Below the pieces are notes generated by a model that saw only the letters and a list, made by a program, of their open reading frames with translations, had not been told where the DNA came from and ran no database searches. Of a stretch of DNA of 64,000 nt, positions 1 to 64,000 are shown piece after piece. Within the stretch, counting starts at the first letter, position 1. Every line of letters starts with the position of its first letter. Location: positions 1 through 64,000 of the IMG/VR virus record IMGVR_UViG_3300032294_001984; one strand, written 5' to 3'. The stretch is from a virus. Both the position numbers and the translations under genes were made by a program.

Positions 1-51
1 AGCAAGGGACTGAAAATCCCTGTGCCGTTGGTTCGATTCCAACCCTTACCA
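1..51 (+). tRNA. tRNA-Phe (GAA), 5' part cut by window edge
   Basis: The anticodon stem is AGGGA/TCCCT around the loop CTGAAAA, which gives anticodon GAA. It is followed by a T-arm (GTTGG, TTCGATT, CCAAC), the 3' acceptor strand CCTTACC and discriminator A. The D-arm and 5' acceptor strand lie before the window. It is the first member of the left tRNA cluster. Confidence 0.88.
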
Positions 52-127
52 CGAAGTCCTGAAATAACAGGAAACCCCCACTTCCGATATGGCAGCCAGT
101 CCAATCTACTGGTGAAGGGGGTAAAAT

Positions 128-260
128 AGTCAAGTGGACGTAATGCGGGATGGTACCCAAGTCCGAAAAACACCACGGTCCATAACCATTTGGACGCGAG
201 ACGTTATAAGGTTGTCTAATCCGTCAAGAACGGTATTCGGTTCGAGTCCGACCTTGACTA
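128..260 (+). tRNA. oversized class II tRNA-like unit, 133 nt
   Basis: The ends pair as a tRNA acceptor (AGTCAAG with CTTGACT, discriminator A). The 3' part has a T-arm with loop TTCGAGT and a variable-arm hairpin CCGT-CAAGA-ACGG, as in Leu/Ser-type tRNAs. The unit is about 45 nt too long. A GGAC/GTCC stem encloses a large D-loop with its own GGG/CCC hairpin, a further GTCC/GGAC hairpin follows, and no clean 7-nt anticodon loop can be drawn. It could be a degenerate tRNA, two recombined tRNAs, a tRNA with an inserted segment, or an RNA using only the tRNA ends. Confidence 0.5.
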
Positions 261-280
261 CTAAAAGCCACGAAAGTGAG

Positions 281-314
281 TTGACAGCTCGGAATAGACG
301 GCAATATAGTCAGG
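281..314 (+). promoter_or_regulatory. conserved 34-nt leader element, copy 1
   Basis: It starts TTGACAGCTCGGAATAGACG and runs into the acceptor strand of the next tRNA-like unit. The same layout, with identical spacing, occurs at 452-485 and 1236-1269. TATAGT lies 18 nt after TTGACA but overlaps the start of the tRNA body, so a simple -35/-10 reading would start transcription inside the tRNA. It may be a leader or processing element. Confidence 0.45.
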
Positions 315-412
315 TGGCGGAATTGGTAGACGCTAAAATAATAGGTGGACAGCGTGCCATTGGGGAAGAACCAAGAAAGTCACGCATACAGGTTCGAATC
401 CTGTCCTGACTA
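308..412 (+). tRNA. oversized tRNA-Leu-like unit, 105 nt
   Basis: Acceptor AGTCAGG pairs with CCTGACT. The D-arm GCGG...CGC is Leu-like and the T-arm is ACAGG-TTCGAAT-CCTGT. The middle is about 20 nt too long. ACGCT/AGCGT closes a 16-nt loop that competes with the D-arm, and GCGTG/CACGC encloses a TTGG-GGAAGAA-CCAA hairpin. If that hairpin were the anticodon arm it would read AAG (Leu), but the invariant T33 is a G. The same T-arm and acceptor recur at 1263-1373 and 1529-1620, so these are paralogues. Confidence 0.5.
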
Positions 413-451
413 CGGCGATGTTTGGCAACTACGCTGATTAGATGAAAGTTG

Positions 452-485
452 TTGACAGCTTGGAAAGACAAGCAAAATGGTCAGG
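452..485 (+). promoter_or_regulatory. conserved 34-nt leader element, copy 2
   Basis: TTGACA is followed by a perfect hairpin GCTTG-GAAAGA-CAAGC and then the acceptor strand GGTCAGG. Copy 3 has the same hairpin with compensating changes (ACTTG/CAGGT), which suggests an RNA structure is kept. Confidence 0.45.
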
Positions 486-573
486 TTGGATATACAAGGT
501 CGGTTCGAGTCCGATGGCAGGTCATGGATGACGGGTAGCTCCCTGTATAGAGGTTCGATTCCTCTTCTGACCT
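479..573 (+). tRNA. chimeric tRNA-like unit, 95 nt
   Basis: GGTCAGG pairs with TCTGACC and there is a terminal T-arm around TTCGATT. A second T-arm-like hairpin (TCGG-TTCGAGT-CCGA) sits in the middle, as if a piece of another tRNA had been inserted. GTCA/TGAC and CGGG/CCCTG hairpins follow. No standard D-arm or anticodon arm is visible. Its amino acid cannot be assigned. Confidence 0.4.
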
Positions 574-623
574 CAAACCTCAGGATTAATTACCCTGAGA
601 ATGGATGATTCGAAGCATCCGAT

Positions 624-724
624 TGGCTATGGTGTAATGGGCACAGAGGAACGGAGTAATGGCAGGTGCTTTAGCAACCGGTGAAATGGGACTCAGGAAT
701 CAGGTTCGAATCCTTGTTAGTCAG
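624..724 (+). tRNA. oversized tRNA-like unit, 101 nt
   Basis: TGGCTA pairs with TAGTCA at the ends. The D-arm TATGGTGTAATGGGCAC resembles Gln/Trp-type D-arms of Bacteroidetes, and a T-loop TTCGAAT is present but its stem is imperfect. About 25 extra bases separate the D-arm from the T-arm, and no convincing anticodon arm is visible. Confidence 0.4.
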
Positions 725-804
725 CAAATAACAAACGCAACCAACGGCAATGCGGGCATCCCTGCGGCGCAAGGTGACAACCAGGAAAGACTGGCACTTT
801 ATAT

Positions 805-878
805 GTGGTCTATAGCTCAGTGGTTAGAGTGCTTGATTGTGAATCAAGAGGTCGCGGGTTCAAGTCCCGTTAGACCCC
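805..878 (+). tRNA. tRNA-His (GTG)
   Basis: This is a normal cloverleaf. The anticodon stem CTTGA/TCAAG holds loop TTGTGAA, anticodon GTG. The T-arm is GCGGG-TTCAAGT-CCCGT. An extra 5' G opposite C at the discriminator position is the usual His identity mark. One acceptor pair is mismatched (T opposite C). Confidence 0.9.
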
Positions 879-884
879 CAAAAA

Positions 885-976
885 TAGGTTGGGTTCCCTA
901 GTGGTAACGGTATGAACTTAAGTAAGTAAACCACAAGTATCTAGTAAGAAGTGACTGATGGGTTCGTCACGACCTA
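885..976 (+). tRNA. aberrant tRNA-like unit, 92 nt
   Basis: The acceptor TAGGTTG pairs with CGACCTA (one G-T pair). A D-arm-like GTTCCCTAGTGGTAACGG follows. The T-arm is abnormal: GTGAC/GTCAC closes a 10-nt loop lacking the usual TTCRANY form. The centre has a short ACTT/AAGT hairpin but no recognisable anticodon arm. Confidence 0.38.
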
Positions 977-1017
977 AAAAAATCCGATGTGTTTACCGAG
1001 CTAGGTCGGTTAAAAAT

Positions 1018-1099
1018 GGAAGGGTGGACAATGGTGGTTAAGCGGTCTTGAAAATCGTCGGGTGTAAAAGCTTTGCAGGTTCGAATCCTGTCCCTTCCG
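1018..1099 (+). tRNA. tRNA-Ser (TGA)
   Basis: Acceptor GGAAGGG/CCCTTCC with discriminator G. The anticodon stem around loop CTTGAAA gives TGA. A long variable region is present as expected for Ser, and the T-arm is GCAGG-TTCGAAT-CCTGT. It decodes UCA codons, which are common in this AT-rich genome. Confidence 0.85.
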
Positions 1100-1113
1100 C
1101 TCTGAACTTTTTT

Positions 1114-1187
1114 GTTCTCTTAGCTCAGTCCGGAAGAGCGGCGTTCTCATAAGACGATGGTCTCAGGTTCAAATCCTGAAGGGAACA
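1114..1187 (+). tRNA. tRNA with CAT anticodon (Met, elongator type)
   Basis: Acceptor GTTCTCT/AGGGAAC, D-arm AGCTC...GAGC, anticodon loop CTCATAA (CAT) and T-arm CTCAGG-TTCAAAT-CCTGA. The anticodon stem lacks the three G-C pairs of an initiator tRNA. A CAT tRNA can also be an Ile tRNA modified to lysidine; sequence alone does not decide. Confidence 0.85.
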
Positions 1188-1235
1188 CAAAATCCTGCTT
1201 ACTTGAGGTGATTACACCAATAAGAGATAAGGTGG

Positions 1236-1269
1236 TTGACAACTTGGAAAGACAGGTAATATAGTCAGG
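1236..1269 (+). promoter_or_regulatory. conserved 34-nt leader element, copy 3
   Basis: TTGACA, then hairpin ACTTG-GAAAGA-CAGGT, then AGTCAGG of the following tRNA-like unit. Spacing is identical to copies 1 and 2. Relative to copy 2 two stem positions change together (one compensatory, one to G-T). Confidence 0.45.
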
Positions 1270-1373
1270 TGGCGGAATGGTAGACGCACACTAAGTAACC
1301 GCTTGTCTCTCGGGGATAGTGGGAGGTGGTAATAGAAAATAACTTCATACAGGTTCGAATCCTGTCCTGGCTA
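1263..1373 (+). tRNA. oversized tRNA-Leu-like unit with a 23-nt anticodon loop
   Basis: Acceptor AGTCAGG/CCTGGCT, Leu-like D-arm GCGGAATGGTAGACGC, a good anticodon stem CACTA/TAGTG and a variable arm GAGGT/ACTTC. The T-arm is ACAGG-TTCGAAT-CCTGT. All class II helices are present, but the anticodon loop is 23 nt instead of 7, with an internal CCG/CGG helix. About 16 nt therefore appear inserted in the anticodon loop, far too short for a group I intron. Confidence 0.5.
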
Positions 1374-1386
1374 CAAAATTAAAGAT

Positions 1387-1530
1387 ATGTTTAGAACATT
1401 AAAATACTTATGGAGTAATTTTCAAAAAAGACCATCTAAAAGAAGTTTTTTGAATTTCATTAGAATGATAAAAACCGAGATTAGATGTTTATTAATGACT
1501 GGTTACTCAACAGATGAAATACTAAAATAG
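1387..1530 (+). CDS. small basic protein, 47 aa, unknown
   Basis: An ATG-started frame lies inside the tRNA cluster between two tRNA-like units. The peptide begins MFRTLKYLWSNFQKRPSKRS and is rich in Lys/Arg with hydrophobic segments. Its TAG stop shares bases with the acceptor start of the tRNA-like unit at 1529. The surrounding A-rich context suits Bacteroidetes translation. No family recognised; it could be chance in a low-complexity spacer. Confidence 0.4.
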   Translation: MFRTLKYLWSNFQKRPSKRSFLNFIRMIKTEIRCLLMTGYSTDEILK

Positions 1531-1620
1531 TCAGGTGGCGGAATGGTTGCCAGTAAGCTAAAAAGGCTAACAAAAGTGAATCGGATGAATTTACTACAGG
1601 TTCGAATCCTGTCCTGACTT
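1529..1620 (+). tRNA. aberrant tRNA-Leu-like unit, 92 nt
   Basis: Acceptor AGTCAGG/CCTGACT and T-arm ACAGG-TTCGAAT-CCTGT are as in the two other Leu-like units. A variable arm AGTGAA/TTTACT is clear. The D-arm has changed and the anticodon region can only be drawn as AGC-TAAAAAG-GCT or TTGCC with a bulged GGCTAA; neither keeps T33. Discriminator T. Confidence 0.45.
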
Positions 1621-1657
1621 CAATAAAAAAAAATTCCACCATTTAAATTAAAAGTAT

Positions 1658-1665
1658 TATCTTTG
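1658..1665 (+). promoter_or_regulatory. Bacteroidetes-type promoter box TATCTTTG
   Basis: A perfect match to the Bacteroidetes -7 consensus TAnnTTTG, 19 nt before the first of three paralogous genes. Confidence 0.7.
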
Positions 1666-1684
1666 TACTCTAAACAATAAAAAT

Positions 1685-2116
1685 ATGAAAAATATAGATA
1701 AAGAATTTGTCCCTTATCAAGAAGCATTAGAACTTAATGAACTTGGATTTGATTATCAATGTGTGAACTATTATTCCCATTATGGAAATGGTCAAGTTCA
1801 TTTGAACAATTTAGTTTTGTGTTCTAAAATTGGTGTGGAGACAAATAGGGATAAAGGAATATTAGCACCACTATACCAACAAGCATTTAGATGGTTTAGA
1901 GAGAATTATGGTTTAAAACATGATATTGATGATGATAATGTTGGAACAAAATTTTATTATAAGATAAGAAGTTATACTGATAAGTTTGATAATTATGATG
2001 ACATTATCAAGCCTATGAGAGAAGAAAGGGATTGGTCTAAAATAGAATTTTATTCTTATGAAGAAACAGAACTTGCTTGTTTAAAAAAATTAATTGAAAT
2101 AGTTAAAAACAAATAA
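1685..2116 (+). CDS. tandem paralogue 1, unknown phage protein (143 aa)
   Basis: This is the first of three adjacent paralogues. The shared plan is an N-terminal [KE]EFxPYxxAL.L.ELGFD segment, a central AP.Y.QAFRWFR.(K/N)Y block and a C-terminal YEEaEL.CLKKLIEIVK helix. The start follows a TATCTTTG promoter box, with one base between its stop and the next ATG, so the three are probably co-transcribed. No function is known to me. The linkers differ in length and sequence between copies, while the ends are conserved. Confidence 0.8.
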   Translation: MKNIDKEFVPYQEALELNELGFDYQCVNYYSHYGNGQVHLNNLVLCSKIGVETNRDKGILAPLYQQAFRWFRENYGLKHDIDDDNVGTKFYYKIRSYTDKFDNYDDIIKPMREERDWSKIEFYSYEETELACLKKLIEIVKNK

Positions 2117-2117
2117 T

Positions 2118-2486
2118 ATGGAAAAAGAATTTATACCTTACGAACAAGCATTAGCTTTAAAAGAATTAGGGTTTGATGAACCTTGTTTTGGTTATTTCCT
2201 TTCAGATGGAATATTCATTGATGCTAAAATAAAAAAGCAAGTAGGGGATACTGTATCTGCACCAACCTACTCCCAAGCATTTAGATGGTTTAGAGATAAG
2301 TATGACTTATTTGGATGTATTGATTTACAGGCCTGTACTCCATCTCATTGGTATATAAGAATTGATAAAATAGAAATTAATGATTACATGTATCATTCTG
2401 AAGATGAGCATTTAAGATTTAATACCTACGAAGAAGCAGAACTTGAATGTCTTAAGAAGTTAATTGAAATAGTAAAAAACAAATAA
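2118..2486 (+). CDS. tandem paralogue 2, unknown phage protein (122 aa)
   Basis: It begins MEKEFIPYEQALALKELGFD and keeps the AFRWFRDKYDL and C-terminal ECLKKLIEIVKNK blocks. The first ~75 bases are almost identical to those of the next gene, so that duplication or conversion is recent, while the middle has diverged. The gene is separated from both neighbours by a single base. Function unknown; the conserved aromatic/Arg block suggests a binding fold rather than an enzyme, but that is a guess. Confidence 0.8.
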   Translation: MEKEFIPYEQALALKELGFDEPCFGYFLSDGIFIDAKIKKQVGDTVSAPTYSQAFRWFRDKYDLFGCIDLQACTPSHWYIRIDKIEINDYMYHSEDEHLRFNTYEEAELECLKKLIEIVKNK

Positions 2487-2487
2487 T

Positions 2488-2898
2488 ATGGAAAAAGAAT
2501 TTATACCTTACGAACAAGCATTAGCTTTAAAAGAATTAGGATTTGATGAACCTTGTTTCGGATATTATTACACTCTTAACGGGAAAGATTGGAAATTTGC
2601 AGAAAAAAGTGAATATTATAGATTGGACGATGAAATAAACATAGGTGGTAAATTTAGTTTACTAGCACCAACATACTCCCAAGCATTTAGATGGTTTAGA
2701 GAGAAGTATGAGTATTATTACCACATATTCCCATTACAAATAACTGCATCAGACAAAACAGGATATAGATATTCTTGGGAGATTTATAATCACACTCCTG
2801 AATGGATTACTGAAGATAGGTCACTTTTAGGAAGTCTAACCTATGAAGAAGCTGAACTTGCTTGTCTTAGAAAGTTAATAGAAATAGTAAAAAAATAA
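2488..2898 (+). CDS. tandem paralogue 3, unknown phage protein (136 aa)
   Basis: The third copy has the same N-terminus as copy 2, the SQAFRWFREKYEY block and the C-terminal ACLRKLIEIVKK helix. The central region is rich in Tyr and Trp. It is the last gene before a long structured non-coding stretch. No family name recognised. Confidence 0.8.
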   Translation: MEKEFIPYEQALALKELGFDEPCFGYYYTLNGKDWKFAEKSEYYRLDDEINIGGKFSLLAPTYSQAFRWFREKYEYYYHIFPLQITASDKTGYRYSWEIYNHTPEWITEDRSLLGSLTYEEAELACLRKLIEIVKK

Positions 2899-2904
2899 TT
2901 AAGA

Positions 2905-3392
2905 CCCCACGATTAACGGAAGTACTCGTCCGTTATGGTGTGTTAACCTGACTAGAAGTCTTCTAGGCTATGGGGGAAAGATACACACAGAGTGAAATAC
3001 ATATAATCTCTTATAAACGAGATTTGCTGATTGGGGGAAGTTCCATCAGGTATGTTGGAATCTCAAAACAAATGAGTCCCCTATTATGGGTAAAAGGGGT
3101 AAGGGGCTTTAATTAGTCGTAACACAACCCACAAGCTATAAGAATACTGAACAATCTTATAGTATACACTCCGCTTCCGAGTGAGACTCCCACGTAACTA
3201 TGGGGGTAGGGTGAAGATGTTCTGAGGGTAACCCTGAAAGATGGGTGAGAGTAGAAACCTACCGTGGATGGTTACTATGGTCTAACGAATCTTAGGAGTA
3301 TCGGTATGGGATATTATTGTCGCCAAGATTAATAGAAACTTGGAAGGGTTCTCCCGATGGCGCGGGGATGATTCAGAACCTTTCTTTTTACT
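2905..3392 (+). ncRNA. large structured RNA candidate (~490 nt)
   Basis: About 500 bases without a gene, much more G-rich than the genome around it. Perfect hairpins are visible: TAACGGA/TCCGTTA at 2914-2935, CTAGAA/TTCTAG at 2952-2966, CTATAAGA/TCTTATAG at 3136-3162. At the 3' end a 9-bp stem AAGGGTTCT/AGAACCTTT (3344-3383) encloses CCCG/CGGG and runs into TTTCTTTTTA. The lack of coding, the length and the position beside tRNAs recall the giant phage RNAs GOLLD and ROOL. I cannot match their consensus by eye. RNase P and tmRNA hallmarks are absent. Confidence 0.6.
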
Positions 3393-3425
3393 TGAAAAAA
3401 AGAAACAAACACTTATATTCATATC

Positions 3426-4670
3426 ATGCAAAATTTATCATTTTTAGGGAACAATATTGTCGGTTCCGAAATTATTAAAATTTCACAACAAATTAAAGAA
3501 ATATCAAAAGTAAAACCAGTATTAAATCTTAGTATTGGTGATTTTAACCCCCAAATTAACCCAATACCTGAAGAGTTAAAAAATTATATTGTTGAATCAT
3601 ATACTAATGATTTAACAAATTACCCAATGTCGGCAGGAGAATTAGGGTTAAGAAAATCAATTAGTCAATATCTAAAGAAAAAAAGAAATATTGATTATAG
3701 CGAAAATGAAATTTTAATTGGGTGTGGTGTTAGACCATTGATTTATACAATATTTAAAACCATTATTAATCCTCAAGATATTGTAATGTATCCGGTTCCA
3801 TCTTGGAATAATAATCATTATTCTTTTTTGAATGACGCAATTAAAAAACCGATTGAATGCAAACCCGAAAATTCATTCTTCCCAACTTATGAAGATATTA
3901 AAGGTAAGTTAGATGATGTTAAACTTCTTTGTTTATGTTCACCTCAAAATCCAACAGGTAGAGTTATTGATAGACAAAATTTAAAGGAAATATGTGATGA
4001 AATCGTTAGAGTTAATAAAACCAAACAAAAGAAAACTTATTTATTTTTCGACCAAATTTATTCTGATTTAGTTCCAAATGAATTATTCGCGCATCCATTA
4101 GATGTTTGTCCTGAAATCCGTGATTATTTAATTTGTGTTGATGGAATTTCAAAATCTTTATGTGCGACCGGTGTTAGAGTTGGATGGGTTTTTGGTCCGG
4201 AATTTGTCATAGGCAAAATGACCGAAATTTTTTCACATATTGGAGCTTGGTCCCCAAAACCTGAACAAAATGCGGTTGCAAAATATTTTAATGAATATGA
4301 ATTGATTGGAGAATTTATTTCAAACAAAATAAACCAATATTCAGAAATCTCTGATAAAATTTGTTCAAAATTGGATGAATTAAAAGAAAAAAATTATAAA
4401 ATTGATTATCAAAAACCTGAAGGGGGGATTTATATATCAATCTACATTGAAGACTCCATACATTTTGATAATGTTGAAGATTATACAAAATTTTTAATTG
4501 AATCTTGTGGTGTAGGGTTGGTTCCATTTGAATATTTTGGAACCAATAAAAACCGGGGATGGTTTAGATTATCTATGGGAGGAATTGATTTAAACAATAT
4601 TGAAGATATTAACATTGGTTTGGAAAAAATTTGTATTAATTCAAGATTAGAAGTGATGCAAACATCATAA
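3426..4670 (+). CDS. PLP-dependent aminotransferase, class I/II (414 aa)
   Basis: It transfers an amino group between an amino acid and a 2-oxo acid using pyridoxal phosphate. Typical fold-type I blocks appear in order: LSIGDFNP near the N-terminus, TNYPMSAGELGLR, a SPQNPTGR motif in the middle, a FFDQIYSDL block and the cofactor lysine in DGISKSLCATGVRVGW. The C-terminal arginine region GWFRLSMGG binds substrate carboxylate in the family. Length is full for the family. It stands alone after the structured RNA and before a terminator. Its substrate (Asp, aromatic or other) cannot be told. Such an intact enzyme is unusual in a phage and may be recently acquired from a host. Confidence 0.88.
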   Translation: MQNLSFLGNNIVGSEIIKISQQIKEISKVKPVLNLSIGDFNPQINPIPEELKNYIVESYTNDLTNYPMSAGELGLRKSISQYLKKKRNIDYSENEILIGCGVRPLIYTIFKTIINPQDIVMYPVPSWNNNHYSFLNDAIKKPIECKPENSFFPTYEDIKGKLDDVKLLCLCSPQNPTGRVIDRQNLKEICDEIVRVNKTKQKKTYLFFDQIYSDLVPNELFAHPLDVCPEIRDYLICVDGISKSLCATGVRVGWVFGPEFVIGKMTEIFSHIGAWSPKPEQNAVAKYFNEYELIGEFISNKINQYSEISDKICSKLDELKEKNYKIDYQKPEGGIYISIYIEDSIHFDNVEDYTKFLIESCGVGLVPFEYFGTNKNRGWFRLSMGGIDLNNIEDINIGLEKICINSRLEVMQTS

Positions 4671-4751
4671 TCTAAAAAAAAATTGACATTTCAGGAACTT
4701 TTTCTACTATTGAGATAGTTATATATTAAACAACAAAAATTTTAAAAAAAA

Positions 4752-4862
4752 ATGAAACCAATAAACAAAAATATGATTAGTAAACGTCAACCCCAGATTA
4801 GTATCTGTTGGTATCCGCGTATTACGCATAGTTCGGTTATTGGTGAATCCAATATAAGTTAA
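4752..4862 (+). CDS. possible 36-aa peptide or small RNA
   Basis: A short ATG-started frame (MKPINKNMISKRQ...) follows a TTGACA-containing A/T-rich region and precedes a strong terminator. The unit may be a small transcript instead of a gene. No homology is recognisable and codon evidence is too short to decide. Confidence 0.25.
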   Translation: MKPINKNMISKRQPQISICWYPRITHSSVIGESNIS

Positions 4863-4890
4863 GATTAAATTAATTAGTAATAAAATCGAG

Positions 4891-4926
4891 AACCCCGAAC
4901 TTCTAAAAAAAGTTTGGGGTTTTTTG
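4891..4926 (+). terminator. Rho-independent terminator
   Basis: A 12-bp stem AACCCCGAACTT/AAGTTTGGGGTT (one G-T pair) with loop CTAAAAA is followed by a T-run. It separates the aminotransferase region from the second tRNA cluster. Confidence 0.85.
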
Positions 4927-4955
4927 TTTTTATACCCTGATAAAAAAAAAAGTTG

Positions 4956-4963
4956 TAATTTTG
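4956..4963 (+). promoter_or_regulatory. Bacteroidetes-type promoter box TAATTTTG
   Basis: It matches TAnnTTTG and lies 53 nt before the first tRNA of the second cluster, so it is the likely promoter of that cluster. Confidence 0.6.
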
Positions 4964-5016
4964 TATCGTCAAATAAAAAACGAAATTGTTCTTTGAAATA
5001 ATGTAACCATAAAAAC

Positions 5017-5091
5017 AGGGGTATAGTCTCGGGGTGAGACGCTTGCTTTGGGAGCAAGAGGCGGGGAATTCGACTTTCTCTACCCCTACCA
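5017..5091 (+). tRNA. tRNA-Pro (TGG), CCA encoded
   Basis: Acceptor AGGGGTA/TACCCCT, D-arm GTCTC...GAGAC, anticodon stem CTTGC/GCAAG with loop TTTGGGA (TGG) and T-arm GGGAA/TTCTC. The sequence after the acceptor reads ACCA, so CCA is in the DNA. Confidence 0.92.
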
Positions 5092-5094
5092 TAT

Positions 5095-5166
5095 TGTCAC
5101 GTAATTCAGTGGTAGAATCCTTCCCTGATACGGAAGTCGTCAGAGGTTCGAATCCTCTCGTGACAA
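5095..5166 (+). tRNA. tRNA-Ile (GAT)
   Basis: Acceptor TGTCACG/CGTGACA, anticodon stem CTTCC/GGAAG with loop CTGATAC (GAT) and T-arm AGAGG-TTCGAAT-CCTCT. Regular 72-nt cloverleaf. Confidence 0.93.
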
Positions 5167-5169
5167 CAA

Positions 5170-5320
5170 AAAAATCGTTACTCGGTCACGAGTGAAGGTG
5201 TGTAATGATATCAACACCGCAGGTTAAGCGATATCCTGCAATTCTCCCTCGAAGCTTTAAGGTGAAGCACGATACTTTTAATATCGAGAAGTTGGGTCGG
5301 TACCATCCGGGGGAACAAAT
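5170..5320 (+). ncRNA. structured RNA candidate between tRNAs (~150 nt)
   Basis: The gap between tRNA-Ile and tRNA-Cys is much longer than other gaps here and holds a row of hairpins: ACTCG-GTCA-CGAGT (5180-5193), GGTGT/ACACC (5197-5218), GCAGG/CCTGC (5219-5239) and CGATA/TATCG (5270-5286). A GGTACCATCCGGGGG tail follows. No tRNA fold fits and no frame of note is open. It is probably an RNA co-transcribed with the tRNAs; family unknown. Confidence 0.5.
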
Positions 5321-5325
5321 TTTAT

Positions 5326-5397
5326 GTTTGGATGGCCGAGTGGTTTAGGTTCTCGTCTGCAAAATGAGATAGGTCGGTTCGATTCCGACTCCAAACT
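5326..5397 (+). tRNA. tRNA-Cys (GCA)
   Basis: Acceptor GTTTGGA/TCCAAAC, anticodon stem CTCGT/ATGAG with loop CTGCAAA (GCA), T-arm GTCGG-TTCGATT-CCGAC. The discriminator is T, as expected for Cys. Confidence 0.92.
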
Positions 5398-5408
5398 CAA
5401 AAAAAAAT

Positions 5409-5479
5409 GTATCTTTGGTGTAACGGTAGCATAAACGGTTCCAACCCGTTTGGTCAGAGTTCGAATCTTTGAGGATATG
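5409..5479 (+). tRNA. tRNA-Trp (CCA)
   Basis: Anticodon stem AACGG/CCGTT with loop TTCCAAC (CCA). The D-arm TTGGTGTAACGGTAGC has the Bacteroidetes Trp look. The acceptor GTATCTT/AGGATAT is weak, with G-T and T-G pairs; discriminator G. Confidence 0.85.
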
Positions 5480-5490
5480 CAAATTTAATT

Positions 5491-5576
5491 GGAAGTGTTG
5501 AGCAAATGGTGTGCTCGCCTGTCTGTAAAATAGGTCCCTTGCGGTAAACTTGTAGGTTCAAGTCCTACCACTTCCA
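5491..5576 (+). tRNA. tRNA-Tyr (GTA)
   Basis: Class II tRNA with acceptor GGAAGTG/CACTTCC, anticodon stem CCTGT/ATAGG with loop CTGTAAA (GTA), variable arm and T-arm GTAGG-TTCAAGT-CCTAC. 86 nt, normal for Tyr. Confidence 0.92.
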
Positions 5577-5583
5577 CATTTAT

Positions 5584-5654
5584 TGTTGGGTCGTCTAACG
5601 GTAAGACATCTCCCTTTGAAGGAGATTACGGTGGTTCGAATCCACCCCCGACAA
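5584..5654 (+). tRNA. tRNA-Gln (TTG)
   Basis: Acceptor TGTTGGG/CCCGACA, D-arm GTCTAACGGTAAGAC, anticodon stem TCTCC/GGAGA with loop CTTTGAA (TTG). T-loop TTCGAAT. Regular. Confidence 0.92.
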
Positions 5655-5667
5655 CTTTTTTAATTAT

Positions 5668-5741
5668 AATCCCTTAGCTTAATGGAATGGAGCACTTGAA
5701 TACGAATCAAGAGGTTGTGGGTTCGAATCCTTCCAAAACCA
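5668..5741 (+). tRNA. tRNA-Arg (ACG) with unpaired acceptor stem
   Basis: The D-arm (AGCTTAATGGAATGGAGC) and anticodon arm CTTGA-ATACGAA-TCAAG (anticodon ACG) are good. The expected 5' acceptor strand AATCCCT does not pair with the 3' strand CAAAACC, and the T-stem is imperfect. T33 is present. It may be a decaying gene, need editing, or use a shifted 5' end. Confidence 0.6.
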
Positions 5742-5746
5742 CAAAT

Positions 5747-5818
5747 TGCGATGTAGTTCAGTGGTAGAACGCTTGACTCATATCCAAGAAGTCGAAGGTT
5801 CAATTCCTTCCATCGCAA
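5747..5818 (+). tRNA. tRNA with CAT anticodon (Met or Ile2)
   Basis: Acceptor TGCGATG/CATCGCA, D-arm GTTCAGTGGTAGAAC, anticodon loop CTCATAT (CAT) on stem CTTGA/CCAAG with one mismatch, T-arm GAAGG-TTCAATT-CCTTC. It is the second CAT tRNA in the window, so one of the two could be the Ile-lysidine type. Confidence 0.88.
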
Positions 5819-5871
5819 CAATTTTTTCACAAATGATGTCCTTTTGATTTGGAAATTAGTGAGATTTTTTT

Positions 5872-5879
5872 TATATTTG
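5872..5879 (+). promoter_or_regulatory. Bacteroidetes-type promoter TTTG-N20-TATATTTG
   Basis: The -7 box TATATTTG has a TTTG at 5848-5851, exactly 20 nt upstream, matching both halves of the Bacteroidetes consensus. It fixes the start of the next gene at 5901. Confidence 0.75.
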
Positions 5880-5900
5880 CAGTTAATCAATTTTTATAAT

Positions 5901-6221
5901 ATGTTACAAAAAAGAAAAAATTCGTTTAAACGAATTGTTAAAGAATACAAAGATGCAACCACAAGAGAAATTATAGAAGCAATAGTGGATAATGCCTTAT
6001 ATGGGTTCTTAGGTGCGGTCATAGTAGTTGCGATTGCGACCAAAATGGATGTTGCGGTATTAGGTGCGTATTTCATTTATTATTCTTATGTCGGTAAAAT
6101 AATCAATCGTCCTAAGTATGTTACCGACCTTGGTAAAATCGTTATATTCCCAACATCATCAGCGTTAGGAGCCTTTACCGGTTACAAATTGAGTTATCAC
6201 ATATTGGAGTGGTTAAAATAA
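5901..6221 (+). CDS. small membrane protein, 106 aa, unknown
   Basis: The ATG at 5901 is chosen because the promoter box ends at 5879; an upstream TTG in frame would lie before it. The protein has a basic, soluble N-terminal 35 residues, then hydrophobic segments (LYGFLGAVIVVAIAT and AVLGAYFIYYSYVG) and a third weaker one near the end. It sits between two tRNAs. A role at the membrane is plausible; holin-like function is possible but nothing specific supports it. Confidence 0.7.
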   Translation: MLQKRKNSFKRIVKEYKDATTREIIEAIVDNALYGFLGAVIVVAIATKMDVAVLGAYFIYYSYVGKIINRPKYVTDLGKIVIFPTSSALGAFTGYKLSYHILEWLK

Positions 6222-6222
6222 T

Positions 6223-6306
6223 GGAAGGTTGTCAGAGCGGTAATGAGGCAGTTTGCTAAACTGTGGTCGAGGAATCGGCCCGTGGGTTCGAATCCCGCAC
6301 CTTCCG
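6223..6306 (+). tRNA. tRNA-Ser (GCT)
   Basis: Class II tRNA with acceptor GGAAGGT/ACCTTCC, anticodon stem GCAGT/ACTGT with loop TTGCTAA (GCT), variable arm with GGTCGAGGAATCGGCC, T-loop TTCGAAT and discriminator G. It starts one base after the preceding stop codon. Confidence 0.92.
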
Positions 6307-6352
6307 CAAAAAATAAAGTTAAAATAGTTGACAACGTTAGTAATATGGTCTA

Positions 6353-6359
6353 TATTTAT
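6353..6359 (+). promoter_or_regulatory. TATTTAT late-box candidate
   Basis: One of many TATTTAT boxes placed before genes in this window. Here it precedes the small lipoprotein gene by 44 nt, and a TTGACA lies upstream at 6329. Confidence 0.35.
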
Positions 6360-6403
6360 AATCTCAAGAATAATAATTTATAAACAAAAAAAATTTAGTA
6401 AAA

Positions 6404-6568
6404 ATGAAAAAAATCTTAGCTTTAATCACAATCGTAACATTGGTTTCTTGTGGTAGTGGAACATCAACTGAAATTAACTCTGAAGATACGACAATGGTTG
6501 TTGATTCAATTGCGTCTATTGACACAACTTCATTAGTTGTAGACACAACAATGACCGAAAGTAAATAA
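6404..6568 (+). CDS. small lipoprotein, 54 aa
   Basis: The short protein begins MKKILALITIVTLVSCGS: a lysine start, a hydrophobic stretch and a lipobox with Cys16, so it should be lipidated and exported. The mature part is Thr/Ser/Asp rich and only about 39 residues long. It lies directly before a bidirectional terminator and faces the endolysin-like gene. A small outer-membrane lipoprotein near a lysis enzyme could be an o-spanin or a superinfection-exclusion protein; both are inference. Confidence 0.75.
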   Translation: MKKILALITIVTLVSCGSGTSTEINSEDTTMVVDSIASIDTTSLVVDTTMTESK

Positions 6569-6591
6569 TTAAAATAGAAGATGATTAAATT

Positions 6592-6620
6592 AAAAAATCC
6601 ACCAATTGGTGGATTTTTTT
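6592..6620. terminator. bidirectional terminator between convergent genes
   Basis: AAATCCACC-AATT-GGTGGATTT hairpin with A-run before and T-run after, serving the lipoprotein gene (+) and the peptidase gene (-). Confidence 0.85.
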
Positions 6621-6621
6621 G

Positions 6622-7758
6622 TTATAGTAAACCTTTAATTCTTTTTATATTTTCTTCTAATTTATCTTTTTTATTTACCTTAAATAAATTATCTTTCATT
6701 TTTATAAATTCCCTCGCTAATTCGTTATCATAACGAGAATAATCTTTAGAATCACTCTTATCGGGATAAGTAGTTGTTTTACTATCAGTTTTAAAAAAAG
6801 AACTAAACCCTTTGTCTGAATCAGTTTTCTTATTTGAATTAATTTTTTGTTTATCTCCTTTTGAGTTAAGTAATGTTACTTTAACATCAGAATCAGGAGA
6901 GCCTATTACTTCACCTTTTTTTATTTTTTGACCAATCCTAAATCTTGACGACTCAACACCACAATAATTAAGATATGACGTTTTACCTTCAGACTCAAAT
7001 TTTATAGTTAATCCATTACAATCATTAAAATATTTACTAACAACTCCTGAAACAGGGCTTTTAATATTTGAATTTTCTTTTTTTGGTATGAGTATATCAC
7101 CGAACCTTAAACTTGTTTTTTTACCAAGTGATTCATAATCTAAAGATTCTGTGATACCCATCTTCGCAACCAATCCCTTAGCGACTTGGGCTAGAAATCC
7201 GTCATTTTTATCACTTACTGAATTAGTATTAGTGTTTGAGGATGTATTTGTTGTGTCAGTATCCTTTGATGGTGTTGAGGTTGTGTTTGAAATATGTACG
7301 TGATTAAAATGGTTTCCTCCTGTGTTTGTTTGCCATAAGACCGCTTTAGGATTACCTGACTCTGTGTTCCAAACATATCCCATTGAAACCAACGCATCTT
7401 TTAATTTATTACCAAGTTCTCTAAATTTGGCATTACCATTAGTACTGTTAGTTGCTCCATTTGAACCAATTCCATTTATCCTTGCAACATCCACCGCATC
7501 ACCTGTTTCGTGTCTAGTACCTTTATCATGACCACTCACTGCCGTTGTAATATTTACTTTAAGACCAGCTGATTTTGCGGCGCTCTGAACATCTTGTAAT
7601 AGTGAAGTATTAATGTTATCGGAGGCAGGATTACCCTGACCGATATTTTCAAAATCAACATTATCATACACATCCGATGCCTCATTAACATTCTTGTTCT
7701 CAAGAATGACATCATATAATGATAAGATTTCTTTAATTGTTTTATTTCGAGTATTCAT
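6622..7758 (-). CDS. endolysin-like M15 peptidase with degenerate M23-like C-terminus
   Basis: The N-terminal half contains the zinc-peptidase signature of the M15 (D-Ala-D-Ala carboxypeptidase) family: RHETGDAVDV at about residues 82-91 and HFNHVHIS near 150-156, giving the metal ligands His83, Asp90 and a His near 153. A Thr/Ser/Asn-rich linker follows, then a domain like the beta-sheet core of M23 peptidases (SPVSGVV ... GLTIKFES ... IGQKIKKGEVIG). That second domain lacks the His/Asp ligands, so it may bind cell wall without cutting. Residues 11-20 (ILSLYDVILE) fit the [IL]-x-E cleavage motif seen in other candidate virion proteins. An ATAAATA box (reverse TATTTAT) lies 4 nt before the start. 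Role: peptidoglycan cutting at entry or lysis. Confidence 0.8.
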   Translation of the reverse strand: MNTRNKTIKEILSLYDVILENKNVNEASDVYDNVDFENIGQGNPASDNINTSLLQDVQSAAKSAGLKVNITTAVSGHDKGTRHETGDAVDVARINGIGSNGATNSTNGNAKFRELGNKLKDALVSMGYVWNTESGNPKAVLWQTNTGGNHFNHVHISNTTSTPSKDTDTTNTSSNTNTNSVSDKNDGFLAQVAKGLVAKMGITESLDYESLGKKTSLRFGDILIPKKENSNIKSPVSGVVSKYFNDCNGLTIKFESEGKTSYLNYCGVESSRFRIGQKIKKGEVIGSPDSDVKVTLLNSKGDKQKINSNKKTDSDKGFSSFFKTDSKTTTYPDKSDSKDYSRYDNELAREFIKMKDNLFKVNKKDKLEENIKRIKGLL

Positions 7759-7762
7759 ACTA

Positions 7763-7769
7763 ATAAATA
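7763..7769 (-). promoter_or_regulatory. TATTTAT late-box candidate
   Basis: Read on the minus strand GAGTATTTATTAG, ending 4 nt before the start codon of the peptidase gene. Confidence 0.5.
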
Positions 7770-7779
7770 CTCGAAATTT

Positions 7780-7962
7780 CTAAAATTCTTCTTTAGGGAT
7801 AAAAAACCACAATATTAAATATATTGTTGTAATAGGAACCGGAGTGAAGATTAACCCAAAAAATATAAGTTTAATGATAGTTCCATCAATACCAATGTAA
7901 TTACCGATTCCTTCACATACTCCACCAATTGTTGATGATATAGGTCTTTTTAGTTTTTTCAT
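7780..7962 (-). CDS. PspC-domain membrane protein (60 aa)
   Basis: A complete PspC domain: GGVCEGIGNYIGIDGTIIKL then a hydrophobic helix with FTPVPITTIYLILWFFIP. In bacteria PspC-type proteins sit in the inner membrane and take part in envelope-stress signalling. Here it is 60 residues with no partner domain. It follows the lipoprotein gene by one base on the same strand, so the two are likely co-expressed. It may protect or signal membrane stress during infection; that is inference. Confidence 0.85.
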   Translation of the reverse strand: MKKLKRPISSTIGGVCEGIGNYIGIDGTIIKLIFFGLIFTPVPITTIYLILWFFIPKEEF

Positions 7963-7963
7963 A

Positions 7964-8179
7964 TTATTTTCTTTTTAATGTTACAATTATAAATGTATCT
8001 TGTTGAGTTGCTACAACATATCTCCAACCTCTTTTAGTCATGTATTTTACATCACTATCAAATGTTTCTTCTGTTGTTTGTATATAAATTTCTTTACCTA
8101 CCCCACAACTATACATTAACCCTAATAGTAGTAGTGTTTTAAATTTTAACAAACACTTGATTGTAATATTATTCAACAT
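7964..8179 (-). CDS. small lipoprotein-like exported protein (71 aa)
   Basis: The N-terminal segment KFKTLLLLGLMYSCG is a lipoprotein signal with lipobox Cys near residue 25. The mature part (KEIYIQTTEETFDSDVKYMTKRGWRYVVATQQDTFIIVTLKRK) is a compact beta-rich domain of about 46 residues. It may start at a later codon since residues before the signal are unusual in length. It pairs with the PspC gene. Family unknown. Confidence 0.7.
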   Translation of the reverse strand: MLNNITIKCLLKFKTLLLLGLMYSCGVGKEIYIQTTEETFDSDVKYMTKRGWRYVVATQQDTFIIVTLKRK

Positions 8180-8186
8180 TTTTATT

Positions 8187-8759
8187 TTAATTTAAAAATT
8201 TTAAAATTTTTTCTTTAATTCCTGATTGTTTAATACCTTGATTACTTTTCGGTGTAAGAACAAAGTTATCTAACCCCCAATCTTTGCAAGGTTCCCCATT
8301 TTTACCCATATCTAAATCATCAATTGCAACCCAATGAGTAATTTCGGGATGGTCGTGTAAATATTGTTTGATTTCAATTGTACGAGGTTGTTCTAAATCA
8401 AATTGGAATAACCAAGGAAACGTGTCACTATCATACCAAGTACATTGCCCTAAGTTTGGAGTAAACGCAATAGGTTTTTTAATAATACCTTTTGATTCAT
8501 AGTATTCGCCCATTTCTTCAAGAGTCGCCCAACGTTTCCAGTCGGAGGAAACCACGATTTCTGCGTCGGTTTCAATTAATATTTCATTCAAGATTTTAAT
8601 TGATTTAGTGTCAAAGTTATCAAATCGGTATTGTAATGGTATATCTTGCATACTCATTGATGAGGTTTTGCCACCCCATTTAGCCTGTTTTTTAAACCGA
8701 CTACCCCAATTATTAGATAAACAAATTACACCATCGTGGTCTAGCATCAACACTTTCAT
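8187..8759 (-). CDS. HAD-superfamily phosphatase-like protein (190 aa)
   Basis: Motif I is LDHDGV with Asp7 and Asp9, the nucleophile and acid/base of HAD enzymes. Motif II is probably VVSSDWKRW near residue 70, and WVAIDDLD near residue 145 fits motif IV metal ligands. It resembles the HAD domain of Swiss-Army-Knife RNA-repair proteins, which is often a separate protein in phages. Substrate unknown; nucleic-acid end phosphate removal is one option. A TATATTTG box lies only 4 nt before the ATG, which implies a leaderless mRNA. Confidence 0.78.
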   Translation of the reverse strand: MKVLMLDHDGVICLSNNWGSRFKKQAKWGGKTSSMSMQDIPLQYRFDNFDTKSIKILNEILIETDAEIVVSSDWKRWATLEEMGEYYESKGIIKKPIAFTPNLGQCTWYDSDTFPWLFQFDLEQPRTIEIKQYLHDHPEITHWVAIDDLDMGKNGEPCKDWGLDNFVLTPKSNQGIKQSGIKEKILKFLN

Positions 8760-8763
8760 CCTA

Positions 8764-8771
8764 CAAATATA
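8764..8771 (-). promoter_or_regulatory. Bacteroidetes-type promoter box TATATTTG, leaderless
   Basis: On the minus strand TATATTTG is followed by only TAGG before the ATG, so transcription should begin at or next to the start codon. Confidence 0.65.
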
Positions 8772-8838
8772 GTAAAAAGATAACTAATATCCAAATAATT
8801 TTTGAAAAGATATTGACATTTTGTGGATTGTTCGATAG

Positions 8839-10347
8839 TTAAATCTCTTTTAATTTACCTGATTTAAACAATTCAAAATTAGGTCCTTTTTTCAAATAAA
8901 ACTGATTACCTTTTTTATCGTAATCTAATATTCCTGCTAATCTTGCTGAGTTAAATAACCCGCTTAATTGTCCTCTAAATGCTTGTGGTATTTGCCAATT
9001 ATTTCGATTTGTATGAGAATAATATGGTTTTCCGTTAACGTCTTTTTTCTGTAGTGAACCAATATCAACTAAAAAATCTAATTTTGTTCCTTTTTTATTA
9101 GAATCTAAATAATCAACTAGTTTTTTAATTAATCCAGAATCTTTTCTTTTAAATGTAAATCCGTAACTACTTCTATTTGGAGTCCATACCGCATTTCCAC
9201 CGTAAATAGATGACATAAATTCACTATTTGATTTCATTCTATAAATAACTTGTTTTGTAATTGTCCAACAAAGTTCATTAAACATTGATTTAATGCGGAA
9301 AGGACTTGTATTTTTAATAAAAGAACTAAATACTGACATATGAGTTGATACGTTTTCAATACCGAAATCAAACTCAGGTTCAATTTCAAAATCATCACCT
9401 GAATAACCAATATTAAAATTTATTTTGTTTCCAACATCGTAAGTAATCATAACCAAATATTGGTCTATATTTTCTCCATCCACAGAAATGTTTAATTCCA
9501 TTGTTGCATGACCTGGCATATCAGGAACAAGGTCCGGTTTTTGAAACTCAAGACCGATTTTATTTTTTGTTCCTTTAAATGCTGACGACACATCTTCAAA
9601 TTTATAGTTATTAAAATCAAATAGTTTTTTGAAAAATGATTGTCCGCTTTCTTTAAGGTATTGTGAATAGTCGTTTCTGATGGTATCAATCACTTTTGGT
9701 GCTCCCAAATTAAAAACCTCTTTTTCTCTTTCACTCATTCTTTCATCTGTTGCATCATACCAAATTTCAGAACTTGGTGTTATATGGACTGCAATTTTGT
9801 AAAATTTGTTATCCCTGTTAAAGTTTTTAAGAATGATGTAATATAGTGCTTGTTCTTGAGATGTATGACTTTCAAAATATGATGGGTTACCTGCCGTGGT
9901 GGTACACCATCTGGTACCTGAACCATATTTGCAAGAAGCCTCATAAGTTAAAGGTCTAACAATTAAAAGGTTATTATCTTCAAATATTTTTTTTGCACCA
10001 GATGCATCAAACGACTTCCTTTGTTGAGATTTTGAAGTCTCTTTGTGAAGTTCAATTTCAAGTTTTAACCCATCTAAATCATATTTGTTAATATCTTTAA
10101 CCTCTAATGATTGTTTGAATCTATCAAAATCTTTAACAAGGTCTACAATACCTTCAACTTCTTCAGGTGATGCGTTTGGATGTGTATATTTTAATACGAA
10201 ATCCGTATATTTGAAATTGGTGTCTGCCAAATCAGAAATACTCAAAATAAAATCCAAAGTGTCAAGATACTCCTTAAATTTTTCAGTGTATTTTTTTCGT
10301 AAATCTTCTTTTCGACCCTCTTGTAATAGGATTTGTAATAATTTCAT
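8839..10347 (-). CDS. large unknown phage protein with YGSGTRWCTT motif (502 aa)
   Basis: The clearest block is SCKYGSGTRWCTTTAGNPSYFESH near residues 138-160, followed by YYIILKN and a beta-rich region. The GTRWC signature with a Cys, flanking Trp and a following aromatic strand recurs in large phage proteins of unknown function. The first residues MKLLQILLQEGRKED include an L-x-E site like that of proteins trimmed by gp21-type proteases. A late-box candidate lies 5 nt before the start. It is probably a late, perhaps virion-packaged, protein; no enzymatic role can be claimed. Confidence 0.75.
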   Translation of the reverse strand: MKLLQILLQEGRKEDLRKKYTEKFKEYLDTLDFILSISDLADTNFKYTDFVLKYTHPNASPEEVEGIVDLVKDFDRFKQSLEVKDINKYDLDGLKLEIELHKETSKSQQRKSFDASGAKKIFEDNNLLIVRPLTYEASCKYGSGTRWCTTTAGNPSYFESHTSQEQALYYIILKNFNRDNKFYKIAVHITPSSEIWYDATDERMSEREKEVFNLGAPKVIDTIRNDYSQYLKESGQSFFKKLFDFNNYKFEDVSSAFKGTKNKIGLEFQKPDLVPDMPGHATMELNISVDGENIDQYLVMITYDVGNKINFNIGYSGDDFEIEPEFDFGIENVSTHMSVFSSFIKNTSPFRIKSMFNELCWTITKQVIYRMKSNSEFMSSIYGGNAVWTPNRSSYGFTFKRKDSGLIKKLVDYLDSNKKGTKLDFLVDIGSLQKKDVNGKPYYSHTNRNNWQIPQAFRGQLSGLFNSARLAGILDYDKKGNQFYLKKGPNFELFKSGKLKEI

Positions 10348-10352
10348 ATCTT

Positions 10353-10359
10353 ATAAATA
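10353..10359 (-). promoter_or_regulatory. TATTTAT late-box candidate
   Basis: Minus-strand AATATTTATAAG, 5 nt before the start codon of the 502-aa gene. Confidence 0.5.
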
Positions 10360-10372
10360 TTACAATATGAAT

Positions 10373-10397
10373 AAAAAAAAAGGTCTCATAAGAGACC
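10373..10397 (-). terminator. terminator of tmRNA gene
   Basis: On the minus strand, GGTCTC-TTAT-GAGACC is followed by nine T residues, just after the CCA end of the tmRNA. Confidence 0.85.
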
Positions 10398-10404
10398 CTT
10401 TATC

Positions 10405-10787
10405 TGGTGGAGGTAGAGGTTTCGAAACCTCGTGTTGCCCATTTTGACCGTAAGTGACTACACGTTTAGGACAATCTTTTCTAAGATTCCGAAATAGTCG
10501 GTTTGTTCTTCACCATCGTAAACCTAACAACCAATGGACGACTCAATTTAAGGTTTAGTCATTTTTTCACCCGTCAAGGACTTCTGTTCCTGGGTTAATG
10601 TCCTCCCGACCCGAATGTAGTAGAGACTAGGCTACTGCTACAAGCTCATCTTGTTTAACAAGACCTACTAGAGCCATTTTGTTTAGAACGTTGCCGTCTG
10701 TTGTTTTGAACCAGTTGATAACGAAGTTAATTCAGCTTCGACGTGCCACCTACACCCAACAATGCCAGTCAATTCCATTTTACCCCC
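10405..10787 (-). ncRNA. ssrA: transfer-messenger RNA (tmRNA)
   Basis: Both ends fit tmRNA. The 5' strand GGGGGTA pairs with 3' TACCTCC, followed by ACCA, and the start GGGGGTAAAATGGAATTGAC resembles the conserved GGATTCGAC region. The self-complementary T-arm includes TTTCGAA. An internal tag frame runs from 10695 to 10627 on the minus strand: a Gly resume codon after ACAGAC, 22 residues ending DELVAVA and a TAG stop. The 383-nt length is normal. tmRNA frees stalled ribosomes and tags the product for proteolysis. The tag ends AVA rather than LAA, and its protease is unknown. The T-loop is 6 or 8 nt instead of 7, which is odd. Promoter and terminator are both visible. Confidence 0.92.
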
Positions 10788-10833
10788 ATATTTTTCAAAG
10801 AACAATTAAAATCGTTTCTTTCGATTTAGAATA

Positions 10834-10841
10834 CAAAGATA
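10834..10841 (-). promoter_or_regulatory. Bacteroidetes-type promoter box TATCTTTG for tmRNA
   Basis: Minus-strand TTTGTATCTTTGTATTC carries a perfect -7 box 46 nt before the mature 5' end, so a leader would be removed by RNase P. Confidence 0.65.
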
Positions 10842-10873
10842 CAAATAAATATTTAATTTCCAAATCAAAAGAG

Positions 10874-10880
10874 TATTTAT
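10874..10880 (+). promoter_or_regulatory. TATTTAT late-box candidate
   Basis: GAGTATTTATTAT, 15 nt before the GTG start of the next gene and back-to-back with the tmRNA promoter. Confidence 0.45.
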
Positions 10881-10895
10881 TATAAAAAAACAATT

Positions 10896-11990
10896 GTGAG
10901 GTTATACGAAGACAATGAGAATAACGAAGAGTTGCCTGATACTGACAACCTTATTAAAAATTTGAAAGATTTTGTTCGAGGTAAGATTAATGCTAGAGAG
11001 TTAGAAGACCTTTATGATGATATTGGTGTTAGGATTAGAAATCCTTTGGGTATGAGTGACATTATAATTGAGTATAAAAATGATACGGATTTTTTTGAAA
11101 ATGTGTTGGAATTAAGTGATGATGATATATGGTTTGAAGGAATGATGAATTCACCATATTCAGATTATGATTTTTATGATTATGGTCAAGTTTTGGATGA
11201 TTTTCTTGAAGGATATGGAATTTTAAATTACTTTAATCCTGAGAATATTGAAAAATTAAAGGAAATTGCAGAAATAATCGTACCTGAGAAAGAATTTAAT
11301 TTAAATGATGAAAAATACAGGATTTTATTAAGTAAAACTATTCTTGAATTGTTTGAGGGTGAAATTGAAGACATTATTCAAGATTGGACATATAAGAAAA
11401 ATGATGAGATGATGAAGACTGCTCAAGATGAGGTTAATAAGGACTTGGAAAATTTTATGGAAAAAATTGACTTTGAGTTTTATCGTAAATATGATGAAAT
11501 TTCAACAACCGCGGCGAATTTATATATGTGGGCGATAAGATTAAATGCTCAAAACTCGGATATCAAAAGTTTAGTTAAAGAAATTATAGAAGCTAATGGC
11601 TCATCAAGGATAGGTGGATGGGCAGATGTTATGTATGAGTATCACAATGATGAAAATTGGGATGATAAAGGGTTTAACAACTATGTTGAAAATAAATTAG
11701 ATGACATTTATGATTCTATCGAAAGTGATTTTGATAATGAAAGGCTTAAAATAAATGAATTTATTCAATTTAGACAGCGTATTGGTAAAAAATTTAAATC
11801 GGATATATGGTATAAGTTACCTAAAGAACCAAAAGTTCAATTTAGAATTGAGGGATTTGATAGAGTCGATAATCGAGTAATCGTTCTTTTAATGCACCCT
11901 ACTAAAGGAACTCGAAAACTTAGTTTAAGCGAAGAAAATTTTAACAATTTATTATACCAACCGGAATTATTTGATAGATTTGACACTTAA
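10896..11990 (+). CDS. acidic unknown protein, GTG start (364 aa)
   Basis: The frame opens with GTG after an A-rich stretch and a late-box candidate. The protein is strongly acidic and mostly helical in appearance, with many DD/EE pairs; the last 60 residues (KVQFRIEGFDRVDNRVIVLLMHPTKGTRKLSLSEENFNNLL) look like a small beta domain. No enzyme motif is visible. It stands alone between the tmRNA and the M20 peptidase. Acidity suggests a DNA-mimic or internal-head role, but that is a guess. Confidence 0.7.
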   Translation: MRLYEDNENNEELPDTDNLIKNLKDFVRGKINARELEDLYDDIGVRIRNPLGMSDIIIEYKNDTDFFENVLELSDDDIWFEGMMNSPYSDYDFYDYGQVLDDFLEGYGILNYFNPENIEKLKEIAEIIVPEKEFNLNDEKYRILLSKTILELFEGEIEDIIQDWTYKKNDEMMKTAQDEVNKDLENFMEKIDFEFYRKYDEISTTAANLYMWAIRLNAQNSDIKSLVKEIIEANGSSRIGGWADVMYEYHNDENWDDKGFNNYVENKLDDIYDSIESDFDNERLKINEFIQFRQRIGKKFKSDIWYKLPKEPKVQFRIEGFDRVDNRVIVLLMHPTKGTRKLSLSEENFNNLLYQPELFDRFDT

Positions 11991-12025
11991 AACATTTTTT
12001 TCATAACATTTAAAATAATTTTTAT

Positions 12026-12033
12026 TATATTTG
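12026..12033 (+). promoter_or_regulatory. Bacteroidetes-type promoter box TATATTTG, leaderless
   Basis: TATATTTG ends only 4 nt before the ATG of the peptidase gene, so the mRNA should be leaderless. Confidence 0.65.
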
Positions 12034-12037
12034 TGCT

Positions 12038-12880
12038 ATGGAAAAAAATACAAAATTACTTAGAGAAGTGTTGAGTGTCCCAACAAAGACATATCAAGAA
12101 GAAAAAATGGTTGAATTTTTGGTTAACTGGTTAACCGAAAACAATATTTCACATTTTGTGGATGAATTCAACAATGTTTATGCCACAAAGCAAGAATCCC
12201 AAGATTTACCTGAAGATTTTTATTTCCCTTGTGTTATCTCACATACGGATACCGTTCATAACATTGATACGATTAACATCTCTGAAGAAATGTTGCCGAA
12301 TGCTCAAAATGAGTTAAAATTATCCTATAAGGCATACAATGACAAAGGCAATCCTACCGGAATTGGTGGTGATGATAAATGTGGTGTGTTCGCATGTTTA
12401 ACCTTGTTACAAGAATTACCTTACTTGAAAGCGGCATTCTTCGTATCTGAAGAAACCGGTTGTCATGGTTCATTAAAAGCAAGTGAAGATTTCTTTTCAA
12501 ATGTTGGTTATGGAATCCAATTCGACGCTCCGGAAAACTGGATGATTACTGAAAAATGTTTCGGACAAGTTTTATTTGATAGAGAAACCGAATTTTTTGA
12601 AACTTGTGATAAAGTTTTGACTGAAGGTATGAATCAAAATGATATGGAGTATATGGTTCATCCTTATACCGACGTTTACGCTTTGAGAGGTAAGTTTGAC
12701 TTTTCTTGTATTAATATTTCAATCGGGTATTACAACTACCATACCAAAAATGAATATGTTGTAGTTGAAGATGTATTCAATGGTATTGACATGGGTAGAA
12801 AAATGATTGAAAATTTGGGTAATAAATTACACTATAAAAAGTCAGTTAACTACGATTGGAGAAGTAGGTCGGTGTTTTAA
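12038..12880 (+). CDS. M20-family zinc peptidase-like protein (280 aa)
   Basis: It hydrolyses peptide or amide bonds if active. Family blocks are in order: SHTDTVH (metal ligand His, Asp) near residue 69, GIGGDDKCG (bridging Asp) near 111-119, the catalytic EETGCHGS near 145 and a C-terminal YYNYHTKNEYV (last His) near 230. The family usually has an inserted dimerisation domain and about 400 residues; this 280-residue form appears to have a very reduced one. The gene has its own leaderless-type promoter and ends in a terminator that overlaps the next, convergent gene. Substrate unknown; a small peptide or a tagged-peptide scavenging role is possible. Confidence 0.82.
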   Translation: MEKNTKLLREVLSVPTKTYQEEKMVEFLVNWLTENNISHFVDEFNNVYATKQESQDLPEDFYFPCVISHTDTVHNIDTINISEEMLPNAQNELKLSYKAYNDKGNPTGIGGDDKCGVFACLTLLQELPYLKAAFFVSEETGCHGSLKASEDFFSNVGYGIQFDAPENWMITEKCFGQVLFDRETEFFETCDKVLTEGMNQNDMEYMVHPYTDVYALRGKFDFSCINISIGYYNYHTKNEYVVVEDVFNGIDMGRKMIENLGNKLHYKKSVNYDWRSRSVF

Positions 12881-13057
12881 TTATAAGTCGGATGAGAAAT
12901 CATCCGATTTTTTTTGCTCATTATCATGACCACATTTATGACAAATATACGGGTCATCACCACCATCGGATAAATCCCAAGACCATCCACATCCATCACA
13001 AATAACTTTGTTGTTTTTGATGGTTTCTCTTAAAATTTTTCTAATTAATTCTTTCAT
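12881..13057 (-). CDS. small zinc-ribbon protein (58 aa)
   Basis: Two CxxC knuckles (CDGCGWSW and CHKCGHDN) separated by 20 residues form a zinc ribbon. The N-terminus MKELIRKILRETIKN is a basic helix ending in an L-x-E site like the candidate protease sites of virion proteins here. The frame converges on the M20 gene, and the stop codons abut. A late-box candidate (ATAAATA, 13062-13068) lies 4 nt before the start. Its last codons double as the terminator hairpin of the M20 gene. Likely a nucleic-acid or protein-binding accessory protein. Confidence 0.8.
   Translation of the reverse strand: MKELIRKILRETIKNNKVICDGCGWSWDLSDGGDDPYICHKCGHDNEQKKSDDFSSDL
12889..12915 (+). terminator. terminator inside the 3' end of the zinc-ribbon gene
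   Basis: CGGATGA-GAAA-TCATCCG with a GNRA loop and a run of eight T residues, correctly placed for the M20 gene, but located in the antisense coding end of the neighbour. Confidence 0.8.
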
Positions 13058-13061
13058 AACA

Positions 13062-13068
13062 ATAAATA
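13062..13068 (-). promoter_or_regulatory. TATTTAT late-box candidate
   Basis: Minus-strand CATATTTATTG, 4 nt before the zinc-ribbon start codon. Confidence 0.45.
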
Positions 13069-13107
13069 TGAATAAAAAAAAAAGAGGTCATAAAGACCTC
13101 TTCTTAA

Positions 13108-15120
13108 TTATCGTCCTTTCTTTTGGACTACCACATTCTCATCCACCACTTTGATGACATAGGTTTTACCCTCAATCAGTTTACCTGTGAGAACTTCTTC
13201 AGATAACAAGTCTTCAACCTTGTCTTGAATTGCTCTTTTCAATGGACGAGCCCCATACAATTCATCGAATCCGATTTTTGCCAAGTAATCAACCAAAGTT
13301 TCATCATAACTGATTGAGTATTTCATATCCGTAAGACGAGTCACCAATCTCTTCAATTCAATGTCTGTAATCTTCTTTATATCTTCTTGAGATAGTGAGT
13401 TGAATACAATCGTATCATCCAAACGATTTAAGAACTCAGGAGAGAAGAAATTCTTCATCTCTTTCATCAACATTTGTTTTTTAGCTTCTTCGTTACTATA
13501 AGAATTAGATGAGAACCCAATACCATTTCCAAAATCTTGTAATTTTTTAACTCCCAAGTTTGATGTTAAAATAATCAAAGTATTCTTGAAGTTGATTTTA
13601 CGACCCAAACTATCGGTAACATGACCATCGTCCAAGATTTGAAGTAAAATGGTGAATACATCTTTATGTGCTTTTTCAACCTCATCAAACAAGATAACAG
13701 AGTATGGTTTGTTTTTAACTTTTTCAGTTAACATTCCACCTTCTTCATATCCTACATATCCCGGAGGAGCTCCAACCAATTTGGATACCGTATGTTTCTC
13801 CTGATATTCACTCATATCCACACGAATAAGAGCGTCTTCCGAACCAAACATTTCTTTGGCCATTTGTTTTGCCAAATAAGTTTTGCCAACACCGGTAGAA
13901 CCCAAGAACACAAATGAACCAATTGGTTTATTCGGGTCTTTAATACCTAAACGATTTCTTTTGATTGATTTCGCAATCTTGATAACTGCATCATCTTGAC
14001 CAATAACTTTACCCACCAAGTTTTTATCTAACTCTAATAATGCTTTAGTGTCATCAACACTCATCTTGTTAACCGGGATTTTAGTCATATTTGAAACAAC
14101 ATCATAAACATGTTCTAACAATATGATTTGTTTTTCTTTAGCCATTTGTTGTTCAAACCTCAATTTCTCATTATCAAGTTTGATTAACAATTTTTTCTCT
14201 TTATCACGAAGTTCTGCAGCTTGTTCGTAATTTTGTCTTTTAACTACATCAATTTTTTGTTCTTTTATTTCCGCAGCTTTCTTCTTAAGTTCCTCAATTA
14301 TTTCCGGAACTTTCAAATCGGTTTGCATTCTTGCTCCAACTTCATCCAAAATATCAAATGCTTTATCCGGAAATTCTCTGTCCGTAATATATCTGTCCGC
14401 CAACTTAACACAAGTTTCAATTACCTCATCACTATAATTTACTTTGTGATATTCTTCGTATTTGTCACGAACATTTTTCAAAATTTGAATTGTTTCAGCA
14501 ACCGATGATGGTTCAACAACTACTTTTTGGAATCTACGCTCCAATGCTCCATCCTTTTCAATATTCTTACGGAATTCATCCAAAGTGGTCGCTCCAATAC
14601 ATTGAACCTCTCCACGAGCAAGAGCCGGTTTGAAGATATTAGAACCATCCATAGAACCTGAAGAATTTCCTGAACCAACCAATGTGTGAATCTCATCGAT
14701 AAACACAATGATATTTGGATTTGATTGAAGTTCTTCAAGAATTACTTTCATTCTTTCTTCAAATTGTCCACGATACTTTGTACCGGCAACAACAGATGTA
14801 AGGTCAAGATTCACAATTCTTTTATCCATTAAATTTCTAGGACATTCACCCTTCACTATTTTGATTGCCAAACCTTCAACAAGGGCGGTCTTACCACAAC
14901 CCGGTTCACCGAGTATAATTGGGTTATTTTTCTTTCTACGAGATAAAATCTGAGCAATTCTCAAAATTTCTCGTTCACGACCAACTACAGGGTCAAGTTT
15001 ACCGGCTTCAGCAAGTTTATTCAAATCTCTACTGAAATTGTCCAATACAGGTGTACCGGAATCCGATGATTTTGTTTTTTTACTCATCATTTTGTCGTCG
15101 TCGTCCATTAAATCGTTCAT
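13108..15120 (-). CDS. ClpC/ClpA-type AAA+ unfoldase without N-domain (670 aa)
   Basis: An ATP-driven protein unfoldase with two AAA+ modules. D1 has Walker A GEPGCGKT at residues 71-78 and Walker B VFIDEIHTL near 139-147. A middle segment (QNYEQAAELRDKEKKL, about 296-311) is like the UVR motif of ClpC. D2 has Walker A GSTGVGKT at 407-414, FDEVEKAH near 480 and the typical C-terminal domain. The usual ~140-residue Clp N-domain, which docks adaptors, is missing; a short acidic tail stands in its place. A ClpP-binding loop is not obvious by eye. A TATATTTG promoter lies upstream, and a divergent gene encodes a UVR-motif protein that could be its adaptor. Confidence 0.9.
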   Translation of the reverse strand: MNDLMDDDDKMMSKKTKSSDSGTPVLDNFSRDLNKLAEAGKLDPVVGREREILRIAQILSRRKKNNPIILGEPGCGKTALVEGLAIKIVKGECPRNLMDKRIVNLDLTSVVAGTKYRGQFEERMKVILEELQSNPNIIVFIDEIHTLVGSGNSSGSMDGSNIFKPALARGEVQCIGATTLDEFRKNIEKDGALERRFQKVVVEPSSVAETIQILKNVRDKYEEYHKVNYSDEVIETCVKLADRYITDREFPDKAFDILDEVGARMQTDLKVPEIIEELKKKAAEIKEQKIDVVKRQNYEQAAELRDKEKKLLIKLDNEKLRFEQQMAKEKQIILLEHVYDVVSNMTKIPVNKMSVDDTKALLELDKNLVGKVIGQDDAVIKIAKSIKRNRLGIKDPNKPIGSFVFLGSTGVGKTYLAKQMAKEMFGSEDALIRVDMSEYQEKHTVSKLVGAPPGYVGYEEGGMLTEKVKNKPYSVILFDEVEKAHKDVFTILLQILDDGHVTDSLGRKINFKNTLIILTSNLGVKKLQDFGNGIGFSSNSYSNEEAKKQMLMKEMKNFFSPEFLNRLDDTIVFNSLSQEDIKKITDIELKRLVTRLTDMKYSISYDETLVDYLAKIGFDELYGARPLKRAIQDKVEDLLSEEVLTGKLIEGKTYVIKVVDENVVVQKKGR

Positions 15121-15140
15121 AATTTTATAATTTTATAATG

Positions 15141-15148
15141 CAAATATA
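15141..15148 (-). promoter_or_regulatory. Bacteroidetes-type promoter box TATATTTG for clpC-like gene
   Basis: Minus-strand TATATTTG, 20 nt before the ATG and next to the TGTCAT repeat region. Confidence 0.65.
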
Positions 15149-15177
15149 ATAACAAATTTCATTCCTATCCAAAATAT

Positions 15178-15263
15178 TGACATATTGTCATGTTTTTTAT
15201 TTTATATGACAATCTGTCATGACATTGTGTCATTCACTATTTAATTTTATGAAAAAATGTCAT
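15178..15263. promoter_or_regulatory. TGTCAT repeat region, putative operator array
   Basis: Between two divergent genes. It holds an inverted pair ATTGTCAT (15184-15191) / ATGACAAT (15206-15213), a palindrome TGTCATGACA (15215-15224) and further TGTCAT copies at 15228-15233 and 15258-15263. Dense half-sites around two facing promoters suggest a regulator-binding site controlling the unfoldase and UVR genes. Confidence 0.55.
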
Positions 15264-15331
15264 ATAATTGTTAGTGGAATAAAAATTGTTGAAGCAAAGA
15301 TAAACAATAAATTTTAAAAACAAGAAAAAAT

Positions 15332-15763
15332 ATGTTTAACAGAAAAAACCTTAATGATTTATTTAGAGAATTCGATTCAATGTTTGGCGATTTCGATTCT
15401 ATGTTTGGTGTAACACCAAATAATGGTAAAACAGAGTCAGGAACCGATGAATTCGGTGATTGGACAAAAGAAACTTATAAATCACCGGATGGAGGTGTTC
15501 TTATCACTAGTTTTGTTAGAACAGGTGGTAATTACAAACCTAACAAAAGTTCAGGGATTACTCCATTAAAAAAGAAACTCCAAATCGCAATCGAGGAAGA
15601 GAACTTTGAAGAAGCGGTAAAACTTCGTGATGAGATTAAGAAACTTGAAACCAATCAAGATGAAATTAAAAAAATTGAATTGGAACTTAAAAAATCGATT
15701 GAAGACCAAGATTTTGAAAAGTCCATCGAACTACGAGACCAACTAAAAAAATTAAAATCTTAA
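15332..15763 (+). CDS. UVR-motif protein, possible ClpC adaptor (143 aa)
   Basis: The C-terminal half has two UVR-type motifs: KKKLQIAIEEENFEEAVKLR and KKSIEDQDFEKSIELRDQLK. UVR motifs occur in UvrB/UvrC and in McsA, an adaptor of ClpC. The N-terminal half is short, Asp/Phe-rich (FREFDSMFGDFDSMFG) with no Cys pairs, so it is not a full McsA. It lies divergent to the ClpC-like gene across a repeat-rich control region and is followed by a terminator. A partner role for the unfoldase, which carries a matching UVR-like segment, is the best inference. Confidence 0.75.
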   Translation: MFNRKNLNDLFREFDSMFGDFDSMFGVTPNNGKTESGTDEFGDWTKETYKSPDGGVLITSFVRTGGNYKPNKSSGITPLKKKLQIAIEEENFEEAVKLRDEIKKLETNQDEIKKIELELKKSIEDQDFEKSIELRDQLKKLKS

Positions 15764-15768
15764 CTGAG

Positions 15769-15794
15769 ACCCTCACTAAAAAGTGGGGGTTTTG
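15769..15794 (+). terminator. Rho-independent terminator
   Basis: Stem ACCCTCACT/AGTGGGGGT (one T-G pair) with AAAA loop, then TTTT; ends the UVR gene. Confidence 0.8.
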
Positions 15795-15801
15795 TATTTA
15801 T
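15795..15801 (+). promoter_or_regulatory. TATTTAT late-box candidate
   Basis: TTGTATTTATAT directly after the terminator and 42 nt before the KTSC gene; possible start of the head-region transcription. Confidence 0.35.
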
Positions 15802-15843
15802 ATGCATAAAAATTTTATGTATATTAAATAAAAAAAAATAGTT

Positions 15844-16089
15844 ATGGCAATAATAAAAGAAGAAATCGATGGGACGAAAATTAAGAATCAAATTAAATCG
15901 TCAAACATTAAGTCAACCGAATACGATACAGAAACAAAGGATTTGGTTATTGAATTTAACAACGGGGTGAAATACAAATACGATAATGTCCCTCACCAAG
16001 TTTATACTAAATTTAGGTTAGCTGAGTCACAAGGCAAATTTTTTACAACTGATATTGCAAAAAAATATCAATATAAAAAACTTTCCTAG
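15844..16089 (+). CDS. KTSC-domain protein (81 aa)
   Basis: The segment STEYDTETKDLVIEFNNG through VKYKYDNVPHQVYTKF is a KTSC domain, a small beta-rich domain common in phages and often fused to lysyl-tRNA synthetase. The rest (AESQGKFFTTDIAKKYQYKKL) completes the domain. First gene of the plus-strand late block. Its molecular role is not known. Confidence 0.82.
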   Translation: MAIIKEEIDGTKIKNQIKSSNIKSTEYDTETKDLVIEFNNGVKYKYDNVPHQVYTKFRLAESQGKFFTTDIAKKYQYKKLS

Positions 16090-16096
16090 TATTTAT
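16090..16096 (+). promoter_or_regulatory. TATTTAT late-box candidate
   Basis: TAGTATTTATTGAGG, ending 5 nt before the chosen ATG of the nucleotidyltransferase-like gene; this supports the ATG over an in-frame TTG upstream. Confidence 0.5.
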
Positions 16097-16101
16097 TGAG
16101 G

Positions 16102-16827
16102 ATGAGTAATTTTAAAAAAATTATTGATAGTTTTTCTGTCAAAGATACTTTGAATCCAAAAATTTGGGAGAACCCTGATGATGCTAGCAATTCGGTTATG
16201 AAACCAAAAGTTAGAAAGGCTCTTATGCGTATTGCGGAAAAATTTACCGAGTTTTTGGGGGAAGATATTTTTGTTGATGATATTCATCTTACGGGGTCTT
16301 TAGCAAATTATAATTGGTCTGAGTTCTCTGATTTTGATTTACACCTAATTATAGATTTCAAACAATTTGAGGAACAATCTGAATTATATAAAGAATTATT
16401 CAATCTGAAGAAACAAGTTTTTAACGACAAACATAATATTAAAATTTTTGGATACGATGTTGAACTATATGCTCAGGATGAAAGTGAACCTCATGTTAGT
16501 TCTGGTGTTTATTCAATAATGAATAATGAATGGATAACCAATCCAAAAAAATTCAAAGGTAATATCGACAAGTCAGTCCTTGAAAATAAAATAAAATCTT
16601 GGATTGAGAAGATAGACACTGCAATTGAGGAAGAAAAAGATTTGGAGTCTTTAAAGTCAAAACTCAAAGATTATCGAAAATCAGGATTAGAAAAAGATGG
16701 AGAATTGTCATACGAAAATTTGGTATTTAAGTTCTTAAGAAGGTCAGGACACATTGAAAAACTATTCGACATTTTAAATAAACAAACAGATAAAGAATTA
16801 TCAATTGAAAGAACAATTCAAGAATAA
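16102..16827 (+). CDS. nucleotidyltransferase-fold protein (241 aa)
   Basis: The motif HLTGSLANYNWSEFSDFDLHLII near residues 55-80 fits the polymerase-beta-like nucleotidyltransferase core (GS..., then DxD with Asp side chains binding metal). A second strand with GYDVELYAQDE follows. The C-terminal half is helical. Members transfer nucleotides to RNA, proteins or antibiotics, or act as toxins; the acceptor here is unknown. A start at 16102 is preferred because the upstream in-frame TTG overlaps the promoter box. Confidence 0.75.
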   Translation: MSNFKKIIDSFSVKDTLNPKIWENPDDASNSVMKPKVRKALMRIAEKFTEFLGEDIFVDDIHLTGSLANYNWSEFSDFDLHLIIDFKQFEEQSELYKELFNLKKQVFNDKHNIKIFGYDVELYAQDESEPHVSSGVYSIMNNEWITNPKKFKGNIDKSVLENKIKSWIEKIDTAIEEEKDLESLKSKLKDYRKSGLEKDGELSYENLVFKFLRRSGHIEKLFDILNKQTDKELSIERTIQE

Positions 16828-16850
16828 GTAAATTATTTATATTTATCATA

Positions 16851-16857
16851 TATTTAT
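16851..16857 (+). promoter_or_regulatory. TATTTAT late-box candidate (one of three)
   Basis: TATTTAT occurs at 16834-16840, 16840-16846 and 16851-16857; the last is 14 nt before the start of the repeat-linker protein. Confidence 0.45.
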
Positions 16858-16871
16858 AATAAAAAAAAATA

Positions 16872-17363
16872 ATGGCATTAACTAAAAATTTCTACAGTTG
16901 TTGTAACCTTGATGGTATAATCTATAGCGCTAAGACTGGAACTGACTATAATGTTGGTGATGTTTATATTATTAGTGCAGGTAATTGTTATCTTGCAACA
17001 TCAGACGGACCGGCAACAGCTGAAGTAGATGATAGAACATGGTCACTTATTGCAAGTGATGGTTGTGAAAATCCTGAATGTCAACCTTGTCCAACACCAA
17101 CGCCTACTCCAACTCCTGGACCAACTAGTACTCAAACTCCAACGCCAACTACTACTCCAACGCCAACGCCTACCCGCATTACAATAATTAGTGTTAATGA
17201 ACAATATGCAACAGATTTTATTGATTGTTGTGATGTTAGTGGGACAACAATACCTTCAGACTCCTATGTACCACATCCTGTTTGGACGAATAATGATGGA
17301 GATATTTCAATTATACAACTAAATGCGGTGGCCTTAGGTGGGTTTAACGGTCTAAATAATTAA
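16872..17363 (+). CDS. virion protein with Pro-Thr repeat linker (163 aa)
   Basis: Two small domains (residues 1-70 and 115-163), each beginning with a YSCC or DCCD cysteine pair, are joined by a PTPTPTPTP... linker of about 35 residues. The first domain (YNVGDVYIISAGNCYLATSDGP) looks like a beta-rich surface module. Such linkers occur in decoration proteins and fibres of large phages. It is the start of a block leading to the terminase. Function inferred from context. Confidence 0.7.
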   Translation: MALTKNFYSCCNLDGIIYSAKTGTDYNVGDVYIISAGNCYLATSDGPATAEVDDRTWSLIASDGCENPECQPCPTPTPTPTPGPTSTQTPTPTTTPTPTPTRITIISVNEQYATDFIDCCDVSGTTIPSDSYVPHPVWTNNDGDISIIQLNAVALGGFNGLNN

Positions 17364-17381
17364 AACTAAAACAATAAAAAT

Positions 17382-18617
17382 ATGTCAGGATTAAAACCAA
17401 TTGGTAGTGAAAAACTAACAGGACAAGATAAAATCAACAGAATTATGGAAATTGCTCGTTTTAATGAGACAATCCCTCAAATCGTTAATGAAACGGCTAA
17501 ATCAGAGTATTCTATATCTCTTGCAGATGGTAATAATTACCAAATTGTTAAAGAAAGACAAGGATATATTATTAAGAAAACTATTTCTGAATCAGAAACT
17601 GATTATGTGGAGCCAATGAAAAATAGAAAATACTATTCTTCGTATTCTCAAGCATTCAAAAGGTTAAATTTATTAGCAGGAGAATTAAATCGTGTTAATG
17701 AAAATGAAGAAGGTGTTTCTTTATATGGTGAACAAAAAAAATTCACATTAAAAACTCCAAAACCTGCAACACCGGCAATTGAAGCTCCGGTTCCACCGGC
17801 AGCACCACCGGCAGTTCCATCTCCTGAATTACCACCATCACCTATGGATGGAGGTGAAGATATGGGAATAGAAGATATGGGAATAGAAGATATGGAAGTA
17901 GAAGATATGGGAACAGAATCACCTGAAGTTGATAATGTTGATGTAGATATCGATGTTGATACTGAAGAAGGTGGAGAAGAAGACCAAGTTACTTTCAAAT
18001 CAATCCAAAAACTTACAGGTAAATTAACTCAAAAAATTAGAACTCTTGAAAGTCAAGAAGGAATGACATCTGAAGATATTAAGTATGTTATCAACATGGT
18101 TCTATCTTCATTTGATTTAAATTCTTTATCTGAAGAAGATAGAGAAGATATTATATCTAAATTTGAGGAAGAGTCTGAAGATTTGGGTGGAGATGATATG
18201 GATGGTGAAGATATGACAGACGATACAGAAGTTGAAGATATTCAAGCTGATATGGATGTTGCGGTTGAATCTGAAATGGAAGAAGGAGATTATGGTAACG
18301 GAGCAATATTTGATAGTATCTTTGGAGAATCAAAAGTTGATAAAGTTATTTCAAAATATTTTGAAATGTCTAAAAAAGAAATTAGAGAGAGTAAAGAAAA
18401 ACAAGTTGAAAAAACTTTAAGAAAAAAAACACAAGTAAAACAAATAATGGATTCTGTTGTTAAAATGACCGAAACTATTGAACAAGAATTAAGTGCTGAG
18501 AAATTCTTAAAAGAAAATATAAATTCTAATTTTGTTGGGAAAACAAATAAAAAGAATTTAGTTTTTGAAACTAAAAAAGGACAAATTAAAATTACACCGA
18601 CAGGAGAAATTATATGA
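17382..18617 (+). CDS. acidic head-region protein (411 aa), unknown
   Basis: Residues 1-110 form one domain; 120-160 are Pro/Ala-rich; 165-200 contain repeated (I/M)EDMG units; later parts are helical and end in a small beta unit. Very acidic middle and Lys-rich C-terminal helices resemble scaffold or internal-core proteins. Its stop overlaps the next ATG (ATGA), a sign of translational coupling. No family name can be given. Confidence 0.65.
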   Translation: MSGLKPIGSEKLTGQDKINRIMEIARFNETIPQIVNETAKSEYSISLADGNNYQIVKERQGYIIKKTISESETDYVEPMKNRKYYSSYSQAFKRLNLLAGELNRVNENEEGVSLYGEQKKFTLKTPKPATPAIEAPVPPAAPPAVPSPELPPSPMDGGEDMGIEDMGIEDMEVEDMGTESPEVDNVDVDIDVDTEEGGEEDQVTFKSIQKLTGKLTQKIRTLESQEGMTSEDIKYVINMVLSSFDLNSLSEEDREDIISKFEEESEDLGGDDMDGEDMTDDTEVEDIQADMDVAVESEMEEGDYGNGAIFDSIFGESKVDKVISKYFEMSKKEIRESKEKQVEKTLRKKTQVKQIMDSVVKMTETIEQELSAEKFLKENINSNFVGKTNKKNLVFETKKGQIKITPTGEII

Positions 18618-19009
18618 GTCATTTAATTTATGTTAATGGACTGGGTCCTAACTATAAAGGAGATAACTTATATGAATTCATTTTTTCGGATAGTTTGGAG
18701 GTTTGGGGAGAATTGTGGGAAAGTAAACCTTCCAATGGATATCCGTCACCACCCGAATTACAATATATTAAGAGAGTAGGAGTTTTGAGAAATACTGATG
18801 TTAAATTAGAATTAATTCAAAACTCCGATTTTTTTTCTATGATAGACTCGATGGATGATGTGGTTGCCTTAGCGTGGGAACAAGATGAAACAGAAGGACA
18901 AAAAAGATTGGTATTTAGATTTGGTTGTTCTGAAGATGAAATAAAAGACAAACTCTATGAAAGAGATTTAGTTTTAGAATTTGAAAAAAAGTTAATATAT
19001 GAAAATTAA
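18614..19009 (+). CDS. unknown virion-region protein (131 aa)
   Basis: Starts within the stop codon of the previous gene and overlaps the next by 11 nt, so it is part of a tight operon. The sequence (YEFIFSDSLEVWGELWESKP, YIKRVGVLRNTDVKLEL) looks like a compact alpha/beta domain with aromatic residues. Genes of this kind lie near terminase in large phages, but the role is unknown. Confidence 0.7.
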   Translation: MSHLIYVNGLGPNYKGDNLYEFIFSDSLEVWGELWESKPSNGYPSPPELQYIKRVGVLRNTDVKLELIQNSDFFSMIDSMDDVVALAWEQDETEGQKRLVFRFGCSEDEIKDKLYERDLVLEFEKKLIYEN

Positions 19010-19784
19010 TAAAAAAGCACTTCAATTGATTGATAAAGGATTATCGTCTAAAACAGTTAGTAAGTTAACTGAATCACAAATTAATGTATTACATAAAAAA
19101 TTGTTTTCAGAACAAACTATGGTTTCTAAGTCTGACACCGAAACAATCAATAAATTAAAAACGGAGAAAAAACCGTTCCAAGTTTACGAAAAAGAACTTG
19201 ATGAGGACGACACATTAAATGTCGTAAATGACCCTGACGCAACAGAAGATGGGATGGGAATTTTTGAAAAAGATTATAAAGATGGTCCAAATCCTTGGGC
19301 TATATGTCACGCTCAAGTTGGTCCTAAAAAAACAAGGAAATTTGAAAGATGTGTAATGGCGGTAAAAAAACAATTGAAAGAAGGAAAAAATCCACTATCT
19401 TTGTTCCTTGAAACTCAAATAGAAAAAATCGTGGAAAAACACATACCCCCAAGAATAACAAAAGGTGATTTGTTAAAAGTTATAACAGAATCTGAACCGG
19501 CAAGTGAACCATCATCACCTAAAAGAAAAACTGATTCAACTAAGAAACCGGTATCTCCTAATTTAAAAAGGTATGAGACTAAAGAACAGGCGACTGCACC
19601 GGCACCGGCAAAACCGGCAACGAGACCAACAACAAAACCAACAGAAAAGCCGAAAGAAAAACCATTTCACCCAGCAAGGAATCCTCGTCCGGGGGTACAA
19701 CCGGCTCCATTAGCCAATAGAGTTAGTCCTGAAGATGCTAAGGAAAAAGTAATTGACTTAATAATGAACATTTTAGAAAAATAA
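18999..19784 (+). CDS. virion-associated protein with shared N-terminal module (261 aa)
   Basis: Residues 23-40 (KLTESQINVLHKKLFSEQ) match the N-terminal module of two minus-strand proteins at 31983-32540 and 34409-34873. A Cys-containing domain follows (NPWAICHAQVGPKKTRKFERCVMAVKKQLKEG), then Pro/Lys/Ala-rich disordered sequence and a short C-terminal helix. The F-S-E site in the module could be cut by the gp21-like protease. Likely a packaged internal protein; inference from motif sharing and position. Confidence 0.7.
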   Translation: MKINKKALQLIDKGLSSKTVSKLTESQINVLHKKLFSEQTMVSKSDTETINKLKTEKKPFQVYEKELDEDDTLNVVNDPDATEDGMGIFEKDYKDGPNPWAICHAQVGPKKTRKFERCVMAVKKQLKEGKNPLSLFLETQIEKIVEKHIPPRITKGDLLKVITESEPASEPSSPKRKTDSTKKPVSPNLKRYETKEQATAPAPAKPATRPTTKPTEKPKEKPFHPARNPRPGVQPAPLANRVSPEDAKEKVIDLIMNILEK

Positions 19785-19787
19785 TAT

Positions 19788-21092
19788 ATGAGAAAGAAAT
19801 TCAATGAACAAATAGATTATGGGGATAGACCTGAAAGAATGGACCCAAATTTGGAACGAAAATTAGGTAGTCCTGAAAACCTTTATGCAAGTAATCCTGC
19901 ATTGAAAGGAGGTATTGAAGATGTTCAAAAATTGGTCAGTAAAAGGTTTCAAAAAGTCGCTCAAAAATTAAGTCAAGTTACTGGTATTGAAGACCTTAGT
20001 TCAAAACAAGTCCAACAAATGATTTACTCAGAAATGATGAGAAAACTTCCTAATATTATGAGTATTGAAGGTAGACATAGAGATGAGTTGATTCAATTAG
20101 CAATTGACGCTTCTTTGGATGAAACTGAAACACCAGAAGGGTGGTATCAAATTGAAGCTAATTTAGGTATGCCGGACGCATCTAATTTTAGATTTGAACC
20201 TGAAGATGAAGAAGATGAAGAAGAAGAGGAGAATAAACCAAGTTTCCCATCTTTTGATATTGAGGATTTGACTGATGAAGAAATTTTGGAGTTAGAAAAA
20301 CATAAGAGAAATATTATTAGAGCAATTGTCCAAGGAAAGGCGAAAAAAAGTCATTACCTTTTTCAAAAACCTGAAATAAAGGCGAGATTAGATGCAATTA
20401 ACCCATCATTATACAATGATTATTTGGGGATTATGGCAATCAATGACTTTATGTATTTTAGTATGGAACAAATGATTGAAATGATGAGTCAAACAGGTAA
20501 TGGAGTTGCAGGTAAAGTTGAAGTAACTGATACTGATGAGGATGAAGATGGTGAAGGGGGTGAAGACCAACCTAATACTAAAATAATTGCAACAGGTCTT
20601 ATATTTCCAATACTTTGTCATGAAATCGTTAAGGGGTTGGAGGATGCAACAGCACGATATGGATTACCTCAAGACATAAGTCTCGCAAAAAAAGTTATCG
20701 GACAAACGGACACTTTATCAAATGAACCAATGCAATTAAGAATTGGCCCTGAGATAGTTGAAAGAATTAGATTTGCGTTACCTGATGAAATATTTGACCC
20801 AAGTAATAAAGGATTAATAAATTGGTTCCACATTCTATTATACCAAATTGAGGCTCAAGAATTTTTAGATGTAATTGGTAATGCAATTTCTGACGATAAA
20901 TCAAAAGTCAAACTAGCAACAAACAGATTTAAAGAAATCGTTAAAGAAGCAATGGTTATGAAACAACAGTTTGAAGATTATAAAGAAAGTCAAGGTTCTG
21001 AATCTGAGGATGCTGATTCAAACGATGATGACGATGATATGTTAGATGACTTTTTAAGTGATTTAGGAATACCTAGAGCACCAAGAAATTAA
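19788..21092 (+). CDS. head-region protein upstream of terminase (434 aa), unknown
   Basis: The protein is mostly helical and acidic, with two strongly acidic stretches (EDEEDEEEEEN near residue 143 and SEDADSNDDDDD near the end). It lies 3 nt before the terminase start. In T4 the small terminase subunit precedes the large one, so this may be its positional counterpart, but the length and sequence do not show it. Confidence 0.65.
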   Translation: MRKKFNEQIDYGDRPERMDPNLERKLGSPENLYASNPALKGGIEDVQKLVSKRFQKVAQKLSQVTGIEDLSSKQVQQMIYSEMMRKLPNIMSIEGRHRDELIQLAIDASLDETETPEGWYQIEANLGMPDASNFRFEPEDEEDEEEEENKPSFPSFDIEDLTDEEILELEKHKRNIIRAIVQGKAKKSHYLFQKPEIKARLDAINPSLYNDYLGIMAINDFMYFSMEQMIEMMSQTGNGVAGKVEVTDTDEDEDGEGGEDQPNTKIIATGLIFPILCHEIVKGLEDATARYGLPQDISLAKKVIGQTDTLSNEPMQLRIGPEIVERIRFALPDEIFDPSNKGLINWFHILLYQIEAQEFLDVIGNAISDDKSKVKLATNRFKEIVKEAMVMKQQFEDYKESQGSESEDADSNDDDDDMLDDFLSDLGIPRAPRN

Positions 21093-21095
21093 TGT

Positions 21096-22856
21096 GTGAA
21101 TAAAGAACAACTAATAATTGAAGTTACGAAGTGTATGAGGAATACTCCTTACGCACTTCGAACTTACTTACAAACTTACGATAATACCGTATCCAAATAC
21201 GTCCCATTGGACTTATTCCCCGACCAAGTCAGTTTAATAGAAGATTACGATAGGTATAACGAGAATATTGCGTTAAAGTATCGTCAGGCGGGTGTATCCA
21301 CAGTTACCGCAGCTTGGATATCTAAAAGGTTGGTCTTTGCCAAAAAGAATAAACCCGAGAAAATCCTTATTATTGCCAACAAGTTAGATACATCAGTTGA
21401 GATGGCAAACAAGGTAAGAGGATTTACCGAACAATGGCCGGCATGGGTCGGAGTTACTTTCTCAAAAGAAAAAAACTCGCAAAGACACTTTAAACTTAGT
21501 AATGATTGTGAAGTAAAATCAGTCGCAACTTCAAAGGATGCCTTGAGAGGTTATACCCCAACCATTCTTGTATTTGACGAGGCGGCGTTTATCGAAGCGG
21601 ATTCAGATTTCTGGTCTGCGTGTATGGCGTCCCTATCTACCGGAGGTAAAGTTATTGTGGTATCCACTCCAAACGGATACGACCCGATTTATTACGAAAT
21701 TTACGACCAATCATTAAGAAACATGAATGATTTCAAAATATCTGAAATGTTTTGGTATCGTGACCCGAGATATACAAAAGATTTGTATATGGTTAAAACT
21801 AATGACTTGGTTCATTATTTGTTAAATCGAGAAGAATATTCTGAAAAAGATATCATCAACTTATCGATGGAAAATCCATATGAAAGAGACCATTCGGTCG
21901 TAACGGATTACATTTCACAAGGATATAAACCATGTTCCGCATGGTTTGAGGGTATGGTTAAAAAGTTAAAGTTTGACCGAAGAAAGGTTGCTCAAGAGTT
22001 AGAATGTAACTTCTTGGGTTCCGGTGATAACGTATTTGAGTCTGAATTAATGCAGAATATCTCGAAAAATATGTTATGTGAGCCACAAGCTAAACTTATG
22101 GGGGGTTCATTATGGATATTTAAAGAACCCGTAAACGGTCACAAATACGTTATGGGTGTGGATGTATCTCGTGGTGATTCTGAGGACTTTTCGTGTATCC
22201 AAATCATTGATTTTGATGAAAGAGAACAGGTGTTAGAATATGTTGCCAAAATTCCACCGGATGTATTAGCAGAAATTGCATATAAATGGGGAACGATGTA
22301 TAATGCTTATTGTGTAATAGATATTACGGGAGGTATGGGTATATCAACCGCGAGAAAAATGCAAGAATTAAACTATCAAGGTGGTTTATATGTTGATAAT
22401 GTTGATACAAGTAATAAGTGGAAATGGGACCCAAAAATAAATGATAAAATACCGGGTATTAATTTCAACTCCAAAAGAGTTCAAATTATTGCTGCTTTTG
22501 AAGAGGCCGTTAGACATGGGTTTAAAACCTATTCTAATAGGTTGTATAATGAGATGAATACCTTTGTTTATATCAATGGTAGACCTGACCATCAAAAGGG
22601 TCACCATGACGATTGTATTATGGGTATTTCCATGGCGTTATATGTTGCGGAAAAATCATTCCAATCTTTAGAGAAAGTAACTAATCATACTAAGGCGATG
22701 ATTAACTCATGGGCAACCACAGTTAATGAAAATAAAAACTCTTCCGACTTCTTTAACCCAATGGTTCCACAAATGGGTAGGAATGGTAATTTAAACAATA
22801 CCGGAGAAGCAACTAAAAGTGATTATCAGAAATATGGGTGGTTATTTGGGGCTTAA
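21096..22856 (+). CDS. terminase large subunit, T4 gp17-like (586 aa)
   Basis: The DNA-packaging motor ATPase/nuclease. The ATPase part has a Walker-A-like RQAGVST at residues 63-69 and Walker B ILVFDEAAF at 157-165. The nuclease part begins near 350 with GVDVSRGDSEDFS (first catalytic Asp) and continues with ITGGMG and HHDDCIMG near 505 (later Asp). The length matches T4 gp17. GTG start directly after the preceding gene. It acts at the portal vertex during head filling. Confidence 0.95.
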   Translation: MNKEQLIIEVTKCMRNTPYALRTYLQTYDNTVSKYVPLDLFPDQVSLIEDYDRYNENIALKYRQAGVSTVTAAWISKRLVFAKKNKPEKILIIANKLDTSVEMANKVRGFTEQWPAWVGVTFSKEKNSQRHFKLSNDCEVKSVATSKDALRGYTPTILVFDEAAFIEADSDFWSACMASLSTGGKVIVVSTPNGYDPIYYEIYDQSLRNMNDFKISEMFWYRDPRYTKDLYMVKTNDLVHYLLNREEYSEKDIINLSMENPYERDHSVVTDYISQGYKPCSAWFEGMVKKLKFDRRKVAQELECNFLGSGDNVFESELMQNISKNMLCEPQAKLMGGSLWIFKEPVNGHKYVMGVDVSRGDSEDFSCIQIIDFDEREQVLEYVAKIPPDVLAEIAYKWGTMYNAYCVIDITGGMGISTARKMQELNYQGGLYVDNVDTSNKWKWDPKINDKIPGINFNSKRVQIIAAFEEAVRHGFKTYSNRLYNEMNTFVYINGRPDHQKGHHDDCIMGISMALYVAEKSFQSLEKVTNHTKAMINSWATTVNENKNSSDFFNPMVPQMGRNGNLNNTGEATKSDYQKYGWLFGA

Positions 22857-22860
22857 TAAC

Positions 22861-22867
22861 TATTTAT
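22861..22867 (+). promoter_or_regulatory. TATTTAT late-box candidate
   Basis: AACTATTTATATT in the short gap after terminase, 29 nt before the portal start. Confidence 0.4.
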
Positions 22868-22896
22868 ATTATCAAGGTAATTAGTAAATTTAAATT

Positions 22897-24750
22897 ATGA
22901 ACGAAAACAATCTTACAGTTTGGCAGAGGTTGTCCAAGACATTCGGACCGAACTCTTTATTAAAACAAGATTATCCAACTTTTAAGTTTGATAAAAAAGA
23001 ACTTTTAAGAACTACAAATAGGGATGATTTTGAAAGAGAAAAACTTCAGGCACAACAAACGTTTTATTTAACAAACCAATGGGCTAAAGTTGAAAACAAC
23101 TTATACTCTCAAGCAATATATTACGAACCATCAAGATTATCCGCACAATATGACTACGAATCAATGGAGTATACTCCTGAGATTTCAGCAGCATTAGACA
23201 TTTATTCTGAAGAATCAACAACAACAACTGAGGATGGTTTTATTCTTCAAATTTTCTCAGAATCAAAAAGAATTAAATCTGTTTTAGCGGACTTATTTAA
23301 CAACGCACTCGATATTAACACCAATTTACCAATGTGGACAAGAAACACTTGTAAGTATGGTGATAACTTTATTTACTTAAAATTAGACCCTGAAAAGGGG
23401 ATTGTTGGTTGCCAACAATTACCAACAATTGAAATTGAACGTCATGAGGTAGGAGTTGCTGGTCGAATTTCTCAAGATATTACCAAAGAAAAAGATGAGA
23501 ACAAAAAAGGACTTCACTTTACTTGGAAAAATAGAAATATGGAATTCCAATCATGGGAAGTTGCACATTTTAGATTATTAGGTGATGACCGAAAACTTCC
23601 TTATGGTACTTCTATGTTGGAGAAAGCAAGACGTATTTGGAAACAATTATTATTATCTGAAGATGCGATGTTAATTTATCGTACATCAAGAGCACCTGAA
23701 AGAAGAATGTTTAAAGTATTTGTTGGAAACATGAATGATGATGACGTTGAAGCATATGTAAACCGTGTTGCTAATAAGTTTAAAAGAGAACAGGTTGTGG
23801 ATTCAAAAACAGGTAATGTGGATATGAGATTTAATCAAATGGCGGTTGACCAAGATTACTTCATTCCTGTTCGTGACCCTTCGGCTCCGGACCCAATAAC
23901 AACATTACCAGGAGCAACAAATTTATCAGAGATTGCGGATATTGAATACATTCAAAAGAAATTATTAACAGCTCTTCGTGTTCCTAAGGCATTCTTAGGG
24001 TTTGAAGAAGTTGTTGGAGATGGTAAAAATTTATCGTTACAGGATATTCGTTTCGCAAGAACTATAAATAGAATTCAAAAAAGTATGATTGCTGAGTTAA
24101 ACAAAATTGCAATCGTTCACTTATTTCTATTAGGATTTGAAGATGAATTACAGAACTTTACATTAGGATTATCTAACCCATCTACACAGGCAGATTTATT
24201 AAAAATTGATGTTTGGAAAGAAAAGGTTTTATTATACAAAGACTTGGTTTCAGACCCAGGAAATGGTATCCAACCTACATCATCAACATGGGCTAAAAAA
24301 CATATCTTTGGATGGTCTGATGAAGAGATTAGATTGGATTTACAACAACAAAGAATTGAAAGAGCTGTTGGTGAAGAACTTAAAGCAACCCCTACAGTTA
24401 TCTCTAAAACAGGTATTTTTGATAATATTGATAAGTTATACGGAAATTCCGGAAAACCTGCGGCTCCGGGACAAACACCACCTGAGGGAACAGACGATAC
24501 TTTAGGAGGAGGATTTGGAGGAGAATCACCATTACCTCCAGCAGGCGGAGAATCACCATTACCTCCAGCGGGCGGAGAAGCGCCTGAATCGGGAGGTGGA
24601 GCAGAAATCACTCCTGAATCCAAACAAAAAAACATGAACTTATTAATAGAAAATAATCTTTTAGAGGGGTCAAAAATACTCGATTTAGGTCAAGCGCAAG
24701 AATCTTTAGGAGAAATTTCAAAAGAATTGGATAAGTTACTAAATTCATAA
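22897..24750 (+). CDS. portal protein, T4 gp20-like (617 aa)
   Basis: It forms the ring at the head vertex through which DNA passes. Family hallmarks: EYTPEISAALDIYSEE near residue 92, WTRNTCKYGDNFIYLKLD, APERRMFKVFVGNM and YFIPVRDP, then ALRVPKAFLGF. The C-terminal 100 residues add a Gly/Pro-rich tail with a repeated ESPLPPAGG unit not expected in the core portal. Place between terminase and protease matches T4 gene order. Confidence 0.94.
   Translation: MNENNLTVWQRLSKTFGPNSLLKQDYPTFKFDKKELLRTTNRDDFEREKLQAQQTFYLTNQWAKVENNLYSQAIYYEPSRLSAQYDYESMEYTPEISAALDIYSEESTTTTEDGFILQIFSESKRIKSVLADLFNNALDINTNLPMWTRNTCKYGDNFIYLKLDPEKGIVGCQQLPTIEIERHEVGVAGRISQDITKEKDENKKGLHFTWKNRNMEFQSWEVAHFRLLGDDRKLPYGTSMLEKARRIWKQLLLSEDAMLIYRTSRAPERRMFKVFVGNMNDDDVEAYVNRVANKFKREQVVDSKTGNVDMRFNQMAVDQDYFIPVRDPSAPDPITTLPGATNLSEIADIEYIQKKLLTALRVPKAFLGFEEVVGDGKNLSLQDIRFARTINRIQKSMIAELNKIAIVHLFLLGFEDELQNFTLGLSNPSTQADLLKIDVWKEKVLLYKDLVSDPGNGIQPTSSTWAKKHIFGWSDEEIRLDLQQQRIERAVGEELKATPTVISKTGIFDNIDKLYGNSGKPAAPGQTPPEGTDDTLGGGFGGESPLPPAGGESPLPPAGGEAPESGGGAEITPESKQKNMNLLIENNLLEGSKILDLGQAQESLGEISKELDKLLNS
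24520..24573 (+). repeat. two tandem 27-bp direct repeats in portal gene
   Basis: Units 24520-24546 and 24547-24573 differ by one base and encode the repeated GESPLPPAG segment; copy number may vary by slippage. Confidence 0.9.
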
Positions 24751-24757
24751 TATTTAT
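24751..24757 (+). promoter_or_regulatory. TATTTAT late-box candidate
   Basis: AATATTTATATT directly after the portal stop, 17 nt before the next ATG. Confidence 0.45.
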
Positions 24758-24774
24758 ATTGAAAACACAGTATA

Positions 24775-25473
24775 ATGACTTTCGGACAAATTAAATCTTT
24801 AATAGAGAAAAATCTTATTGAATCCTACAAGAGTGAAAAGGAATTCAAAAAATCTTTAAAAGAATTCAAACACAATGTTTTGAATAATAAACACATGGCA
24901 AAGTTGTATTCATTATACGACCAATTAAGTACGCCACAGGGTTTAAATGAATCCGACGCCAAAGATTTTTTAGAAGAAGGTGTTAATTTAATTCAACAAA
25001 TATTACCAAATATTAAGTTGCCAAAAACTTTATCGGAAAATATTGAAAACAAATATTCTGATATTGATTCTCTTGTATATTCAAACAAATTAAATTTATT
25101 AGAAAGGGTAAATTCAAAAAAGAATATCACTAATGTTTTAACGTCTAATGAAACACCAATAAAAGAATCTGTTAACTTACCACTAAAATCAATGGTAAGT
25201 ATTGCAAATCAAACATTACAAAAATATATCGATACTTTGGATGAATCTTCAAGAAAAGAATTTATTCAATTGATTTCTGAAGACACAGAAACTCTTGAGA
25301 ATAAGTTTGAAACAATTCGCGAAAGTGCAATTACAAAACTTAACTTGATGTTAGAAAAAGAGCAGGAGTTTGAATTAAAAACAAAATTGTCAGAAACTAT
25401 TGATAAATTAAAAACTGAAAAGTTTGACCAATTAAATTTTCTTAAGTTAAAAAACTTAGAAGAGTCAATCTAA
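24775..25473 (+). CDS. head-assembly region protein (232 aa), unknown
   Basis: An almost entirely helical, Lys/Glu-rich protein between portal and protease, where T4 has the prohead-core genes 67 and 68. Residues near the start (SLIEKNLIESYKSE) include an L-I-E site that gp21-type proteases cut. A core-protein role is a reasonable guess from position and composition. Its 3' end overlaps the antisense bS21 gene by 9 nt. Confidence 0.65.
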   Translation: MTFGQIKSLIEKNLIESYKSEKEFKKSLKEFKHNVLNNKHMAKLYSLYDQLSTPQGLNESDAKDFLEEGVNLIQQILPNIKLPKTLSENIENKYSDIDSLVYSNKLNLLERVNSKKNITNVLTSNETPIKESVNLPLKSMVSIANQTLQKYIDTLDESSRKEFIQLISEDTETLENKFETIRESAITKLNLMLEKEQEFELKTKLSETIDKLKTEKFDQLNFLKLKNLEESI

Positions 25474-25653
25474 GGAATTTTTAATTTTTTGAGTATAGGA
25501 AGCCTTTAATATTTGAGTTCTCCTACCAATAGATTTTTTAACAAATTCTTTTTTTTCTAAAAGAATTTTATTCTGTTTAGTTTTATTTACCTTGTATTTG
25601 AAAGTCTTTAATGCTTTCTCAATCTCATTATTATTAATTTCTACGATAATCAT
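25465..25653 (-). CDS. rpsU: ribosomal protein bS21, Bacteroidetes type (62 aa)
   Basis: From MIIVEINNNEIEKALKTFKY on, the protein aligns by eye with the short bS21 of Bacteroidetes: a basic N-terminal helix (ALKTFKYKVNKT), a KKEFVKKSIGRRTQI block and the KASYTQKIKNS end. bS21 binds the 30S platform next to the 3' end of 16S rRNA. The start at 25653 is chosen because the family begins at this Met; an upstream in-frame ATG adds 15 unlikely residues. It is the only minus-strand gene in the head block. No Shine-Dalgarno sequence precedes it, unlike what is reported for some host rpsU genes. A phage bS21 could alter start-site choice by host ribosomes. Confidence 0.88.
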   Translation of the reverse strand: MIIVEINNNEIEKALKTFKYKVNKTKQNKILLEKKEFVKKSIGRRTQILKASYTQKIKNSLD

Positions 25654-25700
25654 ATATAACAAATATCGCAATTTAGTGAAAAAATTTTGACAACACACAA

Positions 25701-25708
25701 TATTTTTG
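25701..25708 (+). promoter_or_regulatory. Bacteroidetes-type promoter box TATTTTTG
   Basis: TAnnTTTG match 43 nt before the ATG of the following plus-strand gene, in the gap after bS21. Confidence 0.5.
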
Positions 25709-25751
25709 TTACTTTTATAAAAAAAATAAACATAAGCAAGAATTATGATTA

Positions 25752-26183
25752 ATGAAAAAAGGTAAAAGTGTGAAATTGAATTTATTCAGTCCAATAAAAT
25801 CAGTATATGGGACAGTGGATTCTAAAAATTTAAAATCATTATACATTAACATTCAGTCGTGGGTTTCCCCAAAATTTGAACACGATAATTGGAACCGAGT
25901 GGTAGGGGATTTAAATAAAGAAATAAAACATTCCGTGTTTAATTCAATCGATACTAATTTGTTTAAAGAACAAAGTATTGTTGATTTAGATTTAAGGTCG
26001 AGTGGATTATCTAAAGGTAAAAAATCATTTTTTAATTTAGAGGTTAATCTTTATACCACAAAGGAATTGGACTTTAAATGTCCGGAATTAAAAGAGTCTG
26101 TTAAAAAAATAATAAAAAATATTGTTAAAGATAATGTAATTGAAAATAAATTCTTTACGTTTTCTATATCAAAAAGTAAATAA
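25752..26183 (+). CDS. unknown head-region protein (143 aa)
   Basis: Basic, alpha/beta-looking protein with SIKSVYGT-type start (SPIKSVYGTVDSKNLKSLYINIQSWV) and FFNLEVNLYTTKELDFKCPELKESV. It lies between bS21 and the prohead protease. A conserved single-domain phage protein in appearance, with no motif I can name. Confidence 0.65.
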   Translation: MKKGKSVKLNLFSPIKSVYGTVDSKNLKSLYINIQSWVSPKFEHDNWNRVVGDLNKEIKHSVFNSIDTNLFKEQSIVDLDLRSSGLSKGKKSFFNLEVNLYTTKELDFKCPELKESVKKIIKNIVKDNVIENKFFTFSISKSK

Positions 26184-26199
26184 AGATTACATTTCGATA

Positions 26200-26206
26200 T
26201 ATTTAT
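26200..26206 (+). promoter_or_regulatory. TATTTAT late-box candidate
   Basis: GATATATTTATCT, 14 nt before the protease start. Confidence 0.45.
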
Positions 26207-26220
26207 CTTAAAAACAATCA

Positions 26221-26943
26221 ATGAAACAATTAAGAATTTTAGAAGCGAATGAAATTGGTCATGGTATTTTAATCGAAATGGATGCCGGTTGGGTATCTCC
26301 AAAAGACATACGTAATGCGGATATATTAAAAGAAGCCTCAAATTTAGATTATAGAAATCCATTTGAATTTTATGCGGTTTTACAGAAATACGATACTCCA
26401 AATAGAAACGGAAGATTCTATCCTGAAAGAATATTAAAAAGAGAAGCTGACAACTATAAGAAAGCAATTGCTAAAGGATTATCAACTTCAGAACTTAATC
26501 ACCCTGAGTCATCTCTTATTGATTTAGATAGAGTATCACACATTATTACAGATATATGGTGGGATAAGAATATCCTAATGGGAAAACTTAAGTTATTAAC
26601 ATCACCAGGATTTCACGAAAGAGGTATTGTATCGACTAAGGGAGACCAAGCGGCAAATCTTATGAGACAAGGTGTAACTATGGGAGTTTCTTCAAGAGGA
26701 GTTGGTTCTTTGAAAAAGGTTGGAGAAAGAAATGAAGTTCAAGATGATTTTGAATTAATTTGTTTTGACTTAGTATCATCTCCATCAACACCGGGAGCGT
26801 ATTTGTTCACTAAACCTGAAGATAGAGAGAAGTATGAAGAGAATTTAGAGGAAGAAAAAAAATATAAATCACCTGAAAATTCAGAATTTCAAACGAAAGG
26901 GGTTGACTTAATGAGAAAATTAACCGATTATTTGGGAAAATAA
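26221..26943 (+). CDS. prohead protease, T4 gp21-like (240 aa)
   Basis: It cuts scaffold, capsid and internal proteins during head maturation. Catalytic motifs of the herpes/T4 prohead-protease fold are present: His94 in TSELNHPE and Ser157/158 in MGVSSRGVGS. The fold's YDTPNRNGRFYP and CFDLVSSPSTPGA blocks are also there. The N-terminus MKQLRILEANE holds an I-L-E|A site, consistent with self-cleavage. In T4 the specificity is (I/L)-x-E, and the capsid gene here has such a site. Confidence 0.93.
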   Translation: MKQLRILEANEIGHGILIEMDAGWVSPKDIRNADILKEASNLDYRNPFEFYAVLQKYDTPNRNGRFYPERILKREADNYKKAIAKGLSTSELNHPESSLIDLDRVSHIITDIWWDKNILMGKLKLLTSPGFHERGIVSTKGDQAANLMRQGVTMGVSSRGVGSLKKVGERNEVQDDFELICFDLVSSPSTPGAYLFTKPEDREKYEENLEEEKKYKSPENSEFQTKGVDLMRKLTDYLGK

Positions 26944-26952
26944 AATTAAAAT

Positions 26953-27162
26953 ATGGAAGAAAAATTTTTTGTAGCAAAAGTTCAGTATGATTTACCAGAT
27001 GAGAATAGTGGTAAGATTAAAAAAATCAGAGAGGAAAAACTTGTAAAAGGATACTCTGTTACAGATGTGGAAGCAAAGGTAACTGAAAAATATCAAGGAT
27101 TTACTCATGAATGGAGAATCACCTCAGTATCTGAAAGTAAGATTGATGAAGTTATTGATTAA
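26953..27162 (+). CDS. DUF4494-like small protein (69 aa)
   Basis: VAKVQYDLPDENSGKIKKIREEKLVKGYSVTDVEAKVTEKY resembles DUF4494, a small domain found in Bacteroidetes and their phages. Single domain with a beta-hairpin, helix, beta-strand layout. It sits between protease and scaffold and is followed by terminators. Role unknown. Confidence 0.65.
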   Translation: MEEKFFVAKVQYDLPDENSGKIKKIREEKLVKGYSVTDVEAKVTEKYQGFTHEWRITSVSESKIDEVID

Positions 27163-27179
27163 TCTAAAACAAAAAAATA

Positions 27180-27234
27180 AATTGGTTTATTTAAACCAAT
27201 TAAGTTAAAGTGGTCTATTTTGACCACTTTTTTT
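27180..27234 (+). terminator. two consecutive terminator hairpins
   Basis: The first is AATTGGTTT-ATTT-AAACCAATT (27180-27201). The second is GTGGTC-TATTTT-GACCAC followed by T7 (27210-27234). They end the protease unit before the scaffold/capsid unit. Confidence 0.8.
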
Positions 27235-27245
27235 ATGCTCGGTGA

Positions 27246-27335
27246 TATTTATCAAATAAATAAACCTACTAATATTCAAAAAAATAATATTTCCCAATCA
27301 ATAAATGGGATTTTTAATTTTTTGGTAATATTTAT
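27246..27335 (+). promoter_or_regulatory. two TATTTAT late boxes before the scaffold gene
   Basis: TATTTAT at 27246-27252 (GGTGATATTTATC) and 27329-27335 (GTAATATTTATTAG), the latter 25 nt before the start. A strong promoter here would drive scaffold and capsid expression. Confidence 0.5.
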
Positions 27336-27360
27336 TAGTTAAAATAAATATATTTCCGAT

Positions 27361-28869
27361 ATGAGTGAAAACAAATTAGTTCAAGAGGCCCTTATTCAAA
27401 TGAAACAAGTTGAAGAAGCTATAGCCGAAAATGCAAAAGGAATACTTGCTTCTACAATGAAGGAAGAAATCAATCAATTAGTAAAGGAATCTCTTTCTGA
27501 ACAAGATGAGGAAGATGAGGTTAATTTAGATGCTGACATGGAAATGTCCGCTGATAACGATGACGTAGAGACGGATATGGATTTTGGTTCGGATGATGAT
27601 ATGGAAATGGATTTTGACATGGAAATGGATTCTGATGAAATGCCAATTGACTTAACCAACGCTTCTGATGAAGAAATTCTAAAAGTATTCAAAGCTATGG
27701 GAGAAAATGATGGTATTATCGTAAAAAAAGACGGTGATGATGTTCATTTAACTGATAGTGATGCTGATGTTGAATATCTTGTAAAACTTGGGGAATCTGA
27801 AGAAGACATGATGGAAGAATATGACGACATGATGGAAGAAGAAGATGATGAGACTACTAATGATATTATCGACGCTATTTTTAGTGGTGATATGTCAGGT
27901 ATCGACGAAGAGGAAGAAGACATGGACGAAGTTGTTTACGAAATCGAAATGGACGAAGAAGATATGGACGAAGAAGACATGGACGAAGTTGTTTACGAAA
28001 TCGAAATGGATGACGAAGACATGGATGACGAAGACATGGATGACATGACTAATGAAACCTACAAACCTAAAGGTGTTGGAATTGGTAAAGGTCCTAAATT
28101 CTCTTACAACGACAAAGCTGCAGGAGGATTTAAAGAAGACAAAAAACAAGGTCCTAAAACAATGGGAACCGGAAAAGCTAAATTCGAATACAAGAAAGGT
28201 GCAAACATGGAAGGTAAGTCCAAAGTTGTTAAATCTGAAACCAAAGAGGGCGATTACGGAATGAATAAAGGTGATAAGTCCAAAACAATGAAAGGTAAAG
28301 AAGATTACACAACTAAAAAAGGAGACACTCTTAAAAGAAAGGCTTTCGAAAAAGAAGAAACTAAGGAAGCTGCAAGAACTTATGGAATGGGTTCTAAAGA
28401 AGGTAGAGGATTAAGAAAAGGTATAACACCTAACAGAAACTATGTTTATGGTAAAAATGGTGTTAAAACTGAATCTACTCAAGAAGAAGTTAGTATGTTG
28501 AGAGAAAAAAATGAAGAATACAGAAAAGCATTAAATGTTTTCAGAGAAAAACTTAATGAAGTTGCAATCTTCAACTCAAACTTAGCTTACGCTACGAGAT
28601 TGTTCACAGAACATTCAACTACTAAAAAAGAAAAAATAAATATCCTTAGAAGATTTGACAATGTTGACACTTTAAAAGAATCTAAAACTCTTTATAAGTC
28701 AATCAAAGATGAATTATCTAAGGTAGAAACAAAATCAATCAACGAATCAGTAGGTACTAAATTAAGTAAAACCGTATCTACAGGTTCATCAACAACATTA
28801 ATCGAAACTAAAACTTACGAAAATCCTCAATTATTAAGAATGAAGGATTTGATTAGTAAGTTGGGTTAA
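27361..28869 (+). CDS. prohead scaffold/core protein, gp22-like (502 aa)
   Basis: Lies directly before the major capsid gene, as T4 gene 22 does. N-terminal helices end in ESLSEQDEEDE, an L-S-E candidate protease site. Residues ~50-230 are extremely acidic with repeated D-M-D-E units, 240-360 are Lys/Gly-rich, and the C-terminal region (MLREKNEEYRKALNVFREKL ... FNSNLAYATRLFTEHSTTKKEKINILRRFD) is coiled-coil-like and typical of scaffold proteins next to gp23-like capsids. Expected to be degraded during maturation. Confidence 0.8.
   Translation: MSENKLVQEALIQMKQVEEAIAENAKGILASTMKEEINQLVKESLSEQDEEDEVNLDADMEMSADNDDVETDMDFGSDDDMEMDFDMEMDSDEMPIDLTNASDEEILKVFKAMGENDGIIVKKDGDDVHLTDSDADVEYLVKLGESEEDMMEEYDDMMEEEDDETTNDIIDAIFSGDMSGIDEEEEDMDEVVYEIEMDEEDMDEEDMDEVVYEIEMDDEDMDDEDMDDMTNETYKPKGVGIGKGPKFSYNDKAAGGFKEDKKQGPKTMGTGKAKFEYKKGANMEGKSKVVKSETKEGDYGMNKGDKSKTMKGKEDYTTKKGDTLKRKAFEKEETKEAARTYGMGSKEGRGLRKGITPNRNYVYGKNGVKTESTQEEVSMLREKNEEYRKALNVFREKLNEVAIFNSNLAYATRLFTEHSTTKKEKINILRRFDNVDTLKESKTLYKSIKDELSKVETKSINESVGTKLSKTVSTGSSTTLIETKTYENPQLLRMKDLISKLG
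27913..28010 (+). repeat. 41-bp direct repeat in the scaffold gene
   Basis: The same 41 bases occur at 27913-27953 and 27970-28010 and encode the EEDMDEVVYEIEMD segment twice, a recent internal duplication. Confidence 0.85.
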
Positions 28870-28905
28870 TAAATAAAAATAAATCTAAAACAAAACAATA
28901 CTAAA

Positions 28906-30714
28906 ATGGGAGCATTATTAGAATCAGGTCTTGTTGGTAACATCGGGTTGAAACACCTTAAAGTTATTAAAGAAGACACAATCAACAAATGGGACAAATT
29001 AGGATTCTTAGAGGGTCTTAAAGGTCACATGAGAGAAAACGTAGCACAATTATACGAAAACCAAGCATCATATTTAATTAATGAGGCATCAACTACATCT
29101 GATACAGGTGCATTTGAAACAGTTGTTTTCCCAATCGTTAGACGTGTATTCTCTAAATTATTAGCAAACGACATCGTTTCAGTACAGGCTATGAACTTAC
29201 CAATTGGTAAATTGTTCTACTTTGTACCTAACATTCAATCTTACGAAAACGGAGGGGCTAATAACACAGGTATCCACTACGCACCATATGGAGCACCAGG
29301 TGCAACACAAACTAGTCCTAACGCAGGTTATGACTATAACTTAACTAAAGACCTTTACGATAGATTCTACGAAGGTAACGAACCGGCATTAGACCCACCA
29401 GGTTTATTTGATTATTCAAAAGGACAATATTCATCAATTACCGCACCTGATACAGCAGTAGTAACTGTTGCTTGGGATGGTAGTGTTTTAGTTCCAAGTG
29501 CTTATACTCAAACTGACTATAGAAAAGTATTAATCGCAATGTCAGGATTTGCATCGGCTGGAGCTGGTAAATTAATCGGTCCTGATGGTCAACCAATGGA
29601 TAACGAATCGTTCTTAGCTGATTTAACAATTAGAGGAGCTCAAGGAAATACAACAACATCCGCAAATACAAGCAATAATTATTTATTCAGAGTTGTAACT
29701 CAAAAATATGGTAGAGGTATTGTTCAGTATGGTAATAACAACGCATCATTACCATTTCCTAGTAGTGAAACTGGTGGAGGTCAATATGATAACCTATGTG
29801 ACGCAAATGGTGTAATCTACTTAGAAGTTGATTTACAAGTACCGGTTTGTATTACTTGTGGTGGTTCATTAGACGGTTACACAGGTTCAACATTTTCATC
29901 TAATACCACAGTAAATACCGCATTTGTTGCGAGTTATAGAATCTACAAAAACTTAGAGTTTGAAGATAGAATTGGTGAGGTTTCTTTTGACCTTCAATCA
30001 GTAACTGTTTCTGTAACAGAAAGAAAATTAAGAGCTCAATGGTCTCCTGAAATGGCACAAGACGTTGCGGCTTTCCATAACATTGATGCTGAAGCTGAGT
30101 TAACTGCATTGTTATCTGAGCAAGTTGCGGCTGAAATCGACCGTGAAATCTTAAGAGATTTACGTAAAGGTGCAGCTTGGAACTTGAGATGGGATTACAA
30201 TGGTTGGAAACGTCTTGGTTCAAGTGCAGTTCCTTATACTCAAAAAGATTGGAACCAAACTTTAATCACAGCAATCAACCAAATTTCAGCTCAAATCCAC
30301 AAATCAACATTGAGAGGTGGAGCAAACTGGATAGTTGTTTCTTCTGAAATCAGTGCAATTTTTGATGATTTGGAATATTTCCACGTATCAAACGCGGCTC
30401 CTGAACAAGACCAATACAACATGGGTATTGAAAGAGTTGGAACATTAGCTGGTCGTTACCAAGTATATAGAGACCCTTACTTCCCACCTAACCAAGTGTT
30501 AATGGGACACAAAGGAACATCTTTATTGGATACAGGGTACATTTACGCACCATACGTTCCATTACAATTAACTCCAACTATGTACAATCCGTTTAACTTT
30601 ACACCAATCAAAGGTATCATGACTAGATACGCGAAAAAAATGGTGAACAACAGATTTTACGGAAGAATTACTGTAGATGGTGTTAGAACATTTGATTTAA
30701 GAGAATTGAGATAA
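28906..30714 (+). CDS. major capsid protein, T4 gp23-like (602 aa)
   Basis: It forms the hexamers of the head. Recognisable gp23 features: an N-terminal region with HMRENVAQLYENQASYLINE|ASTTSD, a likely protease site at I-N-E|A near residue 62 as in T4; VVFPIVRRVFSKLLANDIVSVQAMNLP; WSPEMAQDVAAFHNIDAEAE; and RYAKKMVNNRFYGRITV at the end. Residues 110-340 carry Gly/Thr/Asn-rich insertions longer than in T4. Downstream terminator supports high-level, single-unit expression with the scaffold. Confidence 0.95.
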   Translation: MGALLESGLVGNIGLKHLKVIKEDTINKWDKLGFLEGLKGHMRENVAQLYENQASYLINEASTTSDTGAFETVVFPIVRRVFSKLLANDIVSVQAMNLPIGKLFYFVPNIQSYENGGANNTGIHYAPYGAPGATQTSPNAGYDYNLTKDLYDRFYEGNEPALDPPGLFDYSKGQYSSITAPDTAVVTVAWDGSVLVPSAYTQTDYRKVLIAMSGFASAGAGKLIGPDGQPMDNESFLADLTIRGAQGNTTTSANTSNNYLFRVVTQKYGRGIVQYGNNNASLPFPSSETGGGQYDNLCDANGVIYLEVDLQVPVCITCGGSLDGYTGSTFSSNTTVNTAFVASYRIYKNLEFEDRIGEVSFDLQSVTVSVTERKLRAQWSPEMAQDVAAFHNIDAEAELTALLSEQVAAEIDREILRDLRKGAAWNLRWDYNGWKRLGSSAVPYTQKDWNQTLITAINQISAQIHKSTLRGGANWIVVSSEISAIFDDLEYFHVSNAAPEQDQYNMGIERVGTLAGRYQVYRDPYFPPNQVLMGHKGTSLLDTGYIYAPYVPLQLTPTMYNPFNFTPIKGIMTRYAKKMVNNRFYGRITVDGVRTFDLRELR

Positions 30715-30736
30715 TCAATCTTTAACAAATACACTA

Positions 30737-30769
30737 AAAGGAGACAATTTATTGTCTCCTTTTTTTTTT
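30737..30769 (+). terminator. strong terminator after capsid gene
   Basis: AAAGGAGACAAT-TT-ATTGTCTCCTTT followed by a long T-run. Confidence 0.9.
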
Positions 30770-30809
30770 ATTATTATTTTAATAGTTGATTTTTTGGTCA
30801 AATAGTGTA

Positions 30810-30820
30810 TATTTATTTAT
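30810..30820 (+). promoter_or_regulatory. overlapping TATTTAT late boxes
   Basis: TATATTTATTTAT abuts the ATG at 30821, so transcripts from it would be leaderless or nearly so. Confidence 0.4.
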
Positions 30821-31513
30821 ATGAGAAAAATAGAATTAACAGAATTACAAGTTAGTGAAATTATAAAACTTTACACTGAAGAATTATTAGGGTCCCCTAC
30901 TATTAGCGAAAAATTAAAAATACATAAAACAATTATTCTAAATACATTAAGGGATAATGGTATTGTTCTTGGTTCATCTGGTAGAAGAAATATTGGAGGT
31001 AGAGAAGTTGCCACAAAAAAATATGAGTCAAAACCTGAAACAAAAAAAAGAAAAAGTGAAAACCACAAAAAATGGTCTGAAAAAAATAGAGACCATCTAA
31101 ATGAATACCATCAAAAATGGAGAGAAAAAAATATTGATAAACATAGGGAGTATAAACGTAAGTATGAAAAACATCGTAAAGATACTGACCCCCTCTATAA
31201 GCTAATCAGTAATTTCAGAACTGCAATATATCAGGTATTAAAAGAGAACCGGGTCGATAAGAATCAATCATATTTTGATGTGTTACAATACACTCCTGAA
31301 CAATTAATAGTTCATTTGGAAAAACAATTTACCGAAGGAATAACATGGGAAAATTATGGTGAATGGCATGTTGACCATAAACAACCTATCTCGTCATTTA
31401 ATATCCAAGAAATGGGTGATAGTGAATTTATGAAATGTTGGTCATTAGAAAACCTGCAACCAATGTGGGGAGAAGAAAATATTAGAAAATCAAATAAAAT
31501 TTTTAATAATTAA
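30821..31513 (+). CDS. HNH homing endonuclease (230 aa)
   Basis: The C-terminal HNH nuclease core reads GEWHVDHKQPISSF ... CWSLENLQPMWGEENIRKSN, with the His-Asp-His and Asn positions of the family. The N-terminal ~60 residues look like a helix-turn-helix for target binding (LTELQVSEIIKLY... ISEKLKIHKTIILNTL), and the middle is a very basic helix. Sits alone between the capsid terminator and the next gene, typical of a free-standing mobile endonuclease that spreads next to conserved phage genes. Confidence 0.9.
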   Translation: MRKIELTELQVSEIIKLYTEELLGSPTISEKLKIHKTIILNTLRDNGIVLGSSGRRNIGGREVATKKYESKPETKKRKSENHKKWSEKNRDHLNEYHQKWREKNIDKHREYKRKYEKHRKDTDPLYKLISNFRTAIYQVLKENRVDKNQSYFDVLQYTPEQLIVHLEKQFTEGITWENYGEWHVDHKQPISSFNIQEMGDSEFMKCWSLENLQPMWGEENIRKSNKIFNN

Positions 31514-31524
31514 AAAAATTATAT

Positions 31525-31532
31525 TATCTTTG
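31525..31532 (+). promoter_or_regulatory. Bacteroidetes-type promoter box TATCTTTG
   Basis: Perfect -7 box 20 nt before the ATG of the secreted protein gene. Confidence 0.7.
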
Positions 31533-31552
31533 TATTCTAAATCGTAATCATC

Positions 31553-32002
31553 ATGAAAAAAATATTAATCCTCGTTTCTTTTTTGACACTAACTACATTA
31601 TCACTACACTCTCAAACATACTCATTTGTATTGGATACAATTCAACCTTTCAAATGCCCATCAAATTTGAGTGTTAATGAAGCCGCAAGACTCAACAAGT
31701 TCAAATATTTTGAACTTTATGTTTTTCCAAAAAATGTTTGGAAAATAGACTTGGAAAAGAAAACTTTTATTGTTGGTAAGAAAACTATTAAAATAGTTAA
31801 GGGTGGGTATGATAATAAAGATGGATGGGTATATATTGAATTTATTGACCCAAACAATAATCAACATAGATTAGGTATTGGGAATGAAAAAGGAACCAAT
31901 AAGAAAATTGTTATTGTTACTGCCTTGGATGATGATATTACAATTCAGAAAGGTTATTTTGGGTATCCTATGAATTATACTATTAATCCTTCATCCCGAT
32001 AG
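31553..32002 (+). CDS. secreted protein with signal peptide (149 aa), unknown
   Basis: Residues 1-20 (MKKILILVSFLTLTTLSLHS) are a Sec signal peptide, followed by a mature beta-rich domain of about 129 residues. It has a host-type promoter rather than a late box, suggesting early or host-driven expression. The last 20 bases overlap the convergent gene. It may act in the host periplasm. No family recognised. Confidence 0.75.
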   Translation: MKKILILVSFLTLTTLSLHSQTYSFVLDTIQPFKCPSNLSVNEAARLNKFKYFELYVFPKNVWKIDLEKKTFIVGKKTIKIVKGGYDNKDGWVYIEFIDPNNNQHRLGIGNEKGTNKKIVIVTALDDDITIQKGYFGYPMNYTINPSSR

Positions 32003-32540
32003 CTTTCCTTCTTGAGGAGATTACCTTACTGACAAATTTTTTAAATTCAGGTAAGGTTCCTATTATAGGTAAAGTATTCTCAAGGGTCGACATCCAATTT
32101 GAGTCTAACTTATCTCCCATAACTTTAACGCCATCTAATTTGGCAAAATCATAACTTTTACCAAACAAGTAACCATTGTAACCCTCATTTGCTGCGGCAG
32201 TGAGTGAGGATTTAACTGCATTTAAAAATTGTTTGAACACTTCCACATTTCCTTTTCCTGCAGTTTCTAATGATTTTGGGTCAAATAAACGTGGAATCCC
32301 GTAAGTTTTACTAATATATTCTTGAATTTCAGGGTAACTGCTTCCCTGATACCATTGTAAATATTTGGGCATTAGTTCCTTACTAACTTGTTGGAACTTA
32401 AAAGTTTTTCCTACGTCTTTTATTCGTTCTTGATACTTGTCTGTACTGGTAACTGGGCTCGATGGGTCATTTTGTTCATTAACAATTCTTTTAACGATAT
32501 TAATTAAGTCATTTTCACTTAAACGTATTACTTTTTTCAT
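31983..32540 (-). CDS. virion-associated protein with shared N-terminal module (185 aa)
   Basis: Residues 6-23 (RLSENDLINIVKRIVNEQ) match the module in proteins at 18999-19784 and 34409-34873. The body (residues 40-185) is a globular helical domain (YNGYLFGKSYDFAKLDGVKVMGDKLDSNWM) without a known motif. A TATTTAT box (32555-32561) precedes it. Cutting after V-N-E by the prohead protease would remove the module. Likely packaged in the head; inference. Confidence 0.7.
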   Translation of the reverse strand: MKKVIRLSENDLINIVKRIVNEQNDPSSPVTSTDKYQERIKDVGKTFKFQQVSKELMPKYLQWYQGSSYPEIQEYISKTYGIPRLFDPKSLETAGKGNVEVFKQFLNAVKSSLTAAANEGYNGYLFGKSYDFAKLDGVKVMGDKLDSNWMSTLENTLPIIGTLPEFKKFVSKVISSRRKAIGMKD

Positions 32541-32554
32541 TTTTGGTTTTTTAT

Positions 32555-32561
32555 ATAAATA
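32555..32561 (-). promoter_or_regulatory. TATTTAT late-box candidate
   Basis: Minus-strand GATATTTATAT, 14 nt before the start. Confidence 0.45.
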
Positions 32562-32572
32562 TCATGTTTATT

Positions 32573-32605
32573 AAAAAAAGAGTCCCGTGAGACTCTTTTT
32601 TTTTT
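32573..32605 (-). terminator. terminator of the 68-aa gene
   Basis: AAAGAGTC-CCGTGA-GACTCTTT flanked by A- and T-runs. The 68-aa gene starts upstream of it on the minus strand and ends at 32604, so it terminates that gene before the 185-aa gene. Confidence 0.75.
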
Positions 32606-32810
32606 ATTTTAATACTCTAAGTGATTTTGAAACTATTTCAGCTTCTGTAAGGGAATATAATCCATTTCTATAAGCCATTTGAACCGCTCTAATTAACATA
32701 AACTTTGCCTGCTCCTCAGTTAAGTTGTCAATTAAATTTTCAATATCTTCAGGTTTGTATATTGCAACCTCTTCAAATAGATAAGCAATTGGTTGTTTCT
32801 CTTGTTCCAT
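32604..32810 (-). CDS. small unknown protein (68 aa)
   Basis: A short acidic helical protein (EDIENLIDNLTEEQAKFMLIRAVQMAYRNGLYSLTEAEIVSKSLRVL). Divergent from the DUF5872-like gene. No motif recognised. Confidence 0.65.
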   Translation of the reverse strand: MEQEKQPIAYLFEEVAIYKPEDIENLIDNLTEEQAKFMLIRAVQMAYRNGLYSLTEAEIVSKSLRVLK

Positions 32811-32825
32811 AATGTAATATCAATA

Positions 32826-32832
32826 TATTTAT
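32826..32832 (+). promoter_or_regulatory. TATTTAT late-box candidate
   Basis: AATATATTTATAA, 9 nt before the ATG at 32842. Confidence 0.45.
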
Positions 32833-32841
32833 AATAAGTAT

Positions 32842-33531
32842 ATGAAAAGAAATAGTATTAGTGAAGCAACTGGGTCAGGAAACGCTGGAAATTTTAAAGT
32901 TCCTATTGTTTTGGTACCCCAAGATTGGAACGAGAAACAATTGGGTCCTTTTAGTGAACCTGTCTATCATTATATAAATGCTGAATTGGCATACGAAGAA
33001 GCTGACGGAGATTTCAAAGAAACTCCAAGTCAAAGAGAAAAGATTGAGAAGAAAACTAAATTATTATCCAAAGTTAGTATGTATTTGAAAAAATTTTATA
33101 CCGGTCAAAATGATGAAGAAGGTAGTGATATTGCCAGTATAGAATCTCCGGACGATATTATTCATAAGGTAGTTGGTCCACTAAAAGAAGATTTGGCGGT
33201 ATGGTTCGGAACGAAAAAGAAACCAAAAGGTAGTAAACAACCAAAAGGTCCTTGGGTAAATATTTGCAGAAAAAAAGAAGGTGGGGGACATCCACCATGT
33301 GGTAGACCTGAGGCAGATTCAAAAGGTTATCCTAAATGTAGAGCTGCAGGTGTTGCGTCTAAAATGACGGATGCTCAAAAAAAATCTGCATGTGCTCAAA
33401 AAAGAAGAGAAGAGAAAAAAGACCCTAAGACAGGAAAAGGTAACAAGCCAACTATGGTATCGTACAAACCAAGAAATGAATCTCTACGAGAAATCATCAT
33501 ACAAGTCTTAAACGAGGTTAAAAATTCTTAA
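32842..33531 (+). CDS. DUF5872-like basic Cys-rich protein (229 aa)
   Basis: The N-terminus MKRNSISEATGSGN contains an I-S-E|A site, a perfect T4-type prohead-protease site. The C-terminal half has WVNICRKKEGGGHPPCGRPEADSKGYPKCRAAGVASKMTDAQKKSACAQKRRE, a Cys- and Lys-rich segment seen in phage proteins of the DUF5872 type. The very basic tail suggests DNA contact. It is the only plus-strand gene in this stretch and overlaps the next gene by 4 nt at the 3' end. Likely an internal head protein; inference. Confidence 0.68.
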   Translation: MKRNSISEATGSGNAGNFKVPIVLVPQDWNEKQLGPFSEPVYHYINAELAYEEADGDFKETPSQREKIEKKTKLLSKVSMYLKKFYTGQNDEEGSDIASIESPDDIIHKVVGPLKEDLAVWFGTKKKPKGSKQPKGPWVNICRKKEGGGHPPCGRPEADSKGYPKCRAAGVASKMTDAQKKSACAQKRREEKKDPKTGKGNKPTMVSYKPRNESLREIIIQVLNEVKNS

Positions 33532-33938
33532 CCTACACTATCTCTAACCAATTCTGTTTTATTAGTTCTAATTGAAGATGTGTCATTGTCAGACATATCT
33601 ACTTTAATAATTTTCTTAGGGTTGCTCTCAATCATAGGTATAATAGTTTTCTTAGGACTACTCTCAACCATAGGTATAATAGATATTTTTGGTTGACTAT
33701 CTACTTTAGTATATTTCTCAATAACCTCGAATTTTGTAGTGTCAGGTTCAAGAGTAAATGTCGACGTAGTTTCACAACTACTATCTTGTTGTTCTGTTTT
33801 GATTTTATTAATAGCGTCATTTACTTTTGGTCTAACATAATTGTAAATGTTAAACATTAATGATATCATTAGTAAAATAACCACCACAACCATTAATGTA
33901 CCAACATATAATGTGGATTTAAATGCCTTATTTTTCAT
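33528..33938 (-). CDS. single-pass membrane protein (136 aa)
   Basis: One strong membrane helix at residues 9-32 (LYVGTLMVVVVILLMISLMF) with a positively charged start, then a charged tail with a short repeat: IIPMVESSPKKT and IIPMIESNPKKI. Starts at the base where the upstream gene ends. An i-spanin-like layout is possible, but the tail is not coiled-coil rich enough to claim it. Confidence 0.68.
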   Translation of the reverse strand: MKNKAFKSTLYVGTLMVVVVILLMISLMFNIYNYVRPKVNDAINKIKTEQQDSSCETTSTFTLEPDTTKFEVIEKYTKVDSQPKISIIPMVESSPKKTIIPMIESNPKKIIKVDMSDNDTSSIRTNKTELVRDSVG

Positions 33939-34342
33939 TATAGTTTAGTTAAAATATTTTTTAAAGAATGTTGAATATTTGATGTTATTTCTCTTTCGAA
34001 TTCAATTCTTCGTCTTTCAACTTCATTATTGAAATGACTTGTTAAGAATTCCCAAGATTTATCACTTAATAGAACATTGTAAGAATAAATATGATTAATT
34101 ACTTGGACATTGTTCGAATCTAAAATAACAAATATGTCATTTTCTTCATTTCTAATATATTTCTTATTAGAAATAGGTGTCGTCAGAAGAATAGAATCAT
34201 CTTTGTTAATCAATTTTTTACAAATTGATATACATTCAGATTCATATATTGTTTTTTGGTTATTTTGATATTGAAGCGCTCTAAATAATGATATGTATTT
34301 CTTTTGAATTTTTCTTTTTAGTTTGTGAACTAAGTCTGTCAT
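33938..34342 (-). CDS. unknown protein (134 aa)
   Basis: Alpha-helical ends around a small beta segment (KYIRNEENDIFVILDSNNVQVINHIYSYNVLL). A TATCTTTG box lies 22 nt before the start, so this small unit, with the membrane protein after it, is read by host-type transcription. No family recognised. Confidence 0.65.
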   Translation of the reverse strand: MTDLVHKLKRKIQKKYISLFRALQYQNNQKTIYESECISICKKLINKDDSILLTTPISNKKYIRNEENDIFVILDSNNVQVINHIYSYNVLLSDKSWEFLTSHFNNEVERRRIEFEREITSNIQHSLKNILTKL

Positions 34343-34364
34343 AATATCTGTAAATTATTTTTTA

Positions 34365-34372
34365 CAAAGATA
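34365..34372 (-). promoter_or_regulatory. Bacteroidetes-type promoter box TATCTTTG
   Basis: Minus-strand perfect -7 box, 22 nt before the 134-aa gene. Confidence 0.65.
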
Positions 34373-34408
34373 AACAAAAATATAGAAATAAAAAATGTTT
34401 TTTAAAAA

Positions 34409-34873
34409 TTAACAATACGGTGATGAACATTTTTTCTTTCCATCTAGTCCTGGTTTTGTTCCTTTACATACTTGAACACCATAACCATTACTATAAGCTG
34501 AGGGGTGAACTTTAAATTTTCCTTTAGCAGCAGCTAATCCTCTAGCACAAAGTTTTGTTCCCGTTTTTTTTCTACCTTCGTAAATGTCTTCGTATTCCGC
34601 TTCTTCGATTTCCATCTCATTTTTTAAAAAATCAAATACTTGGTCCATATTCGTTTTAGCTTCTGAAATATGGTCGTCAGCCCAATCATGACCATTTTGA
34701 ATAATTTCATTAATTTTTTCAGGGTCCATGTCTAACATCATTTCGATTTGTCTTTTCATTTGTTGTAAATTTGAAAAGAACATATAATTTGCAAGTTCAA
34801 CCTCCTGTTCGATAAGAACTTTTTTTACGATTCGGTTTAAATCTGATTCTGTTAATTTTACTATTTGTTTCAT
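34409..34873 (-). CDS. virion-associated protein with shared N-terminal module (154 aa)
   Basis: Residues 6-23 (KLTESDLNRIVKKVLIEQ) are the best example of the 18-residue module shared with proteins at 18999 and 31983; the L-I-E site fits prohead-protease specificity. The C-terminal 50 residues (TKLCARGLAAAKGKFKVHPSAYSNGYGVQVCKG ... CSSPYC) form a basic domain with Cys residues, a type common in large-phage proteins. Middle part acidic and helical. It starts 1 nt after the next structural gene ends. Probably an internal head protein. Confidence 0.72.
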   Translation of the reverse strand: MKQIVKLTESDLNRIVKKVLIEQEVELANYMFFSNLQQMKRQIEMMLDMDPEKINEIIQNGHDWADDHISEAKTNMDQVFDFLKNEMEIEEAEYEDIYEGRKKTGTKLCARGLAAAKGKFKVHPSAYSNGYGVQVCKGTKPGLDGKKKCSSPYC

Positions 34874-34874
34874 A

Positions 34875-36392
34875 TTATGTAGTATAATTTTGTTTTTTAT
34901 TAACTATGTTAAATGTTAATTGTCTCTTATAAGTATCTTTCTCTCCCGAAGTATTCACCTGAATATCAACATAATATTGATTTGGTATTTTATCTCTCAT
35001 ATCAAATATGAAATAATACTCATTTGGAGTTCGGTTAATCGGAGTCCAATCTTGGACTAAAACTTCGGTAGTTCCTTCCTTCACATACACTCGATAAAAT
35101 GCCGAAACATTTTCTAAAGGAGCTTGTCCGGTATAAGCCTTTTTAATTGTAACCCCAACCTTTCTAATGTCGGTATTAATAATTTGTTCATTTTGTAATA
35201 TACCATAAAAATCAAACCCGTATTTTGATGGTTCTTTTGATTTGGAACCTATTTGTATTCCTGCAGTATATTGTTGTAATGTGAATTGATTTGTTACATT
35301 TGGAAGTGATTGTCCGTTAATTGTTAACCCTGACCACACATCATAGTATTGACAAGGTGTTGGAGACCCTGAAAATCCATTTGGAACTATTACTTCATAA
35401 ATCCCTTTTGTTCTCAAACAAGTTGACAATGTTGCCATTCCTGTAACCGCATTTCCATTTCGGTCTTCAATTCTAACAACAGGATTCGAATCTAAATTCG
35501 CAAAATCACCATTTTGATAAATGTATAGATATAATTTATTTTGTTGACTCTTTAGAAATAAATTTCTATCATCAGTAACTAAATCATTATATGTTGTCTG
35601 TAAGAATGGTTGATAAAATGTTTGAGTGTGTCTTGAAAAGAAGGCAACACTATAACTATCGGTAAGACCTGTTATATTTTCTATTTGAGGTAAGTAGGCA
35701 ATTCCCCACCCTGTAACTCCGGTTATTGTCCCATTTAGGATTCCGTTTATTTCATTGGTCATATCCATCTCAAGATTTTCGTTCCCTAATTCAAAATGTT
35801 GTCTATCAATAATTGTTAGACCTGAAAAATTTACAAGACCTTGATTTTTATTATTGTAAAGTCCGGGTTCAGACCAATTACTTATTGTGGTTGACCCACT
35901 CCAATTTGATGGTCGAGTTGAATATGCTCTACTATCAACATAAGTTAACGGAGTTGACCCACCAGATGGTGTATTTTGAGCAATATTAAAATCGGTGTAA
36001 TCATAACCGACACCTTCATCCCAAAGTTGAGGATTCCCTGTACTTCCTGATGTTTTTGGAATTCTAAATAAAATCAAATCAAATGAAGTTGCTCGTCTTC
36101 TTTCATTTGACATAAATGTATTTAACAATTCATTATCAAATGATGAAGTATTTGTCATGAATAGAGAGTGAGTCATCCCTGTTGTGCATCCCGTGGATAT
36201 AACTCCTGACGCGATATTTTCTCGTAATAAATCTAAATCTAAATCGAATAAAAAACGGGTGAATCCATAATTTGGAACAACAAAGTTTGACGCTCCAAAA
36301 TTCAACTCAATAACAGGGTTTCTTCCTGTATTAACCAATGAATTTGATATGATTGTATTATTCTTATCTATGTATGACCTTAAAATTGACAT
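34875..36392 (-). CDS. structural protein, beta-rich (505 aa), probably tail/baseplate
   Basis: Large, Asn/Thr/Ser/Gly/Tyr-rich protein with few charged helices, as in tail-fibre or baseplate proteins. It begins MSILRSYIDKNNTIISNSLVNTGRNPVIELNFG. The final ~120 residues (ITVKKAY-like region, FYRVYVKEGTTEVLVQDW) look like a beta-sandwich. It follows the gp5-like hub gene on the same strand and has a TATTTAT box 12 nt before it. Exact role unknown. Confidence 0.7.
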   Translation of the reverse strand: MSILRSYIDKNNTIISNSLVNTGRNPVIELNFGASNFVVPNYGFTRFLFDLDLDLLRENIASGVISTGCTTGMTHSLFMTNTSSFDNELLNTFMSNERRRATSFDLILFRIPKTSGSTGNPQLWDEGVGYDYTDFNIAQNTPSGGSTPLTYVDSRAYSTRPSNWSGSTTISNWSEPGLYNNKNQGLVNFSGLTIIDRQHFELGNENLEMDMTNEINGILNGTITGVTGWGIAYLPQIENITGLTDSYSVAFFSRHTQTFYQPFLQTTYNDLVTDDRNLFLKSQQNKLYLYIYQNGDFANLDSNPVVRIEDRNGNAVTGMATLSTCLRTKGIYEVIVPNGFSGSPTPCQYYDVWSGLTINGQSLPNVTNQFTLQQYTAGIQIGSKSKEPSKYGFDFYGILQNEQIINTDIRKVGVTIKKAYTGQAPLENVSAFYRVYVKEGTTEVLVQDWTPINRTPNEYYFIFDMRDKIPNQYYVDIQVNTSGEKDTYKRQLTFNIVNKKQNYTT

Positions 36393-36404
36393 TAATTTTT
36401 ATTT

Positions 36405-36411
36405 ATAAATA
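36405..36411 (-). promoter_or_regulatory. TATTTAT late-box candidate
   Basis: Minus-strand GATATTTATAAATA, 12 nt before the start. Confidence 0.5.
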
Positions 36412-38223
36412 TCAATTAAGTCGAATATTGTTATTAAGAATTTTTGTTGCCGCGTTTTGTAGCTCAGTTAACATATCTGCAATGTTGGAACCATCTTGGG
36501 TTACAGACACTGGAGGTAGTCCAGGATATGCGTGAGTATGAGTTACAAGGAATCTGACAATCATATTAATTAATTCTAAAAGTTCCTCTCCTCTAACCAA
36601 ACTTGAAGTTTTTGGTAATATTTCATCGACAAATTGGTCTAAACTAATCCCATATAATGTATCGTCAAAATTAATTTTACCTTTTCCGGGGATTGATGAA
36701 TTGTGAGATAATAAATACAAATTATCACTTGCTAATGCCCCGTATGTTGTTGGTCTATTTCGATATGATGATTTCGGCACTGTTGTTGTTTTTGTATTAA
36801 TAGGGGTACCAACTTTACCTTGAGTATAAATTAACCCATAACCCGGAATTTTAAGAGCGGGTAATAATTTAATTTGATTATAAATTTCTGTAATATTTTT
36901 AAATGATTCTGTTGATTCTGCAACATTTATTGTTGTCGGGGCAATTATTGTTGTGCCGTTTAATTGGTTAATATTAGGTAGTAAAACATTCTCAATATTT
37001 TGAGATATCAATTTAGTAGTCACTTGATTAACAACGTTTTGATAAACTTCATCTAATGCACTTTGAAGACCATTTGAGGTCTCATTTGCGACAACTATAC
37101 CTGTATTAATATCAATAACTTGTATGTTTATATCACAAATTATTGGTAAAAGTTGGGTACAAGTATTAGTACCAATAGAATAATAATTTTGATTATATAT
37201 TGGTGTTGGAGGTATCGAAGATTTTAAAATATTATATGTTAAATTATTAGGTCTATAAAATATTGGAAATTTATTATTAGAATCTGTAAATAATTTGATA
37301 CCCGTCTTTGTTACATTAGAATTATTACACGTTTGAATGAAATTATTAATAAAAGCAACGACTTCTGATTTCGATAATAAACTAAAAGTTTCCGAGGCAA
37401 TCAATGATTTCAAATTTTCTTTAATAATACTTCCAACAGTTAAATTCTTTGAGTTTGTGGATATGTCATTTTTTAAACTATATAAGTAAACAGTACCTGT
37501 AAATTTATTTTGGGTATTTTCAGGATTTGTTATTACCCACTCAATTAAATGTTTAACCGAAACAATTTGTTCATTAAGTTCTGTAATAATCTTGTTAGGT
37601 TGTCTAACTTTTGATAAATTAAATCTTGATAATTGTAAAAATCCTCTTTGAGAGTTACCAACAGGTGGTATGTTTGGTTCAAGAGATGACCCCTTAAATT
37701 TACCGGCTCTAACAAGTATTTCATTTTCTTTAACAACGACATCCGCACTACCACGACCCAAGATTGCGTTATCTCCTGGTTCAGGAAAAACACCTTTATG
37801 AATTGCAGCATCAGTATATGTACCATCTCGGTTTTTTAGGGGTTTTGATGCCGATAATTGAAGTCCTGTTCCTGTAAGTTTATTTCCCCCAACATAATAT
37901 TCAAAGTTTGTTGTAGTTGGACTTGAAAAATTATTTTGAACGTAATATTGATTTTGGAATTTAAAATCTTTATTAACATACATTACTTGAATTAATTCAT
38001 CATCTTTCGGGACTTGATATAAGAAATAAGGAATAAGTGGTCCAAAAACGAACGGGTCTCTCGGTCCCCACCTGTCTTTTTCTTCATTCCAAGGAGGACT
38101 TGTAATTGACCTTATAATGTCGTTATAATTGTCTATTAGTAACCTGGCTCTAACCCTACCCAACATCAATGGGTCTTGATTATCAAGTACTTGTGCTTGA
38201 AAAAAAATTGAATTGTCTACCAT
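36412..38223 (-). CDS. baseplate hub/central spike protein, gp5 OB-fold type (603 aa)
   Basis: Residues 1-85 carry the OB-fold pattern of T4 gp5 and relatives: FQAQVLDNQDPLMLGRVRAR, PWNEEKDRWGPRDPFVFGPLIPYFLYQVPKDDELIQVMYV. The C-terminus has FLVTHTHAYPGLPPVSVTQD, a His-rich segment typical of central baseplate proteins. The lysozyme domain of T4 gp5 is not visible. The centre (200-480) is phage-specific. It would sit at the tip of the tail tube. Confidence 0.8.
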   Translation of the reverse strand: MVDNSIFFQAQVLDNQDPLMLGRVRARLLIDNYNDIIRSITSPPWNEEKDRWGPRDPFVFGPLIPYFLYQVPKDDELIQVMYVNKDFKFQNQYYVQNNFSSPTTTNFEYYVGGNKLTGTGLQLSASKPLKNRDGTYTDAAIHKGVFPEPGDNAILGRGSADVVVKENEILVRAGKFKGSSLEPNIPPVGNSQRGFLQLSRFNLSKVRQPNKIITELNEQIVSVKHLIEWVITNPENTQNKFTGTVYLYSLKNDISTNSKNLTVGSIIKENLKSLIASETFSLLSKSEVVAFINNFIQTCNNSNVTKTGIKLFTDSNNKFPIFYRPNNLTYNILKSSIPPTPIYNQNYYSIGTNTCTQLLPIICDINIQVIDINTGIVVANETSNGLQSALDEVYQNVVNQVTTKLISQNIENVLLPNINQLNGTTIIAPTTINVAESTESFKNITEIYNQIKLLPALKIPGYGLIYTQGKVGTPINTKTTTVPKSSYRNRPTTYGALASDNLYLLSHNSSIPGKGKINFDDTLYGISLDQFVDEILPKTSSLVRGEELLELINMIVRFLVTHTHAYPGLPPVSVTQDGSNIADMLTELQNAATKILNNNIRLN

Positions 38224-38426
38224 TATTTTCTTAATTGATATTCATCTAATGATTTATTATATAATTCTTCCACTTTATCTAAATAAATGGTTAAACTAAT
38301 GATATTATTTTTAGTTATTTCAAAATCAGTTGTTAATTTATCCATGATTTTGATTAACTCACTATTAGGTAAATTTTTTATATCACCTAAATCTTTTATT
38401 ATGCTTTCGAATTCTTCTTTATTCAT
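38223..38426 (-). CDS. small helical protein between baseplate genes (67 aa)
   Basis: The start at 38426 (MNKEEFESIIKDL) is chosen because it falls 1 nt after the upstream stop; a longer start would overlap that gene. Coiled-coil-like throughout. Stop overlaps the next start by one base. Possibly a chaperone for tail assembly, as small genes here often are; inference. Confidence 0.68.
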   Translation of the reverse strand: MNKEEFESIIKDLGDIKNLPNSELIKIMDKLTTDFEITKNNIISLTIYLDKVEELYNKSLDEYQLRK

Positions 38427-38427
38427 A

Positions 38428-40443
38428 TTATACTTTTTTACCTGAAACTTTAAATATTCCAAAAGGAGTTAGAGTTACACCTTCAACTTTACCATTTTCA
38501 TCTTCTTCTTTTCCAGCACCTCTATGTGTCATTAAATTATAAACACCCATTAAATTTGCAGACCCATCAGGAAGAGGCCCCGTTGGTATACCAACCGATT
38601 GTAATAATTCAATAGTATTGATTGTTGACCTTTCAGGTGAAGTCCCGGGTAACAAATCGGTTACAAGTAACAAAGGTATCGGTATTGGGGTTGTAGGTAA
38701 TTGTGATATGGCTTGCAAAAGTGAAAGTATATTATCAATTAATGATTTACATTTTCTGTAGTCATCAACTAATTGGGATACAATTAGAAGTATATTAACC
38801 AATCTTAATATTATTCTATATTTTTTTAAAACTTTTGATTTTGTAATATCAAAAATAACAGAACTGATTAAGTTTAAAATATCTTTTTTTAATTCTTCAT
38901 ATAAGGCAGATAAAAATAACGCCCCAATTTTTGATATAACTTGAATGTTAAAAGTTTTAAAAACTTTTAAAAAATCAGTTGGATTATCAACCTGAGTAGA
39001 ACTTGTGGGAGGTGGTGGGCTGCCAGCAGGTGGATTTAATTGTCCCTCCACAACTTGTAATAATATAAAAATTGGAAATAATACTTTAGGACTTAATACT
39101 GAGGATGCAACTGCCAATGGTATTTGTTTTAAAATATCTTTGTTAACCGCAATTTCCACATCAACACCGGTTAAAAACCCCGACCAATCAGGATTTTGAT
39201 ATATTGTATCTAAAATATTATTAATACTTTTAACTTGTTCTTCAGGTGTTTGAGAATCAACAACTTCTCTAAATTTATCTAATTCATCCACTAACGTTTC
39301 AAAATCGACTGGTAATTTAACATTATCACAACTTTCAAATTCCATAACACCATTTTGGATATTAGAAATTCGAATATCGATATTTCTTAAATCTTGCTCC
39401 GTAAATTCAAAAAATGTGTCATCAACTCCATCTAATTCTGCAACTTTGGCGACACCACTAACATCAATCTCTCTCCTACTATCAAAACAAAGACCTAATA
39501 TCCTTTGGACAATTGTTGAAAATCTACTAGATTGATTAATTTCATTTGAACTTAAATTAGCTTTCATACTAATTGCTCCTGAAATAAAGTTTACGAGATT
39601 TTCTGCAATATTAACACTATCAACTAATTTAATCGTCGAATAATAATCACTTAAAAATTCTATAACTTTGTTAGGGCTATTATTAGGTCTGTTAATTAAT
39701 TCTACTTTATAACAATCTTGAGTTACCCCATATTGATTCGTAGGACTATACATAAAGTCAAATAAGTCAGCTCCCGAAGTTCCTTGGTAATATTTCCCAT
39801 ATTCTTTAAAAAATGACCTACCATTATTATTATTTTCCAATCTAAGGTTTAACTCCTTATTCATTGGAAATGCTGTTGGTCCTGAAAACGGTTTATAAAC
39901 TCCCGGTTGTGCGTTTGGATTAGGTTTTTCATATGATATTTTACCTAATTTACTATCAACGGGTGATTTTAATAACGATGCAAAATCTAAAGATTGTATT
40001 GGGACATATATTCCACCATTACTTGTAAGTGTTAACGGATTTTGATTTAGAACCGCAGCGGTCACTCCCGTAAATGTTTGTTCTTGTGAACAACCTAATG
40101 CCTTTATAGATTCTTCAGTGATAATTTTTCTAACCTCCGGTTCTATCTTAACAACTACCTCTAAAAGTTTTCTTTTTAAATAATTTGTTGTACTTAGTCC
40201 ACTTCCATTTGTGAGATTAATTAATTCTAAAATTTGGTCAAAAGATGTTTTTTGGTCTCTTAAATATCTTTTTTGTTGTTTTGAAATATTTTCTAAACTA
40301 GTTGCAATTTTAGGTGCCGATTGAGTAAATGAATTTCCTGCGGAACTCTTTAATTGTTTCGCCGCTGATGAAATCTCAATAAATGTTTTGATTGAACTTA
40401 TTTGACTTTTTGCACTATCAAAACTCGCACTTAAATCAGCCAT
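38428..40443 (-). CDS. baseplate-region structural protein (671 aa), unknown
   Basis: N-terminal 90 residues form long helices (ASFDSAKSQISSIKTFIEISSAAKQL), then mixed alpha/beta, a Pro-rich stretch (NPPAGSPPPPTSS) near 485 and hydrophobic helices at 505-600. The end returns to a Gly-rich beta region. Position before the hub gene on the same strand suggests a baseplate or tail-assembly protein. The hydrophobic helices near 505-600 could be membrane-active. Confidence 0.68.
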   Translation of the reverse strand: MADLSASFDSAKSQISSIKTFIEISSAAKQLKSSAGNSFTQSAPKIATSLENISKQQKRYLRDQKTSFDQILELINLTNGSGLSTTNYLKRKLLEVVVKIEPEVRKIITEESIKALGCSQEQTFTGVTAAVLNQNPLTLTSNGGIYVPIQSLDFASLLKSPVDSKLGKISYEKPNPNAQPGVYKPFSGPTAFPMNKELNLRLENNNNGRSFFKEYGKYYQGTSGADLFDFMYSPTNQYGVTQDCYKVELINRPNNSPNKVIEFLSDYYSTIKLVDSVNIAENLVNFISGAISMKANLSSNEINQSSRFSTIVQRILGLCFDSRREIDVSGVAKVAELDGVDDTFFEFTEQDLRNIDIRISNIQNGVMEFESCDNVKLPVDFETLVDELDKFREVVDSQTPEEQVKSINNILDTIYQNPDWSGFLTGVDVEIAVNKDILKQIPLAVASSVLSPKVLFPIFILLQVVEGQLNPPAGSPPPPTSSTQVDNPTDFLKVFKTFNIQVISKIGALFLSALYEELKKDILNLISSVIFDITKSKVLKKYRIILRLVNILLIVSQLVDDYRKCKSLIDNILSLLQAISQLPTTPIPIPLLLVTDLLPGTSPERSTINTIELLQSVGIPTGPLPDGSANLMGVYNLMTHRGAGKEEDENGKVEGVTLTPFGIFKVSGKKV

Positions 40444-40446
40444 ATG

Positions 40447-40815
40447 TTACTTCATTTTATACATTTCTTCGTCATTTGCAACATCTTTTTCAATTAGATT
40501 TTGAATAAGGTCATCATCTAAATCTGCAAGTGAAAATGATTCATTGTTATTGGTATTTGATTTTTCCCATATACTGGATTGTAATTTTGACAAACTAATC
40601 TTTTTTTCAACACAATCATTAACGATTTTTTGTTGTTTCTCAATGACAGGACCTATTTTAGTCATATCAGATGGGTCTTTTAACATTGATAACATTTTAT
40701 TTTGAATTCTTATTGCAGTTTGTCTCTGTTCAACAAGTTCATTGTAAATTTCCTGCATTAATGCTAAAATGGAGTCTTTAGTAAAATTAATTTCTTTTCT
40801 TTGTGGTCTAGGCAT
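40447..40815 (-). CDS. small helical protein (122 aa), unknown
   Basis: Coiled-coil-like protein (ILALMQEIYNELVEQRQTAIRIQNKML ... KIGPVIEKQQKIVNDCVEKKISLSKLQ). Preceded by a TATTTAT box at 40820-40826, 4 nt before the ATG. First gene of the baseplate block. Unknown. Confidence 0.68.
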   Translation of the reverse strand: MPRPQRKEINFTKDSILALMQEIYNELVEQRQTAIRIQNKMLSMLKDPSDMTKIGPVIEKQQKIVNDCVEKKISLSKLQSSIWEKSNTNNNESFSLADLDDDLIQNLIEKDVANDEEMYKMK

Positions 40816-40819
40816 ACCT

Positions 40820-40826
40820 ATAAATA
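40820..40826 (-). promoter_or_regulatory. TATTTAT late-box candidate
   Basis: Minus-strand AAGTATTTATAGG, 4 nt before the start; heads the baseplate operon. Confidence 0.5.
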
Positions 40827-40830
40827 CTTT

Positions 40831-41580
40831 TTAATCGGTTTTCATTTTATTTTGAATCAAAATATATAATTTTTTGAATCTTTTCATAGAACTTCGTATT
40901 TCTTTGGTACTAAGATTCGTCATTTCTCTTAATGACAATAAGATAATATTTTTATTAAATTTATTATTATCAGCACTGGAAAATATGGTTTCGTAATTTT
41001 CAAATAAATCTATTAGGGCATAACCTAATTTTTTTTCATTGTCATTTAGGTTATCACCTTCAATAAACAATTTTAATTCATTCGAATATTCACCAATAAT
41101 TGTACTAGTGTCTGTATACTCTTCATCTATCCTATACGTCATATCAGGGCGTCGCTCAATACTTTCGGATACATCCTCATATGAAATTTTTCGATTAGTT
41201 TCTTTTTGGTCTTTTATTATTTGACCCATCAAATAATTTTTACATATAGTTCCAAAATAAGAATACGCCTTCTTTTCTTTTGATGGTTTAAATTTGTCGA
41301 CCTTAGTCATTAAAAATGAATGAGTGTCACAATGAATTTCTTCAAAGTCCATATCTTTACGATATAATTTATATCTTCTTATGATTGAAGATATCATTTT
41401 ATCTAAGGGTGCTTTTAAAAAGTCATTGTATATTCTATTTTTTTCTTCAGAAGTTTTTGCGATTAAAAATTCTTTAACCGCATCCTCTTCTCTTGTGTCA
41501 AAATAATTTACATTTACGGTTTTCCTACCTCTTTTTTTCGATGAAGTATCTTCCGTTATTGCTGATAGGGTATCCTGCAT
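40831..41580 (-). CDS. sigma factor for late transcription, T4 gp55-like (249 aa)
   Basis: The segment VDKFKPSKEKKAYSYFGTICKNYLMGQIIKDQKETNRKISYED has the sigma region 2 pattern, where core RNA polymerase and the -10 element are bound. The C-terminal helices (SLREMTNLSTKEIRSSMKRFKKLYILIQ) could be a reduced region 4. T4 gp55 acts with a sliding clamp on late promoters; no clamp gene lies in the window. It is in a continuous minus-strand run with the glycosyltransferase genes, its stop 4 nt before the late box of the baseplate operon. TATTTAT boxes before virion genes are its natural candidate targets. Confidence 0.8.
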   Translation of the reverse strand: MQDTLSAITEDTSSKKRGRKTVNVNYFDTREEDAVKEFLIAKTSEEKNRIYNDFLKAPLDKMISSIIRRYKLYRKDMDFEEIHCDTHSFLMTKVDKFKPSKEKKAYSYFGTICKNYLMGQIIKDQKETNRKISYEDVSESIERRPDMTYRIDEEYTDTSTIIGEYSNELKLFIEGDNLNDNEKKLGYALIDLFENYETIFSSADNNKFNKNIILLSLREMTNLSTKEIRSSMKRFKKLYILIQNKMKTD

Positions 41581-42386
41581 TATTCATTTTCAACTTGATA
41601 ATTTATGTTTCTATCTTCTACAAAGAAAAATTCTTTTTTTGCTGTTTGAACCCAAAATTTAACTTCATCTTCTAACATTTTGGTTTCACCATGTTTATAA
41701 TTCCAAAATATTGACCCTTCTCTCATATTAGTATGTTTATACCCAAGTTTAGGTATTGACATAATATGAACCGAATTATAAGTTAATCTTAGTAAAAACT
41801 CATAAACAAAAGTTAATTTAATTGAAGGTTTAAAACCGCCGAAATCCTCAATAACTTGTTTTTTAATTACCGCACCTGCAGTTTGGAAATTTTGATAGTC
41901 TTGTAATGTTTCATTAGTTAGTACTCCCATTTCTTGACTGAAGTTAGCAGCAAATGTTGCTTCGTTAGTAAACCCTGCAAATACTCCTTTCTCATCGGTT
42001 TCAACGACAACCGGTAAAAATACTTTAGATTCAGGATATGATTCGATATATTTTTTAACATTTTTAAACCAAATTGAGGAATATTCATCGTCAAATTCAA
42101 AAAGTGATATCCACTCACCTTTAGCCTTTTTAATTCCGTAATTAACCTGTTCAGCGTAACTAGGTTCTTTATCCCATAATAATTTAACAACGTTTAATGA
42201 ACCAAAATCGTAGTTGTTTAAAAATTCGATTAACGATTCTTCAGATGTGTGGACAATAACTAATTCCTCAACACCTACTGATTGATTATTGATTGATGTT
42301 ATTGCTTTTTCAAAATATTCATTAAAATCTCTAGATTTAGACGATTTTATCGGTAATATAATTGATATTGATAATTTATTTTCCAT
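41580..42386 (-). CDS. glycosyltransferase, GT2-like (268 aa)
   Basis: GT-A fold start SISIILPIKSS..., acceptor-side SINNQSVGVEELVIVHTSEES and KAKGEWISLFEFDDEYSS, where the acidic DDE block should bind the metal-nucleotide sugar. The first gene of the sugar block and overlapping by one base with the sigma gene. Sugar and acceptor cannot be read. It could act on DNA, virion protein or host surface. Confidence 0.8.
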   Translation of the reverse strand: MENKLSISIILPIKSSKSRDFNEYFEKAITSINNQSVGVEELVIVHTSEESLIEFLNNYDFGSLNVVKLLWDKEPSYAEQVNYGIKKAKGEWISLFEFDDEYSSIWFKNVKKYIESYPESKVFLPVVVETDEKGVFAGFTNEATFAANFSQEMGVLTNETLQDYQNFQTAGAVIKKQVIEDFGGFKPSIKLTFVYEFLLRLTYNSVHIMSIPKLGYKHTNMREGSIFWNYKHGETKMLEDEVKFWVQTAKKEFFFVEDRNINYQVENE

Positions 42387-42387
42387 A

Positions 42388-43440
42388 TTATTCTTCAGTT
42401 TTAGATATTTGTTGTTCGAATGAGTCAGCTCTTGTATTTAAGTAATTTTCAAATAATGAAATAACACTAGTGTCAAATTCTTGTTTATTAGTGTAAGATT
42501 CTACCGTCTTCTTCATATTATCATAAAGTTCAGGTTTAATATTATCCTCTAACCAATTTTGAATAAAGTCGGCAATGAAATCACACATCATTGGTTTATT
42601 TGTTACCCATATCCCATTATCTTCGTTCATCCATTCAGGTTGAATGTAAGGAACTTTCCCAATAACAGGAACTCCTGATGCCATAGACTCTAATGGAAAA
42701 GTCCCAAAACCACTTTCATCGTCAATCCAAACACTCATAAAACATTCTCTTAATGAATTACCAAATTCTTTTTCTGAAAGACCTCTTAAGTCTCTAAAAG
42801 TGAACCATCTATATTGAGGGAATTTAAGGTAGAATGTTTTAATTATGTTAATCGTATCTGATTGGTCTTTAGTGTGAATGCCAATAATTGGCATCGGTGG
42901 AAGATTCTTAGGATAAAAATTATCAGTTATTAAAGGTTTGATTATGTCAAAAGACGATTGTCTCATTACTGTCTCAATATACTCTTGTTGTTTTGTTGTT
43001 GTAGTTAAACATTTGAAAACACCATATTGAGCCCAATTTTGACCAGGTTGTAATGTCTCAACAATATGATTATAGTTTTGGGTTAAAACAATTTTACCAC
43101 AAGGTAAATTTTTAATTTGTTCCATAACATAACCAAATACCTCAGGAATGATTATGAAATCTTCCGGTGAAATTTCCAAATTTTGACCTTCAATTGATTT
43201 GTGAGGTATTGACATATATTCCTCATCTAACCAAGCAATAACACCTGAATATTCTTTTTTCTCGTGGAGAATTATAGGGTTAAACCCTGCATCTAATAGC
43301 GATTTCGCCATTTGATAAATTAATCTAACAGAAGCTTTAGCATTTCCTTTGGTGTCTTGAATAAGAAAATAAATTCTTGATTGTTTTTCCCTTAGGTTCT
43401 GTATCGATTTTTTTACTTTTTCATTTAATGATGTATCCAT
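42388..43440 (-). CDS. glycosyltransferase, GT4-like GT-B fold (350 aa)
   Basis: N-terminal half binds acceptor (YQMAKSLLDAGFNPIILHEKKEYSG); C-terminal half has the donor-binding ESMASGVPVIGK motif (GFGTFPLESMASGVPVIG) of GT-B enzymes, with a glutamate for nucleotide sugar. Separated from the GT2 gene by one base. Probably works in sequence with it. Confidence 0.8.
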   Translation of the reverse strand: MDTSLNEKVKKSIQNLREKQSRIYFLIQDTKGNAKASVRLIYQMAKSLLDAGFNPIILHEKKEYSGVIAWLDEEYMSIPHKSIEGQNLEISPEDFIIIPEVFGYVMEQIKNLPCGKIVLTQNYNHIVETLQPGQNWAQYGVFKCLTTTTKQQEYIETVMRQSSFDIIKPLITDNFYPKNLPPMPIIGIHTKDQSDTINIIKTFYLKFPQYRWFTFRDLRGLSEKEFGNSLRECFMSVWIDDESGFGTFPLESMASGVPVIGKVPYIQPEWMNEDNGIWVTNKPMMCDFIADFIQNWLEDNIKPELYDNMKKTVESYTNKQEFDTSVISLFENYLNTRADSFEQQISKTEE

Positions 43441-43441
43441 T

Positions 43442-43732
43442 TTAATATCGATTTATAAGTTTTTTATTTAATAAGCTGTTGAATGCAATTCTAAAAGGTA
43501 TGCTGGTATTACCTCCTGATTTTGAACTTGAGTTCAAAATTTTATCGTCAATGTCATTATGTTCAGTTAAAATAGTGTCAAATAACATTTTTACCATTTC
43601 AAATTTTAACATATTAATTTTTACTTCTGTTTCACCAGAAGATACATTTTCGAAATTTTGGTCTGACATGTCCAAATATTCCTCCACTTTATCTAAATCA
43701 ATAAAGTAGTTTTCACCTAATACTTCAATCAT
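43442..43732 (-). CDS. unknown small protein (96 aa)
   Basis: Acidic and helical (EVLGENYFIDLDKVEEYLDMSD ...). Overlaps the upstream HAD-like gene by 4 nt, so coupled in translation. No motif recognised. Confidence 0.65.
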   Translation of the reverse strand: MIEVLGENYFIDLDKVEEYLDMSDQNFENVSSGETEVKINMLKFEMVKMLFDTILTEHNDIDDKILNSSSKSGGNTSIPFRIAFNSLLNKKLINRY

Positions 43733-44319
43733 AGTTCTTTTATTTTATTTTGTAATTCCTTTAATTTTGTTATTGAATGTTCTACATCAATTTCTTGATT
43801 ATATGATGTTTCATATTTAATAACAACTTTATCTTTAGGATGGTTTAATAATAAGTTAGGATTTGCGGTAAGTAAAACATCTATTGATTCCCACATTGAA
43901 TTTATTGTTGATTCACTATAAAATTTAACTGTTTCAACAAGACAACCAAATTTTGATATGAAAAATAATGAAGCTGGTTTTGATTTACCCATTTCATCGG
44001 AAACTATCAGAATATCATGATTATCTCTCGTATCTAAATAAAAATCATTAAAGTCCATCATACTTGAAGTTTCTACTGAACCTGCGTGACCAAAAATTTC
44101 CATAGTGTGCTCCTTGTATAAAAAATTGTACAATTCATCTTCATCTTTAAACTTAAGATGTTTTGAAATATCTAAAGTTGTTAAATCAGAAATTACTTCG
44201 TAATCAGATTTTTCTTCGTCTTCTTTGAATGGGTTTTCTAAATACCACTTCTCATACTCTTGTTGTATTTTTTTTAAGGTATCTCGTAATACTCCATTTA
44301 ATTCTATTGCGATTCTCAT
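43729..44319 (-). CDS. HAD-like protein with altered catalytic motif (196 aa)
   Basis: The start MRIAIELNGVLRDT is in the position of the HAD motif D-x-D-G, but reads E-L-N-G, so both catalytic aspartates are replaced. Later LIVSDEMGKSKPASLFFISKFG resembles the motif II/III region of nucleotidase-like HAD proteins. The fold may be kept as a binding module. It overlaps the PhoH gene by 4 nt. Inactive phosphatase, or another chemistry, are both possible. Confidence 0.6.
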   Translation of the reverse strand: MRIAIELNGVLRDTLKKIQQEYEKWYLENPFKEDEEKSDYEVISDLTTLDISKHLKFKDEDELYNFLYKEHTMEIFGHAGSVETSSMMDFNDFYLDTRDNHDILIVSDEMGKSKPASLFFISKFGCLVETVKFYSESTINSMWESIDVLLTANPNLLLNHPKDKVVIKYETSYNQEIDVEHSITKLKELQNKIKEL

Positions 44320-45065
44320 TCCGTTTCGTTATCGTATTTTTGTAAAATTTTACTAATTAAAGGATTTCTAACAATATCATTTCTGTCTTTAAACTCAAAA
44401 GTTGAGACGTATTCATCATTTCTAAACTTTTCCATTGCGTCCCATAACCCACTATGAGTTTTATTTTTATATCTATCGGATTGTTCAACATCTCCTGATA
44501 TGAAAAATTTACTATTAAACCCTATTCTTGTCAATAGTAGTTTCATTTGACTTGGAGTGGCATTTTGACCTTCCTCAAAAATTAAAATTGAATTGTCAAT
44601 ATTCATCCCTCTCATAAATGCCAAAGCAAATACTTCGATAACCTCAATTTCTTTTAATTTTTCTCTATTCTCTTTACCGATTATTTTGTTTAATAAGTAA
44701 TAAGATGGAAAAATATACGGGTCTAATTTTTCTTCAACATTTCCGGGTAAACTACCTAATTTTTCTTCAGCTTCTACTGCCGGTCTAACTATAATAATTT
44801 TTTCATATGGGGTGGTTGGGTCTGCAAGTAAATCTACCGCAGCTTTCATTGTTATGTAACTTTTTCCAACCCCTGCAGGTCCAGAACATATTGTAATTTC
44901 ACTCGAGATTAAAGTATCGTAATACTTCTTTTGATTTACGGTTAAAAATTTTTCTTTAGTTTTTTTCTTTAGAATTGTACAGATTAATTCTTTTCTTGTT
45001 TTAGTATTTACCTCTTGTCCTGTGGTTACAGTTGAAGATGGTCTTTTAGCTCTAGGATTCCCCAT
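44316..45065 (-). CDS. PhoH-like ATPase (249 aa)
   Basis: P-loop ATPase with Walker A SGPAGVGKSYI at about residues 61-71, the family block IIIVRPAVEAEEKLGSLPG, Walker B NSILIFEEGQNATPSQMK and FISGDVEQSD. PhoH-like proteins are frequent in phages; several are linked to RNA helicase or phosphate-starvation roles, but the phage function is not settled. Overlaps the HAD-like gene by 4 nt. Confidence 0.9.
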   Translation of the reverse strand: MGNPRAKRPSSTVTTGQEVNTKTRKELICTILKKKTKEKFLTVNQKKYYDTLISSEITICSGPAGVGKSYITMKAAVDLLADPTTPYEKIIIVRPAVEAEEKLGSLPGNVEEKLDPYIFPSYYLLNKIIGKENREKLKEIEVIEVFALAFMRGMNIDNSILIFEEGQNATPSQMKLLLTRIGFNSKFFISGDVEQSDRYKNKTHSGLWDAMEKFRNDEYVSTFEFKDRNDIVRNPLISKILQKYDNETE

Positions 45066-45082
45066 TTAAAATTTTTTTAAGT

Positions 45083-45466
45083 TTATTGATAATTAACATA
45101 ATCTTTCTGTTCTTGCATTTCAGAATTAGTTAATTGATTTATTGTATTTTTAATAGTAAACCTAATATCGTTATTTTTATATACTAATCTAGATAACTCA
45201 ATAAATTTATTATCGAAAATTTTTTGAGATTCAATTATTCTTAATTCATCTTCAATTTTCCACAATGTGGTATTAACATTAACTAGTTGGTGATATAAAT
45301 CCAAAAGTTTTTCATCGTTTAAATATGAAGATGAAAAATTATATAACAATTCAAATTCTTTATTAATAAACTCTAATTTAGAGTTATCAGATATCATAGT
45401 TTGTTTTATATGGAGGATTGATAATTTATCGATTAATTCTCCAACACTAACAGGAATTTGTATCAT
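45083..45466 (-). CDS. DUF6165-like protein (127 aa)
   Basis: The start at 45466 (MIQIPVSVGELIDKLSILHIKQTMI) is preferred because it begins the family block and avoids overlapping the epimerase gene. The rest matches the family pattern: NTTLWKIEDELRI, FIELSRLVYKNNDIRFTIKN. DUF6165 genes occur beside glycan genes. Function unknown. Confidence 0.75.
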   Translation of the reverse strand: MIQIPVSVGELIDKLSILHIKQTMISDNSKLEFINKEFELLYNFSSSYLNDEKLLDLYHQLVNVNTTLWKIEDELRIIESQKIFDNKFIELSRLVYKNNDIRFTIKNTINQLTNSEMQEQKDYVNYQ

Positions 45467-45491
45467 ATAGTAATGCTCTTTAATGTTAATT

Positions 45492-46580
45492 TTATTGGTG
45501 ATTATTATCAACTTGAGTTTTAATCCAATCAAATGTTTTTATAATACCTTCAGATAATAACATTTGTGGTTCCCAATTCATTTTTTCTTTATATAATTTA
45601 TTATCTGAATTTCTACCTTTAACTCCAACAGGACATTTAAACCCATATTTATCTTTAAATTCGTCACCCCCAATATTTTGTATTGTAATATTTTTACCTG
45701 ACGCAATTATAGCTAGTCTTGCTAATTGATTAATCTCAACCATTTCCTCGGAACCAATATTAACAGGACCTATAAAATTATCTTGTTTCATAAATCGTAA
45801 AACCGATTCTACACAATCATCAATATATAAGAATGAACGGGTTTGTTTACCATCACCCCAAACTTCAATCTCACCTCCATCAGGTGTTTCTGCCGCCTTT
45901 CTACACATTGCTGCAGGTGATTTTTCTTTACCTCCTTTCCAAGTCCCCATTGGTCCAAAAATATTATGGAATCTTGCAATTCTAACATTTAATCCATAGT
46001 TTCTATGAAATGATAAGAATAGTCTTTCAGAGAACAATTTTTCCCAGCCATATTCTGAATCAGGATTTGCAGGATATGCCGAAGATTCTTCACAATTTGG
46101 GTTATTAGGGTCTAATTGATTATGTTCGGGGTACATACATGCCGATGAAGAATAGAACACTTTTTTAACACCAGTTTTAACACACTCTTTTGCAACGTTT
46201 AAGTTAATCATTGCTGAGTTATGCATAACATCCGCATCGTGTTCTCCCGTGAAAATATAACCAGCTCCTCCCATATCTGCGGCAAGTTGGTATACTTCAT
46301 CAAACGGTATCAACTGAGAATAAGCTTGTCTAAGATATGAAAATGGTAATATTCGATTTTTTCTAAAATCATCTCCAAATTGTTCTAACCTAATAACCGC
46401 CTCCACATTTCTTGGGTCACGTAAATCATAAGTTAAGAATTCGTTACACATTTCCTCTTCGGTGAAATATTCGTGTTTTTTAATATCCACAACTCTAACC
46501 CAATTACCCTCATCTTTTAATTTTTTTGCTAAGTGACCACCAATAAACCCGCCACCCCCAAGGACTAATATTTTTTTCAT
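45492..46580 (-). CDS. GDP-mannose 3,5-epimerase-like enzyme (362 aa)
   Basis: Short-chain dehydrogenase fold. NAD-binding GGGGFIGG at residues 8-15; characteristic block QLAADMGGAGYIFTGEHDAD; SSSACMYPEHNQLD, the catalytic YGWEKLFSE (Tyr/Lys) near 179, and ARFHNIFGPMGTWKGGKEKSPAAMCRKA. These are specific features of GDP-mannose 3,5-epimerase, which makes GDP-L-galactose (or gulose) from GDP-mannose. Product identity is inferred from sequence. Sits next to DUF6165 and an FkbM methyltransferase. Confidence 0.85.
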   Translation of the reverse strand: MKKILVLGGGGFIGGHLAKKLKDEGNWVRVVDIKKHEYFTEEEMCNEFLTYDLRDPRNVEAVIRLEQFGDDFRKNRILPFSYLRQAYSQLIPFDEVYQLAADMGGAGYIFTGEHDADVMHNSAMINLNVAKECVKTGVKKVFYSSSACMYPEHNQLDPNNPNCEESSAYPANPDSEYGWEKLFSERLFLSFHRNYGLNVRIARFHNIFGPMGTWKGGKEKSPAAMCRKAAETPDGGEIEVWGDGKQTRSFLYIDDCVESVLRFMKQDNFIGPVNIGSEEMVEINQLARLAIIASGKNITIQNIGGDEFKDKYGFKCPVGVKGRNSDNKLYKEKMNWEPQMLLSEGIIKTFDWIKTQVDNNHQ

Positions 46581-46597
46581 TTTGTAACTTGTATTTT

Positions 46598-47206
46598 TTA
46601 TTTAACTTTTGTAAAAATAAAATCAACTCCAAAAGTTTTATGTTGTTTATAACCTTTAGATAATAATAAATTTGTTAGTCTATCGTCATGATAATTATTC
46701 TCAACACAAATTACAGATATATCATAATAATCAAAATTTATTGTTTCCAATATTTTTAACTCAGACCCTTCGGTATCTAAAGATAAAAAATCTATTTTTT
46801 TTTGTGTTATAACCGAATCAAACCTTTTTGATTCAACTGTAAGTGTTTCACTATTCCCACCATACGCGGAAATTTCGTGGTTAATTCTATTCACATGTCT
46901 TGGGTCGTAAGACTCAATTATTCCGCTTAACATATCTACTTGACCATCTATGGATAAAAAGTTTACATTATCGTTTTTATTCCATATTGCCAAATTATGT
47001 ACTTGACATTTTCTATTATTTTTTAATTTCTCAAATAGTTTTGGGTGAGGTTCAAAACATATTCCGTCCCATCCCTTATCTTCCAAAAATTGTGTGTTAT
47101 TACCGGTAACCCCGTCGTGAGCCCCAATATCAATAAAGTAACCATTATTTTTATTACCGCAAAGACTAAATACTTCGTCCTCTAATCCATCATGAAATGA
47201 ACTCAT
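46598..47206 (-). CDS. FkbM-family methyltransferase (202 aa)
   Basis: SAM-binding class I fold: FIDIGAHDGVTGNNTQFLE (motif I), CFEPHPKLFEKL (motif II) and DFLSLDTEGSELKIL (motif III) of the FkbM family, which O-methylates sugars and natural products. Overlaps the next gene by 17 nt. Probably methylates a sugar made by the adjacent enzymes. Confidence 0.85.
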   Translation of the reverse strand: MSSFHDGLEDEVFSLCGNKNNGYFIDIGAHDGVTGNNTQFLEDKGWDGICFEPHPKLFEKLKNNRKCQVHNLAIWNKNDNVNFLSIDGQVDMLSGIIESYDPRHVNRINHEISAYGGNSETLTVESKRFDSVITQKKIDFLSLDTEGSELKILETINFDYYDISVICVENNYHDDRLTNLLLSKGYKQHKTFGVDFIFTKVK

Positions 47207-48290
47207 AATTATTTTTTTTTATTTCGTTTATTGTTATTTCTTCAATAAGATTATCCAAACTAATAGTTATTCCCGGCCATTCAGGATAATCTTTTTTAAA
47301 TTTATTTAAATTTGTTACATAATAAATGTGGTCACCAATTCTGTTTTCATCTACAAAATCAAAATTTGTCCAATCAACCCATTTTGGGATATTTTTTTTA
47401 CAAATACTATTAACTTTGTTGATGGCTTCTATAATAGATGTAGAATTTTCTATACCCCCTCCCGCATTATATACTTCTCCTTTTTTTGGTGATAAATGGA
47501 AATGGTAAAACATATTTACCAAGTCCCAAGAATGAATATTATCCCTTACTTGTTTTCCTTTATAACCATATATTGTGTATTTTTTGTTATTTACAATACA
47601 TTTTATCAGATAAGATAAAAATCCATGTAGTTCCGCACCTGCATGCTCAGGACCAGTTAAACATCCTCCCCTAAAACAAACACTATTTATACCAAAATAT
47701 TTTCCATATTCTTGAACTAAGATATCTGCAGATACTTTTGAAGCTCCAAACACAGAATGTAAACAATTATCTATAGACATGCTTTCATCAATTGAATGGT
47801 TATATGCGTCATCTTTTAGAAAATACCTTGTATTACCTTCTTGAATGTCTAGTTTGTTAGGATTGTCACCATAAACTTTATTTGTTGATGTAAAAATAAA
47901 TGTTGCGTCTTTCGAGTAAATTCTAGTTAGTTCCAATAAATTAATTGTACCGACGGCATTTATATGGAAATCTGTAAGTGGTTCTTTAGATGCCCAATCA
48001 TGTGAAGGTTGAGCTGCCGTGTGAATTACGATTTCAATTTTATTATTGTAATTACTAAATATTTTTTTCATTTCCTCATAATCCCTAATATCAACATTAT
48101 AATGTGTGAAATTTTTAGGGTATGATAATTTTAATTTTTCAGTGGTCATTTCGGTGGAACAATCTTTCCCAAAAAAATACTCTCTCATATGATTATCCAA
48201 ACCTAAGACATGATAACCTTTAGAAATAAAAAAATTCACAGATTGGGAACCAATAAGACCCGAACAACCTGTTATCAATACATACTTCAT
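47190..48290 (-). CDS. NAD-dependent epimerase/dehydratase, CDP-paratose 2-epimerase-like (366 aa)
   Basis: NAD-binding TGCSGLIGSQ at residues 7-16, then HTAAQPSHDWASKEP, FTSTNKVYGDNPN, FGASKVSADIL with the Ser-x-x-x-Lys catalytic arrangement, and CFRGGCLTGPEHAGAELHGFLSYL and KGKQVRDNIHSWD. These blocks are those of the CDP-paratose/CDP-tyvelose epimerase family. The substrate is uncertain. It lies inside the glycan run and overlaps both neighbours slightly. Confidence 0.82.
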   Translation of the reverse strand: MKYVLITGCSGLIGSQSVNFFISKGYHVLGLDNHMREYFFGKDCSTEMTTEKLKLSYPKNFTHYNVDIRDYEEMKKIFSNYNNKIEIVIHTAAQPSHDWASKEPLTDFHINAVGTINLLELTRIYSKDATFIFTSTNKVYGDNPNKLDIQEGNTRYFLKDDAYNHSIDESMSIDNCLHSVFGASKVSADILVQEYGKYFGINSVCFRGGCLTGPEHAGAELHGFLSYLIKCIVNNKKYTIYGYKGKQVRDNIHSWDLVNMFYHFHLSPKKGEVYNAGGGIENSTSIIEAINKVNSICKKNIPKWVDWTNFDFVDENRIGDHIYYVTNLNKFKKDYPEWPGITISLDNLIEEITINEIKKNNYEFIS

Positions 48291-49114
48291 AAACTTAATA
48301 TTTGTTCATTTACTCTATCGTACCAGAAACCGTAGTTTTTACTGGCAATCTCGTAATTTTCTTTTATTACCGCCAAACGAGAATAATAATCATCTTCCGT
48401 TAAATTATTTAATATTTCATTTAGCTCTTCTTTTGTTTCAAAAAAAATAATACCTTTTTTATTGAAAAAATTTGAAATGGTGGAAGTCCCCCAATATATT
48501 GGTAAAGTATAAGACATAAAACAATCGATAACCTTTTCACTAATATAGTTATGGTTTTTAGTGTTTTCAATAGCAATGTGAAACATTGAATTTTCAAAAA
48601 GTTGATATTTTAAATGACCCTCAATTGAGTATGGAAAAAATAAATTAAAATTTCTTTCTTTTTTAATGATATCTTTTACGGCGTGCCTTAAATTGTGACC
48701 AGGTAAAAAATTTTTAGTACTCATAACGTGACTCAACTCAAATTTTTTTTCCGTTGAGAAAATATTATAGTAGTCTTCTTTTAACGATACTGACTTTTTA
48801 TCTTTATCCGTTAATATCCAACACGAAGCATACAAAAATAATTTTGAATTTTCACATACACCTAACACTTCATTGTATGAAGTTAATATTTTATCAAAGT
48901 AATTTTTATTTTGAATAATTTCATTGGTTATATCGTTTAGTTGTTTAGGTTCCATGCCATGTATTAGCAGTAACCTATCAAATTTTTTTCTATCGTTTTT
49001 TAGTTGAGAGCCAAAATATTGTTTTGGAGGGTCAATTATAATTTTTATATTTAAACCATCAATGTTTACAAATTTCTCACCCGAACAACCAAATTGTGAA
49101 TAAGTTTCCGTCAT
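48287..49114 (-). CDS. GT10-like (alpha-fucosyltransferase-type) glycosyltransferase (275 aa)
   Basis: The C-terminal block FHIAIENTKNHNYISEKVIDCFMSYTLPIYWGTSTISNFF matches the donor-binding motif of GT10 fucosyltransferases. The N-terminal half is divergent. Expected donor GDP-fucose, but no GDP-fucose synthesis genes are seen here. Overlaps the epimerase gene by 4 nt. Confidence 0.78.
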   Translation of the reverse strand: MTETYSQFGCSGEKFVNIDGLNIKIIIDPPKQYFGSQLKNDRKKFDRLLLIHGMEPKQLNDITNEIIQNKNYFDKILTSYNEVLGVCENSKLFLYASCWILTDKDKKSVSLKEDYYNIFSTEKKFELSHVMSTKNFLPGHNLRHAVKDIIKKERNFNLFFPYSIEGHLKYQLFENSMFHIAIENTKNHNYISEKVIDCFMSYTLPIYWGTSTISNFFNKKGIIFFETKEELNEILNNLTEDDYYSRLAVIKENYEIASKNYGFWYDRVNEQILSL

Positions 49115-49128
49115 ATTTTATTTTTATA

Positions 49129-49845
49129 CTAATCGTTTAAAAAAATATAGTTAATTTTATGGTAAATTTCAGAAAATTTACGATTACGGAATCTGGCGTT
49201 GACCCCCCATTCTAAACATTCAAACCCTTGAGATTCTATATATGTTTTTAACATGTCAGGTGTTTCATGATTTTCATATTGTCCGTTAGTATTTGTCTCA
49301 ACATCAAGATAAACAACACGTTCACTTAAATAATTTTCCATACCTCTTACAATGTTAAAATCTGATGATTGAGCGTCAATCTTAACTTGGTCGATGTATG
49401 GTATATTTTCCCAAGGAAATAAATTAAAAAAGTCCGATAGTTTAATTACAGATACTTTAGTGATTGAGTCAATATTGTGTGCCTTTGGTTTATATAAACT
49501 AGATGTACCGGGATTTTCATTATCAGTACAATAAAAATCAACATTTTCTTCGGTAATATCTGACAACGCACAATTAACGTAGAAGAAAGATTTATTTATT
49601 TTTTCTAAATCTAACTTTATTGGCCAAGAATGGATACCGGTGTTTAAAATTTGTAAATTATAAATGTTTGGTTCAAACCCAAAAACACATAATTCATCAT
49701 CTTCACTTAACCATTGTTGTGAATTAGGTGCATTTAAGGATGTTCCAATATCTAATTTAACTCTCTTTGCCCACGTAGGGATTTTTATTTTTTCGTTTTC
49801 AAGTATGTGTGAAAACAATTCATTTTTAATTTTTTCATTCATCAT
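49129..49845 (-). CDS. FkbM-like methyltransferase (238 aa)
   Basis: The start at 49845 (MMNEKIKNEL) is chosen over an earlier Met that would extend into the upstream gene. FkbM-type fold: LCVFGFEPNIYNLQIL, VDFYCTDNENPGTSSLYKP, YIDQVKIDAQSSDFNIVRGME with the DxQ region replacing the usual DxEG. Methyltransferase activity is plausible but a key acidic residue may be changed. Confidence 0.75.
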   Translation of the reverse strand: MMNEKIKNELFSHILENEKIKIPTWAKRVKLDIGTSLNAPNSQQWLSEDDELCVFGFEPNIYNLQILNTGIHSWPIKLDLEKINKSFFYVNCALSDITEENVDFYCTDNENPGTSSLYKPKAHNIDSITKVSVIKLSDFFNLFPWENIPYIDQVKIDAQSSDFNIVRGMENYLSERVVYLDVETNTNGQYENHETPDMLKTYIESQGFECLEWGVNARFRNRKFSEIYHKINYIFLND

Positions 49846-50413
49846 TTCTATATATATAAATAACACCTTGTCCTACATTATCAGATTCATTATTATAATG
49901 ATATCCGTATTTTTTTTCACCATAAATTTTGTCTAAAAAATTTTTCACATAGTTTAAATCCAAAATCTTGTCACCATATTTATCAAATCCAAATTTAGGA
50001 TTCCCATTTACATCCGGAACAAAAAAATCATGAATTACAATAACAGGTTTTATGTTTTTTTCGATACAAACACTCAATTCATCGTGTACCGGCCAATAGT
50101 CGTACCAATGAGCGTCTAAAAATAAAATAGTATTATTATCTTCTTCTGTTAATATTTCTTTCAATACTTCAGGTGAATTACCTAAGATAGGTTTAATATT
50201 AGTTAATTTTGATTTTGAAATATTCTCGACCGCAATAGTATAGTTTTCTTCTTGGGACTCAATTGTAATTACTTGAACTCCTAATTCTGCCAATCTTATA
50301 GTTGACCAACCATAATAAGTACCCGTCTCAATAATTTTATTAATATTAAATTTTGAAACTAGATTTTTAAATTCTTGGTAAACAAAGTTATCCTCCAATG
50401 CTCCTTGTTCCAT
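49835..50413 (-). CDS. class I SAM-dependent methyltransferase (192 aa)
   Basis: Start at 50413 (MEQGALEDNFVYQEF) follows the upstream stop by 1 nt. Motif I IIETGTYYGWSTIRLAELG and a catalytic LFLDAHWYDYWPVHDE segment like those of cephalosporin-hydroxylase/MTase_24-type methyltransferases. It overlaps the next gene by 11 nt. Substrate unknown; it adds to the group of methyltransferases in this locus. Confidence 0.75.
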   Translation of the reverse strand: MEQGALEDNFVYQEFKNLVSKFNINKIIETGTYYGWSTIRLAELGVQVITIESQEENYTIAVENISKSKLTNIKPILGNSPEVLKEILTEEDNNTILFLDAHWYDYWPVHDELSVCIEKNIKPVIVIHDFFVPDVNGNPKFGFDKYGDKILDLNYVKNFLDKIYGEKKYGYHYNNESDNVGQGVIYIYRNDE

Positions 50414-50414
50414 A

Positions 50415-51032
50415 TTAAAGACTACTATTATGTATGAAAGTATGGTTTTCGTCATTGGTTACGTAAGCCAAAGAGTAATCCATGTTTATCAACCAATCAA
50501 TCACCTCTTGTACTGTTGTATTTCTAAGATGAAGAGCATGATTTAACTCAATTGTAATTATTGGTTTCAATGTTTGTAATGTTTTCACAGCACCTTTCAA
50601 TAATTCAAAATCATATGAGTCAACATCAACTTTCATTAAATCTAATTTTTGGATATTATTTTGTTCACAATATTTGTCGATTGTTATAAAATCATAAACC
50701 ATTCTTTCAGATGACTGACCCCAAATTCTATAAATATCATCTTCAATTTGACCATCTTTCTCACCCAACGCAAGTTTATTTAATGTAGTATTTGTAATAC
50801 CATAGTGGTTTATATTATTAACCAACATCTCAAATGTTGATGTAGGTTCAAAAGAGTGAACAGAGCCGGTCTCACATAATTCTGAAAATAATAAAGTGAA
50901 AAATCCTGTTTTAGCGCCACAATCAAAGACTGTCCAATCACTTTTTATAAGACTTCTAAATAAATCTGCAGTTGCTTTTTCATAATCTTGGTAATCATCA
51001 CCAGGATATAGACTAATTTGTGTGTATTTCAT
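50415..51032 (-). CDS. FkbM-family methyltransferase (205 aa)
   Basis: FDCGAKTGFFTLLFSEL (motif I, D-x-G-A-x-x-G), HSFEPTSTFEMLVNNI and DLMKVDVDSYDFELLKGA are typical FkbM blocks. Overlaps the NAD synthetase-like gene by 20 nt. A sugar O-methyltransferase is the default call. Confidence 0.82.
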   Translation of the reverse strand: MKYTQISLYPGDDYQDYEKATADLFRSLIKSDWTVFDCGAKTGFFTLLFSELCETGSVHSFEPTSTFEMLVNNINHYGITNTTLNKLALGEKDGQIEDDIYRIWGQSSERMVYDFITIDKYCEQNNIQKLDLMKVDVDSYDFELLKGAVKTLQTLKPIITIELNHALHLRNTTVQEVIDWLINMDYSLAYVTNDENHTFIHNSSL

Positions 51033-51771
51033 TTTTTTTAAAAATTGGTATTTGAGTTATTTTATGTTTATTTTGTTTATTTAATTTATGATATATATTG
51101 TATACCTCAACTTCTCTTTCATTTAGATTATCGAGGGGTCCGGTATAATCCATTATTTTTTCTAATTCATCATAAGTCGCACCTATTTGGTCTTCATCAT
51201 TACGATTATCTTCCCATAACCCATCGGTAGGTTTTGCAATAAGAATTTCATTAATAATTCCAAGTTCTTTAGACATATTAAAAACTTCACTTTTATTTAA
51301 ATCCGCGATTGGTGATATATCAACTCCACCATCACCATATTTAGTAAAAAATCCTATCCCAAAATCCTCAATTTTATTACCAGTCCCAACAACAATTCCG
51401 TTATTAGTTGAAGATACTTGATATAATGCTGTCATCCTAAGTCTAGCCCTTGAGTTCGCCAAAGATAATTCATTTCGTACCTCAAATAACTTCTCAAATG
51501 ACTTAAATGTTTCGGTTAAATCATACTCATTCGATTCTACATTCTTAAAATTATCTTTTAACCATGCAATGTGGTTATTCGCTCTCTCAAGTTGAGTTTT
51601 ATCTTGTAAGATTGGTAGACTTATTACAATAGTTTTAAGTCCGGTCATGGCACATAATGTTGAGGTTAATGCGGAATCCACTCCACCACTAACACCAACA
51701 ACAAAGCATTTTAAATTATTTTTTACTAAATAATTTTTTAACCATTTACTAATTTCAACTTTTAAATCCAT
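51013..51771 (-). CDS. nadE: ammonia-dependent NAD+ synthetase-like protein (252 aa)
   Basis: It converts nicotinate adenine dinucleotide to NAD+ using ATP and ammonia. The PP-loop SGGVDS is at residues 28-33; GTGNKIEDFGIGFFTKYGDGGVDISPIADLNKSEVF is a near-complete family signature; KPTDGLWEDNRNDEDQIGATYDELEK binds substrate. The length matches ammonia-dependent bacterial NadE, with no glutaminase domain. It is unexpected in a sugar locus. NAD supply could support the NAD-dependent sugar enzymes or counter NAD-depleting host defences; the latter is inference. Confidence 0.9.
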   Translation of the reverse strand: MDLKVEISKWLKNYLVKNNLKCFVVGVSGGVDSALTSTLCAMTGLKTIVISLPILQDKTQLERANNHIAWLKDNFKNVESNEYDLTETFKSFEKLFEVRNELSLANSRARLRMTALYQVSSTNNGIVVGTGNKIEDFGIGFFTKYGDGGVDISPIADLNKSEVFNMSKELGIINEILIAKPTDGLWEDNRNDEDQIGATYDELEKIMDYTGPLDNLNEREVEVYNIYHKLNKQNKHKITQIPIFKKNEIHTN

Positions 51772-51785
51772 AACTTATATTTTAC

Positions 51786-52565
51786 TTATTTTTTTATATT
51801 TCCATGAATATCAACAAGAATAGTTTCAGGATACCACGAATGGAAAAAATTATCTCTGGAGTAAACGTATTTATTATTTCCAAATAAATGTGCGCACCAA
51901 CTTAAAGAACTATTCGATGTTAAAAGAAAATCGGAATACATAAGGTGATAGAAAGTTGTAATAATATCCTCATTAATATGTAACTTACAATTAAATTTAT
52001 CAGTAAAAATTTTAAAACTTTCTTCATTACCTTGTGAAAAAATATGAATATCTAAATTTTCTTTGTATGTATCTATTATATTTTCAATTAAATTAATAAA
52101 ATAATTTTCTTTTGTTTTATCGAAATATTCTCTATTTTGATTATAACAAACATCTTCATTATTTAAAGCCCTTATATGAATAGAAACTGTCTTTTTTTCT
52201 TTACTGAAAAAAAACGGTCCATCATAAACTATCATTTCATTTAATTCTTGTATAAATTCTTTTTTCTCTTTATTAAATTTCTCCCCCCATTCTTTAATTA
52301 ACCAATGTGGGTCAATAAAATCTCCCATTTGGGATTCATACGATGAGAAAGAAAAAAAATCATTTAATTTTTTTGTGTAAGATTCGGGAGTTTCTGTAGT
52401 GTACTGATGATGGGAAATGTTACTTAGTTTTAACATACATGGATGGTAATTCATTATTCTACAATAAGCATAAAGATGTAATTGTGATTGTAATATCGAA
52501 CCCAATCCTTCTTCATTATTTCCATCATTACGGGTATATTTTGATAACATATCTAACTCAACCAT
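51786..52565 (-). CDS. GT11-like glycosyltransferase (259 aa)
   Basis: VSIHIRALNNED and LLTSNSSLSWCAHLFGNNKYV correspond to the (H)xRxxD and NSSFSWW-type motifs of GT11 (alpha-1,2-fucosyl) enzymes, more divergent than the neighbour's. Overlaps that gene by 13 nt; a start at 52550 (MLSKYTRND) would avoid the overlap. Probably descended from a duplication in the same family. Confidence 0.72.
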   Translation of the reverse strand: MVELDMLSKYTRNDGNNEEGLGSILQSQLHLYAYCRIMNYHPCMLKLSNISHHQYTTETPESYTKKLNDFFSFSSYESQMGDFIDPHWLIKEWGEKFNKEKKEFIQELNEMIVYDGPFFFSKEKKTVSIHIRALNNEDVCYNQNREYFDKTKENYFINLIENIIDTYKENLDIHIFSQGNEESFKIFTDKFNCKLHINEDIITTFYHLMYSDFLLTSNSSLSWCAHLFGNNKYVYSRDNFFHSWYPETILVDIHGNIKK

Positions 52566-53362
52566 CCGTCTTCATATTTTACATCTAATACTGTCCAATT
52601 TGGCTCGTATATATCTTTATAATTTTGTGGACCCCTTGGACCAAACCAAATTGAAGGTGCAACAATTTTTTTATTTGGGGTTGTGTTTAAGAATGTACCC
52701 CACCATGAAAAAGTAGAATTAACCATGATGTGATTTTCACATAAAGACATTAACCACATTTCTTTATAATCTTCATCTTCAACATAGGTAACATTGTTAA
52801 ATTTTAATTTATCCTTTACCCATTCTTTATCGTCACTAAAAACAAAAACATGTGAGTATTCACCAATTTCTTTAAGAGCTCTTTCAACATATATTTCATT
52901 TGCAATAGGATGAATATCAGGATTCATAAAACAATCACCTCTACGAATGTGGATTGATAAAGTATTTTTTTGTTTTAGTTCAGGGTGTCTTTCATACATT
53001 TCGTTGATAAATTCTTCGGTTGGAGAAAATATTTTTTTTATTTCATCATCAAACCCTAAAAAATTTTTACTACTTTGAAAGTATCCGTCAAACACGGTAT
53101 TATCGTCTTTAGGTGATGTGTCACTATATTCCCACGGACCTTCAAAAACTTTTTCAAACTCCCCAATACTATCTACAAATTTTAAATTTCTAAAAACATT
53201 ATTAATATAATTTGATGCTTGTCGACCTTGCATTGGTGTCCACGACTGAGGAATAAAAACAACTTCTCGATTGTGTTTCATTCCTTGAGCCAATGCGTGT
53301 GCCGCTTGAAATATTTGATTACCTAATCCTCCCATCAAATTACATGATATAAAGTTACTCAT
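52553..53362 (-). CDS. GT11 alpha-1,2-fucosyltransferase-type enzyme (269 aa)
   Basis: Clear family blocks: LMGGLGNQIFQAAHALAQG at the N-terminus, LSIHIRRGDCFMNPD in the middle (donor binding) and IMVNSTFSWWGTFLN near the end. Transfers a 6-deoxyhexose, usually fucose from GDP-fucose, to an acceptor sugar. Length is normal. Confidence 0.88.
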   Translation of the reverse strand: MSNFISCNLMGGLGNQIFQAAHALAQGMKHNREVVFIPQSWTPMQGRQASNYINNVFRNLKFVDSIGEFEKVFEGPWEYSDTSPKDDNTVFDGYFQSSKNFLGFDDEIKKIFSPTEEFINEMYERHPELKQKNTLSIHIRRGDCFMNPDIHPIANEIYVERALKEIGEYSHVFVFSDDKEWVKDKLKFNNVTYVEDEDYKEMWLMSLCENHIMVNSTFSWWGTFLNTTPNKKIVAPSIWFGPRGPQNYKDIYEPNWTVLDVKYEDGWLS

Positions 53363-53369
53363 TCGATTA

Positions 53370-54527
53370 TTATAATTTAATTTTATATCCTTGGGGTTCA
53401 GTTCCCGGTTTAAAAAATTTTAATCTATTATTGTATAATTCGCTCATTTCTTGTAATTTGTTAATGACGGAATCTATCTCAATAATATGTAAAGTATAAC
53501 CTTCATTTAATAAATCAATACACAATTGGAATTGTTGTGATTCTTCTAATATATCAGTCCCTTTTTTATATGTTATATATTCCATAACAAATGGGACTAA
53601 TTTATCGGGATTTCTTTGCATAAAGTAATTTTTAATGAAGTTAGCGTGCTCCTTATTAAAATTATCAACAGTTAATGGTAGGTTTAGTTCCATACCAAGA
53701 TTATTTGCAAAATGTCCTAAAGCTCTGTTGTCTCTTGGTAAACAAGGTCCACCAAACCCGAACCCATATTTTAAATATTTTTTACCAACTCTTGAATCCC
53801 CGCCAATGGCACTTAACACTATGTTAATTTCATCTTGAATTCCGGATTTAATCATGATATCACCCATCATATTAGCATAACTAATTTTTGTTGTTAGAAA
53901 ACAATTAATCCCGATTTTAGTTATTTCTGCTGCCTTTGGTGACATTACATAAGCATTTACGGGAGTAGTTTGAATTTTGTCATAAATTCCAATTAATTCA
54001 TTTGATAATTCTGTATACTCCGTCCCAATTAAAACAATATCAGATTGTTCAAGACCTTTCAAAATTTCACCTTGTGCAATAAATTCAGGGTTATAAGCAA
54101 CTTGTATGTTAAACATATTTAATCTTGTTTGGATTTGTTCTACATCACCAGGATTTGTTGTACAACCGACAATAAACTTTTTTTCGTGTAATGGAATATT
54201 TAACGAAGATGCTGTGTAAAAGTCCGAAACAACTTCAAATACTCTTGTTGTGTCATAATTTCCATCTAATGTTGATGGTGTTGCAACAAATGTAAAAATA
54301 ATATCAGAATTCCTAATAATTTCAATATTGTTAGTAGTTGCACTAAAATTTTTTGAATCCAATAACATTGATTGGATTAGAGGTTCATTTGTATTACAAA
54401 TTTTTTTATTTAAGTTAAAGATATAATCTTCTCTAACATCTGATACGATAACATCATATCCATTTTTTTCACATAATAATGCAAAGGTTAAACCTAATCT
54501 ACCTGCACCGATAATACCTATTTTCAT
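53370..54527 (-). CDS. UDP-glucose/GDP-mannose dehydrogenase family (385 aa)
   Basis: Oxidises a nucleotide sugar to its uronic acid with two NAD+. N-terminal Rossmann GIIGAGRLGLT at residues 4-14, central FTFVATPSTLDG and VAYNPEFIAQGEI, and the catalytic Cys262 in GFGFGGPCLPRDNRALG with the family's lysine region upstream (AEITKIGINCF). Which substrate is not decided by sequence. Its NAD+ need fits a neighbouring NAD synthetase. Confidence 0.88.
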   Translation of the reverse strand: MKIGIIGAGRLGLTFALLCEKNGYDVIVSDVREDYIFNLNKKICNTNEPLIQSMLLDSKNFSATTNNIEIIRNSDIIFTFVATPSTLDGNYDTTRVFEVVSDFYTASSLNIPLHEKKFIVGCTTNPGDVEQIQTRLNMFNIQVAYNPEFIAQGEILKGLEQSDIVLIGTEYTELSNELIGIYDKIQTTPVNAYVMSPKAAEITKIGINCFLTTKISYANMMGDIMIKSGIQDEINIVLSAIGGDSRVGKKYLKYGFGFGGPCLPRDNRALGHFANNLGMELNLPLTVDNFNKEHANFIKNYFMQRNPDKLVPFVMEYITYKKGTDILEESQQFQLCIDLLNEGYTLHIIEIDSVINKLQEMSELYNNRLKFFKPGTEPQGYKIKL

Positions 54528-54579
54528 ATTATTTCATTTTATTTTAAAATTATAAATTAAGTTAAATACTAATTTATTG

Positions 54580-55206
54580 TTATGTTATTAACCAAGTATA
54601 GTCAACATTCATATTTTGTATATTACTAAATCCTGGTGATTGTGTTGCGATTAAAGGGTTAAAACTATAAAAATTGTAATTATTTTGTAATTTTTGGTAC
54701 ACAACATCAGATTGATAATTAAACTTCTTTAATTCCCCAATAATAATTTCAAACATTCTTTTATGTATCAGAACACAATGGGCGGCATATGTATTATAAA
54801 CTCTAATAATTTTATCATTAACCCTATCTAAATTTATAACACCAGAATGAGTATTATGATTCCCTCCAAAGTATACAAAATCCCAATCATTTGGTAACTT
54901 TTCAAAATACTCGTTTAGATTGTAGAGGTTGTTATTAAATTTACAATCATCCTCAATCATTAATATTGTCTCATAATTGTTTTCTATTGATTTTTCTAAA
55001 ATTCTAATAGTTGAGTAAATTATACCTAATTCCCCATTATTTAAATGTTTATATTCATTTTTTAATGATGAGCCGTCTACAGCTTCAAAAACTTCAAACT
55101 CACCTAAATCATAATGATTAACTTGACTTATAAAATTATTTAATCTATCCTCTCGTTTTTTTAAATTAATTAAGAAAGTTTTATCAAATTTATCAAAAAG
55201 TTTCAC
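54580..55206 (-). CDS. GT25-like LPS-type glycosyltransferase (208 aa)
   Basis: KTFLINLKKREDRLNNFISQ at the start and ILMIEDDCKFN in the centre are the family GT25 blocks (LPS biosynthesis, often galactosyl). LNNGELGIIYSTIRILEK lies between. Starts a subgroup of three glycosyltransferases with small gaps. Confidence 0.85.
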   Translation of the reverse strand: MKLFDKFDKTFLINLKKREDRLNNFISQVNHYDLGEFEVFEAVDGSSLKNEYKHLNNGELGIIYSTIRILEKSIENNYETILMIEDDCKFNNNLYNLNEYFEKLPNDWDFVYFGGNHNTHSGVINLDRVNDKIIRVYNTYAAHCVLIHKRMFEIIIGELKKFNYQSDVVYQKLQNNYNFYSFNPLIATQSPGFSNIQNMNVDYTWLIT

Positions 55207-55218
55207 AGTAAATTATGG

Positions 55219-55782
55219 TTAATGGTTTATTTTATACATTACCTCAGGAGTGACAATATAATTATTAGTCAATGATTTTAATTTTAATAAAAAATCAAAA
55301 TCCTCCCCATCTCTATTATTATCAAATCTAAGATTTTCGAATTTATTTCTATAACAATATGATATCCCAACATTCCCAAATTGTATTGAATCTCCTTGGG
55401 GTAACACCCTACCGTCAGGGTATATCATTTTCCATATAATAAAATCATAATCATTGTATTTATGAAATAATGTGTCAACATATGTTGGGTCTAACGTATC
55501 GTCATCATCTAAGAATCCAATCCAATCAGTATCAACTAAATCTATTCCTGCATTTCTAACAAGTCCCGACATACCATGATAAGGACTGCTCCCCCCTAAC
55601 TTTTCTATTTTTAAACATTTAATTCTTTCATCATTAAACTCAACACCATCTACACCATCATAAATGATAATACATTTCCAATTGGGATTGGATTGATTTA
55701 AAAGTGAGTTAACACTATTTGTTAGTGTCGTTCGATTTACCGAAGGAATTATAAATGTAATTTTACTATCAATTGTTTGCAT
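55219..55782 (-). CDS. GT2-like glycosyltransferase (187 aa)
   Basis: A compact GT-A domain: ITFIIPSVNRTTLTNSVNSLLNQ, WKCIIIYDGVDG, GLVRNAGIDLVDTDWIGFLDDDDTLDP with the DDDD motif for metal. Short for the family, so the acceptor region is reduced. Overlaps the larger GT gene by 14 nt. Confidence 0.82.
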   Translation of the reverse strand: MQTIDSKITFIIPSVNRTTLTNSVNSLLNQSNPNWKCIIIYDGVDGVEFNDERIKCLKIEKLGGSSPYHGMSGLVRNAGIDLVDTDWIGFLDDDDTLDPTYVDTLFHKYNDYDFIIWKMIYPDGRVLPQGDSIQFGNVGISYCYRNKFENLRFDNNRDGEDFDFLLKLKSLTNNYIVTPEVMYKINH

Positions 55783-57292
55783 ATAATAATAAATTTTTTA
55801 TTTTATCTAAATTTTGATTAATGAATGGAATTAATTTAGTATTATAATCAATTAATTCTTGTTCATTTTTATCCGAAGATTGATTTCTTGTTTGACTTTC
55901 TAAATGATATGCAACTAAATTACCATTAAAATAATTATTGTAACCTAGTGAAATACATTTAATATTAAGTTCAACATCTTCAAAACAACCATAATAAATT
56001 TCATTAAAAAATCCACACTTTTCAAATAAAGATTTTTTAACCATGAGTAATGCCCCTGTATTACCTAACACTTGTTTTGTTGAGTTATTATAGTTATAGT
56101 AACTATGGAGTCCGTCGTGAGTTACTTTAAGTGACCTATCAGGATATGCAATCATAATAATACCATTATGTTGTATTGTATTGTCACCATAGTGGAGTCT
56201 TGCCCCAATAGTCCCTACATTAATATTATCTTTAAATGTCTTTAACATACCATAAATAACATTATTTAATACCACAATATCGTTATTACAGAATAATAAA
56301 AATTCAAAAGTATCATCAATATGGTTTTTAACCACATCGTTATTTATTTTAGCAAAATTATAATAATCATACTCAATCAATTTGATTATTACATTCTCTT
56401 TGTTTTTAATAATGAAGTTTTTAATTTGTGTTTTTTCTTCTTCAGAAGACCCGGTATCGGCAATAAAGATTTCAAAAATATTTGTATTACAATGGGTAAC
56501 TAATGAGTTAATACAATTAAATAACATATCAACATTTCCTTTTGTCGGTATGATGACCGCAACTTTTTTAATGTTTTTAATTGGTTTTTCCTTTATCTGG
56601 TCAACAAAAACTTTAGTTGGTTTTAAATCTATTGGCAAGACAGATTTGTATTTTTCTAAAAACTTATCTTTACTATGAAAAAATTCTTCATTTGGTTGAC
56701 CAACGGATTGATGAGTAATTTCAAATGAAGTTGTTACTCCAATTTTTATTCCATCCAAATAATTCGGTAAACAAAATCCATGGTCATAAAAATGAAATCT
56801 ACCAAAACTTTCATCAAACAAATGTTTAATTTTTGTTTTATTAAATGAAATGAATAATCCATCAATAGTTACAACAGGGATTAATTCAGGTAGTTTTGTG
56901 GAGTATTTGTTAATCCATTTCTTTTGTCCCGGAGGATGATGGTAAACTTGACCTACCATTGTTTGATTCAGTCTTTCCCAATAAACACCTGACTCAGGGA
57001 AATAACAAGAACCCGCTTTTCCAATTACACCGAATTCGGGGGAATTAGAAAAATCCTGAATTAATTTCTTACCCCACCCATTCTCTAATCTAATATCGTT
57101 ATGACAACATACCACAATATCATATTTTGATTGTGATATTCCTTTATTATACACCTCGGCAAGTGAATATTGATTATGATTTTCAAATTCTAATATTTCA
57201 TAATCTTTAATTCCGATTGTTTTAGATAAATGAGATTTGAATTCTTTATTGTAATTCAAATCTTTATGTGTTGAGTAAATTATTGTTATCAT
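55769..57292 (-). CDS. two-domain GT2 glycosyltransferase (507 aa)
   Basis: Domain 1 (residues 1-230) begins MITIIYSTHKDLNYN and has DIVVCCHNDIRLENGWGKKL; domain 2 (245-507) begins KKVAVIIPTKGNVDMLFNCI with FLLFCNNDIVVLN and GALLMVKKSLFEKCGFFNE. Both are GT-A-like, so one protein may add two sugars or use one domain for binding. Overlaps the next gene by 29 nt. Confidence 0.85.
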   Translation of the reverse strand: MITIIYSTHKDLNYNKEFKSHLSKTIGIKDYEILEFENHNQYSLAEVYNKGISQSKYDIVVCCHNDIRLENGWGKKLIQDFSNSPEFGVIGKAGSCYFPESGVYWERLNQTMVGQVYHHPPGQKKWINKYSTKLPELIPVVTIDGLFISFNKTKIKHLFDESFGRFHFYDHGFCLPNYLDGIKIGVTTSFEITHQSVGQPNEEFFHSKDKFLEKYKSVLPIDLKPTKVFVDQIKEKPIKNIKKVAVIIPTKGNVDMLFNCINSLVTHCNTNIFEIFIADTGSSEEEKTQIKNFIIKNKENVIIKLIEYDYYNFAKINNDVVKNHIDDTFEFLLFCNNDIVVLNNVIYGMLKTFKDNINVGTIGARLHYGDNTIQHNGIIMIAYPDRSLKVTHDGLHSYYNYNNSTKQVLGNTGALLMVKKSLFEKCGFFNEIYYGCFEDVELNIKCISLGYNNYFNGNLVAYHLESQTRNQSSDKNEQELIDYNTKLIPFINQNLDKIKNLLLYANN

Positions 57293-58001
57293 TATGTATA
57301 AATTTTAGTGCTGTAACGTCTTCGATTTCATTTATATTATGAGCATCAAACTCATCTATATTTCTTTTTTGATAGGTATCTGACCTACCTCGATTTATTT
57401 TCTCTATAAATTCTTCTCTTGTTTTACAAAAATAATGATTAATTTGTGCTATATCATCTAAAGTATTTCTATTAAAACTTCCGGAAAAAAGTTCTTTATT
57501 TGTATTACACAACATTTTATTATGAGGTGCGTGAACCCCCATAATTACATCATTGGTTAGTTTAATCGTTGACTTAATGTGTTCATTAACACCTAATTGT
57601 CTTTTAGTAAATCTCTTTATGACACTATATTCATCGGTAACTCCGGTTAAATTATTATCACCAAATAAAATCCAATTAACCCCAATCCCATCAAAATCTT
57701 GATAATCTTGTATAAATTCTTTTATGTTTTTATGTTTCTTTAAAACCAAAAATTCATCAACATCAAAAAACGATACCCAATCATAATTAGTTTTATTTTT
57801 TTGGATAAAATCATTATATGCAGGTACTTGACGAACTTCACCATCATATTCAATTTTAATAACATTAGGTTCTTCTATTTGACACCTCCAATTATTTTGA
57901 TAAATAAAAATGTCATCATACCCTAATTTTTTATGATAATCAATCCATTCTTGGATATAATTATCTTCGTTTTTTGCAATACAAACTAACGCTATTTTCA
58001 T
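57264..58001 (-). CDS. GT92-like (DUF23) glycosyltransferase (245 aa)
   Basis: The start at 58001 (MKIALVCIAKNEDNYIQEWID) is chosen because the family begins here and the upstream dUTPase gene ends at 58003. VCIAKNEDNYIQEWIDYHKKLGYDDIFIY, then DWVSFFDVDEFLVLKKH with the D-x-D motif, then INHYFCKTREEFIEKINRGR. Family members transfer galactose or similar sugars. Confidence 0.85.
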   Translation of the reverse strand: MKIALVCIAKNEDNYIQEWIDYHKKLGYDDIFIYQNNWRCQIEEPNVIKIEYDGEVRQVPAYNDFIQKNKTNYDWVSFFDVDEFLVLKKHKNIKEFIQDYQDFDGIGVNWILFGDNNLTGVTDEYSVIKRFTKRQLGVNEHIKSTIKLTNDVIMGVHAPHNKMLCNTNKELFSGSFNRNTLDDIAQINHYFCKTREEFIEKINRGRSDTYQKRNIDEFDAHNINEIEDVTALKFIHNDNNNLLNT

Positions 58002-58002
58002 A

Positions 58003-58629
58003 TTAAACAATTCCCGTTGAACCAAATCCATTATCCCCCCTATCTTTATCTTCGACTTTACCAACTTGTTCAAATATAACATATTTTCCTTGAACAACAG
58101 GGCATAACACACCTTGACCAACTTTCATTCCTTTAGGGATTGTGACAGTCGTATTATTTGTGTTGAAAACAATTACTTGTATTTCTCCTGTGTATCCTTG
58201 GTCTACAGTTCCCGGAGTATTAAGAACCGTTAACCCTTGTTTGATAGCTAAACCACTTTTAGGTCTAACTTGAATCTCATAACCTTCTTGAAATGAAACT
58301 TTTAATCCTGTTGGGACTAACGCTCTTCCAAATGGACCTATGATTACTTCTTCTGCGGCGTGTAAATCAAAACCCGAATCAGACGGATAAGCATATTTTG
58401 GAAAAACAGAATCTTCATTGACTAATTCAACTTTAATGGTTCTTGACCTTAATGATTGGTTAATTTCGTTTTCCATTTCTTCAGTTGAAAGTCCTAGCAA
58501 TTCTTCTAATTCTTTTTGATATTCTTCATCAGTTTCTATACCCAAATCTGATTTAATTTTTTCAAATTGTTTTGCAATCTCTTCTCTTGTTTTTGGGTCA
58601 AATGCTCCCATATTATTTAACTCTAACAT
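58003..58629 (-). CDS. dut: dUTPase (deoxyuridine triphosphatase), 208 aa
   Basis: It hydrolyses dUTP to dUMP and diphosphate. All five motifs are visible: SGFDLHAAEEV (1), RPKSGLAIK (2), GTVDQGYTGEI (3), a motif-4 segment near KGMKVGQGVLCPV and the C-terminal RGDNGFGSTG (5) that covers the active site. An N-terminal extension of about 65 acidic helical residues is unusual; its role is unknown. Its ATG overlaps the upstream stop codon (TAATG). Confidence 0.93.
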   Translation of the reverse strand: MLELNNMGAFDPKTREEIAKQFEKIKSDLGIETDEEYQKELEELLGLSTEEMENEINQSLRSRTIKVELVNEDSVFPKYAYPSDSGFDLHAAEEVIIGPFGRALVPTGLKVSFQEGYEIQVRPKSGLAIKQGLTVLNTPGTVDQGYTGEIQVIVFNTNNTTVTIPKGMKVGQGVLCPVVQGKYVIFEQVGKVEDKDRGDNGFGSTGIV

Positions 58630-59330
58630 TATTTTAATTCATTTAATTTTTTTATGACATCGATTAACACCGATACGTCTTTTTCACAATATTCTACAAT
58701 ACCCTTTATATCTTTTTTTACCCAAAATGCCTCATGAACTTTATTTCCGGTCACTTCCATATTTTTGGAAGACTCGACTCCCAAACATACACACATGAGT
58801 TCTAATGATGCGATTGAACCATATCCACCATATTGCCAAACTTCTTTGGTATCTAATGCTTTAATTTCCCATGGCTTAGTATCGTGTCCGGGTAATATTT
58901 TTGGCGGCATAATTCCATTCATTATCATTCGTTTTGCCAACATCGGAATATCAAATCCTTTAACATTGTGTCCACATAAAAAGAAACCAAGTTCCCCAAC
59001 TCTATGTAATAGTTTTTGAACTTCTTGTAACATCACTTTTTCATCGGGATTACTAAACGATTGCATTTTGGTTTCCCCTTTGTCAGTTACGAAGGCAACA
59101 CTCACACAAGCAATCCTTGCGAACTCAGGAACTAACGCTGAGCGGTTAACAAACATATCCCCGACAGGTTTGTCGGCATCTTCAGGAAATCTTTTTTGAA
59201 ACCAATCGTGGTAATTTTCAAATTGAAATGCCAACTCGGGTCTGTTCGTTTTGAGAGATTCCCAATCAGGTTGGACTCCAACCGTTTCAATATCTAAAAA
59301 TAAAAGTTTTGTTAATGGTATGTTTATCAT
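58629..59330 (-). CDS. 3'-5' exonuclease, DnaQ/RNase H-like (233 aa)
   Basis: Exonuclease motifs: LFLDIETVG (Exo I, Asp and Glu), CGHNVKGFDIPMLA (Exo II) and IVEYCEKDVSVLIDV (Exo III, final Asp). The order and the FDIPMLAKRM block suit predicted PolB-like exonucleases. In phages such a protein may proofread or degrade DNA. Overlaps its neighbours by 1-4 nt, so strongly coupled. Confidence 0.88.
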   Translation of the reverse strand: MINIPLTKLLFLDIETVGVQPDWESLKTNRPELAFQFENYHDWFQKRFPEDADKPVGDMFVNRSALVPEFARIACVSVAFVTDKGETKMQSFSNPDEKVMLQEVQKLLHRVGELGFFLCGHNVKGFDIPMLAKRMIMNGIMPPKILPGHDTKPWEIKALDTKEVWQYGGYGSIASLELMCVCLGVESSKNMEVTGNKVHEAFWVKKDIKGIVEYCEKDVSVLIDVIKKLNELK

Positions 59331-60538
59331 TTGATTACTGATTTATAAAATGAAGCTCTATCTTTTGTCACATTATTCAAGTCATATTTGTCCTTTACGG
59401 TTTCATATAACCTTTCACCCATATCTTTAACCATGTTTGGATTTTTAACCAATTTTTCAATGTACTTAGACCAATCAGAGTGATTTCTTTTTTCGTCAAC
59501 CAACATAGCATTTCCATCAACAAAATTACCATGTTCTAAACAATGTTTCAAATCTATGGTATATGGCCCAATATTTGACGCGATAATTGCTTTCTTGTAA
59601 AATCCTGCTTCAATCACTTTCAATTGAGATTTCATTCGGTTAAACATGTGGTTTTTAATTGGAGCTAAAGATATATCAAATTTTGAATAATTCTTCGCAT
59701 AAGATGTTACAGGTTGTGTCCAAACTCTAACATATGCTTCATTTAACTCATTTGGGTATTTTGTTTCTTGGGTATATTGTAACAAATATTTTTTATACTC
59801 TTCAGAAACCGTTGTAAGATTTTTTGTGAATATCTTCTCATATTGAGCCCAAACCGTTTCGTGAGGTAAAATGTTTCTTTTTTTATGTTCACCTGTTTGT
59901 TGATTAATCTCGGTCACAGTTCCTCTCGTATCAAATCCACATAGAACAAATTGTAGTTTGTCTTTACATTGAGAAATCCTTGTAAAATCTAATAATTGTA
60001 AATCGTGTAAATGTGATGACCCACCTAACCACCCAACTCTCATTCTATCTGATTCTATTGTAGGTTCTTTGAATTGAGGTTCGTTTGGATTAATTGCATT
60101 TGGAAAAACCACAACATTTTTATTGTATTTACGAACCTCGTCCGCAAATAATTCGGTTGTTGTTGTAACATATTTGGAAACTCTAAGATTTGCGACGATT
60201 TTTTCATTAATCTTATTAACTCGAATAATATCGTGAATAGGGTGTTCTTTACCCGGCATCCAATAATCATCAATATCACAAATAGTTACAATTCCAAGGT
60301 CATTTAATTTTTGAATTAATGCGTGAGCTCTTTCAAAATCATGACCAATACTTCTATGATATGCAACGATTTGATACTCCTTCCAAAAGTTCATATCATC
60401 ATATGATGGGTCATAAACTATATCAACATGGAATTCATTTCCGTATAAATTTTGTAGGAAGACATGAGGGTCAACTGACCTGAATTTACCCACACCTGTT
60501 CTATCAGATGGGACAACTAATACTTTGATTTTAGACAT
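59327..60538 (-). CDS. glycosyltransferase GT4-like (403 aa)
   Basis: GT-B-type protein with an ATCDIDDYW-like block (TICDIDDYWMPGKEHP), VVVFPNAINPNEPQF, RVGWLGGSSHLHDLQLL and the donor site QLKVIEAGFYKKAIIASNIGPY. The first member of the minus-strand sugar block in transcription order. Similar proteins in large phages are encoded next to structural genes. Substrate unknown. Confidence 0.82.
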   Translation of the reverse strand: MSKIKVLVVPSDRTGVGKFRSVDPHVFLQNLYGNEFHVDIVYDPSYDDMNFWKEYQIVAYHRSIGHDFERAHALIQKLNDLGIVTICDIDDYWMPGKEHPIHDIIRVNKINEKIVANLRVSKYVTTTTELFADEVRKYNKNVVVFPNAINPNEPQFKEPTIESDRMRVGWLGGSSHLHDLQLLDFTRISQCKDKLQFVLCGFDTRGTVTEINQQTGEHKKRNILPHETVWAQYEKIFTKNLTTVSEEYKKYLLQYTQETKYPNELNEAYVRVWTQPVTSYAKNYSKFDISLAPIKNHMFNRMKSQLKVIEAGFYKKAIIASNIGPYTIDLKHCLEHGNFVDGNAMLVDEKRNHSDWSKYIEKLVKNPNMVKDMGERLYETVKDKYDLNNVTKDRASFYKSVIK

Positions 60539-60595
60539 AATTAATTAATATATTTTTTTAAAATATAGTAATTTTAGTCTAAGAATAAAGGGGGG

Positions 60596-61222
60596 CTAAG
60601 ATAATTTTTTAATTTTTGTCACTTTTCCTTCAAATACATGTTTACCTACTTTGAATGTAAAAACCTCATTAGATTTTTCAGAACTTTCAGTGATTAAACC
60701 ATTCTCGTGTAATGCTTCATTTACCGCCTCATTAATCATTTTTTTAATTAAATCGTAATCAATACCCGATGTAGATGATTGAGTTTGTTGTTTTGGTTTT
60801 GCGGATTCAGGAATATAACTACCTTCATTTTTTTTCATTAACCTTGATGCCTTCTCAATTAACTCATTTGAAATAGTTGTTGTTTGTGATTGAGGTTGAG
60901 CAATCGGATGTTCCATCATTAACCTTTTAATTTCATCAGGTAACTTAGAATTTTTAATAGCGTCTACAGTAGGAACTCCAACAGGTTTTGTATTTTCTCT
61001 TGGTTCGTTTGAAACAAAAGGTTGATTTCTTTGTTGTGATTCACCTAAAAATTCGCTTGGAATATTATATTTTGCATTCGGAATGTTAAATGTTTCCGGG
61101 GTGTTTAATTGTTGTAACGATGTTGGTGGTAACCCTCCGTTTAAAGAATTAGAACTTTTTATTCCATCTGCTTTATCCATAATTGCTTTTGATAAAGCTA
61201 ATTTTTCCATTAATCTATCCAT
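60596..61222 (-). CDS. unknown protein with disordered N-half (208 aa)
   Basis: Residues 1-150 are Gln/Pro/Ser-rich with short helices; the C-terminal ~55 residues (YDLIKKMINEAVNEALHENGLI ... FTFKVGKHVFEGKVTKIKKL) form a small helix-plus-beta unit. First 30 residues (MDRLMEKLALSKAIMDKADG) are a helix. Role unknown; likely virion-related by position. Confidence 0.65.
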   Translation of the reverse strand: MDRLMEKLALSKAIMDKADGIKSSNSLNGGLPPTSLQQLNTPETFNIPNAKYNIPSEFLGESQQRNQPFVSNEPRENTKPVGVPTVDAIKNSKLPDEIKRLMMEHPIAQPQSQTTTISNELIEKASRLMKKNEGSYIPESAKPKQQTQSSTSGIDYDLIKKMINEAVNEALHENGLITESSEKSNEVFTFKVGKHVFEGKVTKIKKLS

Positions 61223-61240
61223 ATTATATTTATTTTCTTG

Positions 61241-61639
61241 TTATGTCGCCGGAGTTCCTTCAAATTTAGCATTAATAATTACACTAGTCATGCTTTTGTC
61301 TCCATTAAAATTATAATTAGGTCGTGGAGTATTGTAAATCTCACCAGTTGGTTTACTTGAAAGTATTTTATCTAATCTAAAAATCCTCCATCCGGGTAAA
61401 GGTTGTTCTCCTTTAAATCCTGTATAAGAAGCTCCTTCACTATCCCATACTCTTAAAATTTTGTTACCTGCTTTACTAACTCCTAAACACACAGGTTCAA
61501 TTTGACGTAACCCTCTACCACCCGGTTCATCACCATCATAATAGATTATTAAAACTTTTCTATTTTTTATTGCATCAACAATACTATCGATTGAGGCAAT
61601 CTCACAAATTAAACCTTTTAATGCTCCTTGGAGTTTCAT
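61241..61639 (-). CDS. WYL-like domain protein (132 aa)
   Basis: The stretch VDAIKNRKVLIIYYDGDEPGGRGLRQIEPVCLGVSKAGNKILRVWDSEG is like a WYL domain (YY replacing WYL-type residues, R-x-I-EP block). No helix-turn-helix is attached, so it is not a standard transcription regulator. The remainder (GWRIFRLDKI) completes the domain. It may sense a ligand or bind DNA ends; the role in phages is not settled. Confidence 0.7.
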   Translation of the reverse strand: MKLQGALKGLICEIASIDSIVDAIKNRKVLIIYYDGDEPGGRGLRQIEPVCLGVSKAGNKILRVWDSEGASYTGFKGEQPLPGWRIFRLDKILSSKPTGEIYNTPRPNYNFNGDKSMTSVIINAKFEGTPAT

Positions 61640-61932
61640 TAGAAATTAGGGTAAGTTTTAGATGGGTTAAATTTATTTTTAACAATTGTATTTTTACGTT
61701 CAGTTACATCTTCAATTGTTCCCGCACCATTATTATACACATCTAAAAATATTCCCGTTCCTCTACCTCTAGAATCCCCATCAGCAAGAGCGTCTTTATT
61801 AACTGCGGAATATTCATTACCAACTCTATTATAATCGTTTCTAGGGATTAAACTTATTCTTTGTTGGTCTGAAAGTGCCGTCAATTGATTATTTTCTGTT
61901 TGATTTAAATTTACTGGAATTTGAGCTGGCAT
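61639..61932 (-). CDS. unknown small protein (97 aa)
   Basis: Asn/Gln/Arg-rich with little predicted structure; sits one base from the WYL-like gene. Possibly a structural linker or internal protein. No family recognised. Confidence 0.65.
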   Translation of the reverse strand: MPAQIPVNLNQTENNQLTALSDQQRISLIPRNDYNRVGNEYSAVNKDALADGDSRGRGTGIFLDVYNNGAGTIEDVTERKNTIVKNKFNPSKTYPNF

Positions 61933-61936
61933 AGTT

Positions 61937-62404
61937 TTATAGTTTTGAAATTAATTCGTTTATTCTCATTAAACTTTCAGTAACTGCCGCATTGTATCTA
62001 TCGATAGTTTTTGAATGTTCTTGAGATGGCCTTACATTTGTGAAGTCTTTTTTCTCATGAGAGTCAATAAATTGATTCATCATACCAGCGTTCATTTTAT
62101 TTGTCTTGGTATTTTTAAGATAGTCTCTCATTTTTCTCAATTCGTCGTTAACCCAATTTTTGATTTCAATACCACCATTTAAAACAAATGAAGGTTCATT
62201 TTGGTTACCTTTAAAATTGTCAAAAAAGTTTTTAATTCTTTTTAATTGTTTATATGTTATAAATTTTTGATTTTGGAGTTCTTTGTTTCTATTGTATCCT
62301 TCAGTATTGTTGTCTGCATTTTTTACCCGATGAAAACATTTTTTCATGTGTTCCCTTTTATCTGAAGGGAATTCAATCTCCTTATCGTATAAACTTCTAT
62401 TCAC
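61937..62404 (-). CDS. unknown helical protein (155 aa)
   Basis: Very basic and helical (SDKREHMKKCFHRVKNADNN, FITYKQLKRIKNFFDNFKGN, NWVNDELRKMRDYLKNTKTN). Overlaps the next gene by 8 nt. No known domain. Confidence 0.68.
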   Translation of the reverse strand: MNRSLYDKEIEFPSDKREHMKKCFHRVKNADNNTEGYNRNKELQNQKFITYKQLKRIKNFFDNFKGNQNEPSFVLNGGIEIKNWVNDELRKMRDYLKNTKTNKMNAGMMNQFIDSHEKKDFTNVRPSQEHSKTIDRYNAAVTESLMRINELISKL

Positions 62405-63227
62405 CTTTTTTTATGAGTTTAATTAAATCTTCTTTTGAATAACCATTACTTTCAGCATGTTTCAAAAGAGATTTTAAATTTTTTCTAATTAATAATGGTA
62501 ATTCATTGATATCTTTACCCATATCTTTTTTACCAACTTCAGAATTATCTGAATTTTTTTTACCCATTAGAATATCTTCAACAACTTTAATCATTTTTTG
62601 TTTTTGAATTTCAGATAGAGTTGCTCTTGTAATAAAATTTTTATCGTGATAATATTTTGATTTTTTATCTTTATTACCTGTTGGGTCTTGACCTTTTTGT
62701 TTTGTTCTTTCTTTTGCCTCGTCAGGGTCCATACCCATCTTTTTTACTAAATATTTGTAAGTCTGAGCTCCGTCCATATCTTCAGTTTCCTCATATCCAA
62801 ATGCTCCGGACATATCAATTTCACTAACCTCTTCAACAGATTCTCCATAATATGTTCTATAACCACGAGAAATAGGGTCATTCGTAATCCTTGCCGCCGC
62901 AACCGTTTGGTCCATAGTTTTATGTGGGTGTAATCTTGGGTCAAGAATCGGGATTTTAGAATTAGATAATGCACCATCTAAATTTACCAATTCCTCTAAA
63001 TCTTTTTTAAGACCTTTAGTTGTTTTAATTTTTTTCTCTTTGGCGACTTTCTTAAGATGGTTTTTAACCTTAACACCTTTACTTTTTTCAAAATGAATTA
63101 CTTCGTCTTTTTTACGAGCTTCTGTTAAATTTTCCTCTACAGAGTAGTATAAAGAGTATTTGTCTCCCTTATCTCTTAATAGAAAGTAGTATGGCGATGA
63201 ATAAAATTCTGTATCTGTTGTAATCAT
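62397..63227 (-). CDS. unknown protein (276 aa), possible internal virion protein
   Basis: Residues 30-40 (VEENLTEARKK) include an L-T-E|A site; the body is Lys/Asp-rich and helical, with many GKK/DK segments, and ends SNGYSKEDLIKLIKKG. A late-box candidate is 16 nt before the start, facing the one for the plus-strand gene. Composition and promoter suggest a late, packaged protein. Confidence 0.65.
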   Translation of the reverse strand: MITTDTEFYSSPYYFLLRDKGDKYSLYYSVEENLTEARKKDEVIHFEKSKGVKVKNHLKKVAKEKKIKTTKGLKKDLEELVNLDGALSNSKIPILDPRLHPHKTMDQTVAAARITNDPISRGYRTYYGESVEEVSEIDMSGAFGYEETEDMDGAQTYKYLVKKMGMDPDEAKERTKQKGQDPTGNKDKKSKYYHDKNFITRATLSEIQKQKMIKVVEDILMGKKNSDNSEVGKKDMGKDINELPLLIRKNLKSLLKHAESNGYSKEDLIKLIKKGE

Positions 63228-63243
63228 CTCGTCTTTTTTATAT

Positions 63244-63270
63244 ATAAATACTCTCTTATCAAGTATTTAT
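63244..63270. promoter_or_regulatory. divergent TATTTAT late boxes
   Basis: ATAAATA (63244-63250) serves the minus-strand gene starting at 63227. TATTTAT (63264-63270, AAGTATTTATCAT) serves the plus-strand gene starting at 63280. The pair stands back to back. Confidence 0.5.
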
Positions 63271-63279
63271 CATAGTATT

Positions 63280-64000
63280 ATGGCATATCAAAATATTAAT
63301 CAATATAATTTTAGAAGATTTGGTCTAAAACCGGTCAATGAAGTGACTGATTTATCTCTGGCGTCAGACGAAAAAAGTTACGACCAAGAAGTTATTTTTT
63401 CACCATTATTAATTGGGGAAGATGATGGCAATCGAATGCCATTCAAATTCAATTTTAATAGTAGTGGAACAACCTTATGTCAAACTTCGGCTTGTGTTTT
63501 CAGCGCGGATACTATCGTATCAGAAAATTATTGGAACCCAACGGATACTGACCCCAACTTTTGTCCAATAGTAACTAATCTTTGTGATGTTGGATTAACC
63601 GGTATTGATAATGGTTTGGTTCGAAATATGTCGGGAGAAACAATTCAAACAACAACAGGATTATATACAAATATAACAGATAAGTTTAGTAGATACAAAT
63701 ATGATAGGAGAATGAAATTACATCCTATCACCGGATTTACAACAACTCAAAATAGATTATGGAATGATAATTCATATACATATAATTTATCATATACGAA
63801 TGTCGGAGGAGATATTGGGTATGTTGCAAGGTTAAACGGAGGATTTTTTCAAGGTTTCTATAAACTTGCTGGATATGACTATCAAGTATTCCCGGAAAGA
63901 GTTAATTTGGGTTGGACAAGTGAGTTCGTATTACGATACCGATGGACGGGTAATACAGATGTTGGTCTTAATCAAAGATATCCCGACAATAAAGGAACCT
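63280..64000 (+). CDS. structural protein, N-terminal part (runs off the window)
   Basis: An open frame from ATG 63280 to the right edge, at least 240 codons (MAYQNINQYNFRRFGLKPVN...). It is rich in Thr, Asn, Gly and aromatic residues with few charges, as in fibre or baseplate proteins, and includes RLNGGFFQGFYKLAGYDYQVFPERVNLGW. It is 9 nt downstream of a late-box candidate. The C-terminus is outside the window, so the role is not fixed; a tail or tail-fibre protein is most likely. Confidence 0.78.
   Translation, partial: MAYQNINQYNFRRFGLKPVNEVTDLSLASDEKSYDQEVIFSPLLIGEDDGNRMPFKFNFNSSGTTLCQTSACVFSADTIVSENYWNPTDTDPNFCPIVTNLCDVGLTGIDNGLVRNMSGETIQTTTGLYTNITDKFSRYKYDRRMKLHPITGFTTTQNRLWNDNSYTYNLSYTNVGGDIGYVARLNGGFFQGFYKLAGYDYQVFPERVNLGWTSEFVLRYRWTGNTDVGLNQRYPDNKGT

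What the first reader, a model, noticed from the sequence alone, without database searches (positions are those of the whole stretch)
128..1620. Array of oversized tRNA-like units mixed with normal tRNAs
Seen: seven units (92-133 nt) have tRNA acceptor ends and mostly good T-arms but enlarged or rebuilt middles, while Phe, His, Ser and Met tRNAs between them are regular. Three share nearly the same T-arm and acceptor (ACAGG-TTCGAAT-CCTGT, AGTCAGG/CCTGACT), so they are paralogues that diverged only in the decoding half. The unit at 1263 keeps all class II helices but has a 23-nt anticodon loop. Known: phage tRNAs can replace host tRNAs cut by anticodon nucleases. Inference: they could be decoys, tRNAs with mini-introns, or RNAs using tRNA ends for processing; simple decay is also possible.
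Basis: partly seen in the sequence, partly recalled or inferred. Interest (0 to 1): 0.82.

Follow-up and report, generated by a model that had tools for sequence, protein, structure and literature searches.

The report
Phage tRNA frames carrying swapped RNA domains
A group of large, uncultured bacterial viruses carries hundreds of RNAs that keep the ends and elbow of a transfer RNA but replace its decoding part with one of many different, conserved, structured RNA pieces, so they look like a natural 'RNA display frame' of unknown purpose rather than broken tRNAs.

Summary
Of seven odd units at window 128-1620, three (308, 1263, 1529) share one tRNA-Leu-like frame: acceptor AGTCAGG/CCTGACT, Leu-type D arm, T arm ACAGG-TTCGAAT-CCTGT. 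450 distinct units hold about 290 unrelated middles.

Only 4 of 225 have a standard anticodon arm (1.1 by chance), against 311 of 423 other tRNA calls in the same loci. Decay is unlikely: the 308 and 479 middles recur nearly unchanged in 41 and 53 contigs with compensatory changes in the stems, and inserts are enriched in GNRA hairpins. Anticodon-loop introns find no support, and no RtcB was found. Unit copies sit between unrelated flanks, and inserts are swapped between constant halves. RNase P-type end signals (U-1, C74) match those of neighbouring real tRNAs.

Best reading: non-decoding, tRNA-processed RNAs that display exchangeable structured domains. Their target is unknown; counter-defence decoy or sponge is my leading but unproven guess. 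Expression was not testable here.

The parts
128..260 (+). tRNA-like unit, 133 nt, acceptor AGTCAAG/CTTGACT; middle is modular (core GCGTAATGxGGGAxGGTxCCC... plus two modules)
   Evidence: in relatives the middle module is absent (L030) or replaced (L205, L221), the later one absent or replaced in L162/L183; a 76-nt core-only version is L011:4588
280..302 (+). upstream element: GTTGAC plus hairpin with GGAATAGAC loop
   Evidence: 77 distinct copies in related loci, stems covary
308..412 (+). tRNA-like unit on the AGTCAGG frame; 54-nt non-anticodon middle with conserved core GTGGAYAGYGTGCCATTGGGG..CCAAGAAAGTYAC
   Evidence: core in 41 contigs; compensatory changes in acceptor, T stem and insert stem
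425..473 (+). upstream element: stem GCAACT/AGTTGT, then TGAC, then hairpin GCTTG-GAAAGA-CAAGC
479..573 (+). tRNA-like unit without standard D arm; nested multibranch middle containing a second T-loop hairpin (GTCGG-TTCGAGT-CCGAT)
   Evidence: (core in 53 contigs)
624..724 (+). tRNA-like unit on a second constant frame (TGATTAT/TTAATCA type, D arm GGTGTAATGGGCAC) whose middle differs between phages
   Evidence: 8 relatives share both ends; several middles unrelated
775..795 (+). upstream element TGAC plus hairpin CCAG-GAAAGA-CTGG, before a normal tRNA
806..879 (+). normal tRNA-His (GTG)
886..976 (+). tRNA-like unit: normal-looking D arm, T stem GTGAC/GTCAC with a 10-nt loop that is not a T loop
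   Evidence: 99% identical in L011, 83-86% in L014/L016/L030
1018..1100 (+). normal tRNA-Ser (TGA)
1114..1188 (+). normal tRNA-Met (CAT)
1235..1257 (+). upstream element GTTGAC plus hairpin ACTTG-GAAAGA-CAGGT
1263..1373 (+). tRNA-like unit on the AGTCAGG frame; CACTA/TAGTG stem with 23-nt loop, variable-arm-like helix GAGGT/ACTTC
   Evidence: only the frame is shared with relatives, the middle is not
1529..1620 (+). tRNA-like unit on the AGTCAGG frame, called tRNA-Phe(aaa) by ARAGORN but without a convincing anticodon arm
   Evidence: (29.1 bits)
1..51 (+). 3' part of a normal tRNA-Phe (GAA), cut by the window edge

Best explanation
These are non-decoding tRNA-like RNAs. The phage uses the processing and stability features of a tRNA (acceptor, T arm, usually the D arm) as a constant frame. 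In place of the anticodon and variable arms it carries one of hundreds of different structured RNA domains. Shown from sequence: the constant frame, absence of an anticodon arm, conservation and covariation of middles, the same U-1/C74 end signals as neighbouring tRNAs, swapping of middles and movement of whole units. Inferred: the units are co-transcribed with real tRNAs, cut by RNase P and a 3' tRNase, given CCA, and accumulate as stable 90-180 nt RNAs whose middle binds something in trans. The leading guess for the target (about 0.3 on its own) is a host factor, such as a tRNA-directed defence enzyme or RNA-binding protein, against which the domains act as decoys or sponges. That would explain the diversification and swapping. 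The confidence given is for the non-decoding displayed-domain RNA reading, not for the decoy function.
For: 450 distinct units of at least 76 nt with about 290 unrelated middles. 4/225 middles have a 5-bp/7-nt/U33 anticodon arm (1.1 by shuffle) against 311/423 other tRNA calls from the same loci. The 308 and 479 cores recur in 41 and 53 contigs, searched by insert alone. Pair counts: 10 pairs changed on both sides, 0/500 shuffles as high; 6 pairs, 0/500. Middles are more folded than shuffles: mean z -0.72, sem 0.075, n=215. A 6-bp helix ending 2 nt before the T stem is enriched, 41 vs 17.7+-3.1. GNRA hairpins 21 vs 8.4+-2.3; 4-bp GAAA hairpins 10 vs 1.6+-1.1. U-1 0.82 and C74 0.98 in units, 0.66 and 0.96 in other tRNAs. 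Copies of 308 sit in 19-21 different flanks out of 22, and similarity stops at the unit ends. L011:5828 joins the leader of window 1263, the middle of 308 and the 3' flank of 1529.
Against: No expression data exist here, so transcription, end processing and CCA addition are not shown. The units were mostly found with patterns from the frame and the detector required a T-loop motif, so frame constancy is partly by construction (the two insert-only searches are free of this). No binding target is known, and 15-mers of the inserts are not enriched elsewhere in the fetched phage DNA beyond relatives. Some AGTCAGG units do look like real tRNAs (for example a Lys TTT cloverleaf in L065 and L211), so the class is not purely non-decoding.
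Confidence: 0.6

Rival explanations
1. tRNA punctuation: the units are RNase P/RNase Z cleavage signals that cut small-gene transcripts apart; the middle hardly matters.
For: In G003 (L314) about 17 units alternate with small ORFs. Units have an ORF start within 50 nt downstream in 32% of cases against 21% for normal tRNAs. U-1/C74 signals are kept.
Against: Middles of 308 and 479 are nearly invariant across 41 and 53 contigs and covary; inserts are enriched in GNRA hairpins. In the window the units are clustered without ORFs between most of them.
Confidence: 0.13
2. Selfish mobile tRNA-ended elements: small elements that copy themselves or are copied by recombination, with no benefit to the phage.
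For: Similar units occur in almost as many unrelated flanks as there are copies, with sharp boundaries at the acceptor ends; modular gain and loss of inserts.
Against: Purely selfish copies should resemble each other; instead about 290 unrelated middles sit in one frame. Compensatory changes show selection on RNA structure. No mobilising enzyme was identified.
Confidence: 0.12
3. tRNAs interrupted by small introns that are spliced out.
For: The frames look like tRNA exons; some otherwise normal tRNAs in relatives carry insertions in the D loop (L062 ~7678) or variable loop (L276, L153).
Against: No base preference at the expected U33 position and no excess of anticodon-type hairpins anywhere in the insert (18 vs 15.7+-4.8); 4/225 with a normal anticodon arm. 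Inserts are too short for group I or II introns, and no RtcB was found in 14 large phage records.
Confidence: 0.07
4. Decaying or mis-recombined tRNA pseudogenes.
For: Many middles are singletons (220 of 290 clusters); frames differ mainly in the decoding half; truncated copies exist (L135, L314:3317).
Against: Conserved middles with compensatory changes, GNRA enrichment, maintained acceptor and T stems and processing signals.
Confidence: 0.05
5. Direct decoys for anticodon nucleases or other tRNA-cutting defence toxins (a specific version of the leading guess).
For: They sit in tRNA arrays of large phages, which also carry real tRNAs and, in 13 of 14 large records, a tmRNA match, which suits infections with RNA cleavage. 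It is known from the literature, not tested here, that phage tRNAs counter anticodon nucleases.
Against: Such nucleases read the anticodon loop, and nearly all units lack one; the size and diversity of the middles are not needed for that.
Confidence: 0.15

Closest known systems
tRNA-Leu and other phage-encoded tRNAs
   Same: Acceptor and T arm, Leu-type D arm (GGCGGAATTGGTAGACGC), A73 in 88%, U-1 and C74 signals, location in tRNA arrays
   Different: No standard anticodon arm in 221 of 225 middles; inserts of about 25-150 nt; middles unrelated between units
tmRNA (RF00023)
   Same: tRNA-like ends with a structured insert replacing the anticodon part; the same phages also encode tmRNAs
   Different: Units are 76-200 nt against ~380 nt, do not match RF00023 as tmRNA, have T3-A70 instead of the G3-U70 alanine pair, and no tag reading frame was recognised
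Bacterial Y RNA / YrlA (RF02553)
   Same: A non-decoding RNA with a tRNA-mimicking module; a TROVE (Ro60-type) gene is present in 2 of 14 large phage records
   Different: No YrlA match at gathering score; in YrlA the tRNA-like module is internal (from general knowledge), here the tRNA part forms the ends; no TROVE gene found in the other 12 records
GOLLD and ROOL RNAs
   Same: Structured phage non-coding RNAs of unknown function found near tRNA islands (PMC12286853)
   Different: They are much larger RNAs (many GOLLD members exceed 800 nt) forming RNA nanocages; the units are small with tRNA ends, and no Rfam match to either was found
Engineered tRNA scaffold for recombinant RNA expression
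   Same: Foreign structured RNA placed where the anticodon arm was, keeping tRNA processing and stability
   Different: That is a laboratory design (recalled; PMC3753655 surfaced); this would be a natural, diversified counterpart

Membership tests
Decoding tRNA | Cloverleaf with 5-bp anticodon stem, 7-nt loop and U33 | tested here: not met
   4 of 225 middles (1.1 expected by shuffle) against 311 of 423 other tRNA calls
Decoding tRNA | Acceptor and T arm kept as RNA helices | tested here: met
   Compensatory changes in acceptor and T stem in unit 308 and unit 479
Decoding tRNA | RNase P / 3' processing signals | tested here: met
   U-1 0.82, A73 0.88, C74 0.98, comparable to other tRNAs in the loci; actual processing not tested
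Intron-containing tRNA | Removing one insert restores an anticodon arm | tested here: not met
   No excess of anticodon-type hairpins, no U33 preference at the expected offset; RNA not examined
tmRNA | Match to the tmRNA covariance model | tested here: not met
   Units score as RF00005 or nothing; separate true tmRNAs exist in the same phages
tmRNA | G3-U70 alanine identity pair | tested here: not met
   Position 3 is T in 448/450 and its partner A in 437/450 units
YrlA / Y RNA | Match to RF02553 and linkage to a TROVE gene | tested here: not met
   No gathering-score match; TROVE in 2 of 14 records only
GOLLD / ROOL | Match to the Rfam models | tested here: not met
Integron attC site | RYYYAAC / GTTRRRY outer boxes | tested here: not met
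   Constant ends are AGTCAGG and CCTGACT; no integrase search was made

The most novel reading that the evidence does not exclude
A natural RNA-display system: a lineage or gene pool of large bacterial viruses keeps tRNA frames as stable, RNase P-processed carriers and exchanges hundreds of structured RNA domains in them by recombination, fielding a fast-evolving repertoire of trans-acting RNAs (decoys, sponges or inhibitors) during infection.
Probability: 0.45. Interest if true: 0.93.

Novelty: categorically new. Interest (0 to 1): 0.84.

Why it matters
If the units are expressed, this is a very large, unannotated class of viral non-coding RNA that standard tRNA finders report as missing or mis-call. 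It would show that a tRNA can serve as an evolvable carrier for other RNA functions, and it offers hundreds of small natural RNA domains, some nearly invariant across dozens of phages, whose targets are probably host factors. It also warns that tRNA counts and anticodon calls for huge phages may include non-decoding RNAs (ARAGORN called 66 of 316 units, mostly with implausible anticodons).

Tried and rejected
1) Intron model: base composition by position, anchored helices and a hairpin census gave no anticodon signal. 2) Decay: rejected on conservation and covariation. 3) Antisense guides: 87 of 216 inserts share a 15-mer with other fetched phage DNA against 65 for shuffles; the listed excess looks like unmasked relatives; host genomes were not searched. 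4) One universal fold for the middle: no general closing helix; a T-stem-adjacent helix is enriched and an H-type pseudoknot layout mildly so (16 vs 7.9 at score >=14), but neither is universal. 5) A common sequence motif in the middles: none found. 6) Isolated phages carrying the units: the full frame or inserts were not found among 50,697 records; hits were ordinary tRNA-Leu, tRNA-Gln and T-arm pieces. 7) Huge phages LR756500/502/504 match neighbouring ORFs and tRNA-scale pieces but carry no AGTCAGG units. 8) Literature searches for phage tRNA-like, jumbo-phage intron and tRNA-scaffold terms found no description. The library lacks most subscription journals and all bioRxiv, so absence there is weak. 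9) Taking relatives of a locus's genome by the genome search was not possible for virus records.

Full report
WHAT WAS CHECKED. The window (a 68-kb virus record) belongs to a large T4-like phage: Gp20 portal, Gp23 capsid and terminase genes. Bacteroidota-type promoter motifs are mildly enriched (11 vs 4.8+-2.2), so a Bacteroidota host is likely but not shown. ARAGORN finds His, Ser, Met and a doubtful 'Phe' in 1-1620 and an ordinary tRNA array at 5017-6307.

SIZE OF THE FAMILY. Between the two halves the sequence is hypervariable. A first set of 316 unique units fell into 234 insert clusters; after further searches 450 distinct units of at least 76 nt gave about 290 clusters, 220 of them singletons. 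In 85,000 bacterial and archaeal species genomes the 5' half occurs in three short contigs. All three hold hypervariable units within tRNA clusters or among small ORFs; L155 also carries a Radical-SAM/UPF0004 gene of the MiaB type. I read them as phage contigs binned into MAGs, which is not proven. No record among 50,697 named phages holds the whole frame or the two tested inserts.

NOT DECODING. A standard anticodon arm (5 bp, 7-nt loop, U33) follows the D arm in 4 of 225 units, 1.1 expected from shuffles, against 311 of 423 other tRNA calls in the same loci. There is no excess of anticodon-type hairpins anywhere in the middles (18 vs 15.7+-4.8) and no base preference at the U33 offset. A few AGTCAGG units do resemble real tRNAs.

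NOT DECAY. The middle of unit 308 was searched by itself: its core occurs in 41 contigs. In 21 distinct units the 39-nt core is nearly invariant. On the proposed structure 99.6% of cells pair and 10 pairs change on both sides (4 acceptor, 4 T stem, 2 insert stem), with 0/500 shuffles as high. The middle of unit 479 occurs in 53 contigs, nearly invariant over about 50 nt, with 6 pairs changing on both sides; its 4-bp outer stem is not supported by covariation and one hairpin pair is unpaired in 8 of 20. Over all middles, folding is stronger than shuffles (mean z -0.72, sem 0.075; middles of normal tRNAs -1.38). GNRA hairpins are enriched 21 vs 8.4+-2.3, 4-bp GAAA hairpins 10 vs 1.6+-1.1, internal T-loop hairpins 3 vs 0.2. 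A 6-bp helix ending exactly 2 nt before the T stem, the place of a class II variable arm, is enriched 41 vs 17.7+-3.1; a pseudoknotted layout is mildly enriched.

PROCESSED LIKE tRNA (inferred). The base before the unit is T in 82% and the base after the discriminator is C in 98%, against 66% and 96% for the other tRNAs of the same loci. From established knowledge, U-1 and the 3' RCC are contacts of bacterial RNase P. Discriminator A73 (88%) and the Leu-type D arm would be compatible with LeuRS, which does not read the anticodon; charging is untested.

MOBILE AND MODULAR. Copies of unit 308 occur in 22 distinct contexts that fall into 19 upstream and 21 downstream flank groups, and sequence similarity stops at T-1 and C74. 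The array of L011 is 96-100% identical to the window over stretches while the neighbouring aminotransferase gene is 71% identical at DNA level; its unit 5828 joins the leader of window 1263, the middle of 308 and the 3' flank of 1529. Unit 128 shows gain, loss and replacement of internal modules. Unit 624 is a second constant frame with unrelated middles in different phages. In G003 about 17 units alternate with small ORFs.

CONTEXT. Thirteen of 14 large records with such units have a tmRNA match, eleven above the gathering score, including the window at 10405-10787 (-). No RtcB was found in the 14; a TROVE gene in two. A second shared element, stem plus TGAC plus a hairpin with loop GGAAAGAC, precedes many units, some normal tRNAs and some ORFs; 77 distinct copies have covarying stems.

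INTERPRETATION. The evidence supports non-decoding, tRNA-framed structured RNAs with exchangeable domains. What they bind is unknown. I favour trans-acting RNAs aimed at host factors, because the domains are conserved once established yet highly diverse and swapped between phages; that step is inference. Rivals (punctuation, selfish elements, introns, decay, direct anticodon-nuclease decoys) are weighed in their sections. Nothing in Rfam 15 or in the literature searched describes this class; the literature library is incomplete.

LIMITS. Units were mostly collected with frame patterns and a detector that requires a T-loop motif, so frame constancy is partly by construction; the insert-only searches are the independent evidence. 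No RNA data were available. Contigs are fragments, so unit numbers per phage are lower bounds. Some loci overlap or come from the same contig.

Noticed in passing
window 10405-10787 (-); also L016:13658-14048, L095:5724-6218: Phage-encoded tmRNA (RF00023, 73.7 bits in the window); 13 of 14 large records carrying the units have a tmRNA match.
   Followed up: partly
window 280-302, 425-473, 775-795, 1235-1257 and 77 distinct copies in related loci: A second shared RNA element: variable 5' stem-loop, then TGAC, then a covarying hairpin with conserved loop GGAAAGAC (or GGAATAGAC). It precedes odd units, normal tRNAs and some ORFs; 78-nt tandem copies lie in L259 before a terminator-like hairpin. 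No Rfam match in the window.
   Followed up: partly
window 2896-3390 (+): About 490-nt non-coding, structured-looking element between the tandem ORFs and the aminotransferase gene, conserved at 68-84% nucleotide identity in L006/L007, L010, L016/L017 and L190; no Rfam match.
   Followed up: no
L394:796-2421 and L395:1363-2943: TROVE-domain (Ro60-type) proteins in two of 14 large phages that carry the units or the 479-type insert.
   Followed up: no
L276 (252-kb record), L153 (LR756504), L237: Otherwise decoding tRNAs (Ser, Gln, Asp anticodons) with very long variable regions; the Ser and Gln tRNAs of L276 carry related inserts there.
   Followed up: no
L062 ~7678-7856; L317/L335; L120; L314 ~3596: Extra structured insertions in the D loop of tRNA-like units, including one otherwise normal-looking Met (CAT) tRNA with about 115 nt inserted.
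   Followed up: no
window 1685-2898: Three tandem paralogous ORFs (F-V/I-PYxxALxLxELGFD), also matched in huge phages LR756500, LR756502 and LR756504; no Pfam match for the first.
   Followed up: no
L314:3317-3395 and L135 ~2459: Truncated units: one keeps the 5' half and middle without the T arm, the other keeps a conserved middle and 3' half without the 5' half.
   Followed up: no
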